Made by a program: the position numbers and the translations under genes | From: Culicoidibacter larvae | GTDB taxonomy: Bacteria > Bacillota_I > Bacilli_A > Culicoidibacterales > Culicoidibacteraceae | Length of the DNA: 64,000 nt | NCBI RefSeq assembly: GCF_005771635.1 | Contig: NZ_VBWP01000002.1 | Span: 1 to 64,000 of the forward strand | Direction: 5' to 3' | In this document: in pieces, positions 1 to 64,000 of the stretch | Numbering within the stretch: position 1 is the first letter of the stretch | How the letters are laid out: every line of letters starts with the position of its first letter | Notes under the pieces: model-generated | Databases searched by the model: none | What the model was told of the DNA's origin: nothing | The model's input: the letters and a program-made list of their open reading frames with translations, nothing else

Positions 1-294
1 CCTTGGTACCCGCCACCTTGACGATTTCCACCGTCACGGTTTCCTTGGTACCCGCCACCTTGACGATTTCCACCATCGCGGTTTCCTTGGTAGCCACCGC
101 CTTGGCGATTTCCACCGTCGCGGTTTCCTTGATACCCGCCACCTTGACGATTTCCACCATCACGGTTTCCTTGATAACCTCCGCCTTGGCGATTCCCACC
201 ATCGCGGTTTCCTTGGTACCCGCCGCCTTGGCGATTCCCACCATCACGGTTTCCTTGGTAGCCACCGCCTTGGCGATTCCCACCGTCGCGGTTT
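1..294 (-). repeat. Seven tandem 42-bp repeats inside infB
   Basis: Seven direct copies with an exact 42-bp period begin at 1, 43, 85, 127, 169, 211 and 253; a partial eighth starts at 295. On the minus strand every copy reads NRDGGNRQGGGYQG. The copies differ at several bases, but every difference I translated is synonymous. More copies may lie left of the window. Confidence 0.95.
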
Positions 295-629
295 CCTTGA
301 TAATCACTTTCTTGTCTTACATTACTTCTTTCAGAAGTATTTGAATTTGAAGCCGAACCAGTATTCGCTTCATTAGCTGTCACAGTTGCCTTTGCCGCCG
401 CTTTTTTTGCAGCAAGTTTATCAGCTTCGATTTTTTCTTTTTTGGTTTCAAAAGCTTTGAGCAGATCAGGGAACTTACTTTCTTTTTCGACAAGTAAATT
501 AATGTTATCTTCGTTTAATTGAGACATGGCATTTTTAGCTGGGATACCAAGCTCGTTTGCAATGATGACAACGTCTTTAACTTGCCATCCTTTTTCTTTA
601 GCCAATTCATGAATTCGCTTTTTTCCCAT
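1..629 (-). CDS. infB: Translation initiation factor IF-2, N-terminal part (truncated by window edge)
   Basis: IF-2 is the GTPase that brings initiator tRNA to the 30S subunit. Only about the first 209 codons are here; the GTPase and tRNA-binding domains lie beyond the left edge. The ATG at 629 follows a GAGGTG ribosome site. Residues 1-50 (MGKKRIHELAKEKGW, then LGI) form the small IF2_N helical module. An Ala/Lys-rich then Ser/Asn-rich linker follows. From about residue 112 to the edge the chain is a Gly/Arg/Asn/Gln-rich tandem repeat with unit NRDGGNRQGGGYQG. Position after nusA-ylxR-ylxQ is the standard nusA-infB operon order, which supports the call. The repeat is unusual for IF-2, whose N-terminal region is normally variable and unstructured. 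Confidence 0.93.
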   Translation of the reverse strand, partial: MGKKRIHELAKEKGWQVKDVVIIANELGIPAKNAMSQLNEDNINLLVEKESKFPDLLKAFETKKEKIEADKLAAKKAAAKATVTANEANTGSASNSNTSERSNVRQESDYQGNRDGGNRQGGGYQGNRDGGNRQGGGYQGNRDGGNRQGGGYQGNRDGGNRQGGGYQGNRDGGNRQGGGYQGNRDGGNRQGGGYQGNRDGGNRQGGGYQ

Positions 630-651
630 TTATTTTTCACCTCAAATTTTT

Positions 652-969
652 TTATTCGCTTTCATCAAGCAATGATTTTATCTTTTTTCCAAAACCTTTA
701 TCAACTACTGCAACTGCAATTCGATCAAACTTTCCAATAGCATGTCCAAGTTCTTCGCGACTACCGATAATGTACAAAGGAATATCATTACTCTCTGCAG
801 TTTGTCTGATTTTTTTATCAGCAACTTTTTGTACATCATCTGAAAGCAATACTATACTCGCATCTTTATTTCGAATAGCAAGTAAAATTTGATCCGTACC
901 GCTAACAATTTTTCGCGCCCGCGCAGCTAATCCCAGAAGTTGAAATACTTTTTCATAATTATTCGGCAT
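652..969 (-). CDS. ylxQ: YlxQ, L7Ae/L30e-family ribosome-associated protein
   Basis: This 105-residue protein has the single-domain L7Ae/L30e/S12e fold signature: an early GLAARARKIVSGTDQ segment and a central VLLSDDVQKVADKKI strand-helix. Family members bind kink-turn RNA; the exact role of YlxQ in Firmicutes is not settled. I chose the ATG at 969 rather than the TTG at 972. It overlaps the end of ylxR by 11 nt, so the two are probably translationally coupled. The position between ylxR and infB matches Bacillus and relatives. The gap to infB is about 22 nt with no terminator, so this is one operon. Confidence 0.88.
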   Translation of the reverse strand: MPNNYEKVFQLLGLAARARKIVSGTDQILLAIRNKDASIVLLSDDVQKVADKKIRQTAESNDIPLYIIGSREELGHAIGKFDRIAVAVVDKGFGKKIKSLLDESE

Positions 970-1231
970 CAATATCTACCGCCTCTAATAGTGCTGTGAA
1001 AACTTCATCCGGAACTGTCGTTTCCAAATGACGGTTTAAAACTTTCTTATCACGAGCACGCTCAATCACTTCTTTAGATTTTTTTAGATATGCTCCACGT
1101 CCATTTGCTTTACCGCTATGGTCAATGGCAACATTTCCATCTTTATCGCGTACAACTCTTATTAATTCATGCTTCGGTAGTTTTTCTCGTGTAATCACAC
1201 AAGTGCGCAGCGGTATTTTTTTGGGTTTCAC
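959..1231 (-). CDS. ylxR: YlxR/RnpM (DUF448), RNase P modulator family
   Basis: This 90-residue basic protein shows the YlxR hallmarks: KKIPLRTCVITRE near the start and a central GRGAYLKKS motif, which is the RNA-contacting GRGA(Y/W) loop. In Bacillus subtilis the protein binds RNase P RNA and has been named RnpM. A more upstream GTG at 1240 sits inside the ribosome site (AGGTGG); the GTG at 1231 lies 5 nt after it and gives the usual short N-terminus, so I start there. It follows nusA closely and overlaps ylxQ. Confidence 0.9.
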   Translation of the reverse strand: MKPKKIPLRTCVITREKLPKHELIRVVRDKDGNVAIDHSGKANGRGAYLKKSKEVIERARDKKVLNRHLETTVPDEVFTALLEAVDIDAE

Positions 1232-1261
1232 TGCTACCACCTACTTTCACTATTTAATTAA

Positions 1262-2461
1262 TTATTCTTCATCCGTTGTAGATGCTTCATTATCATCTGC
1301 TTCAACTGCTTCAACTGCTTCAACAACTTCTATAACATCTGATTCTTCGTCTTCAATGATATCTTCAATAACTGCAATGTCATCTTGCTCAATTTCAAAG
1401 TCAATACCAAACTCTTTTGCTTCAGTCTCAGATTTTATATCAATTTTCCAACCTGTTAATCGTGCTGCCAAGCGAGCATTTTGTCCTTTTTTACCAATTG
1501 CCAATGATAATTGATTATCTGGTACAATAACCATTGATTCATGTTCTTCATCATCTTCATCTAATAGAACCATAGAAACAGATGCAGGACTCAAAGCATT
1601 AGTAATATATTCAACCGGATCATCTGACCAAAGTACAATATCAATTTTTTCTTCATTTACTTCATCAATAATTGCTTGAATTCTCATTCGCTTCGGTCCA
1701 ATACATGCTCCAACAGCATCAATAGTAGGATTATCACTATAAACAGCGACCTTTGAACGATCGCCAGCCTCACGAACAATATTTTTCACTTCAATCAAGC
1801 CGTTAGAGATTTCTGGAATTTCTCTTTCAAACAAACGTTTCAATAAACCAGGGTGTGTTCTAGATACTCTTATCAATGAACCTTTAGTAGTTCTTTCCAC
1901 TTTGCTTAAGTAAACATCAATCTTATCGCCATGCGAAATTTTCTCACTAGCAATTTGATCATATTTTGAAAGCAATGCTTCGGTTCGTCCGATATTTACA
2001 TAAATGTTACCATTTTCATGATCAATCGAAGTTACAATACCAGTAATGATTTCGTCCTCCCGATCAATGTATTCATTATAAATAACATCTCTTTCAGCTT
2101 CTTTAATACTTTGCAAAACAATTTGTTTAGCTGTTTGAGCAGCAATTCGTCCAAAATCTTTTGGCGTTACTTCCTCACGGATAACATCGCCGGTTTTATA
2201 AGTCTTCTTAATTGTTTTAGCTTCATCAAGAGAAATTTCTTCAAGCGGCTCTTCAACTTCTTCAACAACCGTTTTTAATGAATAAACAACAATCTTCCCT
2301 TTTTCAGCATCAATAGTTACTTCAACATTTTGTGCCTGATCAAAGTTTTTCTTATATGCAGACACTAATGCATGTTCGATGGATTCAATAATGATCGCTT
2401 TGTCAATTCCTTTTTCTTTTTCAACCGTATCTAAGGCTTGTAAGAATTCTTTCGTATTCAT
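1262..2461 (-). CDS. nusA: Transcription termination/antitermination factor NusA
   Basis: NusA binds RNA polymerase and modulates pausing, termination and antitermination. The 399 residues hold the N-terminal polymerase-binding domain (about 1-125), an S1 domain (about 130-200, GIVTSIDHENGNIYVNIG), and tandem KH domains (VGACIGPKRMRIQAI and AIGKKGQNARLAARLTGW). The C-terminus is a highly acidic tail with a short VEAVEAVEA repeat, about 50 residues beyond KH2, longer than in some Bacilli. It follows rimP by 17 nt in the conserved rimP-nusA-ylxR-ylxQ-infB operon. AAAGGAG precedes the ATG by about 11 nt. Confidence 0.96.
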   Translation of the reverse strand: MNTKEFLQALDTVEKEKGIDKAIIIESIEHALVSAYKKNFDQAQNVEVTIDAEKGKIVVYSLKTVVEEVEEPLEEISLDEAKTIKKTYKTGDVIREEVTPKDFGRIAAQTAKQIVLQSIKEAERDVIYNEYIDREDEIITGIVTSIDHENGNIYVNIGRTEALLSKYDQIASEKISHGDKIDVYLSKVERTTKGSLIRVSRTHPGLLKRLFEREIPEISNGLIEVKNIVREAGDRSKVAVYSDNPTIDAVGACIGPKRMRIQAIIDEVNEEKIDIVLWSDDPVEYITNALSPASVSMVLLDEDDEEHESMVIVPDNQLSLAIGKKGQNARLAARLTGWKIDIKSETEAKEFGIDFEIEQDDIAVIEDIIEDEESDVIEVVEAVEAVEADDNEASTTDEE

Positions 2462-2478
2462 TTCTTTCGTTTCTCCTT

Positions 2479-2946
2479 TTAAAACTTCACCGCTAAGCGA
2501 ATTGATTTTATTTCATTATATGGAACATTGATAGTTTTAAAACGTCCCTTTTGATTATATTTTACTTGTAAAACATCATCATTAACTGCCTCTAAGTCAC
2601 CTTGAATTTCATCTAAGCCATTAGTTGGCACAAGAAATTCAAAGGCAATATAATTACCTATAGCAGCTTTTACATCATCAATATCTAATAATGGTTTTTC
2701 GGCACCTGGTGAACAAACATCTAAGAAATATTCATCATCAGTAGTATTTTCTTCGTCCAACAATACACTTAAGGCATCACTAATATTCACGCAGGTATCT
2801 AAATCTATTCCTTTTTCGGTATCAACAACAACACGCAAAATATTATTGCCCGCCTCTCTAACATAAGAGACTTCATATAATTTAGCACCTTGTTGTTTAA
2901 CAATAGCTTCTATTTCAGAATGCTTTGAATCAATAAATTCGTGCAC
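2479..2946 (-). CDS. rimP: Ribosome maturation factor RimP
   Basis: RimP helps mature the 30S subunit. The 155-residue protein has the family's two-domain layout: an N-terminal alpha/beta domain with YFLDVCSPGAEKPL, the characteristic LEVSSPG-like turn, and a C-terminal SH3-like domain (about 85-155). The start is GTG at 2946, 6 nt behind a strong AGGAGG; no ATG fits. It is the first gene of the rimP-nusA-infB operon; a terminator lies just upstream at 2972-2993, so its promoter should be in the 2947-2971 region or read-through from polC occurs. Confidence 0.94.
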   Translation of the reverse strand: MHEFIDSKHSEIEAIVKQQGAKLYEVSYVREAGNNILRVVVDTEKGIDLDTCVNISDALSVLLDEENTTDDEYFLDVCSPGAEKPLLDIDDVKAAIGNYIAFEFLVPTNGLDEIQGDLEAVNDDVLQVKYNQKGRFKTINVPYNEIKSIRLAVKF

Positions 2947-2971
2947 AAATATTCCCTCCTAATAAAAGTAA

Positions 2972-2993
2972 AAGAGTGGGTTAGCCCACTCTT
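2972..2993 (-). terminator. Intrinsic terminator downstream of polC
   Basis: Perfect 9-bp stem (AAGAGTGGG with CCCACTCTT) around a 4-nt loop. On the minus strand it is followed by TTACTTTTATT. It separates polC from rimP. Confidence 0.85.
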
Positions 2994-3058
2994 ATGTAAG
3001 TAAGTTTATTTGTTAAGCAAATTTTACCACGAAAGCAGTGAAAATGCAAGTGTTTTCA

Positions 3059-6000
3059 TCAAAACAAAGAGATTTGATTTTGGTCTTCTAAATCATCAAG
3101 AACACCCATTAATTCAAGTTTTGCAATCAATGTTCGAGAAATTTTAACACGTCCGGCAAAGTCCTCCTTAGACAAGAACGGAGCATCCTTTCTGGCCTCA
3201 ACAATTGACTGAGCAACACTATCACCTAAACTGTCAACACTACGGAACGGGAACAATAAAGTTTTATCATCAAGCACTCTAAAATCGGTGCTATGTGATT
3301 CATACAAATCAACTTGCTTAAATGATAGTCCTCGTTCTAACATTTCTAAGGCAACTTCCAACACTGTCTGCAAATTTTTCTCTTTAGTAGTTGCTTTAAT
3401 TCCATTAGCCTCTATTTCACTTATCCGAGCGCGGATTGCTTCACTACCGCGAAGCATTGTTTCAATTTCAAAGTCATCTGAACGAATTGAAAAATATGTC
3501 GCATAAAAATAAATCGGATGATAAACTTTAAAATAAGCAATTCTCACTGCCATTAAAACATAGGCAGTAGCATGGGCTTTAGGGAACATATATTTAATCT
3601 TTTTACATGAGTCAATATACCATTCAGGAACATTGTTCTCACGCATATCAGCTTCCCAATCATCATTAAGCCCCTTACCTTTACGAACTGATTCCATAAT
3701 AGTAAATGCTTCTGAATCATTAAGTCCTTGATATATCAGATAAACCATAATGTCATCCCGACAACCGATAACATCTTTTAATACACAGGTTCCATTTCGA
3801 ATAAGTGCTTGTGCATTATTCAGCCATACATCAGTACCATGAGATAAACCAGAAATCTGAACAAGCTCTGAAAAAGTTGATGGCAAAGTATCTTCAAGCA
3901 TCTGCCGTACGAATTTAGTACCGAACTCCGGCACTCCCAGTGTTCCAACTTTTGAATTAATTTGCTCTGGTCTAACACCTAAAGCACTTGTGTCTTGAAA
4001 CAATGAATATACCTTAGGGTCATCAGTTGGAATTGTTTTTGGATCAATTCCGCTTAAATCTTGAAGCATACGAATAATCGTAGGATCATCGTGTCCAAGA
4101 ATATCTAATTTCAACAAATTATCATGAATAGCATGGAAATCAAAGTGGGTTGTTTTCCATGCTGACTTTTGATCATCAGCCGGATACTGAACCGCAGTAA
4201 TATCGTAAACTTCCATATAATCAGGAACAACAATAATACCACCTGGATGTTGTCCAGTAGTTCGTTTAACGCCAGTACAACCTAGAACTAAACGGTCAAT
4301 TTCTGCGCCTTTCAAGTTCATTTCCTTATCAGACTCATATCCACGAACATATCCAAATGCAGTCTTTTCAGCAACTGTACCAATAGTTCCTGCACGATAT
4401 ACATACTCTTCGCCAAATATCTCTTTAGTATAATTATGAGCCTTGGCTTGGTAGTCTCCCGAGAAGTTTAAATCTATATCCGGAACCTTATCTCCTTTAA
4501 ATCCTAAGAAAGTTTCAAAGGGGATATCATGGCCATCTTTAATCATTGCAGTCTGGCATTCTGGGCAGAGCTTATCGGGTAAGTCATATCCACAACCAAC
4601 CTCGCCACCATGGAATTCACTATATAAACATTCTGGACAACGATAATGTGGGGCTAAAGGGTTTACCTCTGTAATTTCCATCATTGTTGCCACCAATGAA
4701 GAACCAACTGACCCACGTGAACCAACTAGATAACCATCATCAAGTGACTTTTTAACAAGCTTATGGGATATTAAATAAATAACTGAAAATCCATGACCTA
4801 TAATACTATTGAGTTCTTTTTCAATTCTTTCTTCAACAATACTTGGTAATTTTTCACCATATAAGCTATGTGCCATTTCGTAAGTCATAGAACGCACATT
4901 TTCTTCTGCATTTTCCATTCTTGGGGTGAATAGCTCATTTTTTATAACCTCAATTGGTTCAACTTGATCTGCAACAACTTTTGGATTGGTCACGACCAAG
5001 TCAAAAGCTTCCTGAGCTCCAAGAAATTCAAAATCTCTCAACATCTCATCAGTAGTTCTAAAGTGCATCGTTGGAATCTTTTTAATTTCACGATGAGCTA
5101 ATGGATGGACTCCGGCTTGTGACTCAACATATATTTCGCGAAAAATAACATCGTCGCGCTTTAAATGATGTACATCACCACTTGCAACAACTGTTTTCCC
5201 TAATTCTTGAGCATAACCAATAATTTGCTTTATGATTTCATAAATAGTTTCATGTTTCGGTACCCAGCCAATATCAGTAAGATGAGCGTAGCACTCAGGG
5301 GGTTGAACCTCAATATAATCATATGATTGCATAATTTCTAAAATTTCTTCTTTATTTTTATTTAATACTGCATCAAATACATTATTGTGAATACAAGAAC
5401 TACCTAGCAATAAATGTGTCCGATATTCTTCTAAAATCTCAACTGGAATTCGTGGTTCTCTAACATAGTACTCAGTATGCGCCATTGAGACTAGCTTAAA
5501 TAAGTCGTGTAAACCATCACGGTTTTTTGCGATTGCTGTCACATGGTATGAACGACTTATCTCCTGATTACGTTCTTTAGATGCAACCTTATTAATCTCA
5601 TTGGCAATTTTAATATCTCTGTCAGATAAAGCGTTTAACATATATAGAAATATCTCGCTAGTTGCCTCAGCATCATAAACTGCTCTATGGTGCGAGGTTA
5701 ATTCAACATTAAATTTCTTTGCTAATGCTTTTAAACCATGCCGTTTAATTTCAGGATATAAGTGACGTGACAACTGCAACGTATCCAGCCAATCATTTTT
5801 CAATTCGCCAATTCCAAGATTTTCATACGCTAAACGAATGAATCCAACATCAAAAGGGGCATTATGAGCAACAAGGACACTCTCTTCCCCACACCATTCC
5901 TTAAACTCTTTTAAAACCTCTGGAATATCTCTAGCTGTATCAACATTTTCTTGGGTAATATGTGTTAAATCCATAGTTTTTACATCTAACTTTTGTTTAG

Positions 6001-7354
6001 GATTCAAAAAAGTTTGGTATCGATCAATTATTTTACTACCTTGAATCTTTATAGCACCAATCTCTATTATTTTATCAACAGCAGCTGAAAGTCCAGTTGT
6101 TTCAATATCGAAAACAACAAATTCTGTATCTTGAATTAGTGTATCTTGCTTGATATGTGCCGGATATCCGTCATCAGAATTAATAACATTAAATTCAATT
6201 CCATATAACACTTTTATATTTTGATTACGATTAGAAGCCATATATGCTTCTGGGAATGATTGAACAACACTATGATCTGTTATCGCGATTGCTTCGTGTC
6301 CCCAAGCGATTGCTTGATTAATTAACTCTTTTACCGGAACAACACTATCCAGTTGGCTCATTTGCGTGTGAGCATGCAATTCAATTCTTTTAGTTTCCGC
6401 ATTATCTTTTCGTACTCTAGGCTCAAGTTCCTTGTAATCATTTAAATTCATTACCAGTTGATGATTCATATAGGCATCAACCACAACATTCCCAACAGCT
6501 TTAATCCAAGTTCCCTTTTTTATCTTGTCTTCGCCCTCGTTACACCATTTTTTGATGTATAGTGAGTCAGAGTAATCAGTTATCTTAGCAGTCATTATCT
6601 CTTTGCCATTTTTTGTTTTTCGGAACTCTACATCAAAAACGTACCCTTCTATAACAAGACCATCTTGCATCTCTACAATATCTACAATCTTTGTAGGTGT
6701 TTCCTCAAGCATTGCACTTGCTTTTTTTCTTCTATACACAGGTGCACTTTTAGGTGATGAATTCTCTTGTTTAGGTTTATTTTCAGATTTAGGAACACTC
6801 GTATAGACCGGAACATGTTTAGTTTCCTGATGTTGATCAATAAGTGATTGGTACTCACTAGCAACATCCTCACTTGACTGAACAATAATCTGAATATTAA
6901 AACCTGCCAAGGAAAATAGTTGTCGTAATAATCCAACATTCTGTTGCCATTTTTCAAATTGTATTTGCTCTCCTACACGCAAGTATAATGCTTCCTTATC
7001 CATATATAATTGAATAACTTGTAATGAAGTTACCAAATATGAAGCACTTCCGTTTAATTTAGAAGCAAAATAATATAAATATGGTGTAATAAGTTGTAAG
7101 GTTAAATTGGGAGTTTCAACATAGCTTAAAAAAAGCTTTGCAGCATAAGGCATATGCTGCAAACCTTCCTCCAAAGCACGGAATACTTCAATATCTAAAA
7201 TTTGCGGCAACTCTAAATAAAACTGCCAAGTATTATTATTTTGATCAACAACAACTTTCTTTAATTGACCATCACAAAATTTTGAAGAAACTTCTTCAGA
7301 TAGTTGTAATTGTTCAAGTAAAATATTGAACTTATTATCTTGATGTGATGTCAT
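3059..7354 (-). CDS. polC: DNA polymerase III alpha subunit, PolC type
   Basis: PolC is the replicative polymerase of Gram-positive bacteria with a built-in proofreading exonuclease. Visible parts are an OB-fold region (about 220-310), a PHP domain (IELHAHTQMSQLDS near 325) interrupted by a DEDDh exonuclease (FVVFDIETTGL near 415), a Cys-rich zinc motif (CPEC, then CGYDLPDKLCPEC), and the polymerase palm (GSRGSVGSS, then PDIDLNFSG carrying the catalytic acids). The length, about 1431 residues, is normal. A GTG at 7363 is in frame but overlaps the AAGGAG site (7363-7368); the ATG at 7354 is 8 nt behind it and is the likely start. It follows proS closely and ends at the terminator at 2972. Confidence 0.97.
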   Translation of the reverse strand: MTSHQDNKFNILLEQLQLSEEVSSKFCDGQLKKVVVDQNNNTWQFYLELPQILDIEVFRALEEGLQHMPYAAKLFLSYVETPNLTLQLITPYLYYFASKLNGSASYLVTSLQVIQLYMDKEALYLRVGEQIQFEKWQQNVGLLRQLFSLAGFNIQIIVQSSEDVASEYQSLIDQHQETKHVPVYTSVPKSENKPKQENSSPKSAPVYRRKKASAMLEETPTKIVDIVEMQDGLVIEGYVFDVEFRKTKNGKEIMTAKITDYSDSLYIKKWCNEGEDKIKKGTWIKAVGNVVVDAYMNHQLVMNLNDYKELEPRVRKDNAETKRIELHAHTQMSQLDSVVPVKELINQAIAWGHEAIAITDHSVVQSFPEAYMASNRNQNIKVLYGIEFNVINSDDGYPAHIKQDTLIQDTEFVVFDIETTGLSAAVDKIIEIGAIKIQGSKIIDRYQTFLNPKQKLDVKTMDLTHITQENVDTARDIPEVLKEFKEWCGEESVLVAHNAPFDVGFIRLAYENLGIGELKNDWLDTLQLSRHLYPEIKRHGLKALAKKFNVELTSHHRAVYDAEATSEIFLYMLNALSDRDIKIANEINKVASKERNQEISRSYHVTAIAKNRDGLHDLFKLVSMAHTEYYVREPRIPVEILEEYRTHLLLGSSCIHNNVFDAVLNKNKEEILEIMQSYDYIEVQPPECYAHLTDIGWVPKHETIYEIIKQIIGYAQELGKTVVASGDVHHLKRDDVIFREIYVESQAGVHPLAHREIKKIPTMHFRTTDEMLRDFEFLGAQEAFDLVVTNPKVVADQVEPIEVIKNELFTPRMENAEENVRSMTYEMAHSLYGEKLPSIVEERIEKELNSIIGHGFSVIYLISHKLVKKSLDDGYLVGSRGSVGSSLVATMMEITEVNPLAPHYRCPECLYSEFHGGEVGCGYDLPDKLCPECQTAMIKDGHDIPFETFLGFKGDKVPDIDLNFSGDYQAKAHNYTKEIFGEEYVYRAGTIGTVAEKTAFGYVRGYESDKEMNLKGAEIDRLVLGCTGVKRTTGQHPGGIIVVPDYMEVYDITAVQYPADDQKSAWKTTHFDFHAIHDNLLKLDILGHDDPTIIRMLQDLSGIDPKTIPTDDPKVYSLFQDTSALGVRPEQINSKVGTLGVPEFGTKFVRQMLEDTLPSTFSELVQISGLSHGTDVWLNNAQALIRNGTCVLKDVIGCRDDIMVYLIYQGLNDSEAFTIMESVRKGKGLNDDWEADMRENNVPEWYIDSCKKIKYMFPKAHATAYVLMAVRIAYFKVYHPIYFYATYFSIRSDDFEIETMLRGSEAIRARISEIEANGIKATTKEKNLQTVLEVALEMLERGLSFKQVDLYESHSTDFRVLDDKTLLFPFRSVDSLGDSVAQSIVEARKDAPFLSKEDFAGRVKISRTLIAKLELMGVLDDLEDQNQISLF

Positions 7355-7368
7355 TACACGCACTCCTT

Positions 7369-8616
7369 CTAATATTCAAAAACAAATTTCTTTGCATCTT
7401 CAATTGTATTTTGCATAGCCTCAGAAGCATTTCTTAATTTAAGCTCTACTATTCCTTCGGCTGCATCTCTACCAACAACAATTCTAATTGGCGAGCCAAT
7501 TAAGTCAGCATCTGAGAGTTTTACACCTAAGCGTTCATCGCGATCATCCAAAAGTGTTGTTATGCCACTTTCTGTTAATGATATATACATTTGTTCAGCA
7601 ATATCTTTTTGTGTCTCATTCTTAATATCCACCGGCACAATATGTACAGAAAAAGGAGCAATCTCTTTTGGCCAAACTACGCCTTTATCGTCATGGTTTT
7701 GTTCGATTGCAGCCATCATCACCCGGCTAATCCCAATTCCATAGCATCCCATAATTAATGGTTGATTACGACCATTTTGATCTAAAAATTGAGCTTTCAT
7801 ACTTTCAGAATATTTTGTTCCTAATTTAAAGATTTGACCAACTTCAATTCCTTTTGCATGAGCTATAGTACCGATTCCGTCAGGACTAGGTTCACCAACC
7901 GCTAAATCAGCAACTTCACTATTCGCAGCAAAATCAGACTCTGTTGAGTAAACAATTGTATCCTCGCCTATTTCAGATAATGCCATAAACTCAATTGATT
8001 CTGAACCACCAATTTCACCAGTTAACGCTTCAACTGGACGAAACAATAAGCCACAGCGAGTAAAAATATTAATATATGCTGCCTTCATATCTAAATATAT
8101 CTTATCTAATTGCTCATCAGTAGAGCTGAAAGAATAGGCATCTTTCATGATAAATTCTCTTCCACGCATTAATCCAAAACGTGGTCGCATTTCATCACGA
8201 TATTTTGTTTGTATTTGAAATAAAGTTAATGGTAACTTTTTGTATGAATTCAAAACATTTCTAACAATATAGGTTATGATTTCTTCATGAGTAGGTCCAA
8301 GAGCAAACTCTCTATCATTTCGATCAGTTAAGCGCATCAATTCGTCTCCGTATGCAGCCCAACGACCACTTTCATCCCATAACTCTTTTGGTTGCAATGC
8401 CGGCATTAACATTTCTGTTGCTCCTATAGCTTCCAGCTCCTCGCGAACAATTGCTTCAATATTGCGAATCACTCGAAGTCCCAATGGTAAGTATGAATAT
8501 ATTCCTGATGCAATTTGTTTTACATAGGCACCTTTTAAAAGTAATTGGTGGCTAAGTGCCGTTGCATCGCTGGATACTTCTTTTGTAGTATATGCAAATA
8601 AATTTGATTGTTTCAT
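7369..8616 (-). CDS. proS: Prolyl-tRNA synthetase lacking the INS editing domain
   Basis: Class II synthetase that charges tRNA-Pro. The motif 1 region, the motif 2 region ([24 protein letters not shown]) and motif 3 ([18 protein letters not shown]) are all intact, followed by the anticodon-binding domain ([12 protein letters not shown], then [18 protein letters not shown]). The protein is only 415 residues, whereas bacterial ProRS of this type is usually about 565-570. The missing piece is the insertion between motifs 2 and 3: [11 protein letters not shown] leads through about 30 residues straight to [16 protein letters not shown]. That insertion normally hydrolyses mischarged Ala-tRNA-Pro. 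The frame is open and unbroken, so this is a real domain loss. SD AGAGAGG precedes the ATG. Confidence 0.95.
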
Positions 8617-8634
8617 ATTATCGAAAATCCTCTC

Positions 8635-9939
8635 TTAATAAATTAGTCGAATTATATCATTGAATGCTATATAGACAAACAAGCCCATAAGCAACACAAA
8701 TCCTGCAAGGTTTAATCCCATTTCAAATTTTCTGTTTGGTCGTTTTCTAGTAATCAACTCATATATAGCAAAAACTATACGTCCGCCGTCCAATGCCGGG
8801 AATGGCAATAGATTTAGCAACCCAATATTAATACTCAAAAAACCAAGAAAGAAAAGCACTCCCGAAAATCCACTGCTTTCTACAATCGTTCCAGTCATTG
8901 CTGCGATTCCAATTGGCCCACTTAACTGGTTAATACCTGCAGAACCTGAAATTAACATACCTAATGAAGTAAACACTTGTCCTGTCATATCAACTGCTCT
9001 AGTAAATCCACTGGTAATTGCTATAATCGGGTTATAACTTTTTGATTGCAGTATACCAAGTTGTCCAACAACAACTTTGGTCACTGTTCCATCACTATTT
9101 TGAACTTCTTGAGTCACTGAACTTGGTGTGATATTAATTGGAATTAATTCATCATTCCGTTGAATCACTAATGTGAGTTCAGTACCTGGAGATGTTTTAA
9201 TACGTTCTGAAGCCTCTGCAAAAGTTGAAACGGATTTTCCATTAATACTAATAAATATGTCACCACTCTGTATTCCAGAACTTTGTGCTACTGAACCTTC
9301 GGTAACATCACCAACAACTGGGGTTGGTTCTGGGTTGCCGAAAAATAATCCCATAGCAATAAATGCCACTATTGCTAAAACAACATTCATAAATGGACCT
9401 GCAACTAAAACTACAATTTTCTTGAGTGGCGCTAATGACCAAAATCTACGATTAACTGGAGCAATTTGCATTTCATCTTTACCTTCGTAAATTGATGCAT
9501 CATCAGCTAAAGCATACTTTTTAGATTCGGAGTCGCTTTCAAGCATGCCTTCTAAAAACATCTCATTACTATTTAAATCGTATGACCTTAATGTTAGTTT
9601 CTGTATGATTCTATCCGCTGAATTATTTAAAGAGTTTTCCGAGTAAATGCCATTAATTTTTTGGTTATCATCAAGTGAAATTGAAATTACATCACCAATA
9701 TTTAATTCAAAGTCTGCTTCGTCTTCTCCTGCCATTTGAACAAATCCCCCAACAGGTATTGCTCTAATTGAATAAAGTGTCTCACCATATTTCTTAGACC
9801 AAAGCTTCGGTCCCATACCAATAGCATATTCGCGACACAATACACCAAATTTTTTGGCAGCTAAAAAGTGTCCTAACTCATGAATCGCTACAATTATTGT
9901 TAATATTATTAAAAAGATTAGTACGTAAAATACAATCAT
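8635..9939 (-). CDS. rseP: RseP/RasP-type site-2 membrane zinc metalloprotease
   Basis: Intramembrane protease that cleaves anti-sigma factors and signal-peptide remnants. The first membrane segment carries the zinc motif HELGHF (near residue 21). A PDZ domain follows the central membrane segment (GSVAQSSGIQSGDIFISINGKSV, about 240-300), and the third catalytic motif is LLNLLPFPALDGGRI near the C-terminus. The 434 residues include about 90 extra residues between HELGH and the second membrane segment, which I do not recognise. It is encoded between dxr and proS, an order common in Firmicutes, with a 16-nt gap to dxr. Confidence 0.94.
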   Translation of the reverse strand: MIVFYVLIFLIILTIIVAIHELGHFLAAKKFGVLCREYAIGMGPKLWSKKYGETLYSIRAIPVGGFVQMAGEDEADFELNIGDVISISLDDNQKINGIYSENSLNNSADRIIQKLTLRSYDLNSNEMFLEGMLESDSESKKYALADDASIYEGKDEMQIAPVNRRFWSLAPLKKIVVLVAGPFMNVVLAIVAFIAMGLFFGNPEPTPVVGDVTEGSVAQSSGIQSGDIFISINGKSVSTFAEASERIKTSPGTELTLVIQRNDELIPINITPSSVTQEVQNSDGTVTKVVVGQLGILQSKSYNPIIAITSGFTRAVDMTGQVFTSLGMLISGSAGINQLSGPIGIAAMTGTIVESSGFSGVLFFLGFLSINIGLLNLLPFPALDGGRIVFAIYELITRKRPNRKFEMGLNLAGFVLLMGLFVYIAFNDIIRLIY

Positions 9940-9955
9940 AACACCATTCCTTTAT

Positions 9956-11110
9956 TTAAAGTAAAATATGTTCTACAAATGTTCTTGCCTGATGGTCAAT
10001 TTCTAAAATATCATCTAATTGAGGATTTGAAATGACATCATGAGCAAGCATAGTTTGCTCAACAATTTTTGATATCTCAATAAATTTTATTTTATTCTCT
10101 AAAAATGCATTAACCGCAATTTCATTTGCAGCATTAAGTACTGTTGGCATGCTACCGCCAATCTTTCCTGCATCTAGTGCTAATTTAAAACAGGGATATT
10201 TTTTAATATCAACTGCTTCAAAATGTAACGCACCTAGTTCTATCAAAGATAAATCCATAGTTGCAGGCATGGGTAAACGTTCTGGATATGATAGCATATA
10301 TTGAATTGGTATATGCATATCTGAAACTCCCAGTTGAGCAAGCATTGATCCATCAACAAACTCTACAAGCGAGTGAATAATACTTTCACGATGAATTATT
10401 GTTTCAATTTGACTATACCCCACATCAAACAACCAATGTGCTTCAATAACCTCTAATCCTTTGTTCATCATAGTTGCGCTATCGATAGTAATCTTTGATC
10501 CCATTGACCAATTTGGATGTTTCAATGCCATATCAACAGTAACATCTTTAAGTTCTGAATAACTTAAATCTCGAAACGATCCTCCGGATGCAGTTATATG
10601 CAGTCTTTTTAATTCAGCACTTGATTTAGCACTTTGTAAACATTGGAAAATTGCTGCGTGTTCACTGTCTACTGGTAATATTTCCACATTATTTTTTCTA
10701 GCTGCTTCCATAACAATATGCCCAGCACTAACCAGCGTTTCTTTGTTAGCTAAAGCTATTTGTTTACCTTCATTTATTGCAGCTAGTGTTGGTAATAAAC
10801 CTACACTTCCTATAACACTATTAAGCACTAAATCAACTGATGATAATGAAACAACATCAACAAGACCTTGATCGCCAAATGTAAACTCAGTTTTTTTATT
10901 TCTAAACTCATGTTCAAGCGTTTGTGCATCTGCCTCATACTGCATACAAAGTAATTCTGGTTCAAATACTTGTACAATTTTTCGAGCATAATCAATATTT
11001 TTTCCAATTGAACATGAAACCAGTCGAAAAACATTTGGATTGCTGGCAATAATATCCAATGCTTGAGTTCCAATTGAACCACTTGCACCTAAAATAGCTA
11101 TATGTTTCAT
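9956..11110 (-). CDS. dxr: 1-deoxy-D-xylulose 5-phosphate reductoisomerase
   Basis: Converts DXP to MEP, the committed step of the non-mevalonate isoprenoid pathway. An N-terminal Rossmann motif (ILGASGSIGTQALDII) binds NADPH; the metal- and substrate-binding core is PVDSEHAAIFQCLQ and ASGGSFRD. The sequence KHPNWSMGSKITIDSATMMNKG is the typical flexible-loop and catalytic region. The 384 residues are full length. It sits between cdsA (12-nt gap) and rseP. Together with ispG at 21.2 kb and uppS it shows that the cell makes isoprenoids by the MEP route. Confidence 0.97.
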   Translation of the reverse strand: MKHIAILGASGSIGTQALDIIASNPNVFRLVSCSIGKNIDYARKIVQVFEPELLCMQYEADAQTLEHEFRNKKTEFTFGDQGLVDVVSLSSVDLVLNSVIGSVGLLPTLAAINEGKQIALANKETLVSAGHIVMEAARKNNVEILPVDSEHAAIFQCLQSAKSSAELKRLHITASGGSFRDLSYSELKDVTVDMALKHPNWSMGSKITIDSATMMNKGLEVIEAHWLFDVGYSQIETIIHRESIIHSLVEFVDGSMLAQLGVSDMHIPIQYMLSYPERLPMPATMDLSLIELGALHFEAVDIKKYPCFKLALDAGKIGGSMPTVLNAANEIAVNAFLENKIKFIEISKIVEQTMLAHDVISNPQLDDILEIDHQARTFVEHILL

Positions 11111-11121
11111 ATTACTCTCTC

Positions 11122-11970
11122 CTAAAAAAGCCCTAATTGCGTTGCTATCATCGTGAAAATCATCATGAAAATAGCAACAGCAATAAAACTATCAAATCGG
11201 TCTAGAATGCCGCCATGCCCCGGGAATATAGTACCAAAGTCTTTTACTCCAAAATATCGTTTAATTACCGAAGTAAATAAATCACCCAATTGAGAAATTG
11301 CAGTCAAGAATACAATACTGACAACAAGTACTATTGGATTATTAAATGGCTGAATGTATGTTGCACCCATTATTAATTCATATGGAACCGGAGCAATAAC
11401 GAATACCGAGATGAGAGCAAATATTAACCCACCAATTGATCCTTCCCAACTTTTTTTAGGACTAATAGTTGGAGCCATCTTATGTTTGCCAATCAATGAA
11501 CCAAGTAAATATCCACCTACATCACTACCAAAAGCAACAGCAGCCAAGAATAAAATGTTTAATGGTGAACGAAGATATAAGTATACTAATGCAAAAAACG
11601 CAATTCCCACATATAATGTCATAGTAAAGAAATATACAACGCTGTCAATGTGGATATTTTGGTCGAAAATAGGAATTAAAATAAGATATAGCATTATTAG
11701 TAATAATACAAAAGGAATTAAATTATAAATAGAATATTGTGTCCATCCTAGAAGCAATATAGCCACTGCTAAAATAATGAAACCAAATATATTCATTTTA
11801 AACTTATTTTTTGAAACGAGTTTGGTTTCATAAAAGGCAATAAGCATCACAATGCTAAAAGCACCAATAAAAAGTAATGGTCCCCCGGCAAATGTAATTA
11901 ATAAGAAACCTATCGTTAAACATATTCCCGTTAGTAAGCGCTGTAAAAAGCTCTTGTTCAATAATTTCAT
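11122..11970 (-). CDS. cdsA: Phosphatidate cytidylyltransferase
   Basis: Makes CDP-diacylglycerol from phosphatidate and CTP for phospholipid synthesis in the membrane. The protein has about eight hydrophobic segments, and near the C-terminus the family signature SQLGDLFTSVIKRYFGVKDFG followed by FPGHGGILDRFDS, which carries the catalytic acids. KKSWEGSIGG is the typical upstream motif. The length of 282 is normal. Its ATG overlaps the uppS stop as ATGA, so the two are translationally coupled. Confidence 0.96.
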   Translation of the reverse strand: MKLLNKSFLQRLLTGICLTIGFLLITFAGGPLLFIGAFSIVMLIAFYETKLVSKNKFKMNIFGFIILAVAILLLGWTQYSIYNLIPFVLLLIMLYLILIPIFDQNIHIDSVVYFFTMTLYVGIAFFALVYLYLRSPLNILFLAAVAFGSDVGGYLLGSLIGKHKMAPTISPKKSWEGSIGGLIFALISVFVIAPVPYELIMGATYIQPFNNPIVLVVSIVFLTAISQLGDLFTSVIKRYFGVKDFGTIFPGHGGILDRFDSFIAVAIFMMIFTMIATQLGLF

Positions 11971-12701
11971 TTTATTCCTCCGCGACGACGATCACGATTT
12001 TGAAAATCGATAATGGACTGATAGAATTCAGCAGTTTTAAAGTCCGGCCATAAAGTATCAGTAAAATAGTATTCCGCATATGCGCTCTGCCAAAGTAAAA
12101 AGTTGCTTATTCGGTATTCACCACTTGTACGAATAACAAAATCAGCATCTTGTGCATCAGGATTAAACAAATGTGAGCCGATTAAGTCTTCACTTATCGG
12201 AAGGTCAGGGTTATCCTTTAACAGTTTGGCAATTTGCTCAACAGCATAAACAATTTCATCCCGACCGCCGTAATTCAAAGCAAAATTAACAGTTAATCCA
12301 GAATTGTCTTTAGTATCGTTAATCGCATCTGCAACAGCTTTTCGTGTATCTTCAGGTAATAAGTCCCATCGGCCAATACATTTTATCTTTACATTATTCT
12401 TCATTAGTTTTGGTAGGAAATAATCAAAAAATGCCCTAGGAAGGCTCATTAAATAATTAACCTCTTCTTCGGGACGCTTCCAGTTTTCTGTTGAGAAAGC
12501 ATATAAAGTAATATATTTTATTCCAATATCTGAAGCAGCTTCAATAATTTCTTCAACGGTATCAACACCCTTTTTATGTCCAGCTGTACGAGGTAAAAAT
12601 CTTTTTTTTGCCCATCGTCCATTACCATCCATAATAAGTGCAACATGATTTGGAACATTACCAGACATAATTATATCTTTCAACTCACTAATATTATTCA
12701 T
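11967..12701 (-). CDS. uppS: Undecaprenyl (isoprenyl) diphosphate synthase
   Basis: Cis-prenyltransferase that builds the C55 lipid carrier for cell-wall synthesis. HVALIMDGNGRWAKKR (about residues 19-34) holds the catalytic Asp and the P-loop; GHKKGVDTVEEI, YAFSTENWKRP and the C-terminal DFVIRTSGEYRISNFLLWQSAYAEYYF with RDRRRGG are all family motifs. The start at 12701 overlaps aroK by 8 nt and has only a weak ribosome site; a later ATG at 12668 lacks one altogether. Length 244 is normal. Confidence 0.96.
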   Translation of the reverse strand: MNNISELKDIIMSGNVPNHVALIMDGNGRWAKKRFLPRTAGHKKGVDTVEEIIEAASDIGIKYITLYAFSTENWKRPEEEVNYLMSLPRAFFDYFLPKLMKNNVKIKCIGRWDLLPEDTRKAVADAINDTKDNSGLTVNFALNYGGRDEIVYAVEQIAKLLKDNPDLPISEDLIGSHLFNPDAQDADFVIRTSGEYRISNFLLWQSAYAEYYFTDTLWPDFKTAEFYQSIIDFQNRDRRRGGIK

Positions 12702-13206
12702 CAGCCAAATCCCGCCTTACCAATCTTAATAATTCGTTTACAATCTCTGATTTCATTTTTCTATCCGTTTTAATACTTGCATGAGATAAATCTTCATACA
12801 TAGAAAGACGTTTCTCCATAAGTTCATCTAAAGATGATTTATTCAACAATGGTCGGATTTTATTATCTGAATCCAACCGTTCTACCAATACTTCCAGTGA
12901 AGTATCTAGATACAGTATCAAATCAAAATTATCTTTTATATACTGAAAGCTATCAGGGTGAACAATAATACCGCCGCCGCTAGCTACAATACTATCACTA
13001 ATATCAGGAATTGATTTGAGTGCATGACATTCCGCTTGACGAAAGAATAATTCGCCATGATTTAGCAAAACATCACCAGTTTGTTGTTTTAATTGCTCTT
13101 CAATTATTAAATCTGTATCAAAAAATGCATATCCAGATTGCTGAGCAAACTCAGTAGCAATTGTTGTTTTCCCGCTTCCGGGCATACCAATCAGAATTAT
13201 TTTCAT
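12694..13206 (-). CDS. aroK: Shikimate kinase
   Basis: ATP-dependent kinase of the aromatic amino-acid (shikimate) pathway. The P-loop is IGMPGSGKTT at the N-terminus; FFDTDLIIEEQ is the shikimate-binding DxD region, FFRQAECHAL follows, and VASGGGIIVHP is the conserved GGG motif. A lid region with a conserved Arg (NKIRPLLNK) is present. At 170 residues it is a typical monofunctional AroK. No other aro gene is nearby; it heads the aroK-uppS-cdsA-dxr-rseP-proS-polC run, with an AAGGTG site about 9 nt upstream of the ATG. Confidence 0.92.
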   Translation of the reverse strand: MKIILIGMPGSGKTTIATEFAQQSGYAFFDTDLIIEEQLKQQTGDVLLNHGELFFRQAECHALKSIPDISDSIVASGGGIIVHPDSFQYIKDNFDLILYLDTSLEVLVERLDSDNKIRPLLNKSSLDELMEKRLSMYEDLSHASIKTDRKMKSEIVNELLRLVRRDLADE

Positions 13207-13268
13207 GCTTCAATTCACCTTAAGTAATTATAACATAAAAGCTCTATGCCTAACAGTATTTCTTTATA

Positions 13269-13442
13269 CTAATTATTATTAGTGGACTCTTTAAAGTTAT
13301 TTAAAGATTTTAATAGTTGCTCTGTTTGAAAAAAAGTTTCCTGTTCTTGATTGAAACGAACTAATTGCCAACTAATAAAACTGATAATTATAACTACCAT
13401 TGCAACTATTGAAGACAGCATAAACCCTCGTTTTCTATTCAT
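13269..13442 (-). CDS. comGG: ComGG-like minor pseudopilin (57 aa)
   Basis: Short ORF at the end of the comG operon. It starts with MNRKRGFMLSS, a basic leader and Gly-Phe processing site like that of B. subtilis ComGG (R-x-R-G-F), followed by one hydrophobic helix (VAMVVIIISFISWQL) and a short polar tail rich in Gln and Asn. The ATG at 13442 has GGGGGA about 9 nt upstream and overlaps the end of comGF by 8 nt. At 57 residues it is about half the length of B. subtilis ComGG, so it is either a minimal form or a truncated gene. Confidence 0.68.
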   Translation of the reverse strand: MNRKRGFMLSSIVAMVVIIISFISWQLVRFNQEQETFFQTEQLLKSLNNFKESTNNN

Positions 13443-13854
13443 TAATCACAATCCCCCATTCTAAATAATGCTTGTTTTTATCAATAACTACACATCTTAT
13501 CAGTCCATCTCCTCGAACAAAAGTTACCTTTTCAACTTCATGCATAAGTATTTGTGTCCCGCTTCCATTCTTGTAGAGATATAAATTATTATTTTTGAAT
13601 TGAAATAAATATACTGTGTCCTCAAATTTAGTCACTAGATTCCCCTCATTGATATTTATGTCGGCTTTATCATTAACAAGTTTATTAGTTATGGTTGCAA
13701 GGTATAATAATTTATCAGTACTTATCGACTTATAATCATCTATTTTTTTAATATATCCTAATTCACCCCAAATTATCAAGAAACATACTATACTTGCTAG
13801 CATCATAATACTGCAATCAATTAAAAATATTCCTTGTTTTTTCATTTCAAACAT
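13435..13854 (-). CDS. comGF: ComGF-like minor pseudopilin
   Basis: This 139-residue protein begins MFEMKKQGIFLIDCS, a basic leader and hydrophobic helix of type IV pilin style. It ends with the ComGF pattern: beta-strand NLYLYKNGSGTQILMHEV and then EKVTFVRGDG. ComGF is a minor subunit of the competence pseudopilus that pulls DNA through the wall. An AGAGGA site precedes the ATG at 13854, which overlaps the upstream comGE frame by 13 nt. Gene order is the best evidence for the name. Confidence 0.72.
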   Translation of the reverse strand: MFEMKKQGIFLIDCSIMMLASIVCFLIIWGELGYIKKIDDYKSISTDKLLYLATITNKLVNDKADININEGNLVTKFEDTVYLFQFKNNNLYLYKNGSGTQILMHEVEKVTFVRGDGLIRCVVIDKNKHYLEWGIVINE

Positions 13855-14117
13855 AATTGTTCATCCTCTTGATTCATATTCATCCATAATATACACTTAC
13901 CTCTTCTATCCATAATGATATCATAACGAATATCTTCATATGTGAAGCTGCCAAAATTACCAATAAATAACTGATGATACATAATCGTTCGTATTCGTAA
14001 ATTAACAATAACTACCTCTAAACGAAAACTAGCTACTATTAAACTCGCGATAACTACAACCCCTATCAATTGAATTATTGCCATGCTACTGAGTAAACCA
14101 GTTTTTTTATTATTCAT
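13842..14117 (-). CDS. comGE: ComGE-like minor pseudopilin
   Basis: This 91-residue protein starts MNNKKTGLLSSMAIIQLIGVVV, a basic leader and long hydrophobic helix, followed by a short polar domain ending in Cys (EQLCLK). The name rests on its place between comGD and comGF and on this shape, since ComGE proteins are poorly conserved. Its ATG at 14117 overlaps the stop of the comGD 3' fragment as ATGA, which shows that the downstream reading frame of comGD was once translated into this junction. Confidence 0.65.
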   Translation of the reverse strand: MNNKKTGLLSSMAIIQLIGVVVIASLIVASFRLEVVIVNLRIRTIMYHQLFIGNFGSFTYEDIRYDIIMDRRGKCILWMNMNQEDEQLCLK

Positions 14118-14394
14118 TTTATATACACCTCAGAAAATCCAATGGGAATCACTAGAACGTAGTGCTTCCCATATATTGAAAAATAAATACTTCCCGCCTT
14201 CGAGAAAGTACCAGTTACCAAAGAATGCACTACTATACGCTCTGAACCAAAACTGCTTTTATAAAAATCTATATCCTTTATTGAGATATCTTGGTTATCT
14301 AAGAATATTTGATCAGTTTCAATATCTATTATAATAGTATGTGCTTCTCAATTAATGTAAATCCACTCTTCTTCCAAATCTTATTCTTTCTCAA
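14114..14394 (-). pseudogene. comGD: comGD, broken by internal deletion and frameshift
   Basis: Two halves of a ComGD pseudopilin lie in different frames. The 5' half starts at a TTG (14394) behind GAGGGG, reads MRKNKIWKKSGFTLIE (leader and prepilin peptidase site), then stops at 14331. The 3' half is open from 14347 to the TGA at 14114 (77 codons) and ends in the ComGD C-terminal pattern FSKAGSIYFSIYG, then VIPIGFSEVYIK. Intact ComGD is about 140 residues; here the hydrophobic helix and the start of the globular domain, roughly 40-50 residues, are absent. No homopolymer run marks the join, so slippage looks unlikely. Its start overlaps the end of comGC and its end overlaps comGE. Confidence 0.72.
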
Positions 14395-14674
14395 CTTTCC
14401 CCTCGCTATCTATAGAAAGTGCTTTTCCATCCTGGCAAGTTGCTGACTTTATGTAGCCATCACTTACTAAACGTTCTATACTTGGTGTTGCGTTATGCTG
14501 CAAGCGATAACTCTCAACTTGTGCCTGAACAACTTCCATATAGGCATCACAACCCTTACTTTGCAAACCAGCTATATGTTGATTTACATTAGGGATAATC
14601 AGTAAAAGCAAAATCACTATAACCATCATAACAATTAACATTTCAATAAGCGTAAATCCAGATTTTTTCTTCAT
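14381..14674 (-). CDS. comGC: ComGC, major competence pseudopilin
   Basis: The 97-residue prepilin begins MKKKSGFTLIEMLIVMMVIVILLLLIIPN: a basic leader, cleavage before Phe, the key Glu at +5 and the membrane helix. A Cys in SKGCDAYMEVVQAQVESYRL and one in IKSATCQDG match the two cysteines of ComGC that form the stabilising disulfide. A longer in-frame start at 14734 exists, but AGGAGG lies 8 nt before the ATG at 14674. It is intact, so the pilus major subunit can be made. Confidence 0.93.
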   Translation of the reverse strand: MKKKSGFTLIEMLIVMMVIVILLLLIIPNVNQHIAGLQSKGCDAYMEVVQAQVESYRLQHNATPSIERLVSDGYIKSATCQDGKALSIDSEGKVEKE

Positions 14675-14690
14675 TTTTTCTCCTCCTAAA

Positions 14691-15707
14691 TCATAATGTT
14701 TCAAAAACCGATAACATTGGCAAAAATACAGCAATGTAAGTCAATACTAAAAATAATGCAATAATACAAGTTAACAGCGTTTGCAAAAGATTTAATCCCT
14801 TGATTACTTTAATAACAATATGTTCGCTTGCGCGCTTACTGTACAAAGCACACTCAGTACCAAGCGTATTATTTTTCAGCGCAAAACTGAGAACCAGCAA
14901 AAACTCATCACTATAATAATCACTAATTTCAAACGCTTCTTCAAGTGTATGACCTGCTGTCAAGAGCTTATCTATCTCCGTAACCTGTGTTTGCAGCATA
15001 CTACTGCGCCTATTCTCACTAATATGTCTAAATGCAGCCAAGCAAGGATATCCATTTGCTAAATACAAACTTAATCGATTAGCAATTTGAATCTGTAAAA
15101 TCTGTTGCAAATAATAACGAACAACCGGGATATTAAAATAAATCCATAGTTGTTGTTCTCCTGAGAGTAAGCGCATTGCAGCCAATAAGCTAACACAGAC
15201 TACTGCAAACATAAAAATACAGCCAATCCCAAACATCAATAACTCCAAAGCAGTGAATATAAATGGTTTTTCATTTATCTGATATCCACTTAAAAAAGAT
15301 TCCATCTGAGGAAACAAAAAGAATGCTACAAATATAAATGAAAGAACCGACATCATTATCAATACTAGTGGATATGTTAATGCTTGTTTTAAGGATTTTC
15401 GAATTTTGAGATTATTTCTAATCCATAATAATGCTAAATTCATAGCTGCAACAATATCACCAACCTGTTCACCATGAGTAATATATGCCTGAACCTCTTT
15501 ATGGAACCTCAAATAACTGAAAACTACCGATAATTGCTCTCCTGATATCAATAAATGTTTCACTTCATCAATATGTTGTCTTTTTATCAACTTACTCACA
15601 CACAGAAAATCAATTATCAGTTGTTCATTATATCCACTGTTTAGAAAAGTAATATACGTATTCAATAAATTTGCTTGTTCTGATAAAGAGTATTGACTAG
15701 TGTTCAT
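14691..15707 (-). CDS. comGB: ComGB, pseudopilus inner-membrane platform protein
   Basis: This 338-residue GspF/PilC-family protein anchors the competence pilus motor in the membrane. It has two T2SF half-domains, each followed by hydrophobic segments: about 100-170 (ALTYPLVLIMMSVLSFIFVAFFLFPQME, a typical T2SF segment) and the C-terminal helix (NLLQTLLTCIIALFLVLTYIAVFLPML). It overlaps comGA by 11 nt and is followed by comGC after a 16-nt gap. Length is close to that of B. subtilis ComGB (323). Confidence 0.9.
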   Translation of the reverse strand: MNTSQYSLSEQANLLNTYITFLNSGYNEQLIIDFLCVSKLIKRQHIDEVKHLLISGEQLSVVFSYLRFHKEVQAYITHGEQVGDIVAAMNLALLWIRNNLKIRKSLKQALTYPLVLIMMSVLSFIFVAFFLFPQMESFLSGYQINEKPFIFTALELLMFGIGCIFMFAVVCVSLLAAMRLLSGEQQLWIYFNIPVVRYYLQQILQIQIANRLSLYLANGYPCLAAFRHISENRRSSMLQTQVTEIDKLLTAGHTLEEAFEISDYYSDEFLLVLSFALKNNTLGTECALYSKRASEHIVIKVIKGLNLLQTLLTCIIALFLVLTYIAVFLPMLSVFETL

Positions 15708-16644
15708 ACATTACCCCATTCTGCAAGAAATCATTACTTTGCCTTCCGCATGATAAGTATTTTTGTATTTGTTTCGTATCCAAAATAGTAAACTGGCAAT
15801 ACTTATCATTTGTTTTATTGTCAATATGTAGTTGTTGGTATACACTTGCTATCATGGTTGCCATTATCATTTCTTGATTACATTTTAAATCTAATAAACG
15901 TTGGACTACCTTTTGACAACTTTGAGCATGAATCGTTGTTATTACCAAATGTCCGGTTAACGCCGCACGAAGTGCACTTTTAGCAACACTACTATTACGA
16001 ACTTCACCTATAACAATAACATCCGGATCATGCCTTAAGACTTGGGAAAGCATTGCATCATAACTGCGACCGGCAAGCTCATTCACTTCAAATTGCATTA
16101 CTCCATTAATCTTTTGTTCAATCGGATCCTCGATACTTACAATGTGCTTTCCAAGTTTCAACATATAATTCATTAATGTATAAATTGTGGTGGTTTTACC
16201 ATTACCGGTTGCACCACTAAAAACCACCAAACCTTGTTCTTGGTGGCACAATTCTTGGAAAAATTTTTGATGACTTTGATTATCCGTCAGATAATCAAAG
16301 TCATCATTGCTATTTTGATAATGAATACGCAGGGTCATGAGCTCAGCATCAGCCATTGGCATTACTGCCACCCGCAAATCAATAAGCTGTTCATTCAAAT
16401 GATAATGCAGGACTCCGGATTCCATAATTGCATTGGCTAATGACATACTGGCAATATACTTAATAAAACTCATGAGTTTTCGCATATCTTTCACAATAAG
16501 TTCAGCAATCATAATCATCTTCTTATTACTGCTTCTAACCATTACCCGGCTGCCATTTGCATCAATAATAAAATGAACATCAGCAATTCTATTGTCTAGC
16601 AAATGTTTTAATAAGCATTCAAAGTATATCTTAACTTCCATCAT
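15697..16644 (-). CDS. comGA: ComGA, secretion-type ATPase of the competence pilus
   Basis: GspE/PilB-family ATPase that powers pseudopilus assembly. Walker A is FSGATGNGKTTT (about 142), the Asp box is IVSIEDPIEQ, Walker B is DPDVIVIGEVRNS, and the His box is GHLVITTIHAQS. At 315 residues it lacks the large N-terminal domain of PilB, as expected for ComGA. Tandem ATG codons lie behind GAGGTGG; the second (16641) is better spaced. It is the first gene of comGA-GG; the intergenic region upstream is only about 50 bp after the terminator at 16693. Confidence 0.94.
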   Translation of the reverse strand: MMEVKIYFECLLKHLLDNRIADVHFIIDANGSRVMVRSSNKKMIMIAELIVKDMRKLMSFIKYIASMSLANAIMESGVLHYHLNEQLIDLRVAVMPMADAELMTLRIHYQNSNDDFDYLTDNQSHQKFFQELCHQEQGLVVFSGATGNGKTTTIYTLMNYMLKLGKHIVSIEDPIEQKINGVMQFEVNELAGRSYDAMLSQVLRHDPDVIVIGEVRNSSVAKSALRAALTGHLVITTIHAQSCQKVVQRLLDLKCNQEMIMATMIASVYQQLHIDNKTNDKYCQFTILDTKQIQKYLSCGRQSNDFLQNGVMYEH

Positions 16645-16692
16645 TCCACCTCAAACATCTTTTCGCAAAAACAGGATAAAACTAACAAAAAA

Positions 16693-16714
16693 AGATAAGT
16701 TTTTAAACTCATCT
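16693..16714 (-). terminator. Intrinsic terminator after the glcK-hydrolase operon
   Basis: 10-bp stem (AGATGAGTTT with AAACTTATCT on the minus strand, one G-U pair) followed by seven T residues. It insulates comGA from the upstream operon. Confidence 0.75.
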
Positions 16715-16718
16715 TTTT

Positions 16719-17363
16719 TTATTTACTATATGCATAACTAATTACTGACTGGGCAATTGTGTTATAAGCTTTTTCCCGACCAATAGTTGTTTGACCACCA
16801 TGGCCAGGATAAACACTGAGATGATCATCAAGTGCAAATAATTTTTCCAAACTCTTTCCCAAATCAACAACACTGCAGAACGGAAAGTCATATCGGCCAA
16901 CGCCATCTTCAAACAAAACATCACCGCTGAAAATAGCATTTTCAATAATAAAAGTAACACTACCAAGCGAATGCCCGGGAGTCAGCAGGTAATCAATCGT
17001 GAAATCACCAATTGAGAACGAGCCTTTCTTTTTCAACAATGCAATACTTTCACTTTCAACAATAAAAACACGTTTAGTAAGCACTGATAAATTTTGTTTT
17101 GGATTAACTAACCCTGGTTGATCCAATTCATGAATATATACCGGCACTTTGTACTTCTTGGTGAAAAAATCAACTGCAGCAATATGATCAAAATGACAAT
17201 GGGTCAACAATATTGCCTCCACCTGTAAATGATTATTTTCAATATAATCAACAATTGAAGGATGCTGCGCACCTGGGTCAATAATCAGTGCCTTATTTTG
17301 CTTTGAAAGAATATAGGTGTTTTCCTGCGCATCACCGCAGATAAAACACTTTACTTTATTCAT
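16719..17363 (-). CDS. Metallo-beta-lactamase-fold hydrolase (YqgX/glyoxalase II-like)
   Basis: This 214-residue protein has the full metal motif of the fold: LLTHCHFDHIAA (HxHxDH), then TPGHSLGSV, FSGDVLFEDGVGR and the C-terminal VYPGHGGQT. This combination is typical of the YqgX family of hydroxyacylglutathione hydrolase-like proteins; the substrate is unknown. It overlaps glcK by 8 nt, so the two are co-translated. The order glucokinase, YqgX-like hydrolase, comG resembles that seen in Bacilli. Confidence 0.88.
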   Translation of the reverse strand: MNKVKCFICGDAQENTYILSKQNKALIIDPGAQHPSIVDYIENNHLQVEAILLTHCHFDHIAAVDFFTKKYKVPVYIHELDQPGLVNPKQNLSVLTKRVFIVESESIALLKKKGSFSIGDFTIDYLLTPGHSLGSVTFIIENAIFSGDVLFEDGVGRYDFPFCSVVDLGKSLEKLFALDDHLSVYPGHGGQTTIGREKAYNTIAQSVISYAYSK

Positions 17364-18324
17364 AAGTTGCCATATTTCTAGCTAAGTTTGCAGCTCCCAG
17401 CATACCTGCATCATTGCCCAACTCAGCTAATACAATTTCAACTCCACGAGTTGCCGGTTCGAAAACAGAACCATAATAGTATTTTTTGATTTGGTCAATC
17501 AAAAATTGTCCGGCACGGCTAACGCCGCCGCCAATAATAAAGATATGCGGATTAGTAGTCGCTGAAATCATACCAAACGTCTCACCTAATACGCGACAGC
17601 TGTAGTCAACTGCTTCAAGTGCAAGCTGGTCACCTTTTTTAGCGTGATCAAGCACTGATTTAGCACTAATTTTTTTCACTTCGCGTAAGCTAGATGCTTC
17701 CTTACTATTCGCAAGAATTGTATTAGCAACACGAGCAAAGCCAGTTGCAGAAGCAACTGTTTCAACGCATCCGATTTGACCACAGTTACATTTATACATG
17801 TGCTCACCGGTTTTCACCACCGGAATATGACCGATTTCACCACCGGCACCATTAAATCCAGATACCACCTGACCATTAACGATGATTCCACCGCCAACAC
17901 CAGTTCCAAGGGTTACAAAAACAGCATCAGTAGTACCATTTCCGCCACCCATCCATACTTCACCGAGCGCGGCAACATTGGCGTCATTATCAACGATTGC
18001 CGGAATTCCTAGCAACTCTTCTAATTTATCCGAAACACTAAAGCCGCCAAAGCCGCCAAGATTTACTGCCACCGGCAAATATCCGGTTTGTTTTTGCACT
18101 GGTCCGGGTACACCGATACCAACTGCGTGAATATCTTCTTTGGTTAATTCAAGTTCCGCAAGTTTTGCTTCAATTGACTGAGCCAAGTTTGGTAAAATAT
18201 GCGCGCCGCTATCTTTACTGTCAGTAGCAACTTCCCATTGATGCTCAATCTTTCCGTTAAAGCTAATAATACCGATTTTAGCCGTTGTACCGCCTAAATC
18301 AATACCGATCAATTTCTTTTCCAT
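17356..18324 (-). CDS. glcK: Glucokinase, ROK family
   Basis: Phosphorylates glucose for glycolysis. The N-terminal phosphate motif is IGIDLGGTTAKIG; the sugar site includes VDNDANVAALGE and GTGVGGGI; the zinc-binding ROK signature is CNCGQIGCVET (about 180). An upstream ATG at 18342 would add six residues, but GGAGGT lies between it and the ATG at 18324 with ideal spacing, so translation starts at 18324 (322 residues). It is co-transcribed with the downstream hydrolase and ends at the terminator at 16693. Confidence 0.95.
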   Translation of the reverse strand: MEKKLIGIDLGGTTAKIGIISFNGKIEHQWEVATDSKDSGAHILPNLAQSIEAKLAELELTKEDIHAVGIGVPGPVQKQTGYLPVAVNLGGFGGFSVSDKLEELLGIPAIVDNDANVAALGEVWMGGGNGTTDAVFVTLGTGVGGGIIVNGQVVSGFNGAGGEIGHIPVVKTGEHMYKCNCGQIGCVETVASATGFARVANTILANSKEASSLREVKKISAKSVLDHAKKGDQLALEAVDYSCRVLGETFGMISATTNPHIFIIGGGVSRAGQFLIDQIKKYYYGSVFEPATRGVEIVLAELGNDAGMLGAANLARNMATYE

Positions 18325-18401
18325 GTATTTACCTCCGTTCATTCATACGAATATATTTTAGCATACTTTGATACCCTTTGACATAGGAAAAAGAAAATTA
18401 A

Positions 18402-18430
18402 AACCCCGGCGGTACAAGACCGCCGGGGTT
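18402..18430 (-). terminator. Intrinsic terminator after the membrane protein gene
   Basis: 11-bp GC-rich perfect stem AACCCCGGCGG / CCGCCGGGGTT with a 7-nt loop; minus-strand tail TTTTAATTTTC. Confidence 0.88.
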
Positions 18431-18435
18431 TCTTC

Positions 18436-18915
18436 TTAAAATTGTGTATCAATAGTAACTTCTTGAGTAACTTTAGCTTTTTTGAACACTGCAATATAGC
18501 AAAATACTGCTGCTGCAATAAAGAAAATCCAGTCAATGACACCAGAAAATGCCCACGCCATCATTTGATTAGCTGTGCTGCCGCTTAGATAACTAGAATC
18601 TAAAAGCATCGTTGTCGAAACATTAGATAACATTACCCAAAACCAAATTGAGCGAATCAGGGCAACAACTGCACCAATAATTGCTAAAACCGGTCCTACA
18701 ATACTGCGTTTTTCTTTACGCGCAAAAACAAGTCCGACAATCCCTAAAATAAGGATAGCAATCAATACAAAAATAAAAATATTAAGCATATATCCAACCA
18801 TCGGAATTGCTTGAATTGTTAATACAATTGCTAATATCAACAAGATAACCCGTCCAGCAGGCCATTTTTTTTCAGGAATTAAAACGCTTTGTTGTTCAAA
18901 TGTATACTCTTCCAT
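18436..18915 (-). CDS. Uncharacterised four-helix membrane protein
   Basis: I do not recognise this 159-residue protein. It has a short cytosolic start (MEEYTFEQQSVLIPEKKW), then about four hydrophobic segments: ILLILAIVLTIQAI, FIFVLIAILILGIVGLVF, IVGPVLAIIGAVVALI and the C-terminal IDWIFFIAAAVFCYIAVF. The two closely spaced helices around FARKEKRS suggest a hairpin. A GTG at 18924 is in frame but overlaps the GGAG site; the ATG at 18915 is correctly spaced. It is a single-gene unit with its own promoter (18940-18968) and terminators on both sides. Confidence 0.75.
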   Translation of the reverse strand: MEEYTFEQQSVLIPEKKWPAGRVILLILAIVLTIQAIPMVGYMLNIFIFVLIAILILGIVGLVFARKEKRSIVGPVLAIIGAVVALIRSIWFWVMLSNVSTTMLLDSSYLSGSTANQMMAWAFSGVIDWIFFIAAAVFCYIAVFKKAKVTQEVTIDTQF

Positions 18916-18939
18916 GAAAATCACTCCTTCACAATAGCA

Positions 18940-18968
18940 ATATTACCATAAAATTGCTTTTATGTAAA
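18940..18968 (-). promoter_or_regulatory. Promoter of the 18.4-kb membrane protein gene
   Basis: Minus strand TTTACA (18963-18968), 17-nt spacer, TAATAT (18940-18945), about 15 nt before the ribosome site. Confidence 0.65.
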
Positions 18969-18972
18969 TTAA

Positions 18973-19005
18973 AACAAGCTTTCGGGCCTATCCCGAAAGC
19001 TTGTT
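18973..19005 (-). terminator. Intrinsic terminator after ldh
   Basis: 14-bp perfect stem AACAAGCTTTCGGG / CCCGAAAGCTTGTT with 5-nt loop; minus-strand tail TTTTAATTTAC. Confidence 0.9.
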
Positions 19006-19013
19006 CAAAATTC

Positions 19014-19982
19014 CTATAAATAAGGATGCACTGCATCATTCATTGTTTCTTTTAAAGTATTTGCTGACTTATCAAATTTTGCTTGGTCAACTTCGTTGAG
19101 ATCTAAGGTAATAATTTCTCTGATTCCCAAACGATTGATAACCGCCGGTACACCAATATAAACATCACTGTGACCATATTCTCCATCTAGATATGTTGAT
19201 AAAGTCAGAATTGAGTTCTCATCATTGAAAATTGCTTTTACAATCCGAGTCAACGCCATGCCGATACCATAATAAGTCGCTTTCTTACGTTCAATAATTT
19301 CATAAGCAGCATCGCGCACACTTTCATAGATTCCCTGTAAATCCTCCATGTGCAATTGTTCAGACTCATCAATCATTTGCAGTAATGGTTTTGATCCAAC
19401 ATATACATTCGTCCAGGGAACAAAAGAAGAATCACCATGCTCAGCCATCATATAAGCATGAATATTTCGTGAATCAATATCAATATATTGACCAATCATA
19501 TAACGTAACCGCGCTGTATCTAATGAAGTTCCGGTTCCGATTACGCGGCTCTTATCAAGTCCAGATGCTTTCCAAGCAACATATGAAAGAATATCAACCG
19601 GATTTGATGCAACTACCATAATCCCGTTAAAGCCGTTGGCCATAATCTGTTCAACGATTGATTTCATAATTTTAGTGTTTTTTGCAGTCAAGTCCAGACG
19701 CGTTTCACCTGGTGCTTGTGCTGCTCCGGCAGTAATTACCACGATATCAGCATATTGACAGTCCGCGTATGTTCCAGCCCACACTTTCATATTGCTGGGA
19801 GCAAAAGCAACACCATGATTTAAATCCATTGCTTCGCCTTCTGTTTTACGAACATCAAGGTCAATTAATACCAATTCATCAGCTCCGCCTTGATTCATCA
19901 ATGAATAAGCAAAACTCATCCCGACAAAGCCGGTTCCGATCAGTGCCACCCGTCGCACATTTTTTGTAAACATATATTTCAC
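19014..19982 (-). CDS. ldh: L-lactate dehydrogenase
   Basis: Reduces pyruvate to L-lactate and regenerates NAD+. The NAD motif is [17 protein letters not shown]; the active-site His lies in [13 protein letters not shown]; the substrate Arg is in [28 protein letters not shown] is the mobile-loop region with the catalytic Arg. This places it in LDH rather than malate dehydrogenase. Length 322. The start is uncertain: a GTG at 19982 is 3 nt from GAGAGG, and an ATG at 19973 is 12 nt away. It lies 57 nt after rpmG and may be read through from the rpmG promoter. Confidence 0.94.
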
Positions 19983-20026
19983 ACGCCTCTCTTTTTTGAA
20001 CTCTTTAGTCTCTTGGGGAAAGAAAA

Positions 20027-20055
20027 ATCGCGAGAAAGATTACTTTTTCTCGCGA
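20027..20055 (-). terminator. Terminator overlapping the 3' end of rpmG
   Basis: 11-bp stem ATCGCGAGAAA / TTTCTCGCGAT whose first arm is the last codons of rpmG; minus-strand tail TTTTTCTTTCC. Probably limits read-through into ldh. Confidence 0.75.
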
Positions 20056-20195
20056 TGTAATGTAGAACGATTACAGTTTGGACAAAATTTCTTAACCTCT
20101 AAACGTTCAGGAGTATTTTTTTTGTTTTTGTCAGTGATATAATTTTCATTATCACATTCAGTACATCTCATGATTATACTACGTTTGATCGCCAT
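20040..20195 (-). CDS. rpmG: 50S ribosomal protein L33 (51 aa)
   Basis: The short ORF encodes [19 protein letters not shown] followed by a Lys/Asn-rich turn ([17 protein letters not shown]) and [14 protein letters not shown]. The paired CxxC motifs form the zinc ribbon of the C+ form of L33, and the length is normal. A GGGAGG site lies about 9 nt before the ATG at 20195. It stands alone with its own promoter at 20242-20270. Having the zinc-binding form, it is the type usually repressed under zinc limitation when a zinc-free paralogue exists; no such paralogue is in this window. Confidence 0.96.
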
Positions 20196-20241
20196 AATAG
20201 TGCAACCTCCCTTTAATAATTGTCAATTTTCATACTTAACT

Positions 20242-20270
20242 ATAATACCATAGAAATATATGATTATCAA
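20242..20270 (-). promoter_or_regulatory. Promoter of rpmG
   Basis: TTGATA (20265-20270), 17-nt spacer, TATTAT (20242-20247) on the minus strand. Confidence 0.65.
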
Positions 20271-20294
20271 TAATTTTTAAAGGATGAAAAAAAT

Positions 20295-20900
20295 TTATTT
20301 AGTTGTTTGGTAATTTTGTGCTACCTGATCCCAATTTACAACATTCCAAAATGCTGATACATAATCAGGACGACGGTTTTGATAATTTAAGTAGTATGCA
20401 TGTTCCCATACATCTAATCCAAGAATTGGTGTTAAGCCATCAGTTAATGGATTGTTTTGATTTGGTGTACTTACAACTTCAAGTTTTCCGTCTTTATTTA
20501 CAACAAGCCAAGCCCATCCTGAACCAAAACGAGTTTTAGCAGCTGCTTCAAATTTTTCTTTAAAAGCATCAAAGCTGCCAAACGCTTCATCAATAGCTGC
20601 AGCTAAATCACCAGTTGGTGCACCACCGCCATTAGGGCTCATAATTGTCCAGAACATAGTGTGGTTCAAGTGGCCGCCACCATTGTTCAATACTGCAGTA
20701 CGGATATTTTCAGGAACTTCACCAAGACGTGCTACTAAATCTTCAATAGACCAGTCAGCAACAGCAGTTCCTTCAATAGCTGCATTTAAGTTAGTAATAT
20801 ACGTTTGATGATGTTTTGTATGGTGAATTTCCATAGTACGAGCATCAATATTTGGTTCCAAAGCATCATAAGCGTAAGGTAAATTTGGTAATGTAAACAT
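20295..20900 (-). CDS. sodA: Superoxide dismutase, Mn type
   Basis: Dismutates superoxide in the cytosol. The metal ligands are in [17 protein letters not shown] and [20 protein letters not shown] and the Gln in STPNQNNPL are residues typical of the manganese form. The 201 residues are full length. It is a single-gene unit on the minus strand, divergent from ispG, with a TATAAT promoter about 45 nt upstream of the ATG. There is no obvious terminator before rpmG. Confidence 0.96.
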
Positions 20901-20945
20901 TTTAAAACCTCCAAGTTTCTTTTTATTAATCTCTTTTCACTATTA

Positions 20946-20975
20946 ATTATATTACTTTTCATGTGAATAAAACAA
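20946..20975 (-). promoter_or_regulatory. Promoter of sodA
   Basis: TTGTTT (20970-20975), 18-nt spacer, TATAAT (20946-20951) on the minus strand. Confidence 0.6.
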
Positions 20976-21012
20976 CTATTATGCTTACGAAAATTATTTT
21001 TGTTAAATTGTG

Positions 21013-21041
21013 AAGAGGCACTTTCGGCAAAAGCGCCTCTT
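21013..21041. other. Hairpin in the sodA-ispG divergent spacer
   Basis: 12-bp inverted repeat (AAGAGGCGCTTT / AAAGTGCCTCTT on the minus strand, one G-U pair) with 5-nt loop. It lies upstream of both divergent promoters and has no T tract on either side, so it does not look like a terminator of either neighbour. Confidence 0.5.
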
Positions 21042-21091
21042 CTATCTTTCTCCCGAAGCACAGTTCGCACTTCACTACCGTTTAGTGCAAG

Positions 21092-21120
21092 TTGCGCTTC
21101 TAACTCATTCTTGTTATAAT
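21092..21120 (+). promoter_or_regulatory. Promoter of ispG
   Basis: TTGCGC (21092-21097), 17-nt spacer, perfect TATAAT (21115-21120), about 30 nt before the ispG ribosome site. Confidence 0.75.
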
Positions 21121-21157
21121 TGCAACTGATGAATACCTTTTAAAAGGAGCTGATAAA

Positions 21158-22249
21158 ATGTTTCATCGTAAAGATACCCGCCCGGTTTTCGTCGGCGACG
21201 TTCAAATTGGCGGTAATAACGAAGTTGTAATTCAAAGTATGACCACAACTAAAACCCGTGATGTTCAAGCAACCGTTGAACAAATATTACGGCTCGAGGA
21301 AGCTGGTTGTCAGATTGTCCGTTGTACCTGCCCGACTATGGCAGATGCTGAGGCAATTGCAGAAATAAAAAAACAAGTGCATATTCCTATTGTGGCTGAT
21401 ATTCACTTCAATTATAAAATGGCTTTGGCAGCGATTGAAGCCGGTGCGGATAAAATCCGTATTAATCCTGGTAATATTGGTCGTCCAGACCGGGTTCGCG
21501 CTGTTGTAGAAGCGGCGAAAGCAAAAGGTATCCCGATTCGTATCGGTATTAATGCCGGCTCGCTTGAGCGCCACATCCTTGATAAGCATGGGTATCCAAC
21601 TGCCGAAGGTATGTTGGAAAGCGCAGAACACCATGTTCAAATTCTTGAGGAACTCGATTTCCATGATATTATCATTTCAATGAAAGCATCTGATATTAAT
21701 CTAGCTGTTCAAGCATACCGCTTAGCGGCTGAACGCTTTGACTACCCACTCCACCTTGGTATTACCGAATCCGGCACCCAGTTTTCCGGTACAATCAAAA
21801 GTGCAGCTGGCTTAGGGACTCTGCTCTATGATGGTATTGGCAGCACAATGCGTATTTCATTAACTGCTGATCCGGTAGAAGAAATTCGCGTCTGCAAAGA
21901 GTTGTTAAAAGATTTTGGTTTGGCAAGTAATGTTGCAACCTTGATTTCATGTCCGACTTGCGGGCGTATTGAAATCGATTTGATGAGCATTGCTGCTGAA
22001 ATTGAAGAATATCTTGAGAAAAATGTGCCAGTTAATATCAAGGTTGCTGTGCTCGGCTGTGCCGTTAACGGGCCGGGCGAAGCCCGAGAAGCCGATATCG
22101 GCATTGCCGGTGCAAAAAATATGGGTATTCTCTTCAAGCATGGAGAAATCATCCGTAAGGTTCCGGAAGACGTTATGGTTGAAGAACTGAAGAAAGAAAT
22201 TGATTTGATGGCTGCCGAAAAGTTAGCCGAGCGTGAACTGAATAAATAA
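21158..22249 (+). CDS. ispG: 4-hydroxy-3-methylbut-2-enyl diphosphate synthase
   Basis: Iron-sulfur enzyme of the MEP pathway that converts MEcPP to HMBPP. The N-terminal TIM barrel shows [16 protein letters not shown], then [11 protein letters not shown] and [10 protein letters not shown]. The three [4Fe-4S] ligand cysteines are in SCPTCGR and [20 protein letters not shown]. The 363 residues match the short bacterial form without the plant insertion. AAAAGGAG precedes the ATG. It is monocistronic, with its own promoter and a terminator at 22253, and it is separate from dxr. Confidence 0.97.
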
Positions 22250-22252
22250 GCA

Positions 22253-22279
22253 AAAGCGTACTCTTTATGAGTACGCTTT
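22253..22279. terminator. Bidirectional terminator between ispG and the GNAT gene
   Basis: 11-bp perfect stem AAAGCGTACTC / GAGTACGCTTT with loop TTTAT. The plus strand continues with a run of T; the minus strand with TTTTGCTTATT. It serves two converging genes. Confidence 0.9.
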
Positions 22280-22290
22280 TTTTCTTTTTC

Positions 22291-22806
22291 TCAATAATCA
22301 ATAAGTTTTTCATAAGCGAAGAACTCGCCAATATTCGGTCGATCCTGCATAATAAATGCACTGACCTGGCTATAATCGTTTTTCAAGAATACATATTGCA
22401 TTGGAATATTGCGAAAATGTGTACTTGAGTGAATCGCCTTTATTTTTTGGGTTCGGGCAATTGCTTCACAATGTTGTATTAATTGAGTAGCAACACCTTG
22501 GCCCTGAAAATCCGGCGACACAACAACACGATGAATAAACAATACCGACTTATTTTCCTGCCATGGTTGCTGGTGATACTCAGCTGAACTCTTGTTATCC
22601 AAAACAACAAAACCGGCAATTTGCTTGGCTTCATTTTGGATAACAAACATGCTCCCAGTCTTAATGTCTGCCGCTAAAATTTCGTAGTTGGGATAAGTTA
22701 ATGTCCATTGCTCAATCCCAGCTTGCTGCATTTTTTCTCGGGCTTTTTGAAACACTGAAAACACTGCTGCTAAATCGTTTGATTCAGCTCTGCGTGTACT
22801 GAACAT
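22291..22806 (-). CDS. GNAT-family N-acetyltransferase
   Basis: This 171-residue protein has the GNAT fold: an N-terminal helix (ESNDLAAVFSVFQKAREKM), a beta core ending FIHRVVVSPDFQGQGVATQLIQHCE, where the QGQGVA loop binds acetyl-CoA, and a C-terminal AIHSSTHFRNIPMQYVFLKNDY. The substrate cannot be told. Its ATG overlaps the ribokinase stop as TAATG, so it is translated from the nucleoside-catabolism transcript, though a link in function is not obvious. Confidence 0.85.
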   Translation of the reverse strand: MFSTRRAESNDLAAVFSVFQKAREKMQQAGIEQWTLTYPNYEILAADIKTGSMFVIQNEAKQIAGFVVLDNKSSAEYHQQPWQENKSVLFIHRVVVSPDFQGQGVATQLIQHCEAIARTQKIKAIHSSTHFRNIPMQYVFLKNDYSQVSAFIMQDRPNIGEFFAYEKLIDY

Positions 22807-23738
22807 TATTTTATAGCAAGTTTTTTAATTTCAGCTAAGCTATATTCATTTGGAATAGATGAATATGCTCCGGGTCGCTGAACCACCAATGACGCAAAAT
22901 AATTGGCAGTGCGAACAATATCCGTCAGTGAATCAAAAGGCTGTTCATATATCTGACTGACTAAAGCACCAATAAAAGAATCTCCGGCTGCTGTGGTATC
23001 TACTGCTTTAACCGGAAACGCTGCTACCTGAGCGCACTTCCCGGACTCACATACTAAAACGCCTTCCTCACCAAGGGTTACAATTATATATTGCACACCC
23101 ATATCAAATAGCGGCCGCAATTGCTTTTGCACCTGTTCGTAATCAGCATAATCGAATGCCTCACCAAGTAACTCTTCAATTTCAGTCTCGTTAGGAACTA
23201 AAATATCCGTAACTTGCAATAATTCTTTTGGAATCTCCTTGCTTGGCGCCGGATTTAATACCGTTAGTCGTCCCGCTTTTTTGGCATAGTTGAAAGCAGC
23301 AATTATCGCTGCCATTGGCACCTCAAATTGCGCAACCGTAACTGCTGCCGCTTCAATAACCGCTTTCGCTTGGTCAATATCCGCAACATCAATGGCACTA
23401 TTTGCTCCCGCATAAGTCACAATCGTGTTTTTACCATTCTCCTGAATGGTAATCCACGCTTGTCCCGTCATCTTATCAACAACTTTAACAAATTGATTAT
23501 CTATATCTTCTTCAATTAACAAATCACGTAAAAGCTCACCATTCTTGTCAGCTCCAAGAGCACCGATAAACGATACTTGGCTGCCCAAACGTTTCATTGC
23601 AACTGCCTGATTCAAGCCTTTGCCACCTGCTGAAGTCGCTACGCTCCTTCCAGCAACGGTTTCACCTATCTCAGGCAATGTAGAGACCAGCATACTGGTG
23701 TCTACATTCATACTTCCTAATACACATATTTTACTCAT
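22806..23738 (-). CDS. rbsK: Ribokinase, PfkB family
   Basis: Phosphorylates ribose to ribose 5-phosphate. GSMNVDTSMLVSTLPEIGETV with SAGGKGLNQAVA is PfkB signature 1 and the substrate-binding region; VKAVDTTAAGDSFIGAL is signature 2 with the catalytic Asp. The upstream in-frame extension to 23846 runs through the regulator gene and its spacer; AGAGGAG before the ATG at 23738 fixes the start, giving 310 residues. It lies 34 nt after the LacI-type regulator and works with the nucleoside hydrolase upstream, which releases ribose. Confidence 0.93.
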   Translation of the reverse strand: MSKICVLGSMNVDTSMLVSTLPEIGETVAGRSVATSAGGKGLNQAVAMKRLGSQVSFIGALGADKNGELLRDLLIEEDIDNQFVKVVDKMTGQAWITIQENGKNTIVTYAGANSAIDVADIDQAKAVIEAAAVTVAQFEVPMAAIIAAFNYAKKAGRLTVLNPAPSKEIPKELLQVTDILVPNETEIEELLGEAFDYADYEQVQKQLRPLFDMGVQYIIVTLGEEGVLVCESGKCAQVAAFPVKAVDTTAAGDSFIGALVSQIYEQPFDSLTDIVRTANYFASLVVQRPGAYSSIPNEYSLAEIKKLAIK

Positions 23739-23772
23739 TCTGCCACTACTCCTCTCGATTGCTGGTTTCCAT

Positions 23773-24777
23773 TTAAAGAGTACTGACGCTATCACGTTCG
23801 ACCAAATGTAAGTCAAAAACAATATCTTCCGGTTTAGTCTTACCATCGATGACCGCTGCTAAAATACTATTTGCCGCCGCAGTACCGATTTGGTAAATTG
23901 GCTGATGCATTGTAGTTAGTTTTGGATTTAAATATTTTGATAATGGAATATCATCAAAGCCAACTACTGACAAATGTTCAGGAATTTTAAGCCCGCGCTC
24001 TAGCGCTGCCTGATAGACGCCTAATGCCATCAAATCATTACAGGCAAATATCGCACTAACTGCTTGTTTTTCCAAAATATTCTTAGTAGCCATATAGCCA
24101 CCCTCAATCGTCAACTCTGCATGTTCCACAAGTTTCTCATTAAAAGCAACACCATGTTGCTCCAGCGCCTCACGGTAACCCGCCAAACGTTCCTGTAAGT
24201 TTCGAATATCAGCATTTCCGGTAATACAAGCGATCTGCTTGTGACCTTTATCCAACAAATATTGAGTGGCCTGATAACCACCATCCTTATCCGCGACCCC
24301 AATTGAAGTATAACGTTTCAATACAGAGTGACGGTCCAAAAGAATGAGCGGAATATTTAACTTTGATAAAACCGCTTCATATTGACTATCATTGGTATTA
24401 ACTGTTGATATTATTAACCCATCAATCGAATACTCCGCAAGCGAAGTAATCGATTGCAACTCTTGCTCAATATTATCATATGAAGTTGATAAAAATAGAT
24501 TGTATCCTTCTTGATAGAGCACATCGCTAATTCCTTTAGCAATTTCCGAGAAGAACGGGTTAGAAATATCCGGAACAATTAATGCAATTGTCTTTGATTT
24601 AGAAGTGACCAGACTGCGTGCAACTTGACTCGGTTTATAGTCCATTTCCTCAACAACTTGAAATATTTTTTGTTTTGTTTTTTCACTTATATGATCAGCC
24701 TTGTTGTTCATTACTAAAGAGACTGTCGTGACTGATACATTAGCCTGCTTTGCAATATCTTTTATCGTAATTCCCAT
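23773..24777 (-). CDS. LacI-family transcriptional regulator, probable ribose/nucleoside repressor
   Basis: The 334-residue protein starts MGITIKDIAKQANVSVTTVSLVMNNK, the LacI helix-turn-helix plus hinge (KPSQVARSLVTSKSKTIALIVPDISNPFF). The periplasmic-binding-like sensor domain follows, with GYQATQYLLDKGHKQIACITG, AIFACNDLMALGVYQAA and VVGFDDIPLSKYLNPKLTT. It resembles RbsR. A GGGAG site 8 nt upstream favours the ATG at 24777 over 24792. It lies inside the nucleoside cluster, and palindromes with the AAAACGTTTT core at 27227-27252 and 27341-27356 are its likely operators. Confidence 0.92.
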   Translation of the reverse strand: MGITIKDIAKQANVSVTTVSLVMNNKADHISEKTKQKIFQVVEEMDYKPSQVARSLVTSKSKTIALIVPDISNPFFSEIAKGISDVLYQEGYNLFLSTSYDNIEQELQSITSLAEYSIDGLIISTVNTNDSQYEAVLSKLNIPLILLDRHSVLKRYTSIGVADKDGGYQATQYLLDKGHKQIACITGNADIRNLQERLAGYREALEQHGVAFNEKLVEHAELTIEGGYMATKNILEKQAVSAIFACNDLMALGVYQAALERGLKIPEHLSVVGFDDIPLSKYLNPKLTTMHQPIYQIGTAAANSILAAVIDGKTKPEDIVFDLHLVERDSVSTL

Positions 24778-24889
24778 TTTGACTGCTCCCATCTCTAATA
24801 TCTAAATCAATCTTATACTATTTTTGTGAAAAAAACAAAAAATTCAGTACCTTTAAATAAAAACTATGTGTAATAATAATGCTATCCGC

Positions 24890-26251
24890 TTAGCGCGGTA
24901 ATAAAATGAATGAAAGCACTAGCACACCTACAATACCAACAATAATTGGTACTGAAGTCCGTTTAATAACTTTCATAGGATTAACATCCATTACTGTTGC
25001 AACTACTATGATAACTGCCGCAACCGGAGAAATCGAACGTACTAAGTTAGCTATCAGCTGCATTGGCAACGCAATCATAATACCATCAATTCCTGCGCCG
25101 GCAGCAATTCCAGGAAGTAAGCCAATCGTTGCATAGAACATTGCTAAGCCACCGCCGCTTATTAATCCAAGCAGTAATGTTGCCCCGGCAAATGCACCAG
25201 ATAAAATGACTCCGGCACCACTTAAGTTTTCAACTGAAGCTGTCAACATATCAATAACACCAATTGCTTGCATTCCTTGGGCAAACATAACCCCACCAAC
25301 AACTAATACAACGACTCTGGTAAATCCTTGACCCATACCTTCAAACATTTGGAATGAATCATCAACTGCTTTTTTCAATGAACGTTTGCGGATTACTTCA
25401 ATGAGTAATGCTACAACAAATGAAATCAAAGTCAGAATTACTACATTCACTTTGATTTCCGGGAATGCAATACCAGAAACAAGAATTAAGACTAATGGTA
25501 ACATCGGTAATAAACCATACCATACCGGTGGCAAATCAGTTTTATCAACTTTTACGCTTTCTTCTAAATCATGAACAACAATATCGCCGTCTTTTTTATC
25601 CAAATACTTTTGCCAGAAATAATGAGCAACTGCCATAATCAATAAAATCGGAATCGAAATGCTGGCATGAATCGTCACGTAGTCAACTAGACTATATCCT
25701 AATGTCTCGGCAGCAATAACATTATCTGCCCCCAGTGGTGTAGGCATAATCGTTGCTGTTGTCGCAATAACTGCACCGGCAGCCAATGGATTGATACCTA
25801 AACGTTTTAATAATGGATATAAAATAGCCATCAAGATAACCGCTAAACTTGAAGCACTTGGAATAAATAAAGACAATACATTTCCTAGCAAGAACACAAT
25901 CGGAATAAAAAGATATTTAGATTTAATTCTGCCAAGCGGCTTAGTCATTGTTTGTACGGCCACTTCATTTGCTCCGATATGATTCATATAAGTTGAGAAA
26001 CCAAACAAAACCATAACTGTCAATCCGACATTTCCTAACTGAGCAACAAATGTTTGCTGCAATTGTTTAAAAGGATCAATCCAGATAAAACCTGTTGTAG
26101 TTTCCGGATCTAAAATTTGATACCCCATAATTGCTGCCGCAAACAACAATACTAACCCTGCGCCCAGCAATACTAATGCCGGTTGATAGTTTTTTATAAT
26201 TAAATAGGCAGCTGCCGCTACAACTATTAATGCAATTATTATCGCAATCAT
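24890..26251 (-). CDS. DcuC-family carrier, probably for nucleosides or their products
   Basis: A 453-residue membrane protein with about twelve hydrophobic segments. It aligns by eye with DcuC: LLFAAAIMGYQIL, VLFGFSTYMNHIGAN, ATTATIMPTPLGADNVIAAE and AHYFWQKYLDKKDG all have DcuC counterparts. The family is named for C4-dicarboxylate exchange. Here it lies 23 nt after a nucleoside hydrolase and before a ribose-type repressor and ribokinase, so uptake of a nucleoside is a better guess for this member. GGAGGG precedes the ATG. It belongs to the operon driven from 27335. Confidence 0.85.
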   Translation of the reverse strand: MIAIIIALIVVAAAAYLIIKNYQPALVLLGAGLVLLFAAAIMGYQILDPETTTGFIWIDPFKQLQQTFVAQLGNVGLTVMVLFGFSTYMNHIGANEVAVQTMTKPLGRIKSKYLFIPIVFLLGNVLSLFIPSASSLAVILMAILYPLLKRLGINPLAAGAVIATTATIMPTPLGADNVIAAETLGYSLVDYVTIHASISIPILLIMAVAHYFWQKYLDKKDGDIVVHDLEESVKVDKTDLPPVWYGLLPMLPLVLILVSGIAFPEIKVNVVILTLISFVVALLIEVIRKRSLKKAVDDSFQMFEGMGQGFTRVVVLVVGGVMFAQGMQAIGVIDMLTASVENLSGAGVILSGAFAGATLLLGLISGGGLAMFYATIGLLPGIAAGAGIDGIMIALPMQLIANLVRSISPVAAVIIVVATVMDVNPMKVIKRTSVPIIVGIVGVLVLSFILLPR

Positions 26252-26274
26252 ATATTAACCCTCCAAATTTTTAA

Positions 26275-27201
26275 CTAAATCATTTTCCCTACAGATTCAA
26301 CAAACCATTTCTGGAATGCCGGTATATCAATATCCAAACAAACCTCTGCATTTGTTTTATCGTGATAAGCCATTTTTAAGTCGGCAATAGTAGCACCACT
26401 TGCTGGCCCATTATTATACTCGATCTCAACATACGTTTCTTGAGTTGTAAACAGTTCCGGTTTCACCAAAAATGCAATTGCACATAAGTCATGCATCTTT
26501 AATCCGCCACTCTTTAAGCTGCCCCCGCGATAATGTTGAAACAATGAGTAAATCATCTTTCCGGTTTTATTCATAGATTTAATTGCTTCAATCTCAGGTT
26601 TAGTAATTAAAGCTGTACTTGTAACATCTAGTCCAACCATTACAATAGGTACACCGCTTTGGAAAACAATTGCTGCAGCATGCGGATCAACATATGTATT
26701 AAACTCAGCAATAGTTGTTGTATTCCCGCGTGATAACGATCCACCCATCATAACAATACGTTTAATCTTACTTTTACACTCTGGATACATAGAGAACAAC
26801 AACGCTATATTTGTTAAAGCTGCAATCGGAACTAAAGTAATCGGTTCATCCGCTTCACTTAATGTTTGGCGCATAGCTTCTACTGCATGCATTGATAGCG
26901 GTGCTGTTGTTACTTTAGGAAAATCATACCCTGCCATTCCTGACTCACCATGAATTTCACTGGCATCTTCCAATTCTTTTAACAGTGGCTGACCGCATCC
27001 TTTTGCCACCGGAATTGATTGATTAAAAAATTCCATAAGCTTTAAGGCATTGTCAGTTGTCTTTTCAACATTCACATTACCGGCTACTGTAGTAATTAAC
27101 CGCACATCAAGCTGTTCATCAAAAATCGCCGCTGCAATTGCCACAGCATCATCAATTCCCGGATCAGTATCGATGATAATTGGTATTGGTTTCACACCCA
27201 T
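26275..27201 (-). CDS. Inosine/uridine-preferring nucleoside hydrolase
   Basis: Cleaves nucleosides to base and ribose. The N-terminal IPIIIDTDPGIDDAVAI is the calcium-binding family signature; VTTVAGNVNVEKTTDNALK-type and GESGMAGYDFP segments follow, then IVMMGGSLSRGNTT and AEFNTYVDPHAAAIVF. Residue Asp in MHDLCAIAFLV completes the metal site. The in-frame extension to 27273 crosses the operator, so the ATG at 27201 behind GGAGGAG is the start (308 residues). It is the first gene of the nucleoside operon. Confidence 0.94.
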   Translation of the reverse strand: MGVKPIPIIIDTDPGIDDAVAIAAAIFDEQLDVRLITTVAGNVNVEKTTDNALKLMEFFNQSIPVAKGCGQPLLKELEDASEIHGESGMAGYDFPKVTTAPLSMHAVEAMRQTLSEADEPITLVPIAALTNIALLFSMYPECKSKIKRIVMMGGSLSRGNTTTIAEFNTYVDPHAAAIVFQSGVPIVMVGLDVTSTALITKPEIEAIKSMNKTGKMIYSLFQHYRGGSLKSGGLKMHDLCAIAFLVKPELFTTQETYVEIEYNNGPASGATIADLKMAYHDKTNAEVCLDIDIPAFQKWFVESVGKMI

Positions 27202-27226
27202 TATATACTCCTCCAACTCATGAACT

Positions 27227-27252
27227 CGTTTAGTAAAACGTTTTACTAAACG
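27227..27252. promoter_or_regulatory. Operator palindrome O2 of the nucleoside operon
   Basis: A perfect 26-bp palindrome centred on AAAACGTTTT, with outer arms CGTTTAGT / ACTAAACG. It lies in the 5' untranslated region, 25 bp upstream of the nucleoside hydrolase start. The CG centre is typical of LacI-family sites. Confidence 0.8.
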
Positions 27253-27306
27253 GTTAAAAAAATTTGAAAACAATTGTCTGCAATCACAATTATTCTCTTT
27301 GTATTT

Positions 27307-27326
27307 TGAAGTAAAGCGCTTTCTTC
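27307..27326. promoter_or_regulatory. cre-like site
   Basis: GTAAAGCGCTTTCTT with flanking GAAG/CTTC symmetry lies just downstream of the expected transcription start. It matches the CcpA cre consensus except for the first TG. It may be a catabolite-repression site or another LacI-family half-palindrome. Confidence 0.45.
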
Positions 27327-27334
27327 ATACTTTC

Positions 27335-27363
27335 ATTATAAGTAAAACGTTTTATCATGTCAA
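27335..27363 (-). promoter_or_regulatory. Consensus promoter of the nucleoside operon
   Basis: Minus strand TTGACA (27358-27363), exactly 17-nt spacer, TATAAT (27335-27340). Both hexamers are perfect, so activity should be set by repression. Confidence 0.85.
27341..27356. promoter_or_regulatory. Operator O1 within the promoter spacer
   Basis: AGTAAAACGTTTTATC shares the AAAACGTTTT core and left arm of O2 and fills the spacer between the -35 and -10 hexamers, so a bound repressor would block RNA polymerase. Centre-to-centre distance to O2 is about 109 bp. Confidence 0.75.
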
Positions 27364-27385
27364 TTATATTTTTAAAAAGTTTAAA

Positions 27386-27410
27386 AAAGCGCGCCTTATG
27401 GGCGCGCTTT
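27386..27410 (-). terminator. Intrinsic terminator after the GH1 gene
   Basis: 10-bp perfect stem AAAGCGCGCC / GGCGCGCTTT with 5-nt loop; T-rich minus-strand tail. Confidence 0.9.
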
Positions 27411-27413
27411 TTT

Positions 27414-28814
27414 CTATTTTCCATCAAAACGATTCAGTTTGGCAACTTCTTTCATCCATAATCCTGACTTCTTAATTGTCCGCTTCTGAGTAGCTAAATC
27501 TAAACGATAGAATCCATAACGGTTTTTGTATGCATTGGCCCATGACCAGTTATCAATAAAGGTCCATAAATGATAGCCTTTGCAGTTAGCTCCTTCTTCA
27601 ATCGCCTGGTGTAACCATTCAAGATGTTCTTGAATAAATTCTATCCGGTAGTCATCCTGCACAATGCCATCTTCGCCGATAAAGCGTTCTTCATGCTCAA
27701 CCCCCATACCATTTTCAGAAATATACCATTCAATATTGCCATAATTTTCTTGAACATTTTTAGCAATATCATAGATGCCACGTGGGTAAATCTCCCAGCC
27801 GCGATATGGATTCATGCGTCGTCCCGGCATTTCATAATTATCGAAGAACCACTCAGGTGCAAACGCTTCATCAGCAGCAATCGCCGCTTCTCTTGCTTTC
27901 ACCCGGCGCGGCTGATAATAATTCACGCCAAGGATATCGACAGTATTATTTTTAATAACAGCTAATTCTTCTTCAGTGTACACCGGTAAATGATCATGTT
28001 CTTTTAAAATTGTCATCAATTCTTCCGGGAACTCACCTTTTACCGATGGATCAAGGAATGAGCGGTTGAAGAATAAATCGCAAATATGTGCTGCCTTAAC
28101 ATCCGTCGTATTGGATTCATCACGCGGATATGATGGAGTTAAGTTCAATATAATACCGATTTTTCCATCCAATTGTAATTCGCGATATGCAGCTACCGCC
28201 ATGCTTGAAGCTAGTTGCGAATAATATGCCACTTGAATAGCGCGTTTAAAATCAACAATATTAGGATAGTGAAATTGGTACATATAACCTGCTTCAACCG
28301 GTACAATCGGCTCATTATGTGTAAACCAGTACTTCACTCGGTCACCAAAAAGCTCAAAACATGTTTTAGCATAGGTTACATAAGCTTCAACAACTTCAAG
28401 ATTTTCCCAGCCACCAATATCTTGCATCTCAATTGGCATATCAAAATGATATAAGTTAAAGAACGGCTCAATCCCCTGAGCAATCAATTCATCAATAACA
28501 TTATTGTAAAAATCTACTGCTTTCGGATTTACTTCACCACGACCACCAGGAATTAAACGTGCCCATGAAATAGAAGTACGAAAACTATTTAAATTGATAT
28601 CTTTCATCAGCTGGATATCACTCTTATAATTTTTATAAAAAGTTGAAGCATCGGTTGCCGGAACTTGGTTATGGAACTTATCCGGTTCAATTTGATACCA
28701 ATAATCAAAAATATTTAAACCTTTACCATCTTCAAAAGCGGCTCCCTCAGATTGAGTTGCACTACTCGCTGCACCCCACCAAAAATTATTGGCAAATTGA
28801 TATGTTTTGCTCAT
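27414..28814 (-). CDS. GH1 glycosidase, probable 6-phospho-beta-glucosidase
   Basis: Retaining glycosidase of family GH1. The acid/base Glu is in YWFTHNEPI (about 172) and the nucleophile Glu in WYISENGMG (about 365). FWWGAASSATQSEGA is the N-terminal family signature. Near the end, FIDNWSWANAYKNRYGFY has Ser where sugar-only beta-glucosidases have Glu, followed by Lys and Tyr; this is the phosphate-binding pattern of 6-phospho enzymes. No PTS gene is adjacent. A GTG at 28823 lies inside the GGAG site; the ATG at 28814 follows AAGGAG by 8 nt, giving 466 residues. Confidence 0.92.
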   Translation of the reverse strand: MSKTYQFANNFWWGAASSATQSEGAAFEDGKGLNIFDYWYQIEPDKFHNQVPATDASTFYKNYKSDIQLMKDINLNSFRTSISWARLIPGGRGEVNPKAVDFYNNVIDELIAQGIEPFFNLYHFDMPIEMQDIGGWENLEVVEAYVTYAKTCFELFGDRVKYWFTHNEPIVPVEAGYMYQFHYPNIVDFKRAIQVAYYSQLASSMAVAAYRELQLDGKIGIILNLTPSYPRDESNTTDVKAAHICDLFFNRSFLDPSVKGEFPEELMTILKEHDHLPVYTEEELAVIKNNTVDILGVNYYQPRRVKAREAAIAADEAFAPEWFFDNYEMPGRRMNPYRGWEIYPRGIYDIAKNVQENYGNIEWYISENGMGVEHEERFIGEDGIVQDDYRIEFIQEHLEWLHQAIEEGANCKGYHLWTFIDNWSWANAYKNRYGFYRLDLATQKRTIKKSGLWMKEVAKLNRFDGK

Positions 28815-28839
28815 AAATTTCACTCCTTCATTCTATGCA

Positions 28840-28868
28840 ATTATATCATAACACGCAGACTTTGTTAA
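28840..28868 (-). promoter_or_regulatory. Promoter of the GH1 gene
   Basis: TTAACA (28863-28868), 17-nt spacer, TATAAT (28840-28845) on the minus strand. Confidence 0.65.
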
Positions 28869-28910
28869 TTATTTTAAATAACTTTCCTTTTCATTTTTTG
28901 AAAAACTAAA

Positions 28911-28943
28911 AAAGTGCGGCGAGGCTGAGCCTCGTCGCACTTT
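28911..28943 (-). terminator. Intrinsic terminator after the Nudix gene
   Basis: 15-bp stem with one G-U pair (AAAGTGCG...GAGGC / GCCTC...CGCACTTT) and 3-nt loop; minus-strand tail TTTAG. Confidence 0.85.
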
Positions 28944-28950
28944 AAATCTT

Positions 28951-29568
28951 TTACTTTAAAAAGCTTTCAATCGCAATTTGACTCCAAGTTTCAAAACGAT
29001 CAAAGGCTGAACGCAATTCTTCCGAGCTCATAAATACGCCTTCTAACTGTTCAACTTCACGAATCGCTACATCGGCTTCACTTGGAACTGTAATAACGCC
29101 GATAATACCAATATGATCTTGACTTACTTCATTACTCAAGTCATTAATATACCCTAAAATTCGGTAATTTTCATATTGATAACCTTCATAAGTGGTCTCT
29201 TCTTCTAACTCACGAATAATCGTTTCCACAAAACTACCACCGTCAGCCTCATCCATATGGCCACCAGTACCAATACTTAGCAACCCATGTAAACGGGCCT
29301 CGCCGCCCTTTGCCAGGCGCTTAGTCACAAAATAACGTCCGCTATCCGCTGCTTGAACAACTGTATAAGGAATTGGTTGGCGGAAAACCGGATTATATTC
29401 AGCAGTAAACCGCGGAATATAATAAAAACGCTCTTCTAAAATATTAACCGGTGAATCCTCAATTGCCACTAACCCTTCAGCTAGCTCACTGAGATGTTCA
29501 GCTGGTATAACAGCAATAACCTCACCATTGTATTTCTCTTTCAATGCTTTTCGATCCGCTTTGCTCAT
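28951..29568 (-). CDS. Nudix-domain hydrolase-like protein
   Basis: The 205-residue protein carries a Nudix box GTGGHMDEADGGSFVETIIRELEEET (about 115-140 of the trimmed protein), close to the consensus GX5EX7REUXEEXGU, with the REXXEE acids that bind Mg2+ all present. The upstream half (IAVIPAEHLSELAEGLV, then FRQPIPYTVVQ) is conserved in a subfamily whose substrate is unknown to me. The first in-frame start (29634) is replaced by the ATG at 29568 because AAGGAG lies about 11 nt before it. It is a single-gene unit between two terminators. Confidence 0.82.
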   Translation of the reverse strand: MSKADRKALKEKYNGEVIAVIPAEHLSELAEGLVAIEDSPVNILEERFYYIPRFTAEYNPVFRQPIPYTVVQAADSGRYFVTKRLAKGGEARLHGLLSIGTGGHMDEADGGSFVETIIRELEEETTYEGYQYENYRILGYINDLSNEVSQDHIGIIGVITVPSEADVAIREVEQLEGVFMSSEELRSAFDRFETWSQIAIESFLK

Positions 29569-29622
29569 CGATGTATCACTCCTTATTCTATGGTTTTTAT
29601 TATAGCACAAAATAACAAAAAA

Positions 29623-29655
29623 ATGCGGTGACATATCTAAATTATGTCACCGCAT
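29623..29655 (-). terminator. Intrinsic terminator after the flavodiiron gene
   Basis: 13-bp perfect stem ATGCGGTGACATA / TATGTCACCGCAT, 7-nt loop, then seven T residues on the minus strand. Confidence 0.93.
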
Positions 29656-29662
29656 CACTTAC

Positions 29663-30856
29663 TTATTCAGCAGTTTCGCTCGCTTTTACTTGTTCAATAA
29701 CATGATCGCGTAAAGCATCTAATGCATTGGCATCAGGGACAAACTCTGATTCAATACTTGGCAGAATTTCCCATTTTTGACTTTCAAAGAAAGCGTTGAT
29801 TTCTTTCGTAGCTGAATTACTCCAACCATAAGAACCAAATGCCATTGCCACTTTATTACGAGCTTTAAAACCTTTTGCATATGTCATAAAAGCACCGATT
29901 GTTGGTAAAATGGTATTGTTTAAGTTTGGCGAACCAACAAACACATATTTACATGTCATTAAGTATGGAATGATATCAGAAATATCATCAGTGTGGGCAT
30001 GTAAACTGAACATATGATATTCAATACCAGCATCCTCTAATGCTTCTTGTACCGCGTATGCCATTTTCTTAGTAGACTCCCACATTGAATCATAAACGAT
30101 AATTGCTTTACCATCCTGTTCATGATTTGACCATGAACGATATTCTTCTTGAACGCGCTCAATATTTTCTTTTTTGGTCCAAATTAAACCATGCGCATTA
30201 GCAATCATCTCAATATCAAGTCCGTCTACCGCATCCAATGCGCGTTTTACCGGCATTGCATAAGGCATAACAATGTTTGCATAATATTTTTTCAACTCTT
30301 CAAAAATGATATCGGTTGGATATTCATAATCAAAACGCTCACTTGAAGCTAAATGTTGTCCGAAGGCATCATTTGAGAACAAGATTTTTTCTTCTGGCAT
30401 ATACCCAACCATACTATCTGGCCAGTGAACCATTGGAATCGTTACGAAATGAAGACTGCGTTTACCAAGGCTTACAGAATCACCGGTTTTCTTTTCAATA
30501 ACCCGGAAATCATCACGATGGAAATGCAAATGTAAATGTTTAATATCATCTTTTGATGCTATAATTGTAGCATTTTCAGCTGCATCATATAATCTTGGAA
30601 TTGCTCCGGAATGATCTAATTCCCCATGTAACGAAATAATATAATCGATATCTTTAGGATCAACAATTTTGCTGATACGTTTCATCATTTCTTCAGTATG
30701 ACTTGCTTTTACAGTATCGATAACAGTAATTTTTTCGTCGATAATTAAATACGCATTGTAAGTAGTTCCGCGTGGTGTAACATATCCGTGTACATTACGG
30801 ATTTCCCAATCGATCGCTCCTACCCAATAAATTCCCTCACGCAATTGAATTGCCAT
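29663..30856 (-). CDS. Flavodiiron protein (FprA type), O2/NO reductase
   Basis: Reduces oxygen to water or nitric oxide to N2O. The N-terminal metallo-beta-lactamase-like domain carries the di-iron ligands in LHGELDHSG, VHWPDSM, SNDAFG and NAHG. The C-terminal flavodoxin domain (from about 255) starts AIIVYDSMWESTKKMA, the FMN phosphate loop, and contains GSPNLNNTILP and FGSYGWSN. At 397 residues it is the minimal class A enzyme without rubredoxin fusion; its electron donor is not in the window. With sodA it points to defence against oxygen in a fermenting cell. It is monocistronic. Confidence 0.95.
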   Translation of the reverse strand: MAIQLREGIYWVGAIDWEIRNVHGYVTPRGTTYNAYLIIDEKITVIDTVKASHTEEMMKRISKIVDPKDIDYIISLHGELDHSGAIPRLYDAAENATIIASKDDIKHLHLHFHRDDFRVIEKKTGDSVSLGKRSLHFVTIPMVHWPDSMVGYMPEEKILFSNDAFGQHLASSERFDYEYPTDIIFEELKKYYANIVMPYAMPVKRALDAVDGLDIEMIANAHGLIWTKKENIERVQEEYRSWSNHEQDGKAIIVYDSMWESTKKMAYAVQEALEDAGIEYHMFSLHAHTDDISDIIPYLMTCKYVFVGSPNLNNTILPTIGAFMTYAKGFKARNKVAMAFGSYGWSNSATKEINAFFESQKWEILPSIESEFVPDANALDALRDHVIEQVKASETAE

Positions 30857-30919
30857 ATTGTGTCACCTCTAGTTTTCTAAAAAATTTAATTGTGAAATTT
30901 CTGTTTATCTACATGTATA

Positions 30920-30948
30920 ATTGTACTAAAAGCGTCAGCTGAGTGCAA
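30920..30948 (-). promoter_or_regulatory. Promoter of the flavodiiron gene
   Basis: TTGCAC (30943-30948), 17-nt spacer, TACAAT (30920-30925) on the minus strand. The 5' untranslated region is about 60 nt. Confidence 0.65.
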
Positions 30949-31044
30949 GAAAAACGACTTCATTCGCCATATTCTTAGCGTTATTTCACTTTTTAGCTCA
31001 AAGCCCTTAAATATCATCACCAAATCATTACAAAAGAACCCATA

Positions 31045-31077
31045 GAAAAGGCGGACTGCCTGGCAGTCCGCCTTTTC
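31045..31077 (-). terminator. Intrinsic terminator after the TPR gene
   Basis: Long perfect inverted repeat (GAAAAGGCGGACT / AGTCCGCCTTTTC) around GCCTGGC; short T run on the minus strand. Confidence 0.8.
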
Positions 31078-31085
31078 CGCTTTCT

Positions 31086-33176
31086 TTAAAACGGATAAAA
31101 GAAATCAATAGTATTGCTGCTCAATGCCGAATTAATCTTAGCACGAGTTATGTTATCAGTATATGGTAACAGCTTTTGAATTGTAGCAATATTATTAATA
31201 CCACTGAGTACATGCTTGTAGTAATGGTTAAGAGCTGCTTCCGGCTCTTCTTTCAGCAATTTATCAATAATTTGCTCAGCTTTTTGCTTATCTTCATAAA
31301 AGCCGATACCATGAACTAGAAAGTACGCATGTAAATAATCAATATTTTCATGATCTTTATTGGCATCAATAGCATTATTCAAAAGCTCAAATGCTTGAGT
31401 AATATTTTTTTCAACACCAATGCCTTTATAGTAGCTATGAATCATCTGTGCACTCGCACACGGACAGTAACTTTCAAACTCGGCTGCTTTTTGATAATAG
31501 GCAAAAGCCATATTATTATCAACCGCCACGCCCAAACCATGTTCATAGGCAAAACCAATATGCACCAAAGCACATGAATAATCGCCGCCATGAGTGGCAT
31601 TAGCATCACTTAACAGTGTCAATGCCTGCGGGTAATCAATAGCACTACTGTATAATCCGGTTAAATAAATACATCCTAACCGCATCATTGCAAAACTGCT
31701 ATTGGTTTGAGCAACTGCCTGCTGGTATAGTGGAATAATCTTATCACTGTATTTGCTAGGAATTCGCTCGTATAAGCTCACCAAGAAATCCAATTGCTCA
31801 GCATCATGTAAGGTATTAACCAGTCGTTCTACATCAATAATTGCCTTTTTTATCATATTCAATTCTGAATATGCATATGCACGTTGCTGGAGAATCAAAT
31901 TATCATTAGGATTATTAGCTAAAAACTGGGTAAAATCAGCAATAGCTGCCCCGAAGTTATCTTGCATAAAATAAACATTTCCACGTCCAAAATAGAGCGA
32001 ATCAGGTACCATGGAACCAGCCACTTGGATTGCTTTGTTGAATATTGGCAATGCTTCCTCAAGTTGATCGCTATATAGGTAAGAAAATGCTAAGCTGCTC
32101 CAACCACCAAGCCATTTTGAGTCATCATTTAAAACCGTCGTTAAATCAGCAATAGCCAATGGATAATCTTCCAAATGATAAGCAATCAAGCCACGACCAC
32201 CCTGCGCATATGGATAGTCATTATCACTGAGTGTCAAAGCCAAGTCAAAATCAGTAAATGCCGTTTGATAATCATTTAATTCATAATGAACATACCCACG
32301 TGTAGCTAACCCCACAGTCCACATTGGTGATGCCGCGATTGCAGTATTTAGATCCTGCAAGGCATCTTCGTAGCGATTCATTTGATAAAGTACCAATCCT
32401 CTGCCCGAAGTTGCAAATGAGTAGGTATTATCCGATAGTTCTAAAGCACTATTAAAATCTGCCAATGCTAATTCAAATTGATTGAAATAGTACTCAATAT
32501 GATAATACGCCCAGCCACGAACGGCGAACCCAAGTGGCCACTTTGGGTTCTCTTCCAGAGCCAAAGTTAAATCTTCAATTGCCAAATCATATTCCTGCTT
32601 TTCATGAAAACAAAGTCCGCGCCCGCCATATGCATACCCATAACGCGGTTCCATTTCAATTGCTTTGTTGAAGTTTTCTATCGCTGCGTCATATTCATTC
32701 AGCTCATAAAGTACCCAACCGCAGATTGCCAGCCCCAGCAACCACTCCGGATTCATCTGTAAAGCATCTAACAAATCTTCTTTAGCCCGGCCATAATCAT
32801 CAAGTTGATAATAGGTAATTCCGCGACCGCCAATAGCATAAGCATCTTGATGGTTGCTCAAAGAAACTGCATAATTAAAGTCATTTAGAGCTAAATCATA
32901 AACTTCTAGCTCATAATACGCCCAGCCACGGTATGTAAACGCATCAGCACTCCTATCATCTTCAGCCAAAACCCGGGTAGCATACTCAACCGTTTCCTCT
33001 GCTCGTCCGGCACCAAGTACTCCAAGCCGCGCCAACCATAACAAAATAAGCGTATCATTATCAAAATCAGCTAATGCTGCCTCTAATAAACGATAAGCTT
33101 CATCAAACCTTTGTTCATCTACCAATGCTTTGGCCTCATCAAAAACCTGCTGTAATTCAAAACTCAATGACGTCAC
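31086..33176 (-). CDS. Large TPR and Sel1-like repeat protein, cytosolic
   Basis: This 696-residue protein is almost all helical repeats. Residues about 1-430 are TPR motifs in which two TPRs form a longer unit of about 68 residues that recurs at least four times, each opening with a GGRG or SGRG turn (YAIGGRGITYYQLDDY, YAYGGRGLCFHEKQEY, ATSGRGLVLYQMNRY, AQGGRGLIAYHLEDY). Residues about 480-640 are Sel1-like (IGFAYEHGLGVAVDNNMAFAYYQKAAE and SYYKGIGVEKNITQAFELLNNAI). There is no signal peptide or membrane segment, so it is likely a cytosolic scaffold. The start is uncertain: the GTG at 33176 abuts AGGAA, and a TTG at 33167 is better spaced. The partner is unknown. Confidence 0.88.
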   Translation of the reverse strand: MTSLSFELQQVFDEAKALVDEQRFDEAYRLLEAALADFDNDTLILLWLARLGVLGAGRAEETVEYATRVLAEDDRSADAFTYRGWAYYELEVYDLALNDFNYAVSLSNHQDAYAIGGRGITYYQLDDYGRAKEDLLDALQMNPEWLLGLAICGWVLYELNEYDAAIENFNKAIEMEPRYGYAYGGRGLCFHEKQEYDLAIEDLTLALEENPKWPLGFAVRGWAYYHIEYYFNQFELALADFNSALELSDNTYSFATSGRGLVLYQMNRYEDALQDLNTAIAASPMWTVGLATRGYVHYELNDYQTAFTDFDLALTLSDNDYPYAQGGRGLIAYHLEDYPLAIADLTTVLNDDSKWLGGWSSLAFSYLYSDQLEEALPIFNKAIQVAGSMVPDSLYFGRGNVYFMQDNFGAAIADFTQFLANNPNDNLILQQRAYAYSELNMIKKAIIDVERLVNTLHDAEQLDFLVSLYERIPSKYSDKIIPLYQQAVAQTNSSFAMMRLGCIYLTGLYSSAIDYPQALTLLSDANATHGGDYSCALVHIGFAYEHGLGVAVDNNMAFAYYQKAAEFESYCPCASAQMIHSYYKGIGVEKNITQAFELLNNAIDANKDHENIDYLHAYFLVHGIGFYEDKQKAEQIIDKLLKEEPEAALNHYYKHVLSGINNIATIQKLLPYTDNITRAKINSALSSNTIDFFYPF

Positions 33177-33223
33177 TTCCTATTCCTATTTATTATACCA
33201 CGACACTTTGGTTTAAACATAGA

Positions 33224-33251
33224 AAAACGAGCGTCCAAGGACACTCGTTTT
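33224..33251 (-). terminator. Intrinsic terminator after frr
   Basis: Stem AAAACGAGTGTCC / GGACGCTCGTTTT on the minus strand (one G-U pair) followed by TCTATG; ends the rpsB-tsf-pyrH-frr unit. Confidence 0.8.
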
Positions 33252-33291
33252 AAAACTATCTACATATTCCAAAAGCTCTGCAAGCGTTTAG

Positions 33292-33837
33292 TTATACAGT
33301 CATAATATCTTGCTCTTTTTCAGCACTAATCTCATCAATTTTTTTAATATGCGCATCAGTAGCTTTTTGAACATCATCTTGATATCCCTTTTTATCATCT
33401 TCAGGAATATCCATTTTTTTCAATGAATCGTTGATATCACGGCGAATATTGCGGATTGCAACTTTCGCCTCTTCAGCAACGGCTTTCACTTGTTTAACTA
33501 ATTCCTTCCGGCGATCTTCAGTTAATGCCGGAATCGCAATACGGATAATATTACCGTCATTCGTTGGATTAAAACCTAAATTTGCTTTTTCGATTGCTTG
33601 TTCAATCTCACCAAGAACACCTTTGTCATAAGGTGAAACAACTAATTGTCGTGCTTCCGGAACTGAAATTTGAGCCAGTTGCGGTAATGGTGTATCAACA
33701 CCATAATAGCTAACTAAAACCCGGTTTAATACCGTTGGATTTGCACGACCGGTGCGGATTGTAACCAACTCATCCGAAAAACGGTTAATTGATTTGTCCA
33801 TTTTTTCATTCATTTGATTCATTAATTGTTGTGGCAT
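33292..33837 (-). CDS. frr: Ribosome recycling factor
   Basis: Splits post-termination ribosomes with EF-G. The 181-residue protein shows the three-helix bundle and RRF core: RFSDELVTIRTGRANPTVLNRV, YYGVDTPLPQLAQISVPEARQLVVSPYD, and NDGNIIRIAIPALTEDRRKELVKQ. The longer frame to 33861 overlaps pyrH; AAGGAG lies 9 nt before the ATG at 33837. It ends the rpsB-tsf-pyrH-frr operon. In many Firmicutes uppS-cdsA-dxr follow directly, but here that block is 20 kb away. Confidence 0.97.
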   Translation of the reverse strand: MPQQLMNQMNEKMDKSINRFSDELVTIRTGRANPTVLNRVLVSYYGVDTPLPQLAQISVPEARQLVVSPYDKGVLGEIEQAIEKANLGFNPTNDGNIIRIAIPALTEDRRKELVKQVKAVAEEAKVAIRNIRRDINDSLKKMDIPEDDKKGYQDDVQKATDAHIKKIDEISAEKEQDIMTV

Positions 33838-33850
33838 ATTATTTCTCTCC

Positions 33851-34570
33851 TTATCCAGCAATTACAGTACCGATATCTTCTCCGGCAATTGCTCGTTTAA
33901 TACTTCCTTTTTCCATCATTGAAAATACAACAAGTTTTAAATTATTATCTTTACAAAGTGTAGATGCAGTTAAGTCCATAACTCCAAGTTCTTTATTCAG
34001 TAATTCTTGATGGGTTAAAGCGGTAAATTTCTCAGCAGTTGGATCTGTTTTAGGATCAGCAGTATAAACGCCATCAACATTATTCTTAGCCATTAAGATA
34101 ACATCGGCATTAATTTCTGCAGCCCGTAATGCAGCAGTGGTATCGGTTGAAAAGTAAGGATTCCCAGTTCCACCGGCGAATATAACAATTCGTCCTTTTT
34201 CTAAATGGCGGATTGCCCGGCGGCGAATATATGGTTCTGCGATTTCTTGCATATTAATTGATGAAAGCACCCGCGTTTGCAATTCGCGTTTTTCCAACGC
34301 ATCCTGCAATGCCAAAGCATTCATAATCGTTGCCAGCATACCCATATAATCAGCACTTGAACGATCCATGCCAAGCTCACTGGCAGTTTTACCGCGCCAG
34401 ATATTACCGCCACCAACGATAATAGCAATTTCTGCTCCCAATTGATGAGCATCAACAATTTCTTCAGCAATCAAAGAAACAATCTTAGGATCAATTCCAA
34501 ATCCCAGGTCACCGGCCAAAGCCTCACCGCTTAACTTTAAAACTACGCGATTATATTTTTTCTGCATCAT
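33851..34570 (-). CDS. pyrH: Uridylate kinase
   Basis: Hexameric UMP kinase of pyrimidine nucleotide synthesis, amino-acid kinase family. [13 protein letters not shown] is the N-terminal nucleotide loop; [10 protein letters not shown] is the UMP-binding glycine loop; [38 protein letters not shown] and [15 protein letters not shown] are all family motifs. Two ATG codons in tandem follow GAGGTG; the second (34567) has the better spacing. Length 239. It follows tsf after a 250-nt spacer with strong potential secondary structure. Confidence 0.97.
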
Positions 34571-34614
34571 TACACCTCATTAAATATCGATAAAACAGTA
34601 AAAAGCTCATAACA

Positions 34615-34779
34615 AACGCCTGTCTTCCTACAGTAAAGAAATTTTGAAAATGACGGTTTCGCCGTGCCAGCATCTGGACGGCAAAACCTAAACTTCCGTG
34701 TATAGTTGTCAGTATCAAACAATGATGTTCTTTTGACTCTGTACACCTCACATTCAACAATTCTTGGAATACAAGCGTT
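34615..34779 (-). other. Long imperfect palindrome in the tsf-pyrH spacer
   Basis: Outer arms 34615-34628 and 34766-34779 pair over 14 positions with one mismatch (AACGCYTGT core). An inner hairpin (GCCGT-CCAG-atg-CTGG-ACGGC, one bulge) lies at 34661-34682, near the middle. There is no convincing gene: a 70-codon minus-strand ORF across it has no ribosome site. It could be a processing site, attenuator or inserted element. Confidence 0.55.
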
Positions 34780-34820
34780 CATAACTTTTTTATTTTATAA
34801 CAAGTATCTTCAATACTTTA

Positions 34821-35699
34821 TTAACCGCGAACTTGACTCATTACTTCTTCAGCAAAGTCCACTTCTTTTTTCTCAATTCCTTCACCAACACCATAGCGTA
34901 CAAAGCTAACTACTGTTCCGCCTTTGCTTGCTACATATTTTCCAACTTTTTGATCAGGATCTTTAATAAATGATTGATCATTCAAGCAGATTTCTTCGAA
35001 GTATTTACCAAGACGACCTTCTACCATTTTTTCAACGATATTAGCTGGTTTTCCTTCATTTAATGCTTGTTCAGTTAAAATTTTACGTTCATGTTCTACT
35101 TCTTCAGTACCAACTTGGTCACGAGAGATGTATTTTGGATTTGCAGCAGCTACATGCATTGAAACATCTTTAGCTACAGTTTCATCGGTTGTACCATCAA
35201 CAATTGATAATACTGCAATACGTCCGCCCATGTGTAAGTAAGCTCCGAATGCTGCGTTATCATCTTTTGAAACAACTTCAAAACGACGTAATGTAATTTT
35301 TTCTCCGATTACGGCAATTGCTTGACTGATAACGAATTCAAGTGTTTCACCATCTACATCTAATGCAAGTGCTGCTTCTAAGTCAGCAGGCTTATTTGCT
35401 AACAAAGTGTTACCGATAGTATCAACAAGTCCTAAGAATTTGTCGTTTTGTGCAACATAATCAGTTTCTGAGTTTACTTCGTAAATAACTGCTGTGTTTC
35501 CATCAACTTTAATTCCGCAAAGACCTTCGGCAGCAATACGGTCACCTTTTTTCAAAGCTTTCGCCATACCTTTTTCACGAAGTAAGTCAATTGCTTTATC
35601 CATGTCTCCGTTTGCTTCAACAAGAGCATTTTTAGAATCCATGATTCCTACTCCGGTTTTATCGCGTAATTCTTTTACCATTTGTGCTGTAATATTCAT
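34821..35699 (-). CDS. tsf: Elongation factor Ts
   Basis: Nucleotide-exchange factor for EF-Tu. The N-terminal [44 protein letters not shown] is the UBA-like domain with the signature TGxGxMDCKxAL-like segment (Ser replaces Cys). The core domain has [17 protein letters not shown], and the C-terminus [16 protein letters not shown]. The 292 residues are full length. TAGGAGG precedes the ATG at 35699. It follows rpsB after a 231-nt spacer containing a long nested inverted repeat. Confidence 0.97.
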
Positions 35700-35726
35700 T
35701 TTTTTATTTACCTCCTATTTAGTAAA

Positions 35727-35919
35727 CAAACACCTGTCATAATATTATAAAACGCCCGCAATCTATGAAAATTGGCAAAAATTGCTCAATCACGTATGTT
35801 TAGATACGCTCAATCACAATTTTTGCCAATTCTCTACGATTTCAAGCGTTTTCCGACATAAATATCCATTTATTAGTCCCTTGCGGGAAACATTATGAAA
35901 CTCTTATTATAGGTGTTTG
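35727..35919 (-). other. Nested inverted-repeat element in the rpsB-tsf spacer (copy A)
   Basis: Four nested pairs: CAAACACCT (35727-35735) with AGGTGTTTG (35911-35919); AAAACGC (35749-35755) with GCGTTTT (35846-35852); a perfect 15-bp pair AATTGGCAAAAATTG (35770-35784) with 35817-35831; and CGTAT (35793-35797) with ATACG (35804-35808). A small TCCC-GCAA-GGGA hairpin lies near 35880. The central core CACGTAT-GTTTAGATACGCTC recurs at 58459-58478. Confidence 0.7.
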
Positions 35920-35930
35920 CAAGTGTCTTT

Positions 35931-36698
35931 TTAAGCTTCTACTTCAGTATTTTCATTCGTATCCGCTGCCTTGTCAATGCTAGCTGCTTCTTGAATTTCT
36001 TCTTCAGTTACAGCTCCGCCATCGCGTCCTTCGATAACTGCATCCGCCATACGGCCAACAATTAACTTCACGGCACGAATTGCATCATCATTTGCCGGGA
36101 TAATGTAATCTACATCATCTGGGTCACAGTTCGTATCAACAATTCCGATAACCGGGATGCCTAAACGACGTGCTTCAGCAATCGCAATACGTTCTTTACG
36201 TGGATCGATTATAAATAATGCTTGTGGTACATCAGTCATGTTTTTAATACCGCCAAGGAATTTTTCCAATTTAGCTGCTTCTTTGCGTAATTGGATAACT
36301 TCTTTTTTAGGTAACACATCAAATGTTCCATCTTCAGCCATTTTTTCAATTTCGAATAAACGTTTAATACGTTTTTGAATCGTTGGGAAGTTTGTCATAG
36401 TTCCACCTAACCAACGGTGGTTTACATAAAACATTCCCGCACGTTCAGCTTCAATTTTCACTGCATCTTGTGCTTGTTTTTTAGTTCCTACGAATAAGAT
36501 GTTTCCGCCGTTCTCTGCAAGATTGCGAACAAATTCATAAGATTCATCAATTTTCTTTGATGTTTTTTGTAAATCGATGATATAAATTCCATTACGTGAA
36601 GTATAGATGTACTTACTCATTTTTGGATTCCATCGACGAGTTTGGTGACCGAAATGTACACCTGACTCTAATAGACTTTTCATTGAAATTACTGCCAT
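35931..36698 (-). CDS. rpsB: 30S ribosomal protein S2
   Basis: Full-length S2 (255 residues): [41 protein letters not shown] at the N-terminus, [29 protein letters not shown], and [46 protein letters not shown] short acidic tail rich in Glu, Asp and Asn ends the protein. It is first in rpsB-tsf-pyrH-frr and has a strong promoter at 36812-36840 with a leader of about 105 nt. Confidence 0.98.
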
Positions 36699-36805
36699 GT
36701 AATTTCCTCCTTCGTTTTTTCCTCCACTTTTTTCTAAATAGTCTCACCAATAATCGGCACTTGAGCTATGATCCAAAAGTGTGTGTATTAGCCGTTTTTA
36801 CAGCC
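36699..36805 (-). other. rpsB 5' leader, candidate ribosomal-protein leader
   Basis: About 105 nt of transcript between the -10 box and the rpsB ATG, ending in two purine-rich sites (GTGGAGG and AAGGAGG). Short complementarities such as GGCTGTAAAAACGGC-like near the 5' end are visible. The length suggests autoregulation by S2, but I see no motif I can name. Confidence 0.35.
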
Positions 36806-36811
36806 TTATTA

Positions 36812-36840
36812 ATTATACGCTATTTTTGCTTTAGCGTCAA
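36812..36840 (-). promoter_or_regulatory. Promoter of rpsB-tsf-pyrH-frr
   Basis: TTGACG (36835-36840), exact 17-nt spacer, TATAAT (36812-36817) on the minus strand. Confidence 0.85.
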
Positions 36841-36890
36841 TGGAAAATACTGAACTCTTGCACATTTATTATTTGGATTAAAAAAACAAA

Positions 36891-36915
36891 AAAAGCAGCC
36901 CGTCGGGCTGCTTTT
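36891..36915 (-). terminator. Intrinsic terminator after the PH-like membrane protein
   Basis: 11-bp perfect stem AAAAGCAGCCC / GGGCTGCTTTT with 3-nt loop and a long T tail on the minus strand. Confidence 0.92.
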
Positions 36916-36926
36916 TTTCAACTTCT

Positions 36927-38102
36927 CTAAAAATTTTCCAGATTATGCGAAAAGACTTCTGGACGGTTTATAAATGCCTGGCGTAATTTATATACAAAAT
37001 CGGCATATTCATGAGCACTAAAAATAACATCATCATAGTTTTTCGGATCTTGGCGCTTACCAAAGCAATAAGTTTTGATGCCTCTTGATGTCGTAAGCTT
37101 TACTGTTCTCATTTTATTTACCGGTGTTGTATAAGAAACCGGAATTGCCTCAATAGCTATGATATCACTCAGTAGAAATGTATCTTGATCAAAGCTGATT
37201 GAAAGCTGATTGATATTCACTAATTTTGGCGTATGTTTCAAATCTCTTTGTTTTTGCGAATATGAGCTGAATATTATAATAGCCACTATTACGCCAACAA
37301 AAATGACTGTTGCTAAAGTCATCATCATAAAGGTTGTTAGACCACGGCGAGTATCTAAATCATCCATGAAGATAAAGAACACTAGTAGTTCAGCTACAAG
37401 CATAATAATAAATCCAGTAATTAATGGCGTCTTAATTGAAGTTTTGATATTATCGGTCTTTAATTGATATGTTGCCGAAATTGGCTGTGCCGGAGTTGGT
37501 GTTGCAGTATCATCTGCAAGCGTTGTTCTTGCTACGGCATCATCGCCAGCGTATAGTGCTGCATTGCCGATTTCCGGACTTTCGTTTTGAATTTCCGTAT
37601 TAGCCGTTGCCGTAGGTACTTGCTGGTTGAAATGCTGTAAATCTAAATTATCAATCAAAGACATCATTTTTGAAAATTCATCTTTATTTAAGAACGGACA
37701 ATTAATTGATTTATTGCTGCGTCCATCAGAAATTACTAATTTCCGTTCAACATTTGTTACAATTCCATTAGTACGGTAGCGCGTAATATGAGAAGTAAAA
37801 TCGTAATTAGCAAATGGATACTCGCCTAAAATTGTATCTCCCTTGCGATAAATAACTCGGTCACGGGTAACCTCTATTGACTTTTTTGGTTTAAAAAACA
37901 TTGAATATACACAAAAACCAATAAGTATTATTGCTGCAATTACAGCAATAATAATTGGATATAGTCTTTGTGAGTAGCGTGGGAACACCACATCATATAA
38001 AAAGAAATAGCCGATACCAATAAAGAATGCTCCAACTGCCAGGATTACTAATCCCCCGCGTATTTTTTTCGCAGCTGTTTCTGCAAATAAATGATTGTCC
38101 AT
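36927..38102 (-). CDS. Membrane protein with two TM-hairpin plus PH-like modules
   Basis: I do not recognise a named family for this 391-residue protein. It has an apparent duplication. Half one: two membrane helices (GGLVILAVGAFFIGIGYFFLY and YPIIIAVIAAIILIGFCVY), then a beta-rich stretch (IEVTRDRVIYRKGDTILGEYPFANYDFTSH) ending in helix EFSKMMSLIDNL. A Thr/Ala/Pro-rich linker (about 165-215) follows. Half two: two helices (PLITGFIIMLVAELLVFFIFM and LATVIFVGVIVAIIIFS), then a beta-rich stretch (LSISFDQDTFLLSDIIAIEAIPV) ending in helix SAHEYADFVYKLRQAF. The strand-turn-helix pattern resembles bacterial PH domains; this is inference. Single-gene unit. Confidence 0.7.
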   Translation of the reverse strand: MDNHLFAETAAKKIRGGLVILAVGAFFIGIGYFFLYDVVFPRYSQRLYPIIIAVIAAIILIGFCVYSMFFKPKKSIEVTRDRVIYRKGDTILGEYPFANYDFTSHITRYRTNGIVTNVERKLVISDGRSNKSINCPFLNKDEFSKMMSLIDNLDLQHFNQQVPTATANTEIQNESPEIGNAALYAGDDAVARTTLADDTATPTPAQPISATYQLKTDNIKTSIKTPLITGFIIMLVAELLVFFIFMDDLDTRRGLTTFMMMTLATVIFVGVIVAIIIFSSYSQKQRDLKHTPKLVNINQLSISFDQDTFLLSDIIAIEAIPVSYTTPVNKMRTVKLTTSRGIKTYCFGKRQDPKNYDDVIFSAHEYADFVYKLRQAFINRPEVFSHNLENF

Positions 38103-38191
38103 GAAAAACCCTCCTATATATCTCCAATATATAGTAATGCAAATTCAAATAAAAAACAATATTATGTTTTCTTTTCACATAATAATTCATA

Positions 38192-38223
38192 AAAAAGAGA
38201 GAGTATATTGACTCTCTCTTTTT
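38192..38223 (-). terminator. Intrinsic terminator after typA
   Basis: 13-bp stem AAAAAGAGAGAGT / ACTCTCTCTTTTT, 6-nt loop; minus-strand T run. Confidence 0.88.
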
Positions 38224-38225
38224 AA

Positions 38226-40058
38226 CTATTCGCTTTCATTTTCGTTTTTGCGTTTCTTATTAGCTTTTTCACGAGTATTTTTATCTAATATTTTTTTACG
38301 TAAACGGATTGATTCCGGAGTTACTTCACAATATTCATCCTCATCAAGATATTCGAGTGATTGTTCAAGCGAGAACACCCGAGGTCTTTTTAAGACAACT
38401 GTATTATCTTTATTTGCAGTACGCATATTAGTTAACTGTTTCGCTTTTACAACATTAACCGCTAAATCATTCTCGCGGTTATTTTCACCAACAATCATCC
38501 CTTCATAAACTTCAGTTCCCGGTTCAATGAAGATTGTTCCGCGATCTTCTAAGCCCATGATACTGTATGCAGTAGCTTTACCATTTTCCATAGAAACTAA
38601 TACTCCGGCACGGCGACCACCAACGTCTTCACGTAATTTTGGTCGATACTCAAGGAAGTTATGGCTTATCATACCGTATCCTTTAGTTAGTGTTAAGAAT
38701 TCCGTACTGAAACCGATAAGTCCTCGCGAATAAACATGGAACACTAACCGCATCTGTCCTTGATTAGTTGCTCCCATTTGTTGCAACTCACCACGACGTG
38801 TACCTAATGCTTCAATGACATTTCCGACATACTCTTCGGGAACATCAATTTGCACATATTCAACCGGTTCACAAATTTCACCATTAATTTCACGTAAGAT
38901 GACTTGTGGTTTTGACACCTGCAACTCAAAGCCTTCACGGCGCATTGTCTCAATGAGAATTGAAAGGTGCAACTCACCGCGTCCAGATACTTCCCATTCA
39001 TCAGGAACTTCAGTTTTTTCAACGCGTAAACTAACATCAGTTTGAGTTTCAGCAAATAACCGCTCTTCAATTTTACGGGCAGTAATAAATTTACCTTCAC
39101 GACCGGCAAAAGGGCTTGTATTAGTTAAAAAGCGCATTTGTAAAGTTGGTTCATCGATATGTAATTCCGGTAAAGGCATATTCTGACCCAACTCACAAAT
39201 CGTTTCACTAACATTAATATCTTCCTTACCGGCAACGGCAACAATATCTCCAGCGCTTGCTGAATCAATTTCAATTCGTTTTAAACCTTTGAAACCAAAT
39301 AATTTAGTAATTCTAAACTCAACTAAGCTACCATCGTTACGAACCAAACTTACTTGTGAACCATTGCGAATTGTCCCGTGGAACACGCGGCCAATTCCTA
39401 TTCTTCCGACATAATCATTATAATCAAGCAACGATACTTGGAATTGCAACGGCTGATTAGCATCAACACGTGGTGAAGGAATATAGTCAACAATTGTTTC
39501 AAACAAAGCTTGCATATTATCAACATTTTGATCCGGTTCAGTATTCGCAGTTCCATTTAATGCCGAAGCATAAATAACCGGAAATTCAATTTGCTCATCA
39601 TTGGCACCAAGCTCAATAAATAAATCGAGTACTTCGTCAACAACTTCTTCAGGACGTGCACCAGGGCGGTCAATTTTGTTAACCACAACTAATGGTGTTA
39701 AGTCTTGTTCTAAAGCTTTTTTTAATACAAAGCGAGTTTGTGGCATACAGCCTTCAAAAGCATCTACAACAAGCAAAACGCCATCAACCATGCGCATAAT
39801 CCGTTCTACTTCGCCACCAAAGTCAGCATGTCCCGGGGTATCCAGAATGTTGATACGATAATCTTTATAATCAATTGCCGTATTCTTAGCTAAAATGGTG
39901 ATACCGCGCTCACGCTCAATATCATTTGAGTCCATTGCCCGCTCTTCAACATGCTCATTGGCACGGAAGGTTCCCGATTGGCGTAATAATTGGTCAACCA
40001 ATGTTGTTTTTCCGTGATCGACGTGAGCAATAATTGCTATATTCTTAATTTGTTTCAT
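38226..40058 (-). CDS. typA: Ribosome-associated GTPase TypA/BipA
   Basis: Translation-factor GTPase needed for ribosome assembly and growth under stress. G1 is [11 protein letters not shown]2 lies in [12 protein letters not shown]3 is [11 protein letters not shown], and G4 is VVNKIDRP. Domains II and III resemble EF-G, and the C-terminal half ([12 protein letters not shown]-type segment [11 protein letters not shown], then [37 protein letters not shown]) is TypA-specific. 610 residues, normal length. The lysine-rich tail is short. The promoter at 40115 reaches into the end of the upstream MFS gene. Confidence 0.97.
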
Positions 40059-40114
40059 TAGGTCCAGTCCTATCTATTTAGAATTACTATATCTATTTCA
40101 AGTTTAACGGTAAT

Positions 40115-40143
40115 ATTTTACCGAAACTCTTACACGATGTCAA
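40115..40143 (-). promoter_or_regulatory. Promoter of typA
   Basis: TTGACA (40138-40143), 17-nt spacer, TAAAAT (40115-40120) on the minus strand. It lies immediately after the stop codon of the MFS gene. Confidence 0.75.
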
Positions 40144-40145
40144 AA

Positions 40146-41339
40146 TTATTTTTTTGGTTCCTTTTTCTTAGCCTCATGTTGAATCCAAAAGATTGCTGCA
40201 AACATCAACAAGGCAAATACACTCAGAAAATTCATTGAAACTGCCGTATCTCCGGAAAAGTCAATTGCCATACCAAGCATAAATGGTAAAAATCCGGCAA
40301 TAATGTAGCCTACCGATAAAGCCATTGCCGAATAACTATTGGCGTCATGATGATTGTCAGTCACCTCAATTGGCAACAATAATCCTAATGAGAATAATCC
40401 GCCGGTACCAATAGCCAAAAGCAATGCTGCAACAACACTAAGATGCAGAATAATAAGCAACAACATACCTAAAACAGTCAGCGCCGAACTAATATATAAA
40501 AATAACATCTTCCGTTTAAATACTGAAACCAACAATGGAAAACAGAAGTTTCCTAAAATTTGTACGGTGGTAAACAAAGTCATAATATATCCTGCCGTAT
40601 TAGCATCAACACCAATTGACTTCAGATATGGAATAAACCATGCCAGCAACGAATAAAACAGTCCAGACTGCAACCCAAAGTAAATCGCAATACTCCACGC
40701 TTCCTTAGAAAGCCACGGTGATTTTCCGCTCGCTTCATCAAGAGCAACCGCCTCTGAAACTGGTTTTACAGCATTACTCCGCAATAAAGGCAATAATGAC
40801 GCAATGGCAACTCCACCTAAAAGCGCCCAAAAGCCAAGAGCCACACTCCAAGCTCCACCAAAAAATTCTGCAATTGGTAAAGTAAATGCGCTGGCAACTG
40901 CAGCCCCGGCTGCCAAGCCAACTGAATAAACACTCACCATCAATGCAGCACGATTAGGAAAATACTTCTTAATCATTCCTGATAGCAACGGTCCGGCAAC
41001 TGCAATACCAATGCCGATAACAACAGTTGTAAATAATAAAAATAACGTATCAAATGCAAAGAATCGCAAAATTGTCCCGGCGGTTAATAAAATAACTGTC
41101 GCCAGCAATAACTGCTCCTGCTTAAAACGCTTCAATAACTTACTCCCGGCAATCGGTGCAAAAATACCCATACATAAAACCGGAATTGCCGTCAACAAAC
41201 TGGCAACCGTATTGCTCATCCCAAGTGACTGCTGAATCATATCCAGCACCGGTGCCACCGAAGTAATAGCTGGCCGCAAATTCAAAGCTACCAAAAAAAT
41301 AACTAAACCAACATATAGCGGCTGTAAAATTTTTTTCAT
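40146..41339 (-). CDS. MFS transporter, CynX/NimT-type
   Basis: A 397-residue carrier with about twelve membrane segments. The N-terminal LVALNLRPAITSVAPVLDMIQQSLGMS is the hallmark of the CynX/NimT (cyanate, 2-nitroimidazole) subfamily, and AGPLLSGMIKKYFPNRAALMVSVYSVGLAAGAA is the corresponding loop 4-5 region. The substrate cannot be assigned. An upstream start at 41369 is in frame, but GAGGAG before the ATG at 41339 sets the start. It follows the rnj terminator closely, so its own promoter must lie within or before that region. Confidence 0.88.
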   Translation of the reverse strand: MKKILQPLYVGLVIFLVALNLRPAITSVAPVLDMIQQSLGMSNTVASLLTAIPVLCMGIFAPIAGSKLLKRFKQEQLLLATVILLTAGTILRFFAFDTLFLLFTTVVIGIGIAVAGPLLSGMIKKYFPNRAALMVSVYSVGLAAGAAVASAFTLPIAEFFGGAWSVALGFWALLGGVAIASLLPLLRSNAVKPVSEAVALDEASGKSPWLSKEAWSIAIYFGLQSGLFYSLLAWFIPYLKSIGVDANTAGYIMTLFTTVQILGNFCFPLLVSVFKRKMLFLYISSALTVLGMLLLIILHLSVVAALLLAIGTGGLFSLGLLLPIEVTDNHHDANSYSAMALSVGYIIAGFLPFMLGMAIDFSGDTAVSMNFLSVFALLMFAAIFWIQHEAKKKEPKK

Positions 41340-41370
41340 AATATCTCCTCTGATTTCTAAAACACCCAAG

Positions 41371-41401
41371 AAAAAAGTTCACTCTTCCAGTGAACTTTTT
41401 T
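41371..41401 (-). terminator. Intrinsic terminator after the RNase J gene
   Basis: 13-bp perfect stem AAAAAAGTTCACT / AGTGAACTTTTTT with loop CTTCC; T-rich minus-strand tail. Confidence 0.92.
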
Positions 41402-41411
41402 CGAAACTCAT

Positions 41412-43067
41412 TTACACATCCATCATAATCGTTAGTACAACAGGGCGTCTCTTTGTTTGCTTAAATAAGAATTTCCCTAAATGTTCACGAACATCCTGAC
41501 GAATCGCATTCCATTCTAAACCATTTTCAGCAATCTTATCATTAACTGTCGTAGTCACAATATCACGCATTTGGTCAAGTAACTCTTGTGACTGACGGAC
41601 ATAAACAAAGCCTCTGGTCACAATCTGCGGTTCACCAACCATGCGTTTTTTCTTAGAATTAAGCGTAATTACAGTAATAACAACACCATCTTGCGATAAT
41701 TGCTGACGGTCACGCAATACTACGTTACCGACATCACCGCTGATATTGCCATCAATTAAAACATCATCCACCGGAACAGTTTCGGCACTCTCATCATAAA
41801 CACCATTGTTTAAATGAACAACCTCACCATTATCACGAATGAAAATCTGACTGGCATCATAACCTAAACCAAGAGCAAGTTGCTCATGTTCAATTAATTG
41901 ACGATATTCACCATCTACCGGAAATAAATATTTTGGTTTCATCAAGTTCAGCAACATTTTTAAATCTTCTTGTGCAGCTACACTTGAATTCAATAATTTT
42001 TTATCAACGATATAAGTCCGCGCTCCAGTTTTAAAGACCTCATCAATTGCTTTAGCAGCAACAACTTCAGTCCCGGTAATTGCCGGTGAGGCAATTACAA
42101 CTGTGTCACGATCATCAATTTGAATCAATTTATCAGCACCGGTTGACATCCGGATTAACGAGTTAAACGGAATTCCGGTATTACCAGCTACAATGACAAC
42201 TAAATCATCACGATGACGCTCAACTTCTTTCAAAGGAATCATTGTTCCTTCAGGCACTTTTAAATAACCGTTTTTCAACGAAATATCAATTAAACGCTGC
42301 CCGCGCACACCAGTAATAAATACTTTTTTATCATACTCAACCGCTACATCAATAATATCTTGAATACGTTTAATATCCGTAGCAAATGCTGATACAATAA
42401 CTCGACTTTTAGCATCATAGAAGTAATCCCCTAAAGCATGTTTAAAGCCTTGATTATTAGCAGCATATCCTTTTTGTTCAACCCCACGGCTCACTGAAAG
42501 CAAGGCTAAAACACCTTTCTTCCCAATGTAGCCAAGGTTCCCAATATCAGTTGAATACAATTCGGTTGCATTTTGATCAAAATAGAAATCACCAGTAAAT
42601 ACAATTGAACCATCTTTAGTATTAATACAAATTCCAATCGAATCAGGAATACTATGGGTTGTTTTAAAGAAAAACACTGATTGTCCGCGCTTAAAGTCAA
42701 TTGCCGTATACGGTGCAACAACTTTTAATTCACCCTTCGGCTTAACGCCCTCAATCTTTAGCATATCTTCCACAATATCCAAAGTCAGCTTTGTTCCATA
42801 AACCGGAACCGCTAACTCTTGCATGACAACCGGTAAAGCACCAATATGATCCTCATGGGCATGGGTTAAGAATATCCCCTTAATCCGGTCCTCATTCTCT
42901 TTTAAATAGGTAATATCAGGAATAACCTTATCAATACCTAACATCGACTCTTCCGGATACTTTAACCCGGCGTCTAACACATAAATTGCTTGGTCAACTT
43001 CAACAACGTACATACTTTTCCCGTTTTCATCAAGACCGCCAAGCGCAAAAATTTTAATCTTTGCCAT
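41412..43067 (-). CDS. RNase J paralogue with degenerate beta-CASP motifs (J2-like)
   Basis: A 551-residue member of the RNase J family (5' exo/endoribonucleases of mRNA decay). The metallo-beta-lactamase metal motif is complete: LTHAHEDHIGALP, HSIPDSIG, TGDFYFDQ. The beta-CASP part is altered. The motif normally SGH-x-x-QEEL reads NSSVAAQEDL, losing the catalytic His; GSQGEP reads GNTGIP; and SDS(T)N reads SVSRG. C-terminal YLFPVDGEYR and LRDRQQLSQDGVV are intact. It resembles RNase J2, the weakly active partner of J1. The longer frame to 43121 is replaced by the ATG at 43067 behind AAGGAGG. No J1 gene lies nearby. Confidence 0.9.
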   Translation of the reverse strand: MAKIKIFALGGLDENGKSMYVVEVDQAIYVLDAGLKYPEESMLGIDKVIPDITYLKENEDRIKGIFLTHAHEDHIGALPVVMQELAVPVYGTKLTLDIVEDMLKIEGVKPKGELKVVAPYTAIDFKRGQSVFFFKTTHSIPDSIGICINTKDGSIVFTGDFYFDQNATELYSTDIGNLGYIGKKGVLALLSVSRGVEQKGYAANNQGFKHALGDYFYDAKSRVIVSAFATDIKRIQDIIDVAVEYDKKVFITGVRGQRLIDISLKNGYLKVPEGTMIPLKEVERHRDDLVVIVAGNTGIPFNSLIRMSTGADKLIQIDDRDTVVIASPAITGTEVVAAKAIDEVFKTGARTYIVDKKLLNSSVAAQEDLKMLLNLMKPKYLFPVDGEYRQLIEHEQLALGLGYDASQIFIRDNGEVVHLNNGVYDESAETVPVDDVLIDGNISGDVGNVVLRDRQQLSQDGVVITVITLNSKKKRMVGEPQIVTRGFVYVRQSQELLDQMRDIVTTTVNDKIAENGLEWNAIRQDVREHLGKFLFKQTKRRPVVLTIMMDV

Positions 43068-43099
43068 TATTTTCCTCCTTTTGAAAAATTTATCAGTGT

Positions 43100-43150
43100 A
43101 AAATTGATTCCCAGCCTTCACATATTTTGAAAGCGTTTAACATCAATTTT
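43100..43150 (-). other. Two-tier stem in the RNase J mRNA leader
   Basis: Outer pair AAAATTGAT (43142-43150 on the minus strand) with ATCAATTTT (43100-43108), inner pair GCTTTCA / TGAAGGC (43128-43134 with 43114-43120). It lies between the promoter at 43181 and the start codon, so it is transcribed in the leader. Confidence 0.55.
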
Positions 43151-43180
43151 GCTTTATTTTTCAGTTTTTATAACTTACCT

Positions 43181-43209
43181 ATTATAGCAGGAAAAGACTA
43201 AATAAGCAA
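43181..43209 (-). promoter_or_regulatory. Promoter of the RNase J gene
   Basis: TTGCTT (43204-43209), 17-nt spacer, TATAAT (43181-43186) on the minus strand; leader about 105 nt. Confidence 0.7.
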
Positions 43210-43236
43210 TCATTCAATTCTTTGATGAAAGTTGAT

Positions 43237-43262
43237 AAAGAGTTGCTCTAAAGCAACTCTTT
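43237..43262 (-). terminator. Terminator overlapping the end of mgtA
   Basis: 11-bp stem AAAGAGTTGCT / AGCAACTCTTT; its first arm is the last codons of mgtA. The T tail is short (TTTATC), so strength is uncertain. Confidence 0.7.
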
Positions 43263-45929
43263 ATACTTCTTAACATATAGCTTTTTCACTACCGTAACCA
43301 AAACAATATATAGGAGAATTGTCCCGACAAGTAAAGCATAGTAAATTGCCGGTAATGGCTCCATTTTTAATATTGCGCCAATCTCAGTGTATGGTAAGAC
43401 TGTTCCAATTAGTATACCTAAAGTGGTAAATACAAACATTGGCAATGACGCGCGACTTTGAATGAACGGTATTTTGGGGGTTCGAATCATATGAATAACT
43501 AAAGTTTGTGTCCATAGCGATTCAACGAACCAACCAGTATGGAAAAACGCGGCAAATAAGAGCTGTTGTTCTGAATTTATACTGCTGTAACTGCCGCCAA
43601 CAAACAACGGACAAAGTACAAAGAAAAGCATAATAAACGTAGTTATATCAAAGATCGAACTGGTTGGTCCCAGCCAAACCATATAGGATTTAATCGACTT
43701 AGCATTCCAATCACGCGGCTTCACTAAAAACTCTACATCAACGTTATCCCAAGGAATTGCTGTGCATGAAATGTCGTAAATAAGATTAAGAACCAATATC
43801 TGAATTGGCAACATTGGTAAAAACGGTAAAAAGATACTGGCAATAACAATTGAAAATATATTACCGAAATTTGAGCTTAAAGTCATCTTTATGTACTTAA
43901 TAATATTACCGTATGTTTTGCGCCCTTCAATGACACCGTCTTTCAGCACCATCAGATTTTTTTCCAACAAAATAATTGGCGCCGCCTCTTTGGCAATATC
44001 CACAGCAGTATCAACTGAAATCCCAACATCCGCCTGTTTAATAGCAGCGGCATCATTGATACCATCCCCCATAAAACCAACAACATGTTTATTACGGCGC
44101 AAGCTTTCAACCACTTCTACCTTTTGTGTCGGTGAAAGCTTAGCAAAAACATCAACCGTTTCAGTCGCTTTATCCAATTCTTCCTTAGACATTCGAGCAA
44201 TGTCCGAACCAAGTAATATTCGGTCTACATTTAACCCCACTTCATGACAAACGGTTTTTGTCACCCCATCATTATCGCCAGTCAAGATCTTAACCTGAAC
44301 CCCATATTGCTTCAAACTGGCAATTGCAGTTTTAGCACTATCCTTCGGCGGATCCAAAAATGAAAGGTACCCTAATAAAACCATTTCGCTTTCATCCTGA
44401 ACACTAAAGGTATCTTCAAGAGCCGGCTCATTTTTATACGCCAACCCAAGCACCCGTAATCCATCAGCGTTATATTTAACCACCTGAGCAAGTATTTGTT
44501 GCCGCAGTTCATCAGTCAAATTCACGGTTTTCCCTTCAGATTCAACTAAGGTACAAACACTTAACATCTCTTCAATAGCACCCTTGGTAATTAAAATACG
44601 TTGCTGCGAATCTTTAACAACAACACTCATCCGCCGCCGGGTAAAATCAAATGGAATCTCATCAACCTTAACAAATTCTTTATATTGTTCAACTTTATCC
44701 TGCTCTTGAGCATAATCAATAATTGCTACGTCCATTAAATTCTTTAACCCGGTTTGAAAATTACTGTTTAAATAGCCATATTCCAGCACTCGGTCACTCT
44801 CATCACCATTTACATCATACGCATGCATCAAAACAACTTTATCCTGAGTAATTGTTCCGGTTTTATCAGTACAAAGCACATCCATACCACCAAAATTCTG
44901 AATTGCATCAATATTTTTGACAATCACTTTCTTCTTCGAAAGCATAACCGCACCCTTAGCAAGATTAGTTGTAACAATCGTCGGCAGCATTGCCGGAGTT
45001 AAACCCACCGCAACCGAAAGAGCGAACAAAAAGGCATTAAGCCAATCATTTGAATGAATACCATTAAGCACAAAAACAATCGGTACCATCACCAACATCA
45101 AGCGAATTAATAACCAGCTGACTGAATTAATCCCTTTGTCAAAACTCGTAAGCGGCGGTTTCTCAGCAATATCCTGAGCCACCGCGCCAAACATCGTTGT
45201 ATCACCAATATTAACAACCAAGCTTGTTGCTGAACCACTAATTACATTACTGCCCATAAAAGCCACATTGCTTAAGTCCAGTACATCATCATTTTTATTA
45301 CTATCAGTTGCAGCATACTTCTCTACCGGTGTACTTTCACCAGTAAGCGGTGCTTGACTAACAAACAAATCCTTTACTGAAATAAGCCGAACATCTGCAG
45401 GAATCATATCACCGGCAGAAAGCACCACTAAATCACCAACAACAATTTCCGTAATTGGCACCTCAGTTACTTTGCCATTACGCATTACATCTATCTTGGT
45501 TTTCACCATTTCATTCAATGAATCTGCTGACTTTTTTGAACGATATTGTTGCACAAAACGCAACGTACCGCTAATAAAAATCAACACCAAAATAATGATT
45601 ACCGTGGATGGATCTTGTTGCCCGGCAGGTGCCAGCAACACATTGGAAACAAAAGAAATAATTGCCAAAACAAATAACACAATCGTAAACGGATCAGTAA
45701 ACGCCAGCAAAAACTGCACTATCGTTGGCACCTTACGCTGATGTGTCAGCCGATTTTCACCATATTTCTGGCGCATCGCCAAAACCCGGGCATCATCAAA
45801 CCCCGACTCGCTATTTTGATATTCAGTAAGCAATGCCTCGCTATCAGCACTAGCTGCATGAAATAACTGTGCCATTGCTGATTGATTTAATTGCCGTTCC
45901 TTATTCTCAATATCAGCTTTACGACTCAT
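43248..45929 (-). CDS. mgtA: P-type Mg2+-importing ATPase, MgtA/MgtB type
   Basis: P3B ATPase for Mg2+ uptake. The N-terminal cation-ATPase region is followed by helices M1-M2, the actuator motif APLTGESTPVEK, the phosphorylation motif VLCTDKTGTITQDK, the nucleotide-binding KGAIEEML, the hinge VGFMGDGINDAAAIKQADVGIS, and six C-terminal helices starting with NIFSIVIASIFLPFLPMLPIQIL. An in-frame extension to 46115 crosses a terminator; the ATG at 45929 behind GAGGTGG gives 893 residues, like E. coli MgtA. The leader is very short, so no Mg2+ riboswitch fits upstream. Confidence 0.94.
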   Translation of the reverse strand: MSRKADIENKERQLNQSAMAQLFHAASADSEALLTEYQNSESGFDDARVLAMRQKYGENRLTHQRKVPTIVQFLLAFTDPFTIVLFVLAIISFVSNVLLAPAGQQDPSTVIIILVLIFISGTLRFVQQYRSKKSADSLNEMVKTKIDVMRNGKVTEVPITEIVVGDLVVLSAGDMIPADVRLISVKDLFVSQAPLTGESTPVEKYAATDSNKNDDVLDLSNVAFMGSNVISGSATSLVVNIGDTTMFGAVAQDIAEKPPLTSFDKGINSVSWLLIRLMLVMVPIVFVLNGIHSNDWLNAFLFALSVAVGLTPAMLPTIVTTNLAKGAVMLSKKKVIVKNIDAIQNFGGMDVLCTDKTGTITQDKVVLMHAYDVNGDESDRVLEYGYLNSNFQTGLKNLMDVAIIDYAQEQDKVEQYKEFVKVDEIPFDFTRRRMSVVVKDSQQRILITKGAIEEMLSVCTLVESEGKTVNLTDELRQQILAQVVKYNADGLRVLGLAYKNEPALEDTFSVQDESEMVLLGYLSFLDPPKDSAKTAIASLKQYGVQVKILTGDNDGVTKTVCHEVGLNVDRILLGSDIARMSKEELDKATETVDVFAKLSPTQKVEVVESLRRNKHVVGFMGDGINDAAAIKQADVGISVDTAVDIAKEAAPIILLEKNLMVLKDGVIEGRKTYGNIIKYIKMTLSSNFGNIFSIVIASIFLPFLPMLPIQILVLNLIYDISCTAIPWDNVDVEFLVKPRDWNAKSIKSYMVWLGPTSSIFDITTFIMLFFVLCPLFVGGSYSSINSEQQLLFAAFFHTGWFVESLWTQTLVIHMIRTPKIPFIQSRASLPMFVFTTLGILIGTVLPYTEIGAILKMEPLPAIYYALLVGTILLYIVLVTVVKKLYVKKYKELL

Positions 45930-45957
45930 AAAATCCACCTCTTCACTATACATCTCC

Positions 45958-45986
45958 ATTTTACTACTGAATTTCATACCCAACAA
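45958..45986 (-). promoter_or_regulatory. Promoter of mgtA
   Basis: TTGTTG (45981-45986), 17-nt spacer, TAAAAT (45958-45963) on the minus strand, about 20 nt before the start codon. Confidence 0.55.
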
Positions 45987-46014
45987 TTGATTTGCCTTAT
46001 TCTTTTTTGAAACA

Positions 46015-46071
46015 AAACAAAAAAGCGATGCGGTCATAAACCGCATCGCTTTCAAAATTCTTATAAAGATT
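46015..46071 (-). repeat. 57-bp exact direct repeat, copy 1, containing a terminator
   Basis: Identical over 57 bp to 47228-47284. It holds a 13-bp perfect terminator stem (AAAGCGATGCGGT / ACCGCATCGCTTT, 46022-46052) with a T run on the minus strand, and extends through a T-rich segment up to the stop codon of the membrane-protein gene at 46070. Confidence 0.9.
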
Positions 46072-46561
46072 ATAGTAGCATATATAAGATCATTCCAGCA
46101 ATTCCCGCCAGCCAAATATAAAGCGAAACAAATTTACAACTGGTACTATATGAGCTTAGCTTGGCAAGCCATTTTTTCCGTACCGGATAACAATTAATTA
46201 AAAAAAGCAGTATACTATTTTCAATACAGTCAAATAACGCTCGCAGCAGAACTAAACCAATCAAACACCAACTTACTATACCACTCATATTAAATGCTCT
46301 AACGATCACCAATTGAACAATTAAAAAGCAAACAATAAAAACATAATCAAGCAGCCAGTAATTCTTATATGCCTTCCGACCTTCTACACCAAGCCGCGAA
46401 AATGTTTCATTTATTTCTGTCTCGGAATAACAAAATCGCATATCCAACAACCGAAAGTTAGCCTCAAACTTACGCAAACCAGGGATACCATGTGGAGTAG
46501 CATACATTATGAATAGACAAATTAAAAAACCAGCTATTCCAATATATATAATAATATTCAT
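46070..46561 (-). CDS. Uncharacterised small membrane protein
   Basis: A 163-residue protein I do not recognise. It begins with a membrane helix (IIIYIGIAGFLICLFIMYATP), has a polar loop (LRKFEANFRLLDMRFCYSETEINETFSRLG), two middle helices (LLDYVFIVCFLIVQLVIV and SWCLIGLVLLRALFDCIENSILLFLI) and a last helix (FVSLYIWLAGIAGMILYMLL). The start is uncertain: GTG 46585, ATG 46573 and ATG 46561 are all in frame; the last follows GGTGG. It diverges from the TetR gene at 46673, and the pair is framed by the 57-bp direct repeats. It may be the target of that regulator. Confidence 0.68.
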   Translation of the reverse strand: MNIIIYIGIAGFLICLFIMYATPHGIPGLRKFEANFRLLDMRFCYSETEINETFSRLGVEGRKAYKNYWLLDYVFIVCFLIVQLVIVRAFNMSGIVSWCLIGLVLLRALFDCIENSILLFLINCYPVRKKWLAKLSSYSTSCKFVSLYIWLAGIAGMILYMLL

Positions 46562-46587
46562 AGTTACCACCATTACCTTCGCCACAC

Positions 46588-46668
46588 TTGTAGCGGTTTA
46601 TTAAAAATAGTATACTAGAACAAACAACAACACTCAAACAAGTGCTACAATTTTCATGCCTTTGTAGC
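46588..46668. promoter_or_regulatory. Repeated TTGTAGC boxes between divergent genes
   Basis: TTGTAGC at 46588-46594 and 46662-46668, with the inverse GCTACAA at 46644-46650. The last two form an inverted repeat with an 11-nt spacer just upstream of the TetR start. Candidate TetR-binding sites. Confidence 0.45.
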
Positions 46669-46672
46669 CTTT

Positions 46673-47221
46673 ATGAAAGGAATGAGTATTATTATGTTAA
46701 TTAGCAGTAACCCAACAGCAATTCAATCACAAACATGGATTATTGACACCTTACTCGCTTTAATGTCCATCAAAAATTATAATGAAATAACCGTATCTGA
46801 AATATGCCGCAAAGCAAAATTAGACAGACGCACGTTTTATCGTAATTTTAATTCAAAAACTGATGTTCTTGATCATTATATTACTACGCTTGGAAAAGAA
46901 TATCTAAATGCTCATCAACAAATTGACGTCACTAATGCTCTCGCTACCGCGGAAGTTTTCTTTCGTTTTTGGCAATCACATACTAGTTTCATCACAAACA
47001 TTCAAAAAAGCGGCCTGAGTAATTTTGTGTTCAAACAATTCACTGCATTTACCAAAGAAAACATTGAAATTTTCACTGATGATAAATTACCCCAATTGGT
47101 AAATAAATATGTATATTCTTATCGAATTGGTGGTTTTTGGAATATCATGCTCACTTGGATAACTGATGGTTGCAAACTTTCTCCGAATCAAATGGCCACT
47201 ATTTTTCAAGAATATTGTTAA
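46673..47221 (+). CDS. TetR/AcrR-family regulator
   Basis: About 180 residues. The N-terminal helix-turn-helix reads ITVSEICRKAKLDRRTFYRNFNSKTDVLDHY, with the variant RRTFYRNF typical of DhaS/TetR_C_8-type regulators. The C-terminal ligand domain (about 75-180) is weakly conserved. Three ATG codons lie in frame at 46673, 46682 and 46694 around a single AAAGGA; 46694 keeps the best spacing, so the protein may be 7 residues shorter. It faces away from the small membrane-protein gene, and its 3' end runs into the second 57-bp repeat, whose hairpin can also terminate it. Confidence 0.82.
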   Translation: MKGMSIIMLISSNPTAIQSQTWIIDTLLALMSIKNYNEITVSEICRKAKLDRRTFYRNFNSKTDVLDHYITTLGKEYLNAHQQIDVTNALATAEVFFRFWQSHTSFITNIQKSGLSNFVFKQFTAFTKENIEIFTDDKLPQLVNKYVYSYRIGGFWNIMLTWITDGCKLSPNQMATIFQEYC

Positions 47222-47227
47222 TATATT

Positions 47228-47284
47228 AAACAAAAAAGCGATGCGGTCATAAACCGCATCGCTTTCAAAATTCTTATAAAGATT
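47228..47284 (-). repeat. 57-bp exact direct repeat, copy 2, terminator of ppaC
   Basis: Identical to 46015-46071. It contains the same terminator (47235-47265) and here includes the last codons and stop of ppaC (stop at 47274-47276), so this is probably the original copy. Confidence 0.9.
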
Positions 47285-48206
47285 GTGCCACGGCAGTCAA
47301 CTGCGGAACAACTTGTTTTTTACGTGAAACAACACCTGGTAGTTCAGCGGTGCTATTATGCAAAAGTACTTTAAAAGCATTTTCCACTAACTGCGGTGTA
47401 TTACCGCGAGTAATTACGATTGAATTACTATTAATAATATCAGTAACCAAAACCACAAACTCATCTTGGTTAGTTGAAATCAAATGGGCATCCATTGCTG
47501 CCTTGATTTGCTTTGCTTGATTCATAATCGCATCAACATCAATAACACTGATTTGTGAAACCTGAACACTGAATTTACCCATTTCAAATGGCTTGCTGTC
47601 AATATGAATCAATTCATCCGCAGTTTTATCACTTAAATCCGCACCGGCTTTCAACATATCCAAGCCATACACTTCTGCACTTACGCCAGCGATTTGCGCC
47701 AAGCGATCAGCCACAAATTCATCATCAGTCGTGCATGTCGGCGATTTAAATAACAATGTGTCCGAAATAATCGCTGATAACATTAAGCCGGCAATTTCCT
47801 TTGGAATTTCAACGCCATTTTCTTGATACATTTTATATAAAATCGTAGCCGTACAACCAACTGGTTCAGCACGGAAGAATAATGGTTCAGCCGTTTCAAA
47901 GTTCGCAATACGGTGATGATCAACCACTCGACGAATTGTCACGTTTTCAAGACCATCAGCACTTTGATTGCGCTCATTATGATCCACTAACATAACCGTA
48001 TCGGTTTCCTTGCTCACATCACCAACAAGACGAATGTTTTCCACACCGAAATAATCTAATGCAAAAGCCGTCTCCTTGTTAATTTCTCCTAAACGAACCG
48101 CTTCAACCTCATTACCTAATTGAGTCTCTAAATATGCTAATGAAATAGCTGCCGTAATCGTATCCGTATCCGGACTCTTATGTCCAAAAATCAATGTTTT
48201 TGCCAT
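47274..48206 (-). CDS. ppaC: Manganese-dependent inorganic pyrophosphatase
   Basis: DHH-family enzyme that hydrolyses pyrophosphate. MAKTLIFGHKSPDTDTITAAI carries the first metal ligands, VMLVDHNERNQ and VRRVVDHHRIANF-type (RRVVDHHRIANF) are motifs II and III, and the DHHA2 domain ends with the SRKKQVVPQL substrate motif. 310 residues, normal for PpaC. The in-frame extension to 48293 overlaps topB and has no support; TAGGAG before the ATG at 48206 sets the start. No CBS domains are inserted. Confidence 0.96.
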   Translation of the reverse strand: MAKTLIFGHKSPDTDTITAAISLAYLETQLGNEVEAVRLGEINKETAFALDYFGVENIRLVGDVSKETDTVMLVDHNERNQSADGLENVTIRRVVDHHRIANFETAEPLFFRAEPVGCTATILYKMYQENGVEIPKEIAGLMLSAIISDTLLFKSPTCTTDDEFVADRLAQIAGVSAEVYGLDMLKAGADLSDKTADELIHIDSKPFEMGKFSVQVSQISVIDVDAIMNQAKQIKAAMDAHLISTNQDEFVVLVTDIINSNSIVITRGNTPQLVENAFKVLLHNSTAELPGVVSRKKQVVPQLTAVAQSL

Positions 48207-48289
48207 TTTTCTCACTCCTATTATAAAATCATTCGGGAAAATCCCTGCGGTTTGAGCCCCTGCGCAAGCGCGGCACTCAAACCCAAATA
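48207..48289 (-). other. Structured topB-ppaC spacer
   Basis: On the minus strand GTTTGAG pairs with CTCAAAC around an inner GCGC-TT-GCGC, followed by GGG-ATTTT-CCC. There is no T tract, so it is not a typical terminator; function unknown. Confidence 0.4.
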
Positions 48290-50482
48290 TCATTCTTCAT
48301 CATTTTTCAAAGCCGCAAAAGCTTTAGCAAAAGGATTATCATCCTTTGGCGGCTCAGCCTTCTTGCTCTTCTGCAAGTACTTCTGCACTTCACCTTTAGA
48401 AGCCGACTTCTTGCTCTGCTCGCTATTGCGCCGTTTTTCAAACGCCGACAATTTTTCGCGATAACCGCACTTACATACAAAGATGCGACCATCACCCTCA
48501 CCAAACAATTCCAGCTTTTTATGGCATTCCGGACAACGCGCATTGGTTAATTGCGATACCCGCTGGCGATTGCCGCATTCGCGGTCAGAACACACCAGCA
48601 TCTTCCCTTTTTTACCATTTACTTCCAGCATCGGCTTACCACAATCAGGACACATTTTGCCGCTGATATTCTGATGCTTAAAGTTTTTATCCGAACGCTT
48701 AATCTCACTCACTAAAGTTTGTGCGTATTCACGAATATCGCGAATAAAAACATCTTTTGATAATTTACCTTCAGCAATTTCAGCGAGTTTCTGCTCCCAC
48801 TGTGCTGTTAATAACGGCGATGTTAATTGCTGTGGTGCTAAGTCAAGTAATTGCCGGCCCTTAGGGGTAATGCGAATGCTTTGCCCCTGGTGCTCAATAA
48901 CAAACGATGAAAATAGTTTTTCAATAATATCAGCACGTGTTGCCACTGTACCAATACCACCCGCTTGTTCCAACTGACTTATCAAGTTTTTATCATTGCT
49001 GTTCATATATTTTGCCGGCCGCTCCATCGCACTGAGTAATGTTGCCTCGGTAAAATATGCCGACGGTTTGGTTGTCCCTCTCGTCTCTAACAGAATAACC
49101 GGCTTCAACTCGCGCCCAATTTGTAATTCTGGCAGATTTTGTGTTGCATCTTTATTTTCATCATCAAGCTCCAAACCACTATAAGCTTGCTTCCATCCCA
49201 GCGCAAGCACGCGTTGGCCGCGAGCGGTAAAAAGCTCCTCACCAATGGTTGCCTGCATACTGGTTTCTTCATACTCATATGGTGGTAGCAGAACTGCTAG
49301 AAAGCGACGAACAACTAAATCGTAAACTTTACGTTCACGATCGCTCAGTGCTGCCAGATTCACCGGTTCTTCAGTTGGAATAATAGCGTGGTGATCGGAA
49401 ACTTTGGCATTATTTACAAAGCTGCCGCCTTTAATCGGCTTAGCAAGAATTTGTTGCGCCAGTTTTGCGTACTGCGCTTTGCCGCAGCTGCGCAAACGAT
49501 CTTTCAACGTTGGCACGATATCATCGCTGATGTAGCGCGAATCAGTCCGCGGATATGTAAGCACTTTGTGGTGTTCGTAAAGCGATTGCATGACTGATAA
49601 AGTTTCTTTAGCTGAAAAACCGAATTTTTTATTGGCATCCCGCTGTAACTCAGTAAGATCATACAGGTTGGCAGCAAAGGTTTTCTTCGCCTTCTTATCA
49701 ACTTTTTGGATAATCAGCGGTAGACCATTTAACTTTTTAAGCAAACTACTAATACGTTCAGCATCAAAACTTTGCGTACTTTTAGTTTTGCTATCCTGCC
49801 AGGTAAACAATACTTGCTCGGCTTTTGCCTGTAACCCAAAATAATTCTTAGGTTCAAATGCTTTTATCTCATCTTCACGAGCAGCAATCATTGCCAAAGT
49901 CGGCGTTTGCACTCGCCCGCTTGATAATTGGGCATTGTACTTTGTGGTTAATGCTCTTGTCGCATTCATACCTACCAGCCAGTCCGCTTCACTGCGGGCA
50001 ACTGCTGACATATAAAGCGGTTCATATTTTCGACCATCCTGTAAATGGTTGAAGCCATCTTTGATTGCTTTATCAGTAACTGATGAAATCCACAATCGTT
50101 TAATTGGCTTCTTGACCTTAGCTTGCTCAATAATCCAGCGTGCTACCAGTTCGCCCTCGCGTCCGGCATCAGTTGCAATAATAATACTGTCAACATCATT
50201 ACGTTTCAATTGACTTGCTACAGCATGATATTGCTTTGTCGTTTGTTTAATAACTACCAAACGCATATCTTTAGGCAACATTGGTAAATCTTCCAGCTTC
50301 CATTGCTGATATTTCTTATCATAACTTTCAGGGTCAGCAAGTGTCACTAAATGGCCAAGTGCCCAAGTAACGATATATTGTTTGCCTTCTAAAAAGCCAT
50401 TTCCCTTTTGATTACATCCCAGCACCCGGGCAATATCCCGAGCAACTGAAGGCTTTTCTGCCAGCACAACTGCCTTTGCCAT
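48290..50482 (-). CDS. topB: DNA topoisomerase III
   Basis: Type IA topoisomerase. The TOPRIM domain starts AVVLAEKPSVARDIARVLG and has ATDAGREGELVARWII; the active-site Tyr is in LTYPRTDSRYIS (about 310). At the C-terminus two zinc-ribbon repeats follow: CPDCGKPMLE with LVCSDRECGNRQR, and CPECHKKLELFGEGDGRIFVCKCGYRE. A basic tail (KKSASKGEVQKYLQKSKKAEPP) ends the 730-residue protein. The organism should also have TopA elsewhere. It is followed by ppaC after an 83-nt structured spacer. Confidence 0.96.
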   Translation of the reverse strand: MAKAVVLAEKPSVARDIARVLGCNQKGNGFLEGKQYIVTWALGHLVTLADPESYDKKYQQWKLEDLPMLPKDMRLVVIKQTTKQYHAVASQLKRNDVDSIIIATDAGREGELVARWIIEQAKVKKPIKRLWISSVTDKAIKDGFNHLQDGRKYEPLYMSAVARSEADWLVGMNATRALTTKYNAQLSSGRVQTPTLAMIAAREDEIKAFEPKNYFGLQAKAEQVLFTWQDSKTKSTQSFDAERISSLLKKLNGLPLIIQKVDKKAKKTFAANLYDLTELQRDANKKFGFSAKETLSVMQSLYEHHKVLTYPRTDSRYISDDIVPTLKDRLRSCGKAQYAKLAQQILAKPIKGGSFVNNAKVSDHHAIIPTEEPVNLAALSDRERKVYDLVVRRFLAVLLPPYEYEETSMQATIGEELFTARGQRVLALGWKQAYSGLELDDENKDATQNLPELQIGRELKPVILLETRGTTKPSAYFTEATLLSAMERPAKYMNSNDKNLISQLEQAGGIGTVATRADIIEKLFSSFVIEHQGQSIRITPKGRQLLDLAPQQLTSPLLTAQWEQKLAEIAEGKLSKDVFIRDIREYAQTLVSEIKRSDKNFKHQNISGKMCPDCGKPMLEVNGKKGKMLVCSDRECGNRQRVSQLTNARCPECHKKLELFGEGDGRIFVCKCGYREKLSAFEKRRNSEQSKKSASKGEVQKYLQKSKKAEPPKDDNPFAKAFAALKNDEE

Positions 50483-50562
50483 CTATGCAACCTCCTTAAC
50501 TACAAATTTGATTCCACATTATTATACGCTATTTTCATTTTTTTTCCTAGTGATTGAAGGAA

Positions 50563-50593
50563 AAAAAGCAGCCGTCGGCAACGGCTGCTTTTT
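50563..50593 (-). terminator. Intrinsic terminator after the ABC operon
   Basis: 13-bp perfect stem AAAAAGCAGCCGT / ACGGCTGCTTTTT with 5-nt loop. Confidence 0.9.
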
Positions 50594-50602
50594 CAAATTT
50601 TC

Positions 50603-51235
50603 CTACAAAGTCCGGTGTTGGTAAATCTTGAGTGAAATCACCAATGAGATTGCGGTTATAAGTGCGGCGATAACTAGGCCACCAATACCAAAAATCAGTG
50701 GATCAACCTGTAAACTGAAAATCATATCCAAAATCCAGTAAAGATTGAAGTATTTAAAGATAACTGCGCCAAGCATGCCAATAGCAAAAATGACAGCTGC
50801 AGTTGCATACATAATCGGAATACATTTCGCATAACCGAATTTGAAATACAGCGGCAAACAAGCAGCAACATAAATAACGTAAAGCGTTGTTAATAACATA
50901 TAGCCAACAAGACCAATGCTTGTCCGCGGCATTATCATTGAAAGCAAATAATGACAGACAACATCAATAAGCGTGCATACCAGAAAAATACCAATTGCAG
51001 TGAGATAACGTCCGACTACTACATTGCTTTTACTGACCGCCGCAAAGTTCAGCACACTTACACCTTTATCCTCATTCTGAAACGGATAAAAAGCCAAAAT
51101 AATTGGTATTATAACATACAATGCACCTAAATTAGTTGCCTCATAAATGATAAAAATAAAAGCAAAAACCATAAGCACACGCCGGTTAGTAAATGACATA
51201 CTATCAACCAACATACTTTTTCCAATCGTTTTCAT
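50603..51235 (-). CDS. ABC-2 type transporter permease
   Basis: A 210-residue integral membrane protein with about six hydrophobic segments, e.g. VFAFIFIIYEATNLGALYVIIPIILAFYPF, and a cytosolic coupling loop (QNEDKGVSVLNFAAVSKSNVVVGRYL) of the ABC2_membrane_5 type found in YtrC/D-like and bacteriocin-resistance exporters. Its start codon overlaps the end of the ATPase gene, so the two are made together. The substrate is unknown; related operons respond to cell-wall antibiotics. Confidence 0.85.
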   Translation of the reverse strand: MKTIGKSMLVDSMSFTNRRVLMVFAFIFIIYEATNLGALYVIIPIILAFYPFQNEDKGVSVLNFAAVSKSNVVVGRYLTAIGIFLVCTLIDVVCHYLLSMIMPRTSIGLVGYMLLTTLYVIYVAACLPLYFKFGYAKCIPIMYATAAVIFAIGMLGAVIFKYFNLYWILDMIFSLQVDPLIFGIGGLVIAALITAISLVISLKIYQHRTL

Positions 51236-52098
51236 TATACATGCACCCCTCGCTTTTCACGTTCATAGAAGACAATAATTGCATCTAGATCAGCAGTATC
51301 AATAACAAACGAAGCATCAAACAAATGCATATCTTTAGCCGCAATCATCGCCTCAAAACCAAATTTATTTTTTCTAATACCAATACAAGCCTTTGTCTGT
51401 TCGGCATTCATAATCTCAGCCTCACCCTTTACCACACAGAACTCTTCCTGTAAAGCAAAGGCTTCTTTAGAGAACACAATTGCTCCATCATCAATAAAAG
51501 TAATATAGTCAGCAGTTTTTTCCAAATCAGAAGTAATATGTGTAGAATACAGCACGCTATGCTCACCATCAGCAATATACTCCTGCATAAGTCCCAGTAA
51601 AGTATCGCGCATCACCGGATCCAAACCACTGGTCGGTTCATCTAAAATTAAAATCCGCGTATCACGGCTGAGTACTGCTGCTAACATTACCTTCATTTTC
51701 ATACCGCGGGAAAAATCCTTTAAAATTTTATCGTCCGGTAATTGAAATTGTGCTATATAATGCTGAAACCTCTGCTCATCCCAAGACTGATGCAGATGTT
51801 TCATTAAGAAGTTAATATCTTTAACAGTCCAAGCCTCAGAGAAAATTGATGTATCCGATACAAAACCAATAGCTTCCTTTGCTGAAATTTCAGCTTTAGC
51901 AGTATCATGGCCAAATACTTCAATAGTGCCGCTATCAACTTGTAAGGTATTCATTATTGCCTTAATCGTCGTCGACTTACCGGCACCGTTTAAACCGACC
52001 AATCCCATTATATAGCCTTGCGGTAATGAAAAACTCACATCATTAAGCGCAAAACCTTTTAATTGTTTATTCACATTCGTTAATTGCAAAGCATCCAT
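51235..52098 (-). CDS. ABC transporter ATP-binding protein
   Basis: ATPase partner of the downstream permease. Walker A is VGLNGAGKSTTI, the signature is DFSRGMKMKVML (SRGMK in place of LSGGQ, a common variant in YtrB/EcsA-like exporters), Walker B is ILILDEPTSGLDP, and the H-loop is YSTHITSDL. The C-terminal 60 residues after the core (FALQEEFCVVKGEAEIMNAEQ) form the accessory domain of this subgroup. It follows the GntR regulator with a 1-nt gap. Confidence 0.93.
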   Translation of the reverse strand: MDALQLTNVNKQLKGFALNDVSFSLPQGYIMGLVGLNGAGKSTTIKAIMNTLQVDSGTIEVFGHDTAKAEISAKEAIGFVSDTSIFSEAWTVKDINFLMKHLHQSWDEQRFQHYIAQFQLPDDKILKDFSRGMKMKVMLAAVLSRDTRILILDEPTSGLDPVMRDTLLGLMQEYIADGEHSVLYSTHITSDLEKTADYITFIDDGAIVFSKEAFALQEEFCVVKGEAEIMNAEQTKACIGIRKNKFGFEAMIAAKDMHLFDASFVIDTADLDAIIVFYEREKRGVHV

Positions 52099-52099
52099 A

Positions 52100-52474
52100 T
52101 CAATACTCCTCCTTCATTAATAATTGAATTGCTTCAAGAAACTCCTCTTCACTTAAACCGGCCAGGCGTGCATATTTTATTGCTTCGCTGATTGCCGCTT
52201 CCGTTTTAAAACGGAAATCCTCAACCACTCGCGCCTGATCCAAAGTTACAAAGTAACCCTTTCCCGGTGCTGCCTTAGCAAGCCCCTGAGCCTCAAGTTC
52301 AGCATATGCCCGTTGTGTAGTAATAACACTCACCTTTAATTGCGTTGCTAATTGCCGGATTGAGGGCAACATCTCACCATCCGCCAAAACACCAGTCACT
52401 ATTGCCTCACGTAATTGTTCCTGAATCTGATCATAAATCGGCATCCCGGAAGTATTTGAGATAATAATTTTCAT
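52100..52474 (-). CDS. GntR-family regulator, YtrA subfamily
   Basis: A 124-residue regulator starting MKIIISNTSGMPIYDQIQEQLREAIVTGVL. The winged-helix DNA-binding domain is GEMLPSIRQLATQLKVSVITTQRAYAELEAQGL. The short two-helix C-terminus without a large effector domain is the mark of the YtrA subfamily, which regulates ABC exporters such as ytrABCDEF. An upstream extension to 52513 runs into the operator, so I use the ATG at 52474 behind AAGGA. It is the first gene of a GntR-ATPase-permease operon and should repress it. Confidence 0.9.
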   Translation of the reverse strand: MKIIISNTSGMPIYDQIQEQLREAIVTGVLADGEMLPSIRQLATQLKVSVITTQRAYAELEAQGLAKAAPGKGYFVTLDQARVVEDFRFKTEAAISEAIKYARLAGLSEEEFLEAIQLLMKEEY

Positions 52475-52498
52475 ACCATCATTCCTTTTTCTGTCACT

Positions 52499-52523
52499 AC
52501 TGTTTATATACATTATATACAGT
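52499..52523. promoter_or_regulatory. GntR/YtrA-type operator overlapping the -10 box
   Basis: 25-bp inverted repeat with arms ACTGTTTATATA / TATATACAGT (one extra T on one side). It overlaps the -10 hexamer of the operon, as expected for a repressor site. Confidence 0.7.
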
Positions 52524-52540
52524 TATCCAAAAAATGTCAA
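52512..52540 (-). promoter_or_regulatory. Consensus promoter of the GntR-ABC operon
   Basis: Perfect TTGACA (52535-52540), 17-nt spacer, perfect TATAAT (52512-52517) on the minus strand. Confidence 0.85.
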
Positions 52541-52633
52541 ATAAAAAAGCGTTTATCGCAACTAGACGCTTTAAGAAAGAACAAAATATAGTATAATACA
52601 TATAATTAAAACGCTGAGGAAGGATTATATAAG

Positions 52634-52933
52634 ATGAAAATAATAACTGTTTGTGGCAGCTTAAAATTTAAAAACAAAATTATGCAAATTACTGAACAAA
52701 TGACATTACAAGGTAATTGCATGTTAAGTATTATCTATCCAACAATTCAAACCATTCACACATATAATAAAGCTGATAAAGACTTATTTGGGGACATGCA
52801 CAAAGAAAGAATTCGATTATCAGATGCTATTTTGGTTGTTAATATTGATAATTATATTGGCGAAAGTACTCAAAGTGAAATTGAGTTTGCCCAAAGTCTG
52901 GGCAAAGAAGTTATTTACTTTACAGACTTATAA
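52634..52933 (+). CDS. Small nucleoside 2-deoxyribosyltransferase-like protein
   Basis: A 99-residue protein: KIITVCGSLKFKNKIMQI at the start, MHKERIRLSDAILVVNIDNYIGESTQSEIEFAQSLGKEVIYFTD at the end. This is the pattern of a conserved small family with a Rossmann-like fold related to nucleoside 2-deoxyribosyltransferases (CGS loop, SD and YIGESTxxEI motifs). Whether it is an enzyme is unknown. A TATAAT lies at 52592-52597, with a weak -35. It stands alone on the plus strand and converges with the next gene at a shared terminator. Confidence 0.75.
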   Translation: MKIITVCGSLKFKNKIMQITEQMTLQGNCMLSIIYPTIQTIHTYNKADKDLFGDMHKERIRLSDAILVVNIDNYIGESTQSEIEFAQSLGKEVIYFTDL

Positions 52934-52934
52934 A

Positions 52935-52965
52935 AAAAAGCGTTCATCATGAATGAACGCTTTTT
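52935..52965. terminator. Bidirectional terminator between convergent small genes
   Basis: 13-bp perfect stem AAAAAGCGTTCAT / ATGAACGCTTTTT with loop CATGA. It overlaps the 3' end of the minus-strand gene. Confidence 0.9.
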
Positions 52966-53267
52966 AAATTTTCCTCATCATACCGCGCAAGCAGCAATGG
53001 TAATCCTTTTAAAATCCAGAAATCACCACAAACTTGTCCGCTAGACATACCACCGTGACTAAAGTCGGCAACATGAACATTCACTCCGGTATGCAACGGC
53101 TCGCCAATCAACATTTCCGCAGCATCAAACAACGCCTCTAAAAACTCGGCAAGATACTCAGGCACTCCCTGTTCAGCAAAAAACATATACAATTGCCGCC
53201 ATAAATATGGGTCACCACGCAATCCCCACTGCTGTGGTTCGGGATAAAACAACTTTTCAGCTTCCAT
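52947..53267 (-). CDS. Conserved hypothetical protein (106 aa)
   Basis: The sequence begins MEAEKLFYPEPQQWGLRGDPYLWRQL and ends FSHGGMSSGQVCGDFWILKGLPLLLARYDE. I have a sense that the PEPxQWGLRGDPYLW motif is widespread in Firmicutes hypothetical proteins, but I know no function. There is no signal peptide or membrane segment. The middle is helical (LAEFLEALFDAAEML). It is a single gene whose terminator is shared with the plus-strand gene, and it lies 52 nt after the AAA ATPase gene. Confidence 0.72.
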   Translation of the reverse strand: MEAEKLFYPEPQQWGLRGDPYLWRQLYMFFAEQGVPEYLAEFLEALFDAAEMLIGEPLHTGVNVHVADFSHGGMSSGQVCGDFWILKGLPLLLARYDEENLKSVHS

Positions 53268-53319
53268 AAACCAGTCACCTACCTTATTTCATTATAACAT
53301 GACAATCTATTATGAAAAA

Positions 53320-54033
53320 TCAATCTAACCCAATCACATTTCTTCGATATTCTTGACTCTCTAAATACCGTTTGTACAACATCGCTAGAACTGAATCTTC
53401 AAACTTTATCGCTTCTACACCGTTATCAATCGACATCTCATAAACTCTTGCATACTCATATCCAGCAATTAATGGTGAGTGTGTTGCAATAATAAACTGA
53501 CAATTTTGCATTTCGGCAAGTTCATGCATTAAGTTTAAAAATACAAATTGTGAGGCTGGAGATAATGCCGCCTCTGGCTCATCTAAAATATATATCCCAT
53601 CTTTAACAAAATAACGCTGAAGTAATTTCAATACGCCTTCACCATGTGAACACTGATGCATACTGTAATTTTCATCATCTTCAAAATATTCATGTAACTT
53701 AGTTTCTAATGTGTATAAGGTTTCTGAACGCAAGAAAAAACCATCCTTCGGAATGAATAACTTTGATAATACAATATCTTTATACAACTCAGAATGAGAA
53801 TCGTAAGTAGAAAACATAACATTTTTATTGCCACCTTCTGGATTGAATCCAAGCGAAATAGCAATTGCTTCAATTAACGTTGATTTACCAACACCATTTT
53901 CTCCTATGAAAATCGTAACTGCTTTATCAAAAACAATATTATTAAGGTTCTTAACAACAGGTAAATTAAACGGAAATTTTTTAAAATCAATACTATTGTC
54001 ACCTCTTATTGAAACTCCCTTTACATAAATCAC
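53320..54033 (-). CDS. Stand-alone AAA ATPase, SMC/OLD-like (AAA_21/23)
   Basis: A 237-residue ATPase with Walker A IFIGENGVGKSTLIEAIA (about 42-58), a signature-like CSHGEGVLKLLQRYF, Walker B GIYILDEPEAALSPASQ and the His switch FIIATHSPLIAGY. This is the head domain of the SMC/RecF/OLD class with the coiled coil reduced to about 60 residues. There is no TOPRIM or nuclease domain and no partner nuclease gene next to it. The start is GTG at 54033, 6 nt behind AGGAGG. The role is unknown; relatives occur both as housekeeping proteins and in defence systems. Confidence 0.85.
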   Translation of the reverse strand: MIYVKGVSIRGDNSIDFKKFPFNLPVVKNLNNIVFDKAVTIFIGENGVGKSTLIEAIAISLGFNPEGGNKNVMFSTYDSHSELYKDIVLSKLFIPKDGFFLRSETLYTLETKLHEYFEDDENYSMHQCSHGEGVLKLLQRYFVKDGIYILDEPEAALSPASQFVFLNLMHELAEMQNCQFIIATHSPLIAGYEYARVYEMSIDNGVEAIKFEDSVLAMLYKRYLESQEYRRNVIGLD

Positions 54034-54100
54034 ATTACTCCTCCTAAATCACGTTCAATTCTACCTTTATTATATCTGATTATTTTCTTGAATAAAAGCA

Positions 54101-54135
54101 AAACCCGGTCGGGAGCAAATGGCCCGACCGGGTTT
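54101..54135. terminator. Intrinsic terminator between the small ORF and the AAA ATPase gene
   Basis: 13-bp perfect stem AAACCCGGTCGGG / CCCGACCGGGTTT, 9-nt loop; minus-strand tail TTGCTTTTATT. Confidence 0.85.
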
Positions 54136-54136
54136 A

Positions 54137-54253
54137 TTATTCATAAAAAAGGATATACTCAAAATCATTTTTTGGTTCAATAAATGCTTTAGTTGAACCA
54201 AGTTTAAATGATAAGTCATTAATTGTTGCTGGTGCGTAGTACGCTAAAACAAT
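54137..54253 (-). CDS. Possible 38-residue ORF between two terminators
   Basis: The frame reads (M)VLAYYAPATINDLSFKLG and continues STKAFIEPKNDFEYILFYE to the stop at 54137. There is no ATG, GTG or TTG; the only candidate start is ATT at 54251-54253, directly behind AAGGAGAGG. It has a strong ribosome-like site and terminators on both sides (54272-54304 and 54101-54135), which suggests a transcribed unit, perhaps the end of a decayed gene. I do not recognise the peptide. Confidence 0.3.
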   Translation of the reverse strand: MVLAYYAPATINDLSFKLGSTKAFIEPKNDFEYILFYE

Positions 54254-54271
54254 CCTCTCCTTAAAAATTAA

Positions 54272-54304
54272 ATAAGCCGGTCGGGAGCGAGCCCGCCGGC
54301 TTAT
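54272..54304 (-). terminator. Intrinsic terminator after pepF
   Basis: GC-rich stem ATAAGCCGG-CGGG / CCCG-CCGGCTTAT with a one-base bulge; minus-strand tail TTAATTTTTAAGG. Confidence 0.85.
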
Positions 54305-54307
54305 CAG

Positions 54308-56104
54308 CTATTTCAATAATGCTTCCAGTTCATCCAAACGCTCTTTAAACACTGCCAATGCTTCAATAACCGGCTCACTGGTTGTCATATCAACACCAGC
54401 TTTTTTCAGCACTTCAATAGGAAAGTCTGAACTACCAGCTTTCAGGAATCCTAAATAGGCATCCACCGCCGCTGGCCCTTCGTGCAAGATTTTTGCGCTC
54501 AAAGCGGAAGCTGCACTAAATCCAGTAGCATACTGATATACATAGTAATTCATATAAAAGTGAGGAATACGTGCCCATTCAAAGCCTATAGCATCATCAT
54601 AAGTCATGGCTTCACCATAATACTTTTTATTTAATGCAAAGTAATTCTCTGTTAAAAATTCAGCTGTTAACGCCGTTCCCTCTTGATCTGCTTTATGGAT
54701 TAAGTGCTCAAATTCAGCAAATTGAGTTTGTCTGAAAATCGTACCCTTTACGCCATCAAGATAATGATTGATGATAAAAGCACGAATGCTTTTATCATCA
54801 TATTTTTTCAACAAATAATCAGTCAGTAAATTTTCATTGGTTGTTGAAGCGACTTCGGCAAGGAAAATACTGTAATCACCATAAATGAACGGTTGATTTT
54901 TACGTGTATAATAACTATGCAGACTATGACCCAATTCATGTGCCAAAGTGAAAACATTATCCAAAGTATCTTGCCAGTTCAGCAATATATATGGATTTGT
55001 ACTATATACTCCTGATGAATAAGCACCACTGCGCTTACCAACGTTTTCCAAAACATCAATCCAGCGGCTAGCAAAAGCTTCTTTGAGAATAGCTTGATAT
55101 TCAGCACCAAGTGGCGCCAATGCTTCAATAACAATCTCCTGCGCTTCTTCATAAGTAAACTTTAAATCAACATCGGCAACAACCGGTGTATATAAATCAT
55201 ACATCCGTAAATCATCAAGTCCCAACATTTTTTGACGTACACCAACATAACGATGCAATAAATCAATGCGCTCATTGACAGCGGCAATCAATGCTTCATG
55301 GACTGTTTCAGGAATATGATTATTAAACAAGGCTGCGTGGCGTGCTGATTCAAAGCCACGCACCCGTGCACTGAAATTGCTCTTCTTTATTTGTCCGGAA
55401 ATTGTTGTTGCAAAAGTATTTTGCAACGCTTGATACGCGGCATAAACGCCATTGAAAGCCGCGCGACGTACGTCGCGGTTGGCACTTTCAAGGAAGGTGC
55501 CGTAACGGCCATGAGTAATTTCAACTTCCTGACCATCTTCACCAATAATAGTAGGAAACTTCATATCAGCATTATTCAACATCATGTAAGTATTGCTCGA
55601 GGCACCAAACACTTCGCTGGCCCCGGCAAGCAATGCCTCTTCCTTATCGCTCAAAGTGTATGGCCGCCCCATCGTCACTTCTTCAAGCAAATGGCGATAT
55701 AATGCTAAATCGGCATTCTCATTTATAAATGCTTCTAAACGATCCGGTTCAATTGCTAAAATTTCCGGACTTAAAAAGGCCATACTGCTGGCAGCGCTTG
55801 AATACAAACTTCCAGCTCTGGCATCAAACCCCTGATACACACTATTGGTTGTATCCTGATCATTTTTCAAACTGGCGTACACATACACCTTGCCAAGACG
55901 ATCAAATAACTCATCTTGATAGCGCAATACCGCCAATAATTGTTCGCTACCTTGATTCAATGTTCCGACAAATTCGGCTGCTTTTTCAATGAAGGTTTGC
56001 AAAGCCGCAAATTCATGCTCCCAGTCCTCGTCGGTCTTAAAAATAGTTGTCAAATCCCAAGTCAGCGTAACCGGAACCTGATCACGCGTTAATAATTCAC
56101 TCAT
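54308..56104 (-). CDS. pepF: Oligoendopeptidase F
   Basis: M3-family zinc metallopeptidase that degrades short peptides in the cytosol. The N-terminal helical domain (to about 190) covers a central channel; the zinc motif is FTLAHELGHSLHSYYT (about 385), with the third ligand Glu in FLAEVASTTNENLL. The C-terminal YYVYQYATGFSAASALSAKIL and FLKAGSSDFPIEVLKKAGVDM are PepF/B signatures. 598 residues, normal length. It is monocistronic. Confidence 0.96.
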   Translation of the reverse strand: MSELLTRDQVPVTLTWDLTTIFKTDEDWEHEFAALQTFIEKAAEFVGTLNQGSEQLLAVLRYQDELFDRLGKVYVYASLKNDQDTTNSVYQGFDARAGSLYSSAASSMAFLSPEILAIEPDRLEAFINENADLALYRHLLEEVTMGRPYTLSDKEEALLAGASEVFGASSNTYMMLNNADMKFPTIIGEDGQEVEITHGRYGTFLESANRDVRRAAFNGVYAAYQALQNTFATTISGQIKKSNFSARVRGFESARHAALFNNHIPETVHEALIAAVNERIDLLHRYVGVRQKMLGLDDLRMYDLYTPVVADVDLKFTYEEAQEIVIEALAPLGAEYQAILKEAFASRWIDVLENVGKRSGAYSSGVYSTNPYILLNWQDTLDNVFTLAHELGHSLHSYYTRKNQPFIYGDYSIFLAEVASTTNENLLTDYLLKKYDDKSIRAFIINHYLDGVKGTIFRQTQFAEFEHLIHKADQEGTALTAEFLTENYFALNKKYYGEAMTYDDAIGFEWARIPHFYMNYYVYQYATGFSAASALSAKILHEGPAAVDAYLGFLKAGSSDFPIEVLKKAGVDMTTSEPVIEALAVFKERLDELEALLK

Positions 56105-56176
56105 TAGCGTTCCTCCTTTAGTTTATATGGTTTTTATTGTAGCACACTTTCATTTTATTTGTGAGAAAATCGCAAT

Positions 56177-56209
56177 AAAAGCCATGCCCTTTGAAAGGGC
56201 ATGGCTTTT
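56177..56209 (-). terminator. Intrinsic terminator after the 56.2-kb gene
   Basis: 15-bp perfect stem AAAAGCCATGCCCTT / AAGGGCATGGCTTTT with 3-nt loop. Confidence 0.88.
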
Positions 56210-56228
56210 TCTAAATCTGAGCAGTCAT

Positions 56229-56624
56229 TTATTTCTTTTTTTCTATCAAATAAAAACTAATCGGCCGCGTCTCACTTTGGATAACAATATGATGCGGCGT
56301 ATCAGGAATATAACGAATTTCAACCATACTGCCTGGCATGTGAGCAAAAGCAAAATCCTGCATTTCCAAAATATCAATCCAGTTTGAAGTATATTGATAG
56401 CGAACTGTTTTGCCATCCAATTCATACTCAAGATCAATAAATAATTGAATCGTATTATTGCTCTCATCTGGTAAATACGAGTGCCGATCATGAACCAATG
56501 CCTGACAAATCTGACCGCCAGTGGCAATCTCATTCATCCGCCGCTTCCCCTGTATATTTAAAATAACCATAACCGCAACTGCAATAACCACAACTGCAAC
56601 CAACAGTAAAACTGCCATATCCAC
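56229..56624 (-). CDS. Membrane-anchored protein with a beta-rich domain (DUF3592-like)
   Basis: The 131-residue protein has one N-terminal membrane helix (MAVLLLVAVVVIAVAVMVIL) and then a beta-rich soluble domain: QALVHDRHSYLP, LFIDLEYELDGKTVRYQYTSN and GSMVEIRYIPDTPHHIVIQSE. The last phrase (xVxVxYxPxxPxxx) resembles the DUF3592 pattern of proteins found in the envelope. The GTG at 56633 lies inside AAGGAG; the GTG at 56624 is 8 nt away and is preferred. The function is unknown. Single gene between pepF and the LRR protein. Confidence 0.68.
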   Translation of the reverse strand: MDMAVLLLVAVVVIAVAVMVILNIQGKRRMNEIATGGQICQALVHDRHSYLPDESNNTIQLFIDLEYELDGKTVRYQYTSNWIDILEMQDFAFAHMPGSMVEIRYIPDTPHHIVIQSETRPISFYLIEKKK

Positions 56625-56688
56625 GATGACCACTCCTTCCTACATACTATATCATTTTTATGAAGAAATGGGAACGATGATGAAAAAG

Positions 56689-56706
56689 AATCTACCAAGA
56701 TAGATT
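56689..56706 (-). terminator. Weak terminator after the LRR gene
   Basis: 6-bp stem AATCTA / TAGATT followed by CTTTTTCATC on the minus strand. Confidence 0.45.
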
Positions 56707-56724
56707 ATTTTTACGATTATTCAA

Positions 56725-58182
56725 TTACTCAACTTTTCTTTTTGATGCAATTATAGCAGTAACCAGAGCAGCTGCAACTAATACTGAACCTACAAGCAAG
56801 TATTCATAGACTGTTTGACCTGTTTGCGGTAATTCAGTATTGCCACCTCCATTACCATTGGAATTATTCTCACTGCTGTTTTCGTCCGGGCCTGTTACAA
56901 AGGAACCAATTTCAAAATAGGTTGTATATAGTACCGGATCCAAGCGACCACCTGTGCCATTGGCAACTAAAGTGTATACTCCTGATTGCGTTAAATCAGC
57001 ACCATCAATAATTAATTGTCCATCTTGCAGTGTAGGCATAACATTTATTTCTATTCCATCAGGCTGAGTCAGAATATAAGAAAATGTCATTCCATAATCA
57101 ACAAATTGATTATACGCAGGATATGCAGCAAAACTATAATCGGTTTCTAAAGGACCAACCGAAGTTAGATTCAAAGCACTTGTTTGATTAGAAAATCGAA
57201 CAAGTGTAGGAGTTGAAGCATTTCTCGCCACTATATAGTCATACACTTCTTTTGGCAGCGAAGTTAACTTATTGTTATATAAAGGCATATTCCATAGTGT
57301 TTTAGATTGTGCGATTCCGCTCGAAACACTGGTTAATTCATTGTTATCCAATAGTAACTGGAATAATCTAGGCATAGTGCCAATACTTGCTGGCACTTCA
57401 CCATTGAAACGATTACCTGACATACCAATAGTCACGGCATTAGACCACTCACTAATCCAATCAGGAATTGGTCCGCTTAACTGGTTCCAAGAAACCAAAA
57501 ATGTGGATATTTTTGCTAAATTTCTTAATTCGTCAGGCAATTCACCAGTCAACTTATTTGAAGATAAATCTAAGTTAGTAAGACTGTTAAGATTGCCAAT
57601 CTCGGCTGGTATTGCACCAGTAAGCTGATTAGTGTTTAAATCAAGAAGCTCCAGTTTTTTTAAATTGCCAATATTAGTTGGAATTGAACCTGTGAACTTA
57701 TTTTTGGCCAATCTAAGGTCAATCACCGTTGTTAGATTTCCAATTTCTGTTGGAATAACACCGGATAAACCGTTGTTAGATAACGAAAGTTTTTCAATGC
57801 TTAACATATTGCCAATTTCAGCAGGGATTTCGCCAGTCAATTTATTTCCATATAGATCTATCGTTGATATATTGATAAAGTTTTCAATTCCATTAAGTGT
57901 CCCGGCAATATTTTTTTCTCGCAAAATTATTTCCCCGGTTGCTGCCTGAGCTTCATCAACGCTAATAAATCCATCACCATCTAAATCAAATTCTGGATAC
58001 AGTAATAAAATCGCATCATGCAATTCCACACTACCAGACCCAAATGCCCAATCTACCGGTGCTTCAACCGGATTACTAGTCGCCTGAACCGTTATTGGAC
58101 TGTTTGTATTTACAAGAATATTTGCAAAAATGAAGGTAGATACAAATAATATGGCCCCTACAGCATTCTTGATTTTCATCAT
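56725..58182 (-). CDS. Sortase-anchored surface protein with plant-type leucine-rich repeats
   Basis: A 485-residue exported protein. Residues 1-34 are a signal peptide (AVGAILFVSTFIFANILV, then TVQA). DLDGDGFISVDE (about 66-77) is an EF-hand or dockerin-like calcium loop. About 90-330 holds roughly nine leucine-rich repeats of the plant-specific class, with unit L-x-G-x-IP-x-x-IGNL (LTGEIPAEIGN, LSGVIPTEIGNL, FTGSIPTNIGNL). An Ig-like segment follows. LPQTG at 451-455, a membrane helix and KRK form the wall anchor. Tandem ATG codons at 58182/58179 follow AGGGGGG. It is probably an adhesin or substrate-binding surface protein. Confidence 0.9.
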   Translation of the reverse strand: MMKIKNAVGAILFVSTFIFANILVNTNSPITVQATSNPVEAPVDWAFGSGSVELHDAILLLYPEFDLDGDGFISVDEAQAATGEIILREKNIAGTLNGIENFINISTIDLYGNKLTGEIPAEIGNMLSIEKLSLSNNGLSGVIPTEIGNLTTVIDLRLAKNKFTGSIPTNIGNLKKLELLDLNTNQLTGAIPAEIGNLNSLTNLDLSSNKLTGELPDELRNLAKISTFLVSWNQLSGPIPDWISEWSNAVTIGMSGNRFNGEVPASIGTMPRLFQLLLDNNELTSVSSGIAQSKTLWNMPLYNNKLTSLPKEVYDYIVARNASTPTLVRFSNQTSALNLTSVGPLETDYSFAAYPAYNQFVDYGMTFSYILTQPDGIEINVMPTLQDGQLIIDGADLTQSGVYTLVANGTGGRLDPVLYTTYFEIGSFVTGPDENSSENNSNGNGGGNTELPQTGQTVYEYLLVGSVLVAAALVTAIIASKRKVE

Positions 58183-58361
58183 AATTATTCCCCCCTGTTT
58201 ATTTAATGAAAAATATACCAACTTATAATAGCATAGCTTTACCAGTTTTAATGATTTTCTTATAAAAAAACATTTTTCACTTTTCAATCACACTACTATG
58301 TATTTTTCTTTTGACGGAATAATCCAACAGAGCTACTCAAAAACACCAATAAAACAAATAA

Positions 58362-58391
58362 AAAGACCAGAGTTAACCCACTCTGATCTTT
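58362..58391 (-). terminator. Terminator upstream of the LRR gene
   Basis: 12-bp stem AAAGATCAGAGT / ACTCTGGTCTTT on the minus strand (one G-U pair) followed by TTATTTG. It would stop transcripts coming from the TetR/Zn-ribbon/TfoX-C operon. Confidence 0.75.
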
Positions 58392-58400
58392 CTGCATATC

Positions 58401-58536
58401 TGATTGCCAAGCACATATATTGGCGAATTTTGAATGATTCTGCTCCGTGTCTCATGGTCACGTATTTTAGATACGCTCCCACTCGATACTCACAGAATAA
58501 TCCAAACTTCACTCAATCTATGCGCTTGGTTGATTC
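58401..58536. repeat. Nested inverted-repeat element, copy B
   Basis: Outer arms TGATTGCCAAGC (58401-58412) and GCTTGGTTGATTC pair imperfectly; middle arms GATTCTG / CAGAATAATC flank the core CACGTATTTTAGATACGCTC at 58459-58478. That core matches 35791-35811 except for one base. Both copies have the core at the tip of long nested stems. Confidence 0.6.
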
Positions 58537-58625
58537 AATTGACAACTGAGCCGAAGTCTCAGTTGTTTAGCATGCAAAGCATGCTCATTTTGTGAAAAAC
58601 AGGAAACCCAAACAAGCAAAAGCTG

Positions 58626-58877
58626 CTATAAACTATTAAAAAAACTTTTCAACTCCTGCTTCTTTACCGCCGGCAAACTATGCCAGCGAACCCCTTCAAT
58701 TGCACCTTCGAGCGCATACAACATATCCAAACATGCACCAGGATCGCGCAAACGCACTGCTAAAAAAGCATCCATACTCCCCGTAGCAATCAGTTTTTCC
58801 GGTGTATCAATGCCGACATCAATCAACCGCGTTGCAGCAACCTTCCCAATATTGGTCATCGCCATCAACTCATTCAT
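58626..58877 (-). CDS. TfoX C-terminal domain protein
   Basis: An 83-residue protein made only of the TfoX C-terminal (helix-hairpin-helix-like) domain: LMAMTNIGKVAATRLIDVGIDTPEKLIATG, then ACLDMLYALEGAIEGVRWHSLPAVKKQELKSFF. In proteobacteria the full TfoX/Sxy protein acts in competence, but the stand-alone C-terminal domain is common in Firmicutes with unknown role. The gap to the Zn-ribbon gene is 2 nt, so the two are co-translated, third in a TetR-led operon. Confidence 0.85.
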   Translation of the reverse strand: MNELMAMTNIGKVAATRLIDVGIDTPEKLIATGSMDAFLAVRLRDPGACLDMLYALEGAIEGVRWHSLPAVKKQELKSFFNSL

Positions 58878-58879
58878 TG

Positions 58880-59128
58880 CTATTCACCCTCTCTATGCTT
58901 CCATGCCGGCAGCTCTGCAAGCTGCCCAGCTGCCACTTTACGAGCAACTGCTCGCTCCAGCCCTTGGGTTGCCATAACAAACTCAGTCATCCCATCCAGC
59001 TTTTCCTCATAACTCTGCATACTGCCATCAGCACGAGCACAATATCTGCAATAATCCTTGTTCTCATCACCCATCGCAAAATCTTCCTTCGCACGCATCG
59101 GCATACCACACGCAATACACGTTTTCAT
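58880..59128 (-). CDS. Zinc-ribbon protein (PF12674-like)
   Basis: An 82-residue protein: CIACGMPM near the start and YCRYCARADG about 20 residues later form a four-cysteine zinc ribbon with the spacing of the Zn_ribbon_2 family. A helical tail (YEEKLDGMTEFVMATQGL) follows. Members are often found as a fusion or neighbour of TfoX-C or GNAT domains; the function is unknown. I start at the ATG at 59128, 8 nt behind AGGAGG, and not at the adjacent TTG at 59131. Confidence 0.82.
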   Translation of the reverse strand: MKTCIACGMPMRAKEDFAMGDENKDYCRYCARADGSMQSYEEKLDGMTEFVMATQGLERAVARKVAAGQLAELPAWKHREGE

Positions 59129-59140
59129 CAAAATCGCCTC

Positions 59141-59731
59141 CTAAATTTGAATTAATAACATAAAATGATTGAGCAACTTCTCTTTATAGGTCAAAAGTAG
59201 ATTTGCTTGCCGACCCACCTCGGCAAACAAATCACCATTCATCAAATAATAATGAACTAACCCTAACCAAGTATTAAACAACAAAGCCTGTTCCAGCTGC
59301 TTCACGGTTCCGTCCTGCATTTGCTCACAATAAACCAACCAGATGTAATTAGAAATTGCCGACTGCATTCCCAGAAAGCGTAATTGCGCTTGCTCAGGTA
59401 AATGAGTCCGTTCTATAATCAATTGCCGATATAAACACTCAAACTGAATCAAGATATCCAAATGAATACCAAGGATGCCGGCAACATCACCATTAAAGCC
59501 TTGCATCTGTTCATATAAACGATCACATTCATGGCACAATTTATCGACCACAGCATATATCAGCTCATCACGGCTGGCAAAATGAACAAATACTGTTCCT
59601 TTTGCCACTCCGGCAGCTTTGGCAATATCATCAATAGTTGTCAACAAAAAACCGCGTTCAGCAAATAATTGCTCAGCCGTTGCTAAGATATTCTGTCTGG
59701 TTTGTTGTTTTTGCAATTCGCGTTTATTCAT
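59141..59731 (-). CDS. TetR/AcrR-family regulator, probably autoregulatory
   Basis: A 196-residue regulator. The DNA-binding domain is TRQNILATAEQLFAERGFLLTTIDDIAKAAGVAKGTVFVHFASRDELIYAVV, a textbook TetR helix-turn-helix. The C-terminal ligand domain (about 75-196) is all-helical and not assignable. The ATG at 59731 lies behind GGAGG. A perfect 18-bp palindrome covers the -10 region of its own promoter. It leads the operon TetR, Zn-ribbon, TfoX-C, with a gap of 12 nt to the next gene. Confidence 0.9.
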   Translation of the reverse strand: MNKRELQKQQTRQNILATAEQLFAERGFLLTTIDDIAKAAGVAKGTVFVHFASRDELIYAVVDKLCHECDRLYEQMQGFNGDVAGILGIHLDILIQFECLYRQLIIERTHLPEQAQLRFLGMQSAISNYIWLVYCEQMQDGTVKQLEQALLFNTWLGLVHYYLMNGDLFAEVGRQANLLLTYKEKLLNHFMLLIQI

Positions 59732-59746
59732 AATGACCTCCAAGTC

Positions 59747-59764
59747 AATGACTATATAGTCATT
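59747..59764. promoter_or_regulatory. Operator palindrome for the TetR operon
   Basis: Perfect 18-bp palindrome AATGACTATATAGTCATT. It overlaps the last bases of the -10 hexamer and the expected transcription start, and so is well placed for repression. Confidence 0.8.
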
Positions 59765-59790
59765 ATAATATTATTTATTGTAACTGTCAA
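59762..59790 (-). promoter_or_regulatory. Consensus promoter of the TetR operon
   Basis: Perfect TTGACA (59785-59790), 17-nt spacer, perfect TATAAT (59762-59767) on the minus strand. Confidence 0.85.
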
Positions 59791-59791
59791 T

Positions 59792-59823
59792 AAAAAATCC
59801 ATGCTTTTTAACATGGATTTTTT
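59792..59823 (-). terminator. Intrinsic terminator after the terpenoid-toroid-like gene
   Basis: 12-bp perfect stem AAAAAATCCATG / CATGGATTTTTT with 8-nt loop; T-containing minus-strand tail. Confidence 0.8.
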
Positions 59824-59829
59824 ATCTTC

Positions 59830-60738
59830 TTATTCAATTAAACCAAAATGTTTGAATTTAGTTACCCGTTGCACGCTTACTACCCCGCGCCATATTTGGG
59901 TTACATATTGAGCCTCGTTGCTTTCTTCACCCCAAGAGAAATTGGGTTGCCAATATCCTTCCGGATGCAATGTTTCTATCCAGTTAGTAAAATTCTTTTC
60001 TACTCCCGCTTCAACTGCCGAATACCAAAGCGAATTTGGTTTATCCACAAAATCCAGCGGCTTTGCTACATACCCTTCCCATGTAGCTGAATCAAAACTA
60101 GTTGTTTGATGAATCAATGTTTGCAGCTTAACAACGACTGCATCAGTAATCATTGGCGAGTTTATCGCTAATAAATGCTCAACCATGAATTGCAGACAAA
60201 ATAAATCATGTTCAAAAGCAACTTCTGCTTGCATTAAAAATGCTAATGCACGCTCAGCTTCACGCAACCCTAAATCCTGCTGTGTCGCATTCCCATATAT
60301 TATCAGTACCGCTGCCGCAACTGCTCCGGGATTAGGCCGATATTCAGTTGCCGACTGGTATTGCCACCATGGCGCATGCGGATATGTTTCAACAATGTTT
60401 GGCACTTGCTCCCAGGTCATTGGTCGTTGCTCATCAGCAGTATTTTCAAAATATGCTAAAAGCTGCGCCAGCCAAGGAGCATCTTGCAAAAGACCATACT
60501 CATCGGCAATAAATAATGCCTCCGCACTTGCAGTTGCTGATGATTCCGGCATAGTAATATCAGGTTCAAGCCCGTTACCAAACCCACCATCAGCATTTTG
60601 ATACTTCAGCAATTCTGCTAAAACTAAATTTGCTTCAGCATTCCGCATCATAACTTGCCACTTCGCTTTTTCAAGCGGTCGGCCATATTCCATAATCCAC
60701 ATCTCAATTGCATCTACTTGTTCTTGATATAACTTCAT
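59830..60738 (-). CDS. Protein with a prenyltransferase/terpene-cyclase-like alpha toroid
   Basis: A 302-residue soluble protein. The motif LLKYQNADGGFGNGLEPD (about 50) is the QW-like repeat of alpha/alpha toroid proteins such as squalene cyclases, and LHPEGYWQPNFSWG near the end is a second copy. The catalytic DXDD of terpene cyclases is absent, so an enzymatic role is uncertain. The ATG at 60738 follows AAGGAG by about 12 nt and replaces an upstream start at 60771. It lies directly after the AraC-type gene (64-nt gap), which may control it. Confidence 0.7.
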   Translation of the reverse strand: MKLYQEQVDAIEMWIMEYGRPLEKAKWQVMMRNAEANLVLAELLKYQNADGGFGNGLEPDITMPESSATASAEALFIADEYGLLQDAPWLAQLLAYFENTADEQRPMTWEQVPNIVETYPHAPWWQYQSATEYRPNPGAVAAAVLIIYGNATQQDLGLREAERALAFLMQAEVAFEHDLFCLQFMVEHLLAINSPMITDAVVVKLQTLIHQTTSFDSATWEGYVAKPLDFVDKPNSLWYSAVEAGVEKNFTNWIETLHPEGYWQPNFSWGEESNEAQYVTQIWRGVVSVQRVTKFKHFGLIE

Positions 60739-60802
60739 GTTTTCCAACTCCTTGCCTCTAGTATACACCACTACCTATAAACTCAATTGTAAAAATACGA
60801 CA

Positions 60803-61636
60803 TTATTTTTTGTTCAATGCCAAATTTTTTGCTGCCCGCGGTGTTAACCCATGAAACTTTTTAAATGATTTCAATAAATGCGCCTGATCAACAAAACCAA
60901 AACGAAACACCAAGTCCTGTGCATTGACAATTTCTTCTCCTAACATCGTCTGCCAGATGCGCTGGTAACGAATTAAATCATAAGCCTTTTTCGGCGTCAC
61001 TCCGGTATATTGCAAAAAAAGCCGTTCTAACTGCCGCCGCGACAAATATACCGAATCAAAAATCTCCTGACTGCTTTTATTCGTCTTCAACATTAAATAT
61101 AAAGCATTGAAGACATGACTATCAATCTCTTGAAAGCTGATTTGTTTGCTGAGGAGTTGCTCAGCAAACAAAATTTTTCTCCCCATCAAACGCTCCTCAA
61201 TCAAGTGCGGGGTTAATGCTTCAACAAAATCAGCAAAATACTCTCGGGCATCAAAGTTGTAGTTCAAGACTTTATCTAAGGGCACTCGCGTAAATAAACC
61301 CACGGTCCAAAAATAAAAACGCACCGCAAAGACCGCCACCTCATCGTTACCACTCATCGGCGGCACATAATACGCATGATCATTAATGCCATGAAAGCTG
61401 GTAAAAACTTTACCACTACTATAATTAATAATAAATATTATGTCCATGGCTGTATCAGGAACTACTAAACTTGTGGATTGCTCGGCAACAGCATCCGGAC
61501 GATATGGCTGCTCGCTGCCCCAAAAACAAATAATATAAGGTTGCAGAAAATAATTGGCCGCATACTCACTATGCGTCGCATTAAAGCTGAATGGCGTTGC
61601 CGTTCTCGGTCGGTATTGAGTTATTAAGCGTTTCAT
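60803..61636 (-). CDS. AraC-family transcriptional regulator
   Basis: A 277-residue regulator with an N-terminal sensor domain (about 1-165; TSLVVPDTAMDIIFIIN and FAVRFYFWTVGLFTRVPLDKV resemble the DUF6597-type domain) and a C-terminal double helix-turn-helix: LSRRQLERLFLQYTGVTPKKAYDLIRYQRIW and LVFRFGFVDQAHLLKSFKKFHGLTPRAA. The ligand is unknown. It precedes the toroid-like protein in the same direction. GGAGG-type purines lie before the ATG at 61636. Confidence 0.9.
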   Translation of the reverse strand: MKRLITQYRPRTATPFSFNATHSEYAANYFLQPYIICFWGSEQPYRPDAVAEQSTSLVVPDTAMDIIFIINYSSGKVFTSFHGINDHAYYVPPMSGNDEVAVFAVRFYFWTVGLFTRVPLDKVLNYNFDAREYFADFVEALTPHLIEERLMGRKILFAEQLLSKQISFQEIDSHVFNALYLMLKTNKSSQEIFDSVYLSRRQLERLFLQYTGVTPKKAYDLIRYQRIWQTMLGEEIVNAQDLVFRFGFVDQAHLLKSFKKFHGLTPRAAKNLALNKK

Positions 61637-61695
61637 TTTCTGCCTCCTTTATCTTCCTATTATAACAAACTTTATTCGCGAAAACGAGACAGCAA

Positions 61696-61724
61696 AAAAC
61701 CGCGCAATTTTACCACGCGGTTTT
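61696..61724 (-). terminator. Intrinsic terminator after the 54-residue gene
   Basis: 9-bp stem AAAACCGCG / CGCGGTTTT with an 11-nt loop, then TTGCTG on the minus strand. Confidence 0.75.
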
Positions 61725-61731
61725 ACCATTT

Positions 61732-61896
61732 CTATTCGCCTTCTTCAAGTAATTTTCGTTCCTTATCCTTCTTCACAGTGTCCCAGACAAATAATCCATA
61801 TGCAATTGTGGCAATTTTTATAACTCCAACTAAAGCAACTGTGCCACCGATTAATCGTTTGACACTTTTTGAATCCAGATTTTGATGATTATACAT
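61732..61896 (-). CDS. Small single-helix membrane protein (54 aa)
   Basis: The ORF reads MYNHQNLDSKSVKRLIGGTV, then one hydrophobic helix (ALVGVIKIATIAYGLFVW) and a charged tail (KKDKERKLLEEGE). GGAGGG lies 7 nt before the ATG at 61896, a TTGACA-17-TACGAT promoter lies at 61927-61955, and a terminator follows, so this is a complete small transcription unit. I do not recognise a family. The topology suggests a small membrane regulator or accessory subunit. Confidence 0.72.
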   Translation of the reverse strand: MYNHQNLDSKSVKRLIGGTVALVGVIKIATIAYGLFVWDTVKKDKERKLLEEGE

Positions 61897-61926
61897 AACC
61901 AATCCCTCCAACTACCAATATAATTT

Positions 61927-61955
61927 ATCGTATCAGTCAATCTGCCTAGTGTCAA
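61927..61955 (-). promoter_or_regulatory. Promoter of the 54-residue gene
   Basis: TTGACA (61950-61955), 17-nt spacer, TACGAT (61927-61932) on the minus strand. Confidence 0.65.
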
Positions 61956-62031
61956 TGAATACGATTGAATAATTATTGTCGCTTCGTTGCTAAACACAGT
62001 TGATATACTAATTATAAAGGAGCTGATTGCT

Positions 62032-62424
62032 ATGATAAAACGATTACCTACCCATGTTAAAGATGATACTTGTGCAGCTGCGGTTATTGCCGGTGATTTC
62101 ATTTTCCTGGCGCACCATAGCGGTAGCATTGCTTCTGCTGAAGCAGAGCAGTATGATGGCAAAAAAGGCTATCAACCGGATATCGTCCAGCAAACTAGAG
62201 TTTGCTTTGATCACTTACGCATTACTCTGGAGAATGCAGGTGCCAGCCTTGACGATGTTGTCCAACTCAATTACTATATTCGCAACAAAGATGATTTTCG
62301 TACCGGTGCTGATGTATTCGCAGAGTACTTTACTGATGGCGCCCCCGCTCGGATGACGGTTATCACCGATTTTATTGACGAAGAATGTCTATGTCAGATT
62401 GATGGCGTAGCCTATAAAGGATAA
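62032..62424 (+). CDS. RidA family protein (YjgF/YER057c/UK114)
   Basis: A 130-residue protein of the enamine/imine deaminase superfamily, whose core members detoxify reactive 2-aminoacrylate from PLP enzymes. Visible motifs are VIAGDFIFLAHHSGS, QQTRVCFDHLRITLENAGASLDDVVQLNYYIRNKDDF and GAPARMTVITDFIDEECLCQIDGVA. The catalytic-Arg position (PARMTV) and the C-terminal Glu are present. The upstream ATG at 61987 has no ribosome site; the ATG at 62032 follows AAAGGAG. It is alone on the plus strand. Confidence 0.9.
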   Translation: MIKRLPTHVKDDTCAAAVIAGDFIFLAHHSGSIASAEAEQYDGKKGYQPDIVQQTRVCFDHLRITLENAGASLDDVVQLNYYIRNKDDFRTGADVFAEYFTDGAPARMTVITDFIDEECLCQIDGVAYKG

Positions 62425-62425
62425 G

Positions 62426-62453
62426 AAAAAGTCGGCATTGCTGCCGACTTTTT
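62426..62453. terminator. Bidirectional terminator between RidA and PTS genes
   Basis: 12-bp perfect stem AAAAAGTCGGCA / TGCCGACTTTTT with loop TTGC, T runs on both strands. Confidence 0.92.
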
Positions 62454-62483
62454 TCGCGAAAGGAAAGTTTAATTCATTTTTTT

Positions 62484-63944
62484 CTATTCTTCTTTTGTTT
62501 TCGTTTCTTTCATTAACTTTTTAATATCATCAGCAACAAACTGCACATCTACACCAATAATAACTTGGGCTGCAGTTTTTGATGTCTTCATAACTCCTGC
62601 TGCTCCGGCAGACTTGATCTTCTTTTCATCAATAATGTCAGCATCTTTTACATCTAAACGTAAACGAGTTGAACAGTTATCAATGGTAACAATATTATCT
62701 TTACCGCCAAGTCCTTCAAGAATTCGAGCTGCTTTTGAACTTTCGACAGCAATAGTATCATCGATTTCTTGTTCATTCGTTTCAAAATCATCTTCGCGTC
62801 CAGGTGTTTTTAAATTGAAAGCTTTGATGACGAAATAGAAAATAAAGAAGTATACAAAGAAGAAAGCAACTCCCATAATTAGCAAGCCAATCGGATTGGT
62901 TGCTAAACCAAAGTTAAGTACATAGTCAAATAATCCTGCTGAAAAGCCGAACCCATGCAAGAAGCCAAAAATGTTAGCCAAGAATAAAGATAATCCGGTT
63001 AACGCTGCATGGATAACATACAGTACCGGTGCAGCAAACATGAATAAAAATTCAATTGGCTCAGTAATCCCGGTTAAGAATGCAACTGCCGCTACCGAAA
63101 TAACTGCCGATAAAATTTCTTTACGGTTTTCTTTTTTAGCTGTTGCTGCCATGGCAAACCCAGCTCCCGGAAGACCAAACATCATAACTGGGAAGAATCC
63201 TGCTTGATAAATTCCGGCAGTTGGATCTCCAGCTAAGAAACGGAAAATATCTCCATAAACCGGAACTCCGGCTCCGGCCCCAACTGTTGGTATAAATTCA
63301 CCAAAGTTAAACCAGAAGATTGAATTAAGTACGTGGTGTAAGCCAAGCGGAATTAATAAACGGTTGAAGAAACCGAATAATCCTGCGCCAATTGCACCAA
63401 GTGAAATCAACCAATCGCCAAATGCTGAAATTCCTGTCCAAACAAATGGCCAAACAAAGAATAAAATTGCTGCTAAAATCAATGAGAAAATCGATGTTAG
63501 AATTGGCACTAAACGGCGTCCTGAGAAAAAGCCAATCCAAGCCGGCAACTTAGTCTCACTAAAACGATTATAAGTCACCGAGGCAATGATACCGACCAGA
63601 ACCCCAATTAAGACGTTATTAGACACTTTACCAAATGCTGCTAACGCCATCTCGTCAGTAACGCCATACGATTCAACTGCTGCTGGTGCCAATACCCCAA
63701 TAACAACATAAAAACCGATTAATCCGGCTAGTGCCGCAGCACCATGATTGTCTTTTGACATCCCGAAAGCAATACTAATCGCAAACAATGCTGCCATATG
63801 GTCCATAATTGCACCACCGGCAAGACTAATAAATGGAATGTCTAATACATCCGCAGCTCCAATACGAAGTAAAATTGCTGCCGCCGGCAACGCTGCTACC
63901 GGGAGCATCAACGATTTTCCAATTCGTTGTAAATACTTTAACAT
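62484..63944 (-). CDS. PTS permease IIBC, N-acetylglucosamine type
   Basis: Sugar-phosphorylating permease of the Glc family. The IIC domain (about 1-375) begins MLKYLQRIGKSLMLPVAALPAAAILLRIG, has HHVLNSIFWF, FGLPGAGFAMA and GITEPIEFLFMF with the conserved sugar-site Glu; the IIB domain (about 400-480) carries the phosphorylated Cys in IDNCSTRLRL. The NagE/NagP-like layout and sequence point to GlcNAc, though glucose cannot be excluded. There is no IIA domain, so a separate IIA (Crr-like) must supply phosphate. GAAGGAGG precedes the ATG. The promoter lies near or beyond the right edge. Confidence 0.9.
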   Translation of the reverse strand: MLKYLQRIGKSLMLPVAALPAAAILLRIGAADVLDIPFISLAGGAIMDHMAALFAISIAFGMSKDNHGAAALAGLIGFYVVIGVLAPAAVESYGVTDEMALAAFGKVSNNVLIGVLVGIIASVTYNRFSETKLPAWIGFFSGRRLVPILTSIFSLILAAILFFVWPFVWTGISAFGDWLISLGAIGAGLFGFFNRLLIPLGLHHVLNSIFWFNFGEFIPTVGAGAGVPVYGDIFRFLAGDPTAGIYQAGFFPVMMFGLPGAGFAMAATAKKENRKEILSAVISVAAVAFLTGITEPIEFLFMFAAPVLYVIHAALTGLSLFLANIFGFLHGFGFSAGLFDYVLNFGLATNPIGLLIMGVAFFFVYFFIFYFVIKAFNLKTPGREDDFETNEQEIDDTIAVESSKAARILEGLGGKDNIVTIDNCSTRLRLDVKDADIIDEKKIKSAGAAGVMKTSKTAAQVIIGVDVQFVADDIKKLMKETKTKEE

Positions 63945-64000
63945 ATATATATCCTCCTTCTTTCCTCTCGTCTTAATTATAAGAAAAAAACAACCAATGT

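Follow-up and report, generated by a model that had tools for sequence, protein, structure and literature searches.

In Escherichia coli IF-2 alpha, the N1 domain binds NusA and is joined to the core of the protein by a flexible linker (PMC12297416). The IF-2 linkers of E. coli and Caulobacter drive phase separation with RNA, a behavior that is induced by cold, and E. coli requires this linker for growth in the cold (PMC11838494). Long disordered regions are common in a set of 39,197 IF-2 sequences (PMC11838494), and no other bacterial annotation has as many low-complexity regions as IF-2 (PMC6821194). Furthermore, Arg-rich low-complexity regions are enriched in prokaryotic RNA-binding proteins and RNA-related functions (PMC6821194). 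A literature search on tandem repeats in infB returned nothing relevant.

The infB gene of Culicoidibacter larvae lies at the edge of the window, the stretch of 64,000 nucleotides from contig NZ_VBWP01000002.1 that was analyzed here. It encodes a low-complexity linker in the same protein and at the same place as in E. coli and Caulobacter, and it shares with the prokaryotic low-complexity regions described earlier an IF-2 segment with the Arg and Gly enrichment seen in RNA-binding proteins. However, it differs from the E. coli and Caulobacter linkers, which are implicated in RNA-dependent condensation and fitness in the cold, in holding a perfect tandem array of a Gly/Arg/Tyr 14-mer. It likewise differs from the low-complexity regions surveyed previously in having a regular 14-residue unit that is identical in at least nine copies (PMC6821194). 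The array is a lineage-specific version of a type of segment that is often present in IF-2 proteins.

Gene context and the contig break

The gene encodes an otherwise ordinary IF-2 with a complete core. Over its two contig parts, the product scores 852 bits against TIGR00487 (cut-off 424), and Pfam detects a second IF2_N domain ahead of the G domain as well as the GTPase, EF-G_D2, IF-2 domain 3 and C-terminal domains. The array is placed in the linker that separates the two IF2_N domains, i.e., between N1 and the N2/G core. Its assignment to the N-terminal region of IF-2 in the first-pass annotation is thus borne out by the IF2_N domains flanking the linker and by the TIGR00487 score. In the minimal join of the two contig parts, the linker is long and of low complexity (287 residues, 21% Gly and 12% Arg) and presumably disordered.

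Table 1 Features of the infB region and other loci discussed in the text; positions are those of the window unless a contig is given
Feature	Position	Strand	Basis or remark
infB (IF-2), 5' part	1..629	(-)	ATG at 629; runs off contig start inside repeat
Stretch of 77 bp identical to end of contig C4	1..77	(-)	Assembly break within array
Seven tandem 42-bp units encoding NRDGGNRQGGGYQG	1..293	(-)	Seventh one base short at window edge
Non-repetitive linker part, K/A/E-rich then S/N-rich, end ...RQESDYQG	294..485	(-)	Translation
N-terminal IF2_N (N1) domain, residues 1-48	486..629	(-)	Pfam PF04760, E 2e-9
Rest of infB	G000:C4:220541-222742		Open frame, 734 codons, overlap included
NusA C-terminus, acidic low-complexity repeat	1262..1330	(-)	EVVEAVEAVEADD
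Prolyl-tRNA synthetase-like protein, 415 aa	7369..8616	(-)	Catalytic core and anticodon domain
Leucine-rich-repeat protein, 485 aa	56725..58182	(-)	Signal-like N-terminus
tRNA_edit (YbaK-like) gene	G000:C2:335047-335349

The upstream genes, named by eye rather than by family search, follow the order polC, rimP-like, nusA, ylxR-like, L7Ae-like and infB, and an rbfA-like gene starts after infB on contig C4, which places infB in a nusA-infB operon context. The NusA encoded in this operon ends in an acidic low-complexity repeat; in E. coli, the C-terminal region of NusA is the partner of N1. Elsewhere in the window, the prolyl-tRNA synthetase-like protein contains no tRNA_edit (INS) domain detectable by Pfam, and a separate tRNA_edit gene is found on the same contig. 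The leucine-rich-repeat protein is probably secreted.

The first base of the window is also the first base of contig C2, which breaks inside the array, while the rest of infB is found at the end of contig C4. A search of the genome's contigs revealed the repeat on no third contig, and the unit was found in no other gene of this genome. The minimal join of C2 and C4 contains nine perfect NRDGGNRQGGGYQG units and a tenth, degenerate unit, NRDGGNRQQSGGFN, so that the array, whose copies to the left of the window the first-pass annotation had left to be counted, extends to at least nine perfect copies and one degenerate copy. The longest exact repeat in the minimal join is 56 bp, which is shorter than the 77-bp contig overlap and would not present an assembler with an ambiguity at this point. 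Therefore, the actual array probably exceeds the ten copies of the minimal join, an argument that assumes a de Bruijn assembler with a word length equal to the 77-bp overlap. As the case illustrates, part of an essential gene can be concealed when a contig ends within a repeat.

The array and its 14-residue unit

All seven units in the window read NRDGGNRQGGGYQG, and all seven are distinct in DNA at third positions only, confirming the initial description of seven 42-bp copies with a single peptide. The array is beyond chance, with a period-14 self-match score of 123 that was reached by none of 200 shuffles. Open frames on the opposite strand across the array are trivial, because the repeat period is a multiple of three, and were not regarded as meaningful.

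Each unit contains two Arg residues and one Tyr spaced by Gly, Asn and Gln, and carries a net charge of +1. The spacing of Arg and Tyr by Gly, Gln and Asn is shared with eukaryotic RGG/RG and FUS-like sticker-and-spacer domains. However, the RG dipeptide is absent from the unit, in which Arg precedes Asp or Gln, and the host protein is not a eukaryotic RNA-binding protein. The comparison is therefore an analogy only, and the earlier label "RGG-like" is too loose for a unit with neither RGG nor RG.

Divergence among the copies

The nine resolved units comprise nine DNA sequences and one peptide, which requires a minimum of 11 synonymous and 0 non-synonymous changes. Variation affects eight of the 14 codons and is confined to the third base. 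The dN/dS comparison between units that the first-pass annotation had proposed gives a dN of zero and a mean pairwise dS of about 0.69. A random change in the unit would be synonymous with a probability of 0.24-0.30, and 11 synonymous changes out of 11 correspond to a neutral p of 1e-7 to 2e-6. Purifying selection on the array peptide is supported by this excess of at least 11 synonymous over 0 non-synonymous changes (p about 1e-6).

The copies of the array are not independent lineages. All four combinations are present at 19 of 28 pairs of variable sites (four-gamete test), which points to exchange among copies or recurrent mutation, and the copy at the edge of the array, NRDGGNRQQSGGFN, is altered in its peptide. 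Such features are in keeping with recent expansion and homogenization by slippage or unequal exchange of a peptide that is not itself selected, as are the tandem structure and the silent codons AAC, AAT, CAA and GGA that the copies hold in common without variation. We nevertheless consider this explanation very unlikely, since exchange would spread silent and non-silent changes equally, whereas all nine units are distinct in DNA around a constant peptide. The initial argument that selection rather than slippage explains the array thus holds as far as the neutral p of about 1e-6 is concerned; however, synonymous-only divergence is also compatible with exchange between copies, and four-gamete mixing is frequent.

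The codons of the array are unevenly variable. Six never vary (among the invariant codons are Asn1 AAC, Asn6 AAT, Gln CAA, Gly4 GGT and Gly14 GGA), Arg is encoded only by CGT or CGC, and CGC, TAC and GGG are commoner in the array than in the rest of infB or in the elongation factors. The third-position GC content is 0.39 in the array (window 1-299) versus 0.23 in polC and nusA, and 56% of the Arg codons of the array are CGC, compared with 11-12% in the elongation factors and the core of infB. The GC3 excess might stem from biased gene conversion between copies.

A constraint on the mRNA, either on its structure or on a binding site, could in principle act in place of one on the peptide, and the predicted RNA fold of the array is indeed more stable than that of dinucleotide shuffles (z -6.6). 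However, the fold is not unusual against codon permutations: equal stability was reached by 8 of 60 permutations of codons among copies and by 3 of 60 in which codons were dealt per amino acid. Moreover, changes restricted strictly to third positions are unexpected under a nucleotide constraint. An RNA-level constraint is therefore disfavored, and we regard it as extremely unlikely.

Arrays in related IF-2 proteins

A search of 394 other Bacilli genomes returned no match to the exact NRDGGNRQGGGYQG unit, which, judged on this comparison, is lineage-specific; sought in related genomes as the first-pass annotation had suggested, it is absent from every other sampled genome. The kind of segment, however, is already known, with IF-2 at the top of the list of bacterial proteins with low-complexity regions (PMC6821194).

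Tandem arrays rich in Gly, Arg, Gln, Asn and Tyr are present in the same IF-2 linker in all four genomes of the order that were examined, with units that differ. In a genome of the same family, the IF-2 frame of 1091 codons includes 13-mers such as QPQQGGYQNRPAG, in about 16 copies, and two congeneric species of another family contain the 14-mers RPQRDGERRPYNND or RPQQGGDRPRYNND; the genus of the window organism itself is sampled by one species. In the two congeners, a DRGGNRQGGQG segment lies beside a conserved LERQI segment and resembles NRDGGNRQ of the window gene, and the two may be what is left of an ancestral motif common to both. These congeners (L121 and L122 in G002 and G003) also have a nearly identical 40-residue island (GERLEPLEAPGERRPYYNNKTRG..), while the arrays flanking it differ in unit and number. 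The island reads GERLEPLEAPGERRPYYNNKTRGxTDGEQLPNSYRAMPKR and lies between two fast-changing arrays. Taken together, these comparisons show that the array habit persists in the order while the units turn over. Selection on the peptide, as originally proposed, is supported by the synonymous-only divergence among the copies (at least 11 versus 0), but selection on this exact peptide over longer times is not supported, as no other sampled genome has the unit and the units of order-mates differ.

The arrays of the relatives are also less strict, as they require a minimum of 14 non-synonymous and 27 synonymous changes, compared to 0 and 11 in the window array (Fisher p 0.025, for units picked by pattern and changes that are not independent).

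For the wider Bacillota, IF-2 proteins of 80 genomes were fetched by similarity of the core, of which 76 had linkers long enough to score; the scored set of 80 rows, four of the order included, is biased to close core matches and is no survey. Outside the order, strong arrays, all rich in Gly, Arg and Gln, are found in 8 of 76 scored IF-2 proteins: five from Sporosarcina, two from Paenisporosarcina and one from Mesobacillus foraminis. Array-free linkers are typically short and Lys-rich (sample medians of 112 residues, 16% Lys and 5% Arg). Because most sampled IF-2 proteins have such a shorter, Lys-rich linker without repeats, the array is dispensable for IF-2 function in general. The arrays outside the order (e.g., SGYQGNRPQG and RPQGQSGN) are likewise rich in Gly, Arg, Gln and Asn and occupy the same linker, and those of Paenisporosarcina have GYQGNR in common with the window unit. 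However, their units contain Pro, are less uniform and have fewer Tyr residues than the window unit, and these arrays probably arose independently.

Possible role of the array

We regard it as moderately probable that the array represents a low-complexity tether, expanded and of the sticker-and-spacer type, which connects N1 to the N2-GTPase part and adds weak contacts with RNA or ribosomes, or condensation. The two Arg residues and one Tyr of each 14-mer would act as "stickers", and Gly, Asn and Gln as spacers, so that ten or more copies would form a long, flexible and multivalent chain. Its contacts with RNA or ribosomes would most likely be weak and nonspecific with respect to sequence, and, besides tethering N1, the array may favor condensation, perhaps at low temperature. 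The copies were probably born by tandem duplication, and would swap sequence among themselves and be purged of amino acid changes; in the longer term, new units would supplant old ones, with the composition staying similar. RNA binding and condensation, suggested already in the first-pass annotation, are plausible by analogy, because the IF-2 linker phase-separates in E. coli and Caulobacter (PMC11838494). The reading as a multivalent Arg/Tyr-and-Gly linker draws on this phase separation, on the N1-NusA interaction and on the literature on low-complexity regions. Counting against this reading, E. coli IF-2, which has no repeats of this kind, also phase-separates, and NRDGGNRQGGGYQG is devoid of RGG.

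The main rival to such RNA contacts or condensation is a passive spacer, i.e., only a flexible connector, of whatever length is tolerated, from N1 to the ribosome-binding core, in which array growth is mutational drift and selection merely removes hydrophobic, aggregation-prone or stop and frameshift variants. The turnover of units in the order, the variation of copy number and sequence within one genus, the lack of the array in most related IF-2 proteins and the flexible connection of the NusA-binding N1 domain to the core in E. coli (PMC12297416) all agree with a passive role. However, the purging of harmful variants alone would not predict a pattern as strict as 0 amino acid changes alongside 11 or more silent ones. 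Exchanges of N/D, Q/N, G/S or R/K should be tolerated in a passive spacer, yet none occur; the arrays of the relatives are looser (14 non-synonymous to 27 synonymous, Fisher p 0.025), and a composition of Arg, Gly and Tyr recurs. We therefore consider a passive spacer rather unlikely.

A stronger form of the tether with RNA contacts or condensation would see the IF-2 of this order as a dedicated Arg/Tyr scaffold, in which the number of copies sets how readily the initiation machinery condenses and the unit is repeatedly replaced while the sticker grammar is kept; this appears decidedly unlikely. If the arrays are truly scaffolds for condensation or RNA binding, the order would offer a set of natural variants, with different units and copy numbers in sister genomes, that could be used to test whether selection acts on the length, the composition or the sequence of the linker.

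Follow-up and report, generated by a model that had tools for sequence, protein, structure and literature searches.

A hairpin in the rpsB-tsf spacer of Culicoidibacter larvae and a second copy on the same contig belong to a family of dispersed, probably mobile palindromes with ERIC-like architecture

RESULTS

Two long hairpins on one strand of the window

The window, a 64,000-nucleotide stretch of contig NZ_VBWP01000002.1 of Culicoidibacter larvae (genome G000), carries two long palindromes: copy A, between rpsB and tsf, and copy B, which adjoins an open reading frame at 56725-58287 (Table 1). The product of this frame is leucine-rich-repeat-like and closes with LPQTG, then a hydrophobic stretch and a basic tail, a pattern seen in sortase-anchored surface proteins. 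A first-pass annotation of the window had placed a shared core at the tip of long stems in both palindromes, and the sequence confirms the core at both positions. The long stems also stood, but the strand had to be corrected, as folding is better on the minus strand of the window (GAGCGTAT..ATACGTGA), which for copy A is also the sense strand of rpsB-tsf. On this strand, tandem G.A pairs take the place of the loops flanking the tip, and arm mismatches are of the G.U rather than the A.C kind. Many copies have an extra GA/GA two positions outward, so that two base pairs are bracketed by tandem G.A pairs. No inverted repeat found in the window within 200 nt is longer than copy A, whose 36-nt arms are 81% complementary and which folds (locus L034) at −68.7 kcal/mol.

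Table 1. Positions of the two hairpins and their parts in the window
Feature	Position	Strand	Content	Evidence
Copy A, whole palindromic region	35727..35919	-	rpsB-tsf spacer; outermost pairs AAACACCT/AGGTGTTT	Inverted repeat, ORFs, fold
Copy A, main stem	35749..35852	-	36-nt arms, 35749-35784 and 35817-35852	Covariation over 28 copies
Copy A, apical core	35791..35811	-	GAG-CGTAT-loop-ATACG-TGA on the minus strand; inner tandem G.A pair	
Copy B, whole hairpin	58401..58536	-	More divergent subtype, other arms	Model R1 match
Copy B, apical core	58459..58478	-		Sequence; model R3

Covariance models locate both copies. The general model R3, built from one copy per genome from 34 genomes (with G000 represented by a sister copy that is neither window copy), finds exactly two sites in the whole window, namely, copy A (35776-35825, minus strand; 51.5 bits; E = 2.5e-13) and copy B (58446-58490, minus strand; 31.1 bits; E = 5.5e-7). 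Model R1, built from 28 G000 copies, matches copy B at 58425-58510 with an E-value of 0.0155, as expected of a divergent member; its sister copies lie at G000:C2:211017 and C2:178554. The E-values of all models built here are rough by the tool's own statement. Rfam gave no match in the window and none above the gathering cutoff for the element in seven loci.

Some 40 copies in G000 covary, with the constraint on one strand

The 2.5-Mb genome of G000 contains 11 occurrences of the 13-mer TTTAGATACGCTC and none of its reversed control. With up to three mismatches, the 21-mer occurs 30 times, against once for the control. Model R1 has 66 matches at an E-value of ≤1, many of which are the two strands of one palindrome, and merging the strands leaves 40 distinct places, i.e., about 40 copies. 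For the alignment (A1), we used 28 of the 29 listed copies, leaving out one divergent copy (L033, plus strand). In these 28 copies, 91.7% of the cells are paired, compared with 79.8% after shuffling and 33 to 48% after sliding. Changes on both sides were found at 21 of the 31 stem pairs, amounting to 105 two-sided cells versus 28 in the shuffles. The first-pass annotation had proposed such a genome-wide core search and covariance model and had named a lack of further copies and of covariation as evidence against it; both copies and covariation are present. Its reading of differing yet pairing arms as a sign of conserved structure is likewise upheld by covariation, within G000 and across genomes (see below).

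Arm mismatches in G000 are biased by strand. Read on the folded strand, G.U exceeds A.C by 77 to 19 over all arms and by 55 to 4 in the aligned subset, and G.A exceeds C.U by 56 to 17. The direction is the same in G302 (23:11 and 32:3, respectively), G306 (16:7 and 22:5) and G296 (7:5 and 12:4). As the loops and mismatches are asymmetric between the strands, the strand under constraint is the folded (minus) strand. The constraint acts on this strand either as RNA or as single-stranded DNA.

Some G000 copies (L036, L037, L041, L045, L053 and L055) contain an extra GC-rich hairpin module inside the lower stem, with the sequence CACCCCAAGGGTACTTCC..GGGCGC or CAAGGTACTAGCGC..GCGCGTCGG.

The same hairpin with other arms in several phyla

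No exact copy of the 21-mer was found outside G000. A pattern covering only the tip, GAGCGTATNNNNNNATACGTGAYYGA (equivalent to 19 bases), matched 31 stretches, several of them within one genome; by our own estimate, about 2 would be expected by chance. For nearly all of these stretches, the fold is the same long hairpin, built from unrelated arms, and the named hosts include Clostridia, Chloroflexi and Cyanobacteria MAGs. Two stretches, L080 and L084, have no palindrome, were judged to be chance matches and were left out of the model. Model R2 has matches in 21 of the 22 genomes reached by the tip pattern, with up to 28 in one genome; the 22 still include the genomes of L084 (G313, with one R2 match) and L080 (with none). 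Among sampled genomes, each count including the starting genome, R2 matched 1/296 in the class of the window (G000 only), 2/289 in that of G298, 11/391 in that of G306 and 12/274 in that of G296, the last two being upper figures because several near-limit single matches show no clear hairpin (e.g., L241, L242 and L245 in the class of G306 and L379 in that of G296).

The architecture that emerges on the folded strand is fixed at the apex, GA-NN-GAG-(5-bp stem)-loop-(5-bp stem)-UGA-NN-GA with tandem G.A pairs. Below it are a helix of ∼17 to 22 nt, an internal loop bearing AGG and then outer arms that differ yet remain complementary. Copy A has GTAGAG where AGG is expected. In an alignment with one copy from each of 34 genomes (A3; 34 of 37 representatives, with G1049, G1074 and G493 dropped as doubtful and the place of G297 corrected by hand), 72.7% of the cells are paired, compared with 59.3% when shuffled and at most 43.8% when slid. 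Three pairs of the tip stem have two-sided changes in 3, 5 and 5 sequences and no one-sided change, with two broken cells at one pair. The inner tandem G.A pair is present in 33 of the 34 genomes and the outer one in 23, and a purine-GG (RGG) triplet lies 17 to 22 nt 5′ of the tip in 25 of the 37 representatives. Conservation of the tip is partly ascertainment, because many rows were found via the tip pattern. To judge from the models and predicted folds, the same hairpin with other arms is present in bacteria of several phyla and is multicopy in some of their genomes.

The 18-base core is present in eight viral contigs, where it lies in one phage reading frame without the hairpin, and a longer pattern matched no stretch in viral sequences. 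Family members had no match in plasmids or in E. coli, whose ERIC copies are too diverged for that search. L070 holds three near-identical tandem 350-bp units (3821-4578), one hairpin each, ending against a coding region, and in Clostridiaceae bacterium M8S5 (L088 and L078), hairpin clusters directly adjoin rRNA operons.

The family shares the tip and loop of ERIC

The tip of the family matches that of ERIC, an enterobacterial repeat on record since 1990-91. A 45-base ERIC core is present in 5375 of 5426 E. coli genomes, and in one such copy (L440; core GGAGCTTACATAAGTAAGTGACTGG), the apical stem is flanked by GAG and UGA, with tandem G.A pairs. Model R3, whose 34 genomes include no E. coli, matches the E. 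coli ERIC core with 22.3 bits (E = 1.8e-5 in 3587 bases). The earlier, narrower R2 scored it weakly (7.5 bits; E = 0.12), and by BLAST, ERIC and the window copies have little sequence similarity. In an alignment of seven rows, consisting of ERIC and six family members (with G000 represented by sister copy L094, which has AGG), the invariant positions are AGG, GAG, TA, TA, TGA and one C. The copies in G1024 have the ends TATACTC..GAGTATA, are 126 bp long and fold like ERIC; these are also the ends printed for the Salmonella RU-1 repeat in PMC2759123.

ERIC/IRU/RU-1 (126 to 127 bp) and the family are alike in forming a single long hairpin, in being intergenic and multicopy, in the GAG-stem-UGA tip, in the AGG loop at a similar distance below the tip and in their comparable length. 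The first-pass annotation knew of no named family that fits, a statement that no longer holds, since ERIC/IRU/RU-1 agrees in both tip and AGG loop and is of comparable length. The window copies nevertheless differ from ERIC in several respects: they have other arms and ends, with no TATAC..GTATA ends at 126 to 127 bp and no visible TA or 8-bp duplication, and their tip stem is CGUAU rather than CUUAC. The extra outer tandem G.A pair (23/34 genomes) is also a feature of the family unlike ERIC. In the literature, ERIC is described from Enterobacteriaceae and Vibrionaceae (PMC10969869, PMC2267715); it is non-autonomous and mobile (PMC2229807, PMC10969869, PMC2267715) and, when transcribed in Yersinia, can alter the stability of the neighbouring mRNA (PMC2229807). 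The host of the window lies outside the two families named in PMC10969869. We found no report of ERIC in Bacillota, Chloroflexi or Cyanobacteria in a search that mostly did not extend to subscription papers and is therefore not proof. The family is ERIC-like in architecture but is set apart from ERIC by its ends, length and host. The two probably descend from a common ancestor, albeit without proof.

Other repeat systems offer partial parallels. Integron attC sites are recognised as a folded single strand, their arms vary while pairing is kept, and their orientation relative to replication matters; compared by description only, they are conserved at the base boxes and not at the tip, unlike the hairpin family. 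YPAL/RU-2, Correia/NEMIS, bcr1, BOX and RUP are small mobile palindromes in spacers, and here too, the likeness is one of description only. Two papers list these as stem-loop repeat families (PMC2229807, PMC2267715). REPs, according to PMC3116915 and PMC3733652, measure 20 to 40 bp and have a GTAG or CGTC tag that stays unpaired at their base; the same sources describe REP/REPIN elements as palindromic and intergenic, with compensatory changes and proposed single-strand folding, as in our family. The family differs from REP/REPIN elements and their RAYT transposases in being conserved at the tip, and no Y1_Tnp gene was found in G000.

Relatives carry the marks of transposition

In relatives, elements with the same hairpin have been dispersed by transposition. 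In the gammaproteobacteria G1072, G1199 and G1047, the hairpin is a 140- to 142-bp element with inverted ends GTAACTACTCAGCG, and 17 of 24 copies are flanked by 8-bp direct target duplications (3 of the 24 lack one flank). In register, the 8-mers on the two flanks have an identity of 0.86, compared with 0.29 to 0.42 when shifted out of register. We take the combination of GTAA and an 8-bp duplication in the elements of G1072 and G1199 to resemble IS66. In G1024, all nine intact-ended copies, which are of ERIC length, measure 122 bp between TA and TA. In G298 and G301, relatives with ∼90% identity, orthologous spacers differ by whole hairpin units, and a clean 130-bp unit present in L228 is absent from its orthologous spacer, L215. 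The occurrence of two kinds of ends and duplications (TA and 8 bp) among the relatives suggests that the hairpin has been moved by several different transposases, at least two.

Several spacers of G298 and G301 (L063, L066 and L210-L235) are arrays of several same-direction hairpin units with a short conserved tag between them (on the folded strand, CTCTGGCAC). The 20-base inverted end GTAACNNYTCAGCGTRTTYA has more than 70 matches per genome in G1072 and G1199 (L390-L419), nearly all of them paired 140 bp apart; among the matches listed, no pair is spaced widely enough for a transposase.

In G000 itself, no common target duplication was seen: a 7-of-8 direct repeat flanks 17 of 39 copies, compared with 31% for swapped flanks, and there is no peak at the outer ends and no TA end signal. 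G302, G306, G296 and G298 likewise show no common duplication. Target-site duplications, a check put forward in the first-pass annotation, are found in gammaproteobacterial relatives (17/24) and not in G000, and we infer the mobility of the G000 copies from their relatives. Comparison of neighbouring open reading frames over genomes identified no transposase near the copies, the shared neighbours being housekeeping genes only. Among 16 genomes, a reverse transcriptase (RVT_1) is present in 7 (absent from G000 and G302) and a Y1 transposase (Y1_Tnp) in 10 (absent from G000, G298, G302, G306, G308 and G312).

Genomic place and orientation of the copies

Copies in G000 lie in spacers, and at 30 places, both neighbouring genes run opposite to the folded strand in 16 cases, both run along it in 7, and directions are mixed in 7. 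For genes directed toward the hairpin, the stop codon and the tip are 43 to 58 nt apart in 21 of 26 copies (G000 and four other genomes; three further loci gave no open reading frame by script). Only a few loci contain tRNA genes.

Orientation relative to replication was derived from match positions and skew in G302 and G309, both complete genomes. All 15 places in G302 (L264-L278, L284-L303) have the folded strand on the lagging, C-rich strand, as do 10 of 11 loci in G309 (L304-L323), the exception being a weak match at 82 kb. Genes near the G302 copies have no such orientation bias (8/15). Local skew agrees with the hairpin orientation in G296 (9/9) and G298 (16/16). G000 is split 18:12 (n = 30; P = 0.36), with both window copies among the 12. 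In G306, the count is 4 of 10, with opposite copies 1 kb apart, and in G1072 and G1199, it is 13:7.

DISCUSSION

We consider it probable (roughly three chances in four) that both window sites are dispersed, non-autonomous MITE copies of an ERIC-like superfamily that reaches far outside the Gammaproteobacteria. Of the three readings in the first-pass annotation (a mobile miniature element, a protein-binding or chromosome-organising repeat and a family of structured RNAs), the mobile miniature element is the best supported, by way of the target duplications, TA ends and unit presence or absence in relatives. A transposase acting in trans would have placed copies into intergenic DNA, often beside stop codons. 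Selection would keep the folding of one strand, with the single strand as the form that moves or with a transcribed hairpin that must stay closed. By analogy with ERIC in Yersinia, a transcribed copy might also change the stability of the neighbouring mRNA, and copy A would be included in the rpsB-tsf transcript.

Several features of the family would also be expected of functional structured RNAs, or of 3′-end mRNA elements, that selection maintains site by site and that are not primarily mobile. Nearly every copy retains its pairing, close copy pairs in G000 often differ on both sides (both/[single + both], ∼0.55 at all identities), G.U is favoured over A.C on one strand, and the stop codon tends to lie at a set distance from the tip (43 to 58 nt; 21/26 copies). 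We nonetheless regard this explanation as improbable, as the copy number and patchy distribution (G000 alone among 296 genomes of its class), as well as the target duplications and unit presence or absence in relatives, fit a mobile element, genes in G000 run in mixed orientation relative to the hairpin, and no Rfam family matches. The frequent two-sided changes between similar copies could instead arise if complementary arms were copied from each other by quasi-palindrome correction or snap-back synthesis, with no selection on folding, and the outer arms of G302, which are nearly unique to each copy, agree with that. Such copying is very unlikely to be the explanation: correction would erase mismatched loops, yet the tandem G.A pairs and the AGG loop are found from phylum to phylum, and the mismatches are biased by strand.

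KOPS and Chi are repeats that are read on one strand, and the one-sided placement in G302 (15/15) and G309 (10/11), always on the C-rich strand, together with the agreement of local skew in G296 (9/9) and G298 (16/16), might indicate a repeat that organises replication or the chromosome in a similar way. There is little chance of this, given the split in G000 (18:12; P = 0.36) with both window copies in the minority, the mixed orientation in G306 (4/10, with opposite copies 1 kb apart) and in G1072 and G1199 (13:7) and the patchy presence of the family. Chance palindromes or ordinary terminators, to which the terminator-like flanks abutting some copies could point, are refuted by the 30 occurrences against 1 in the reversed control and by covariation beyond that of shuffles. 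As arms can extend past a stop codon, the outer arms could also be inverted copies of the neighbouring gene; how far they reach varies, however (−44 to +68 nt), and the simpler explanation is that they are terminal inverted repeats.

A broader form of the mobile-element reading is possible, and we put it forward tentatively, as more doubtful than the reading itself. ERIC may be the enterobacterial branch of a very old cross-phyla hairpin superfamily in which the tandem-G.A tip and the AGG loop are kept for recognition of the folded strand by a widely conserved cell factor. The ends, and hence the transposase (TA in one genome and 8 bp in others), would have been exchanged, and some genomes would retain copies almost only in one replication orientation. 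If the family does span phyla, the conserved tip and loop point to what is important for movement or function, something beyond the reach of studies confined to one genus, and together they provide a search model for the transposase. G1072, G1199 and G1024 carry fresh copies, so movement could be caught there. The strict replication orientation in G302 and G309 is a separate and testable puzzle.
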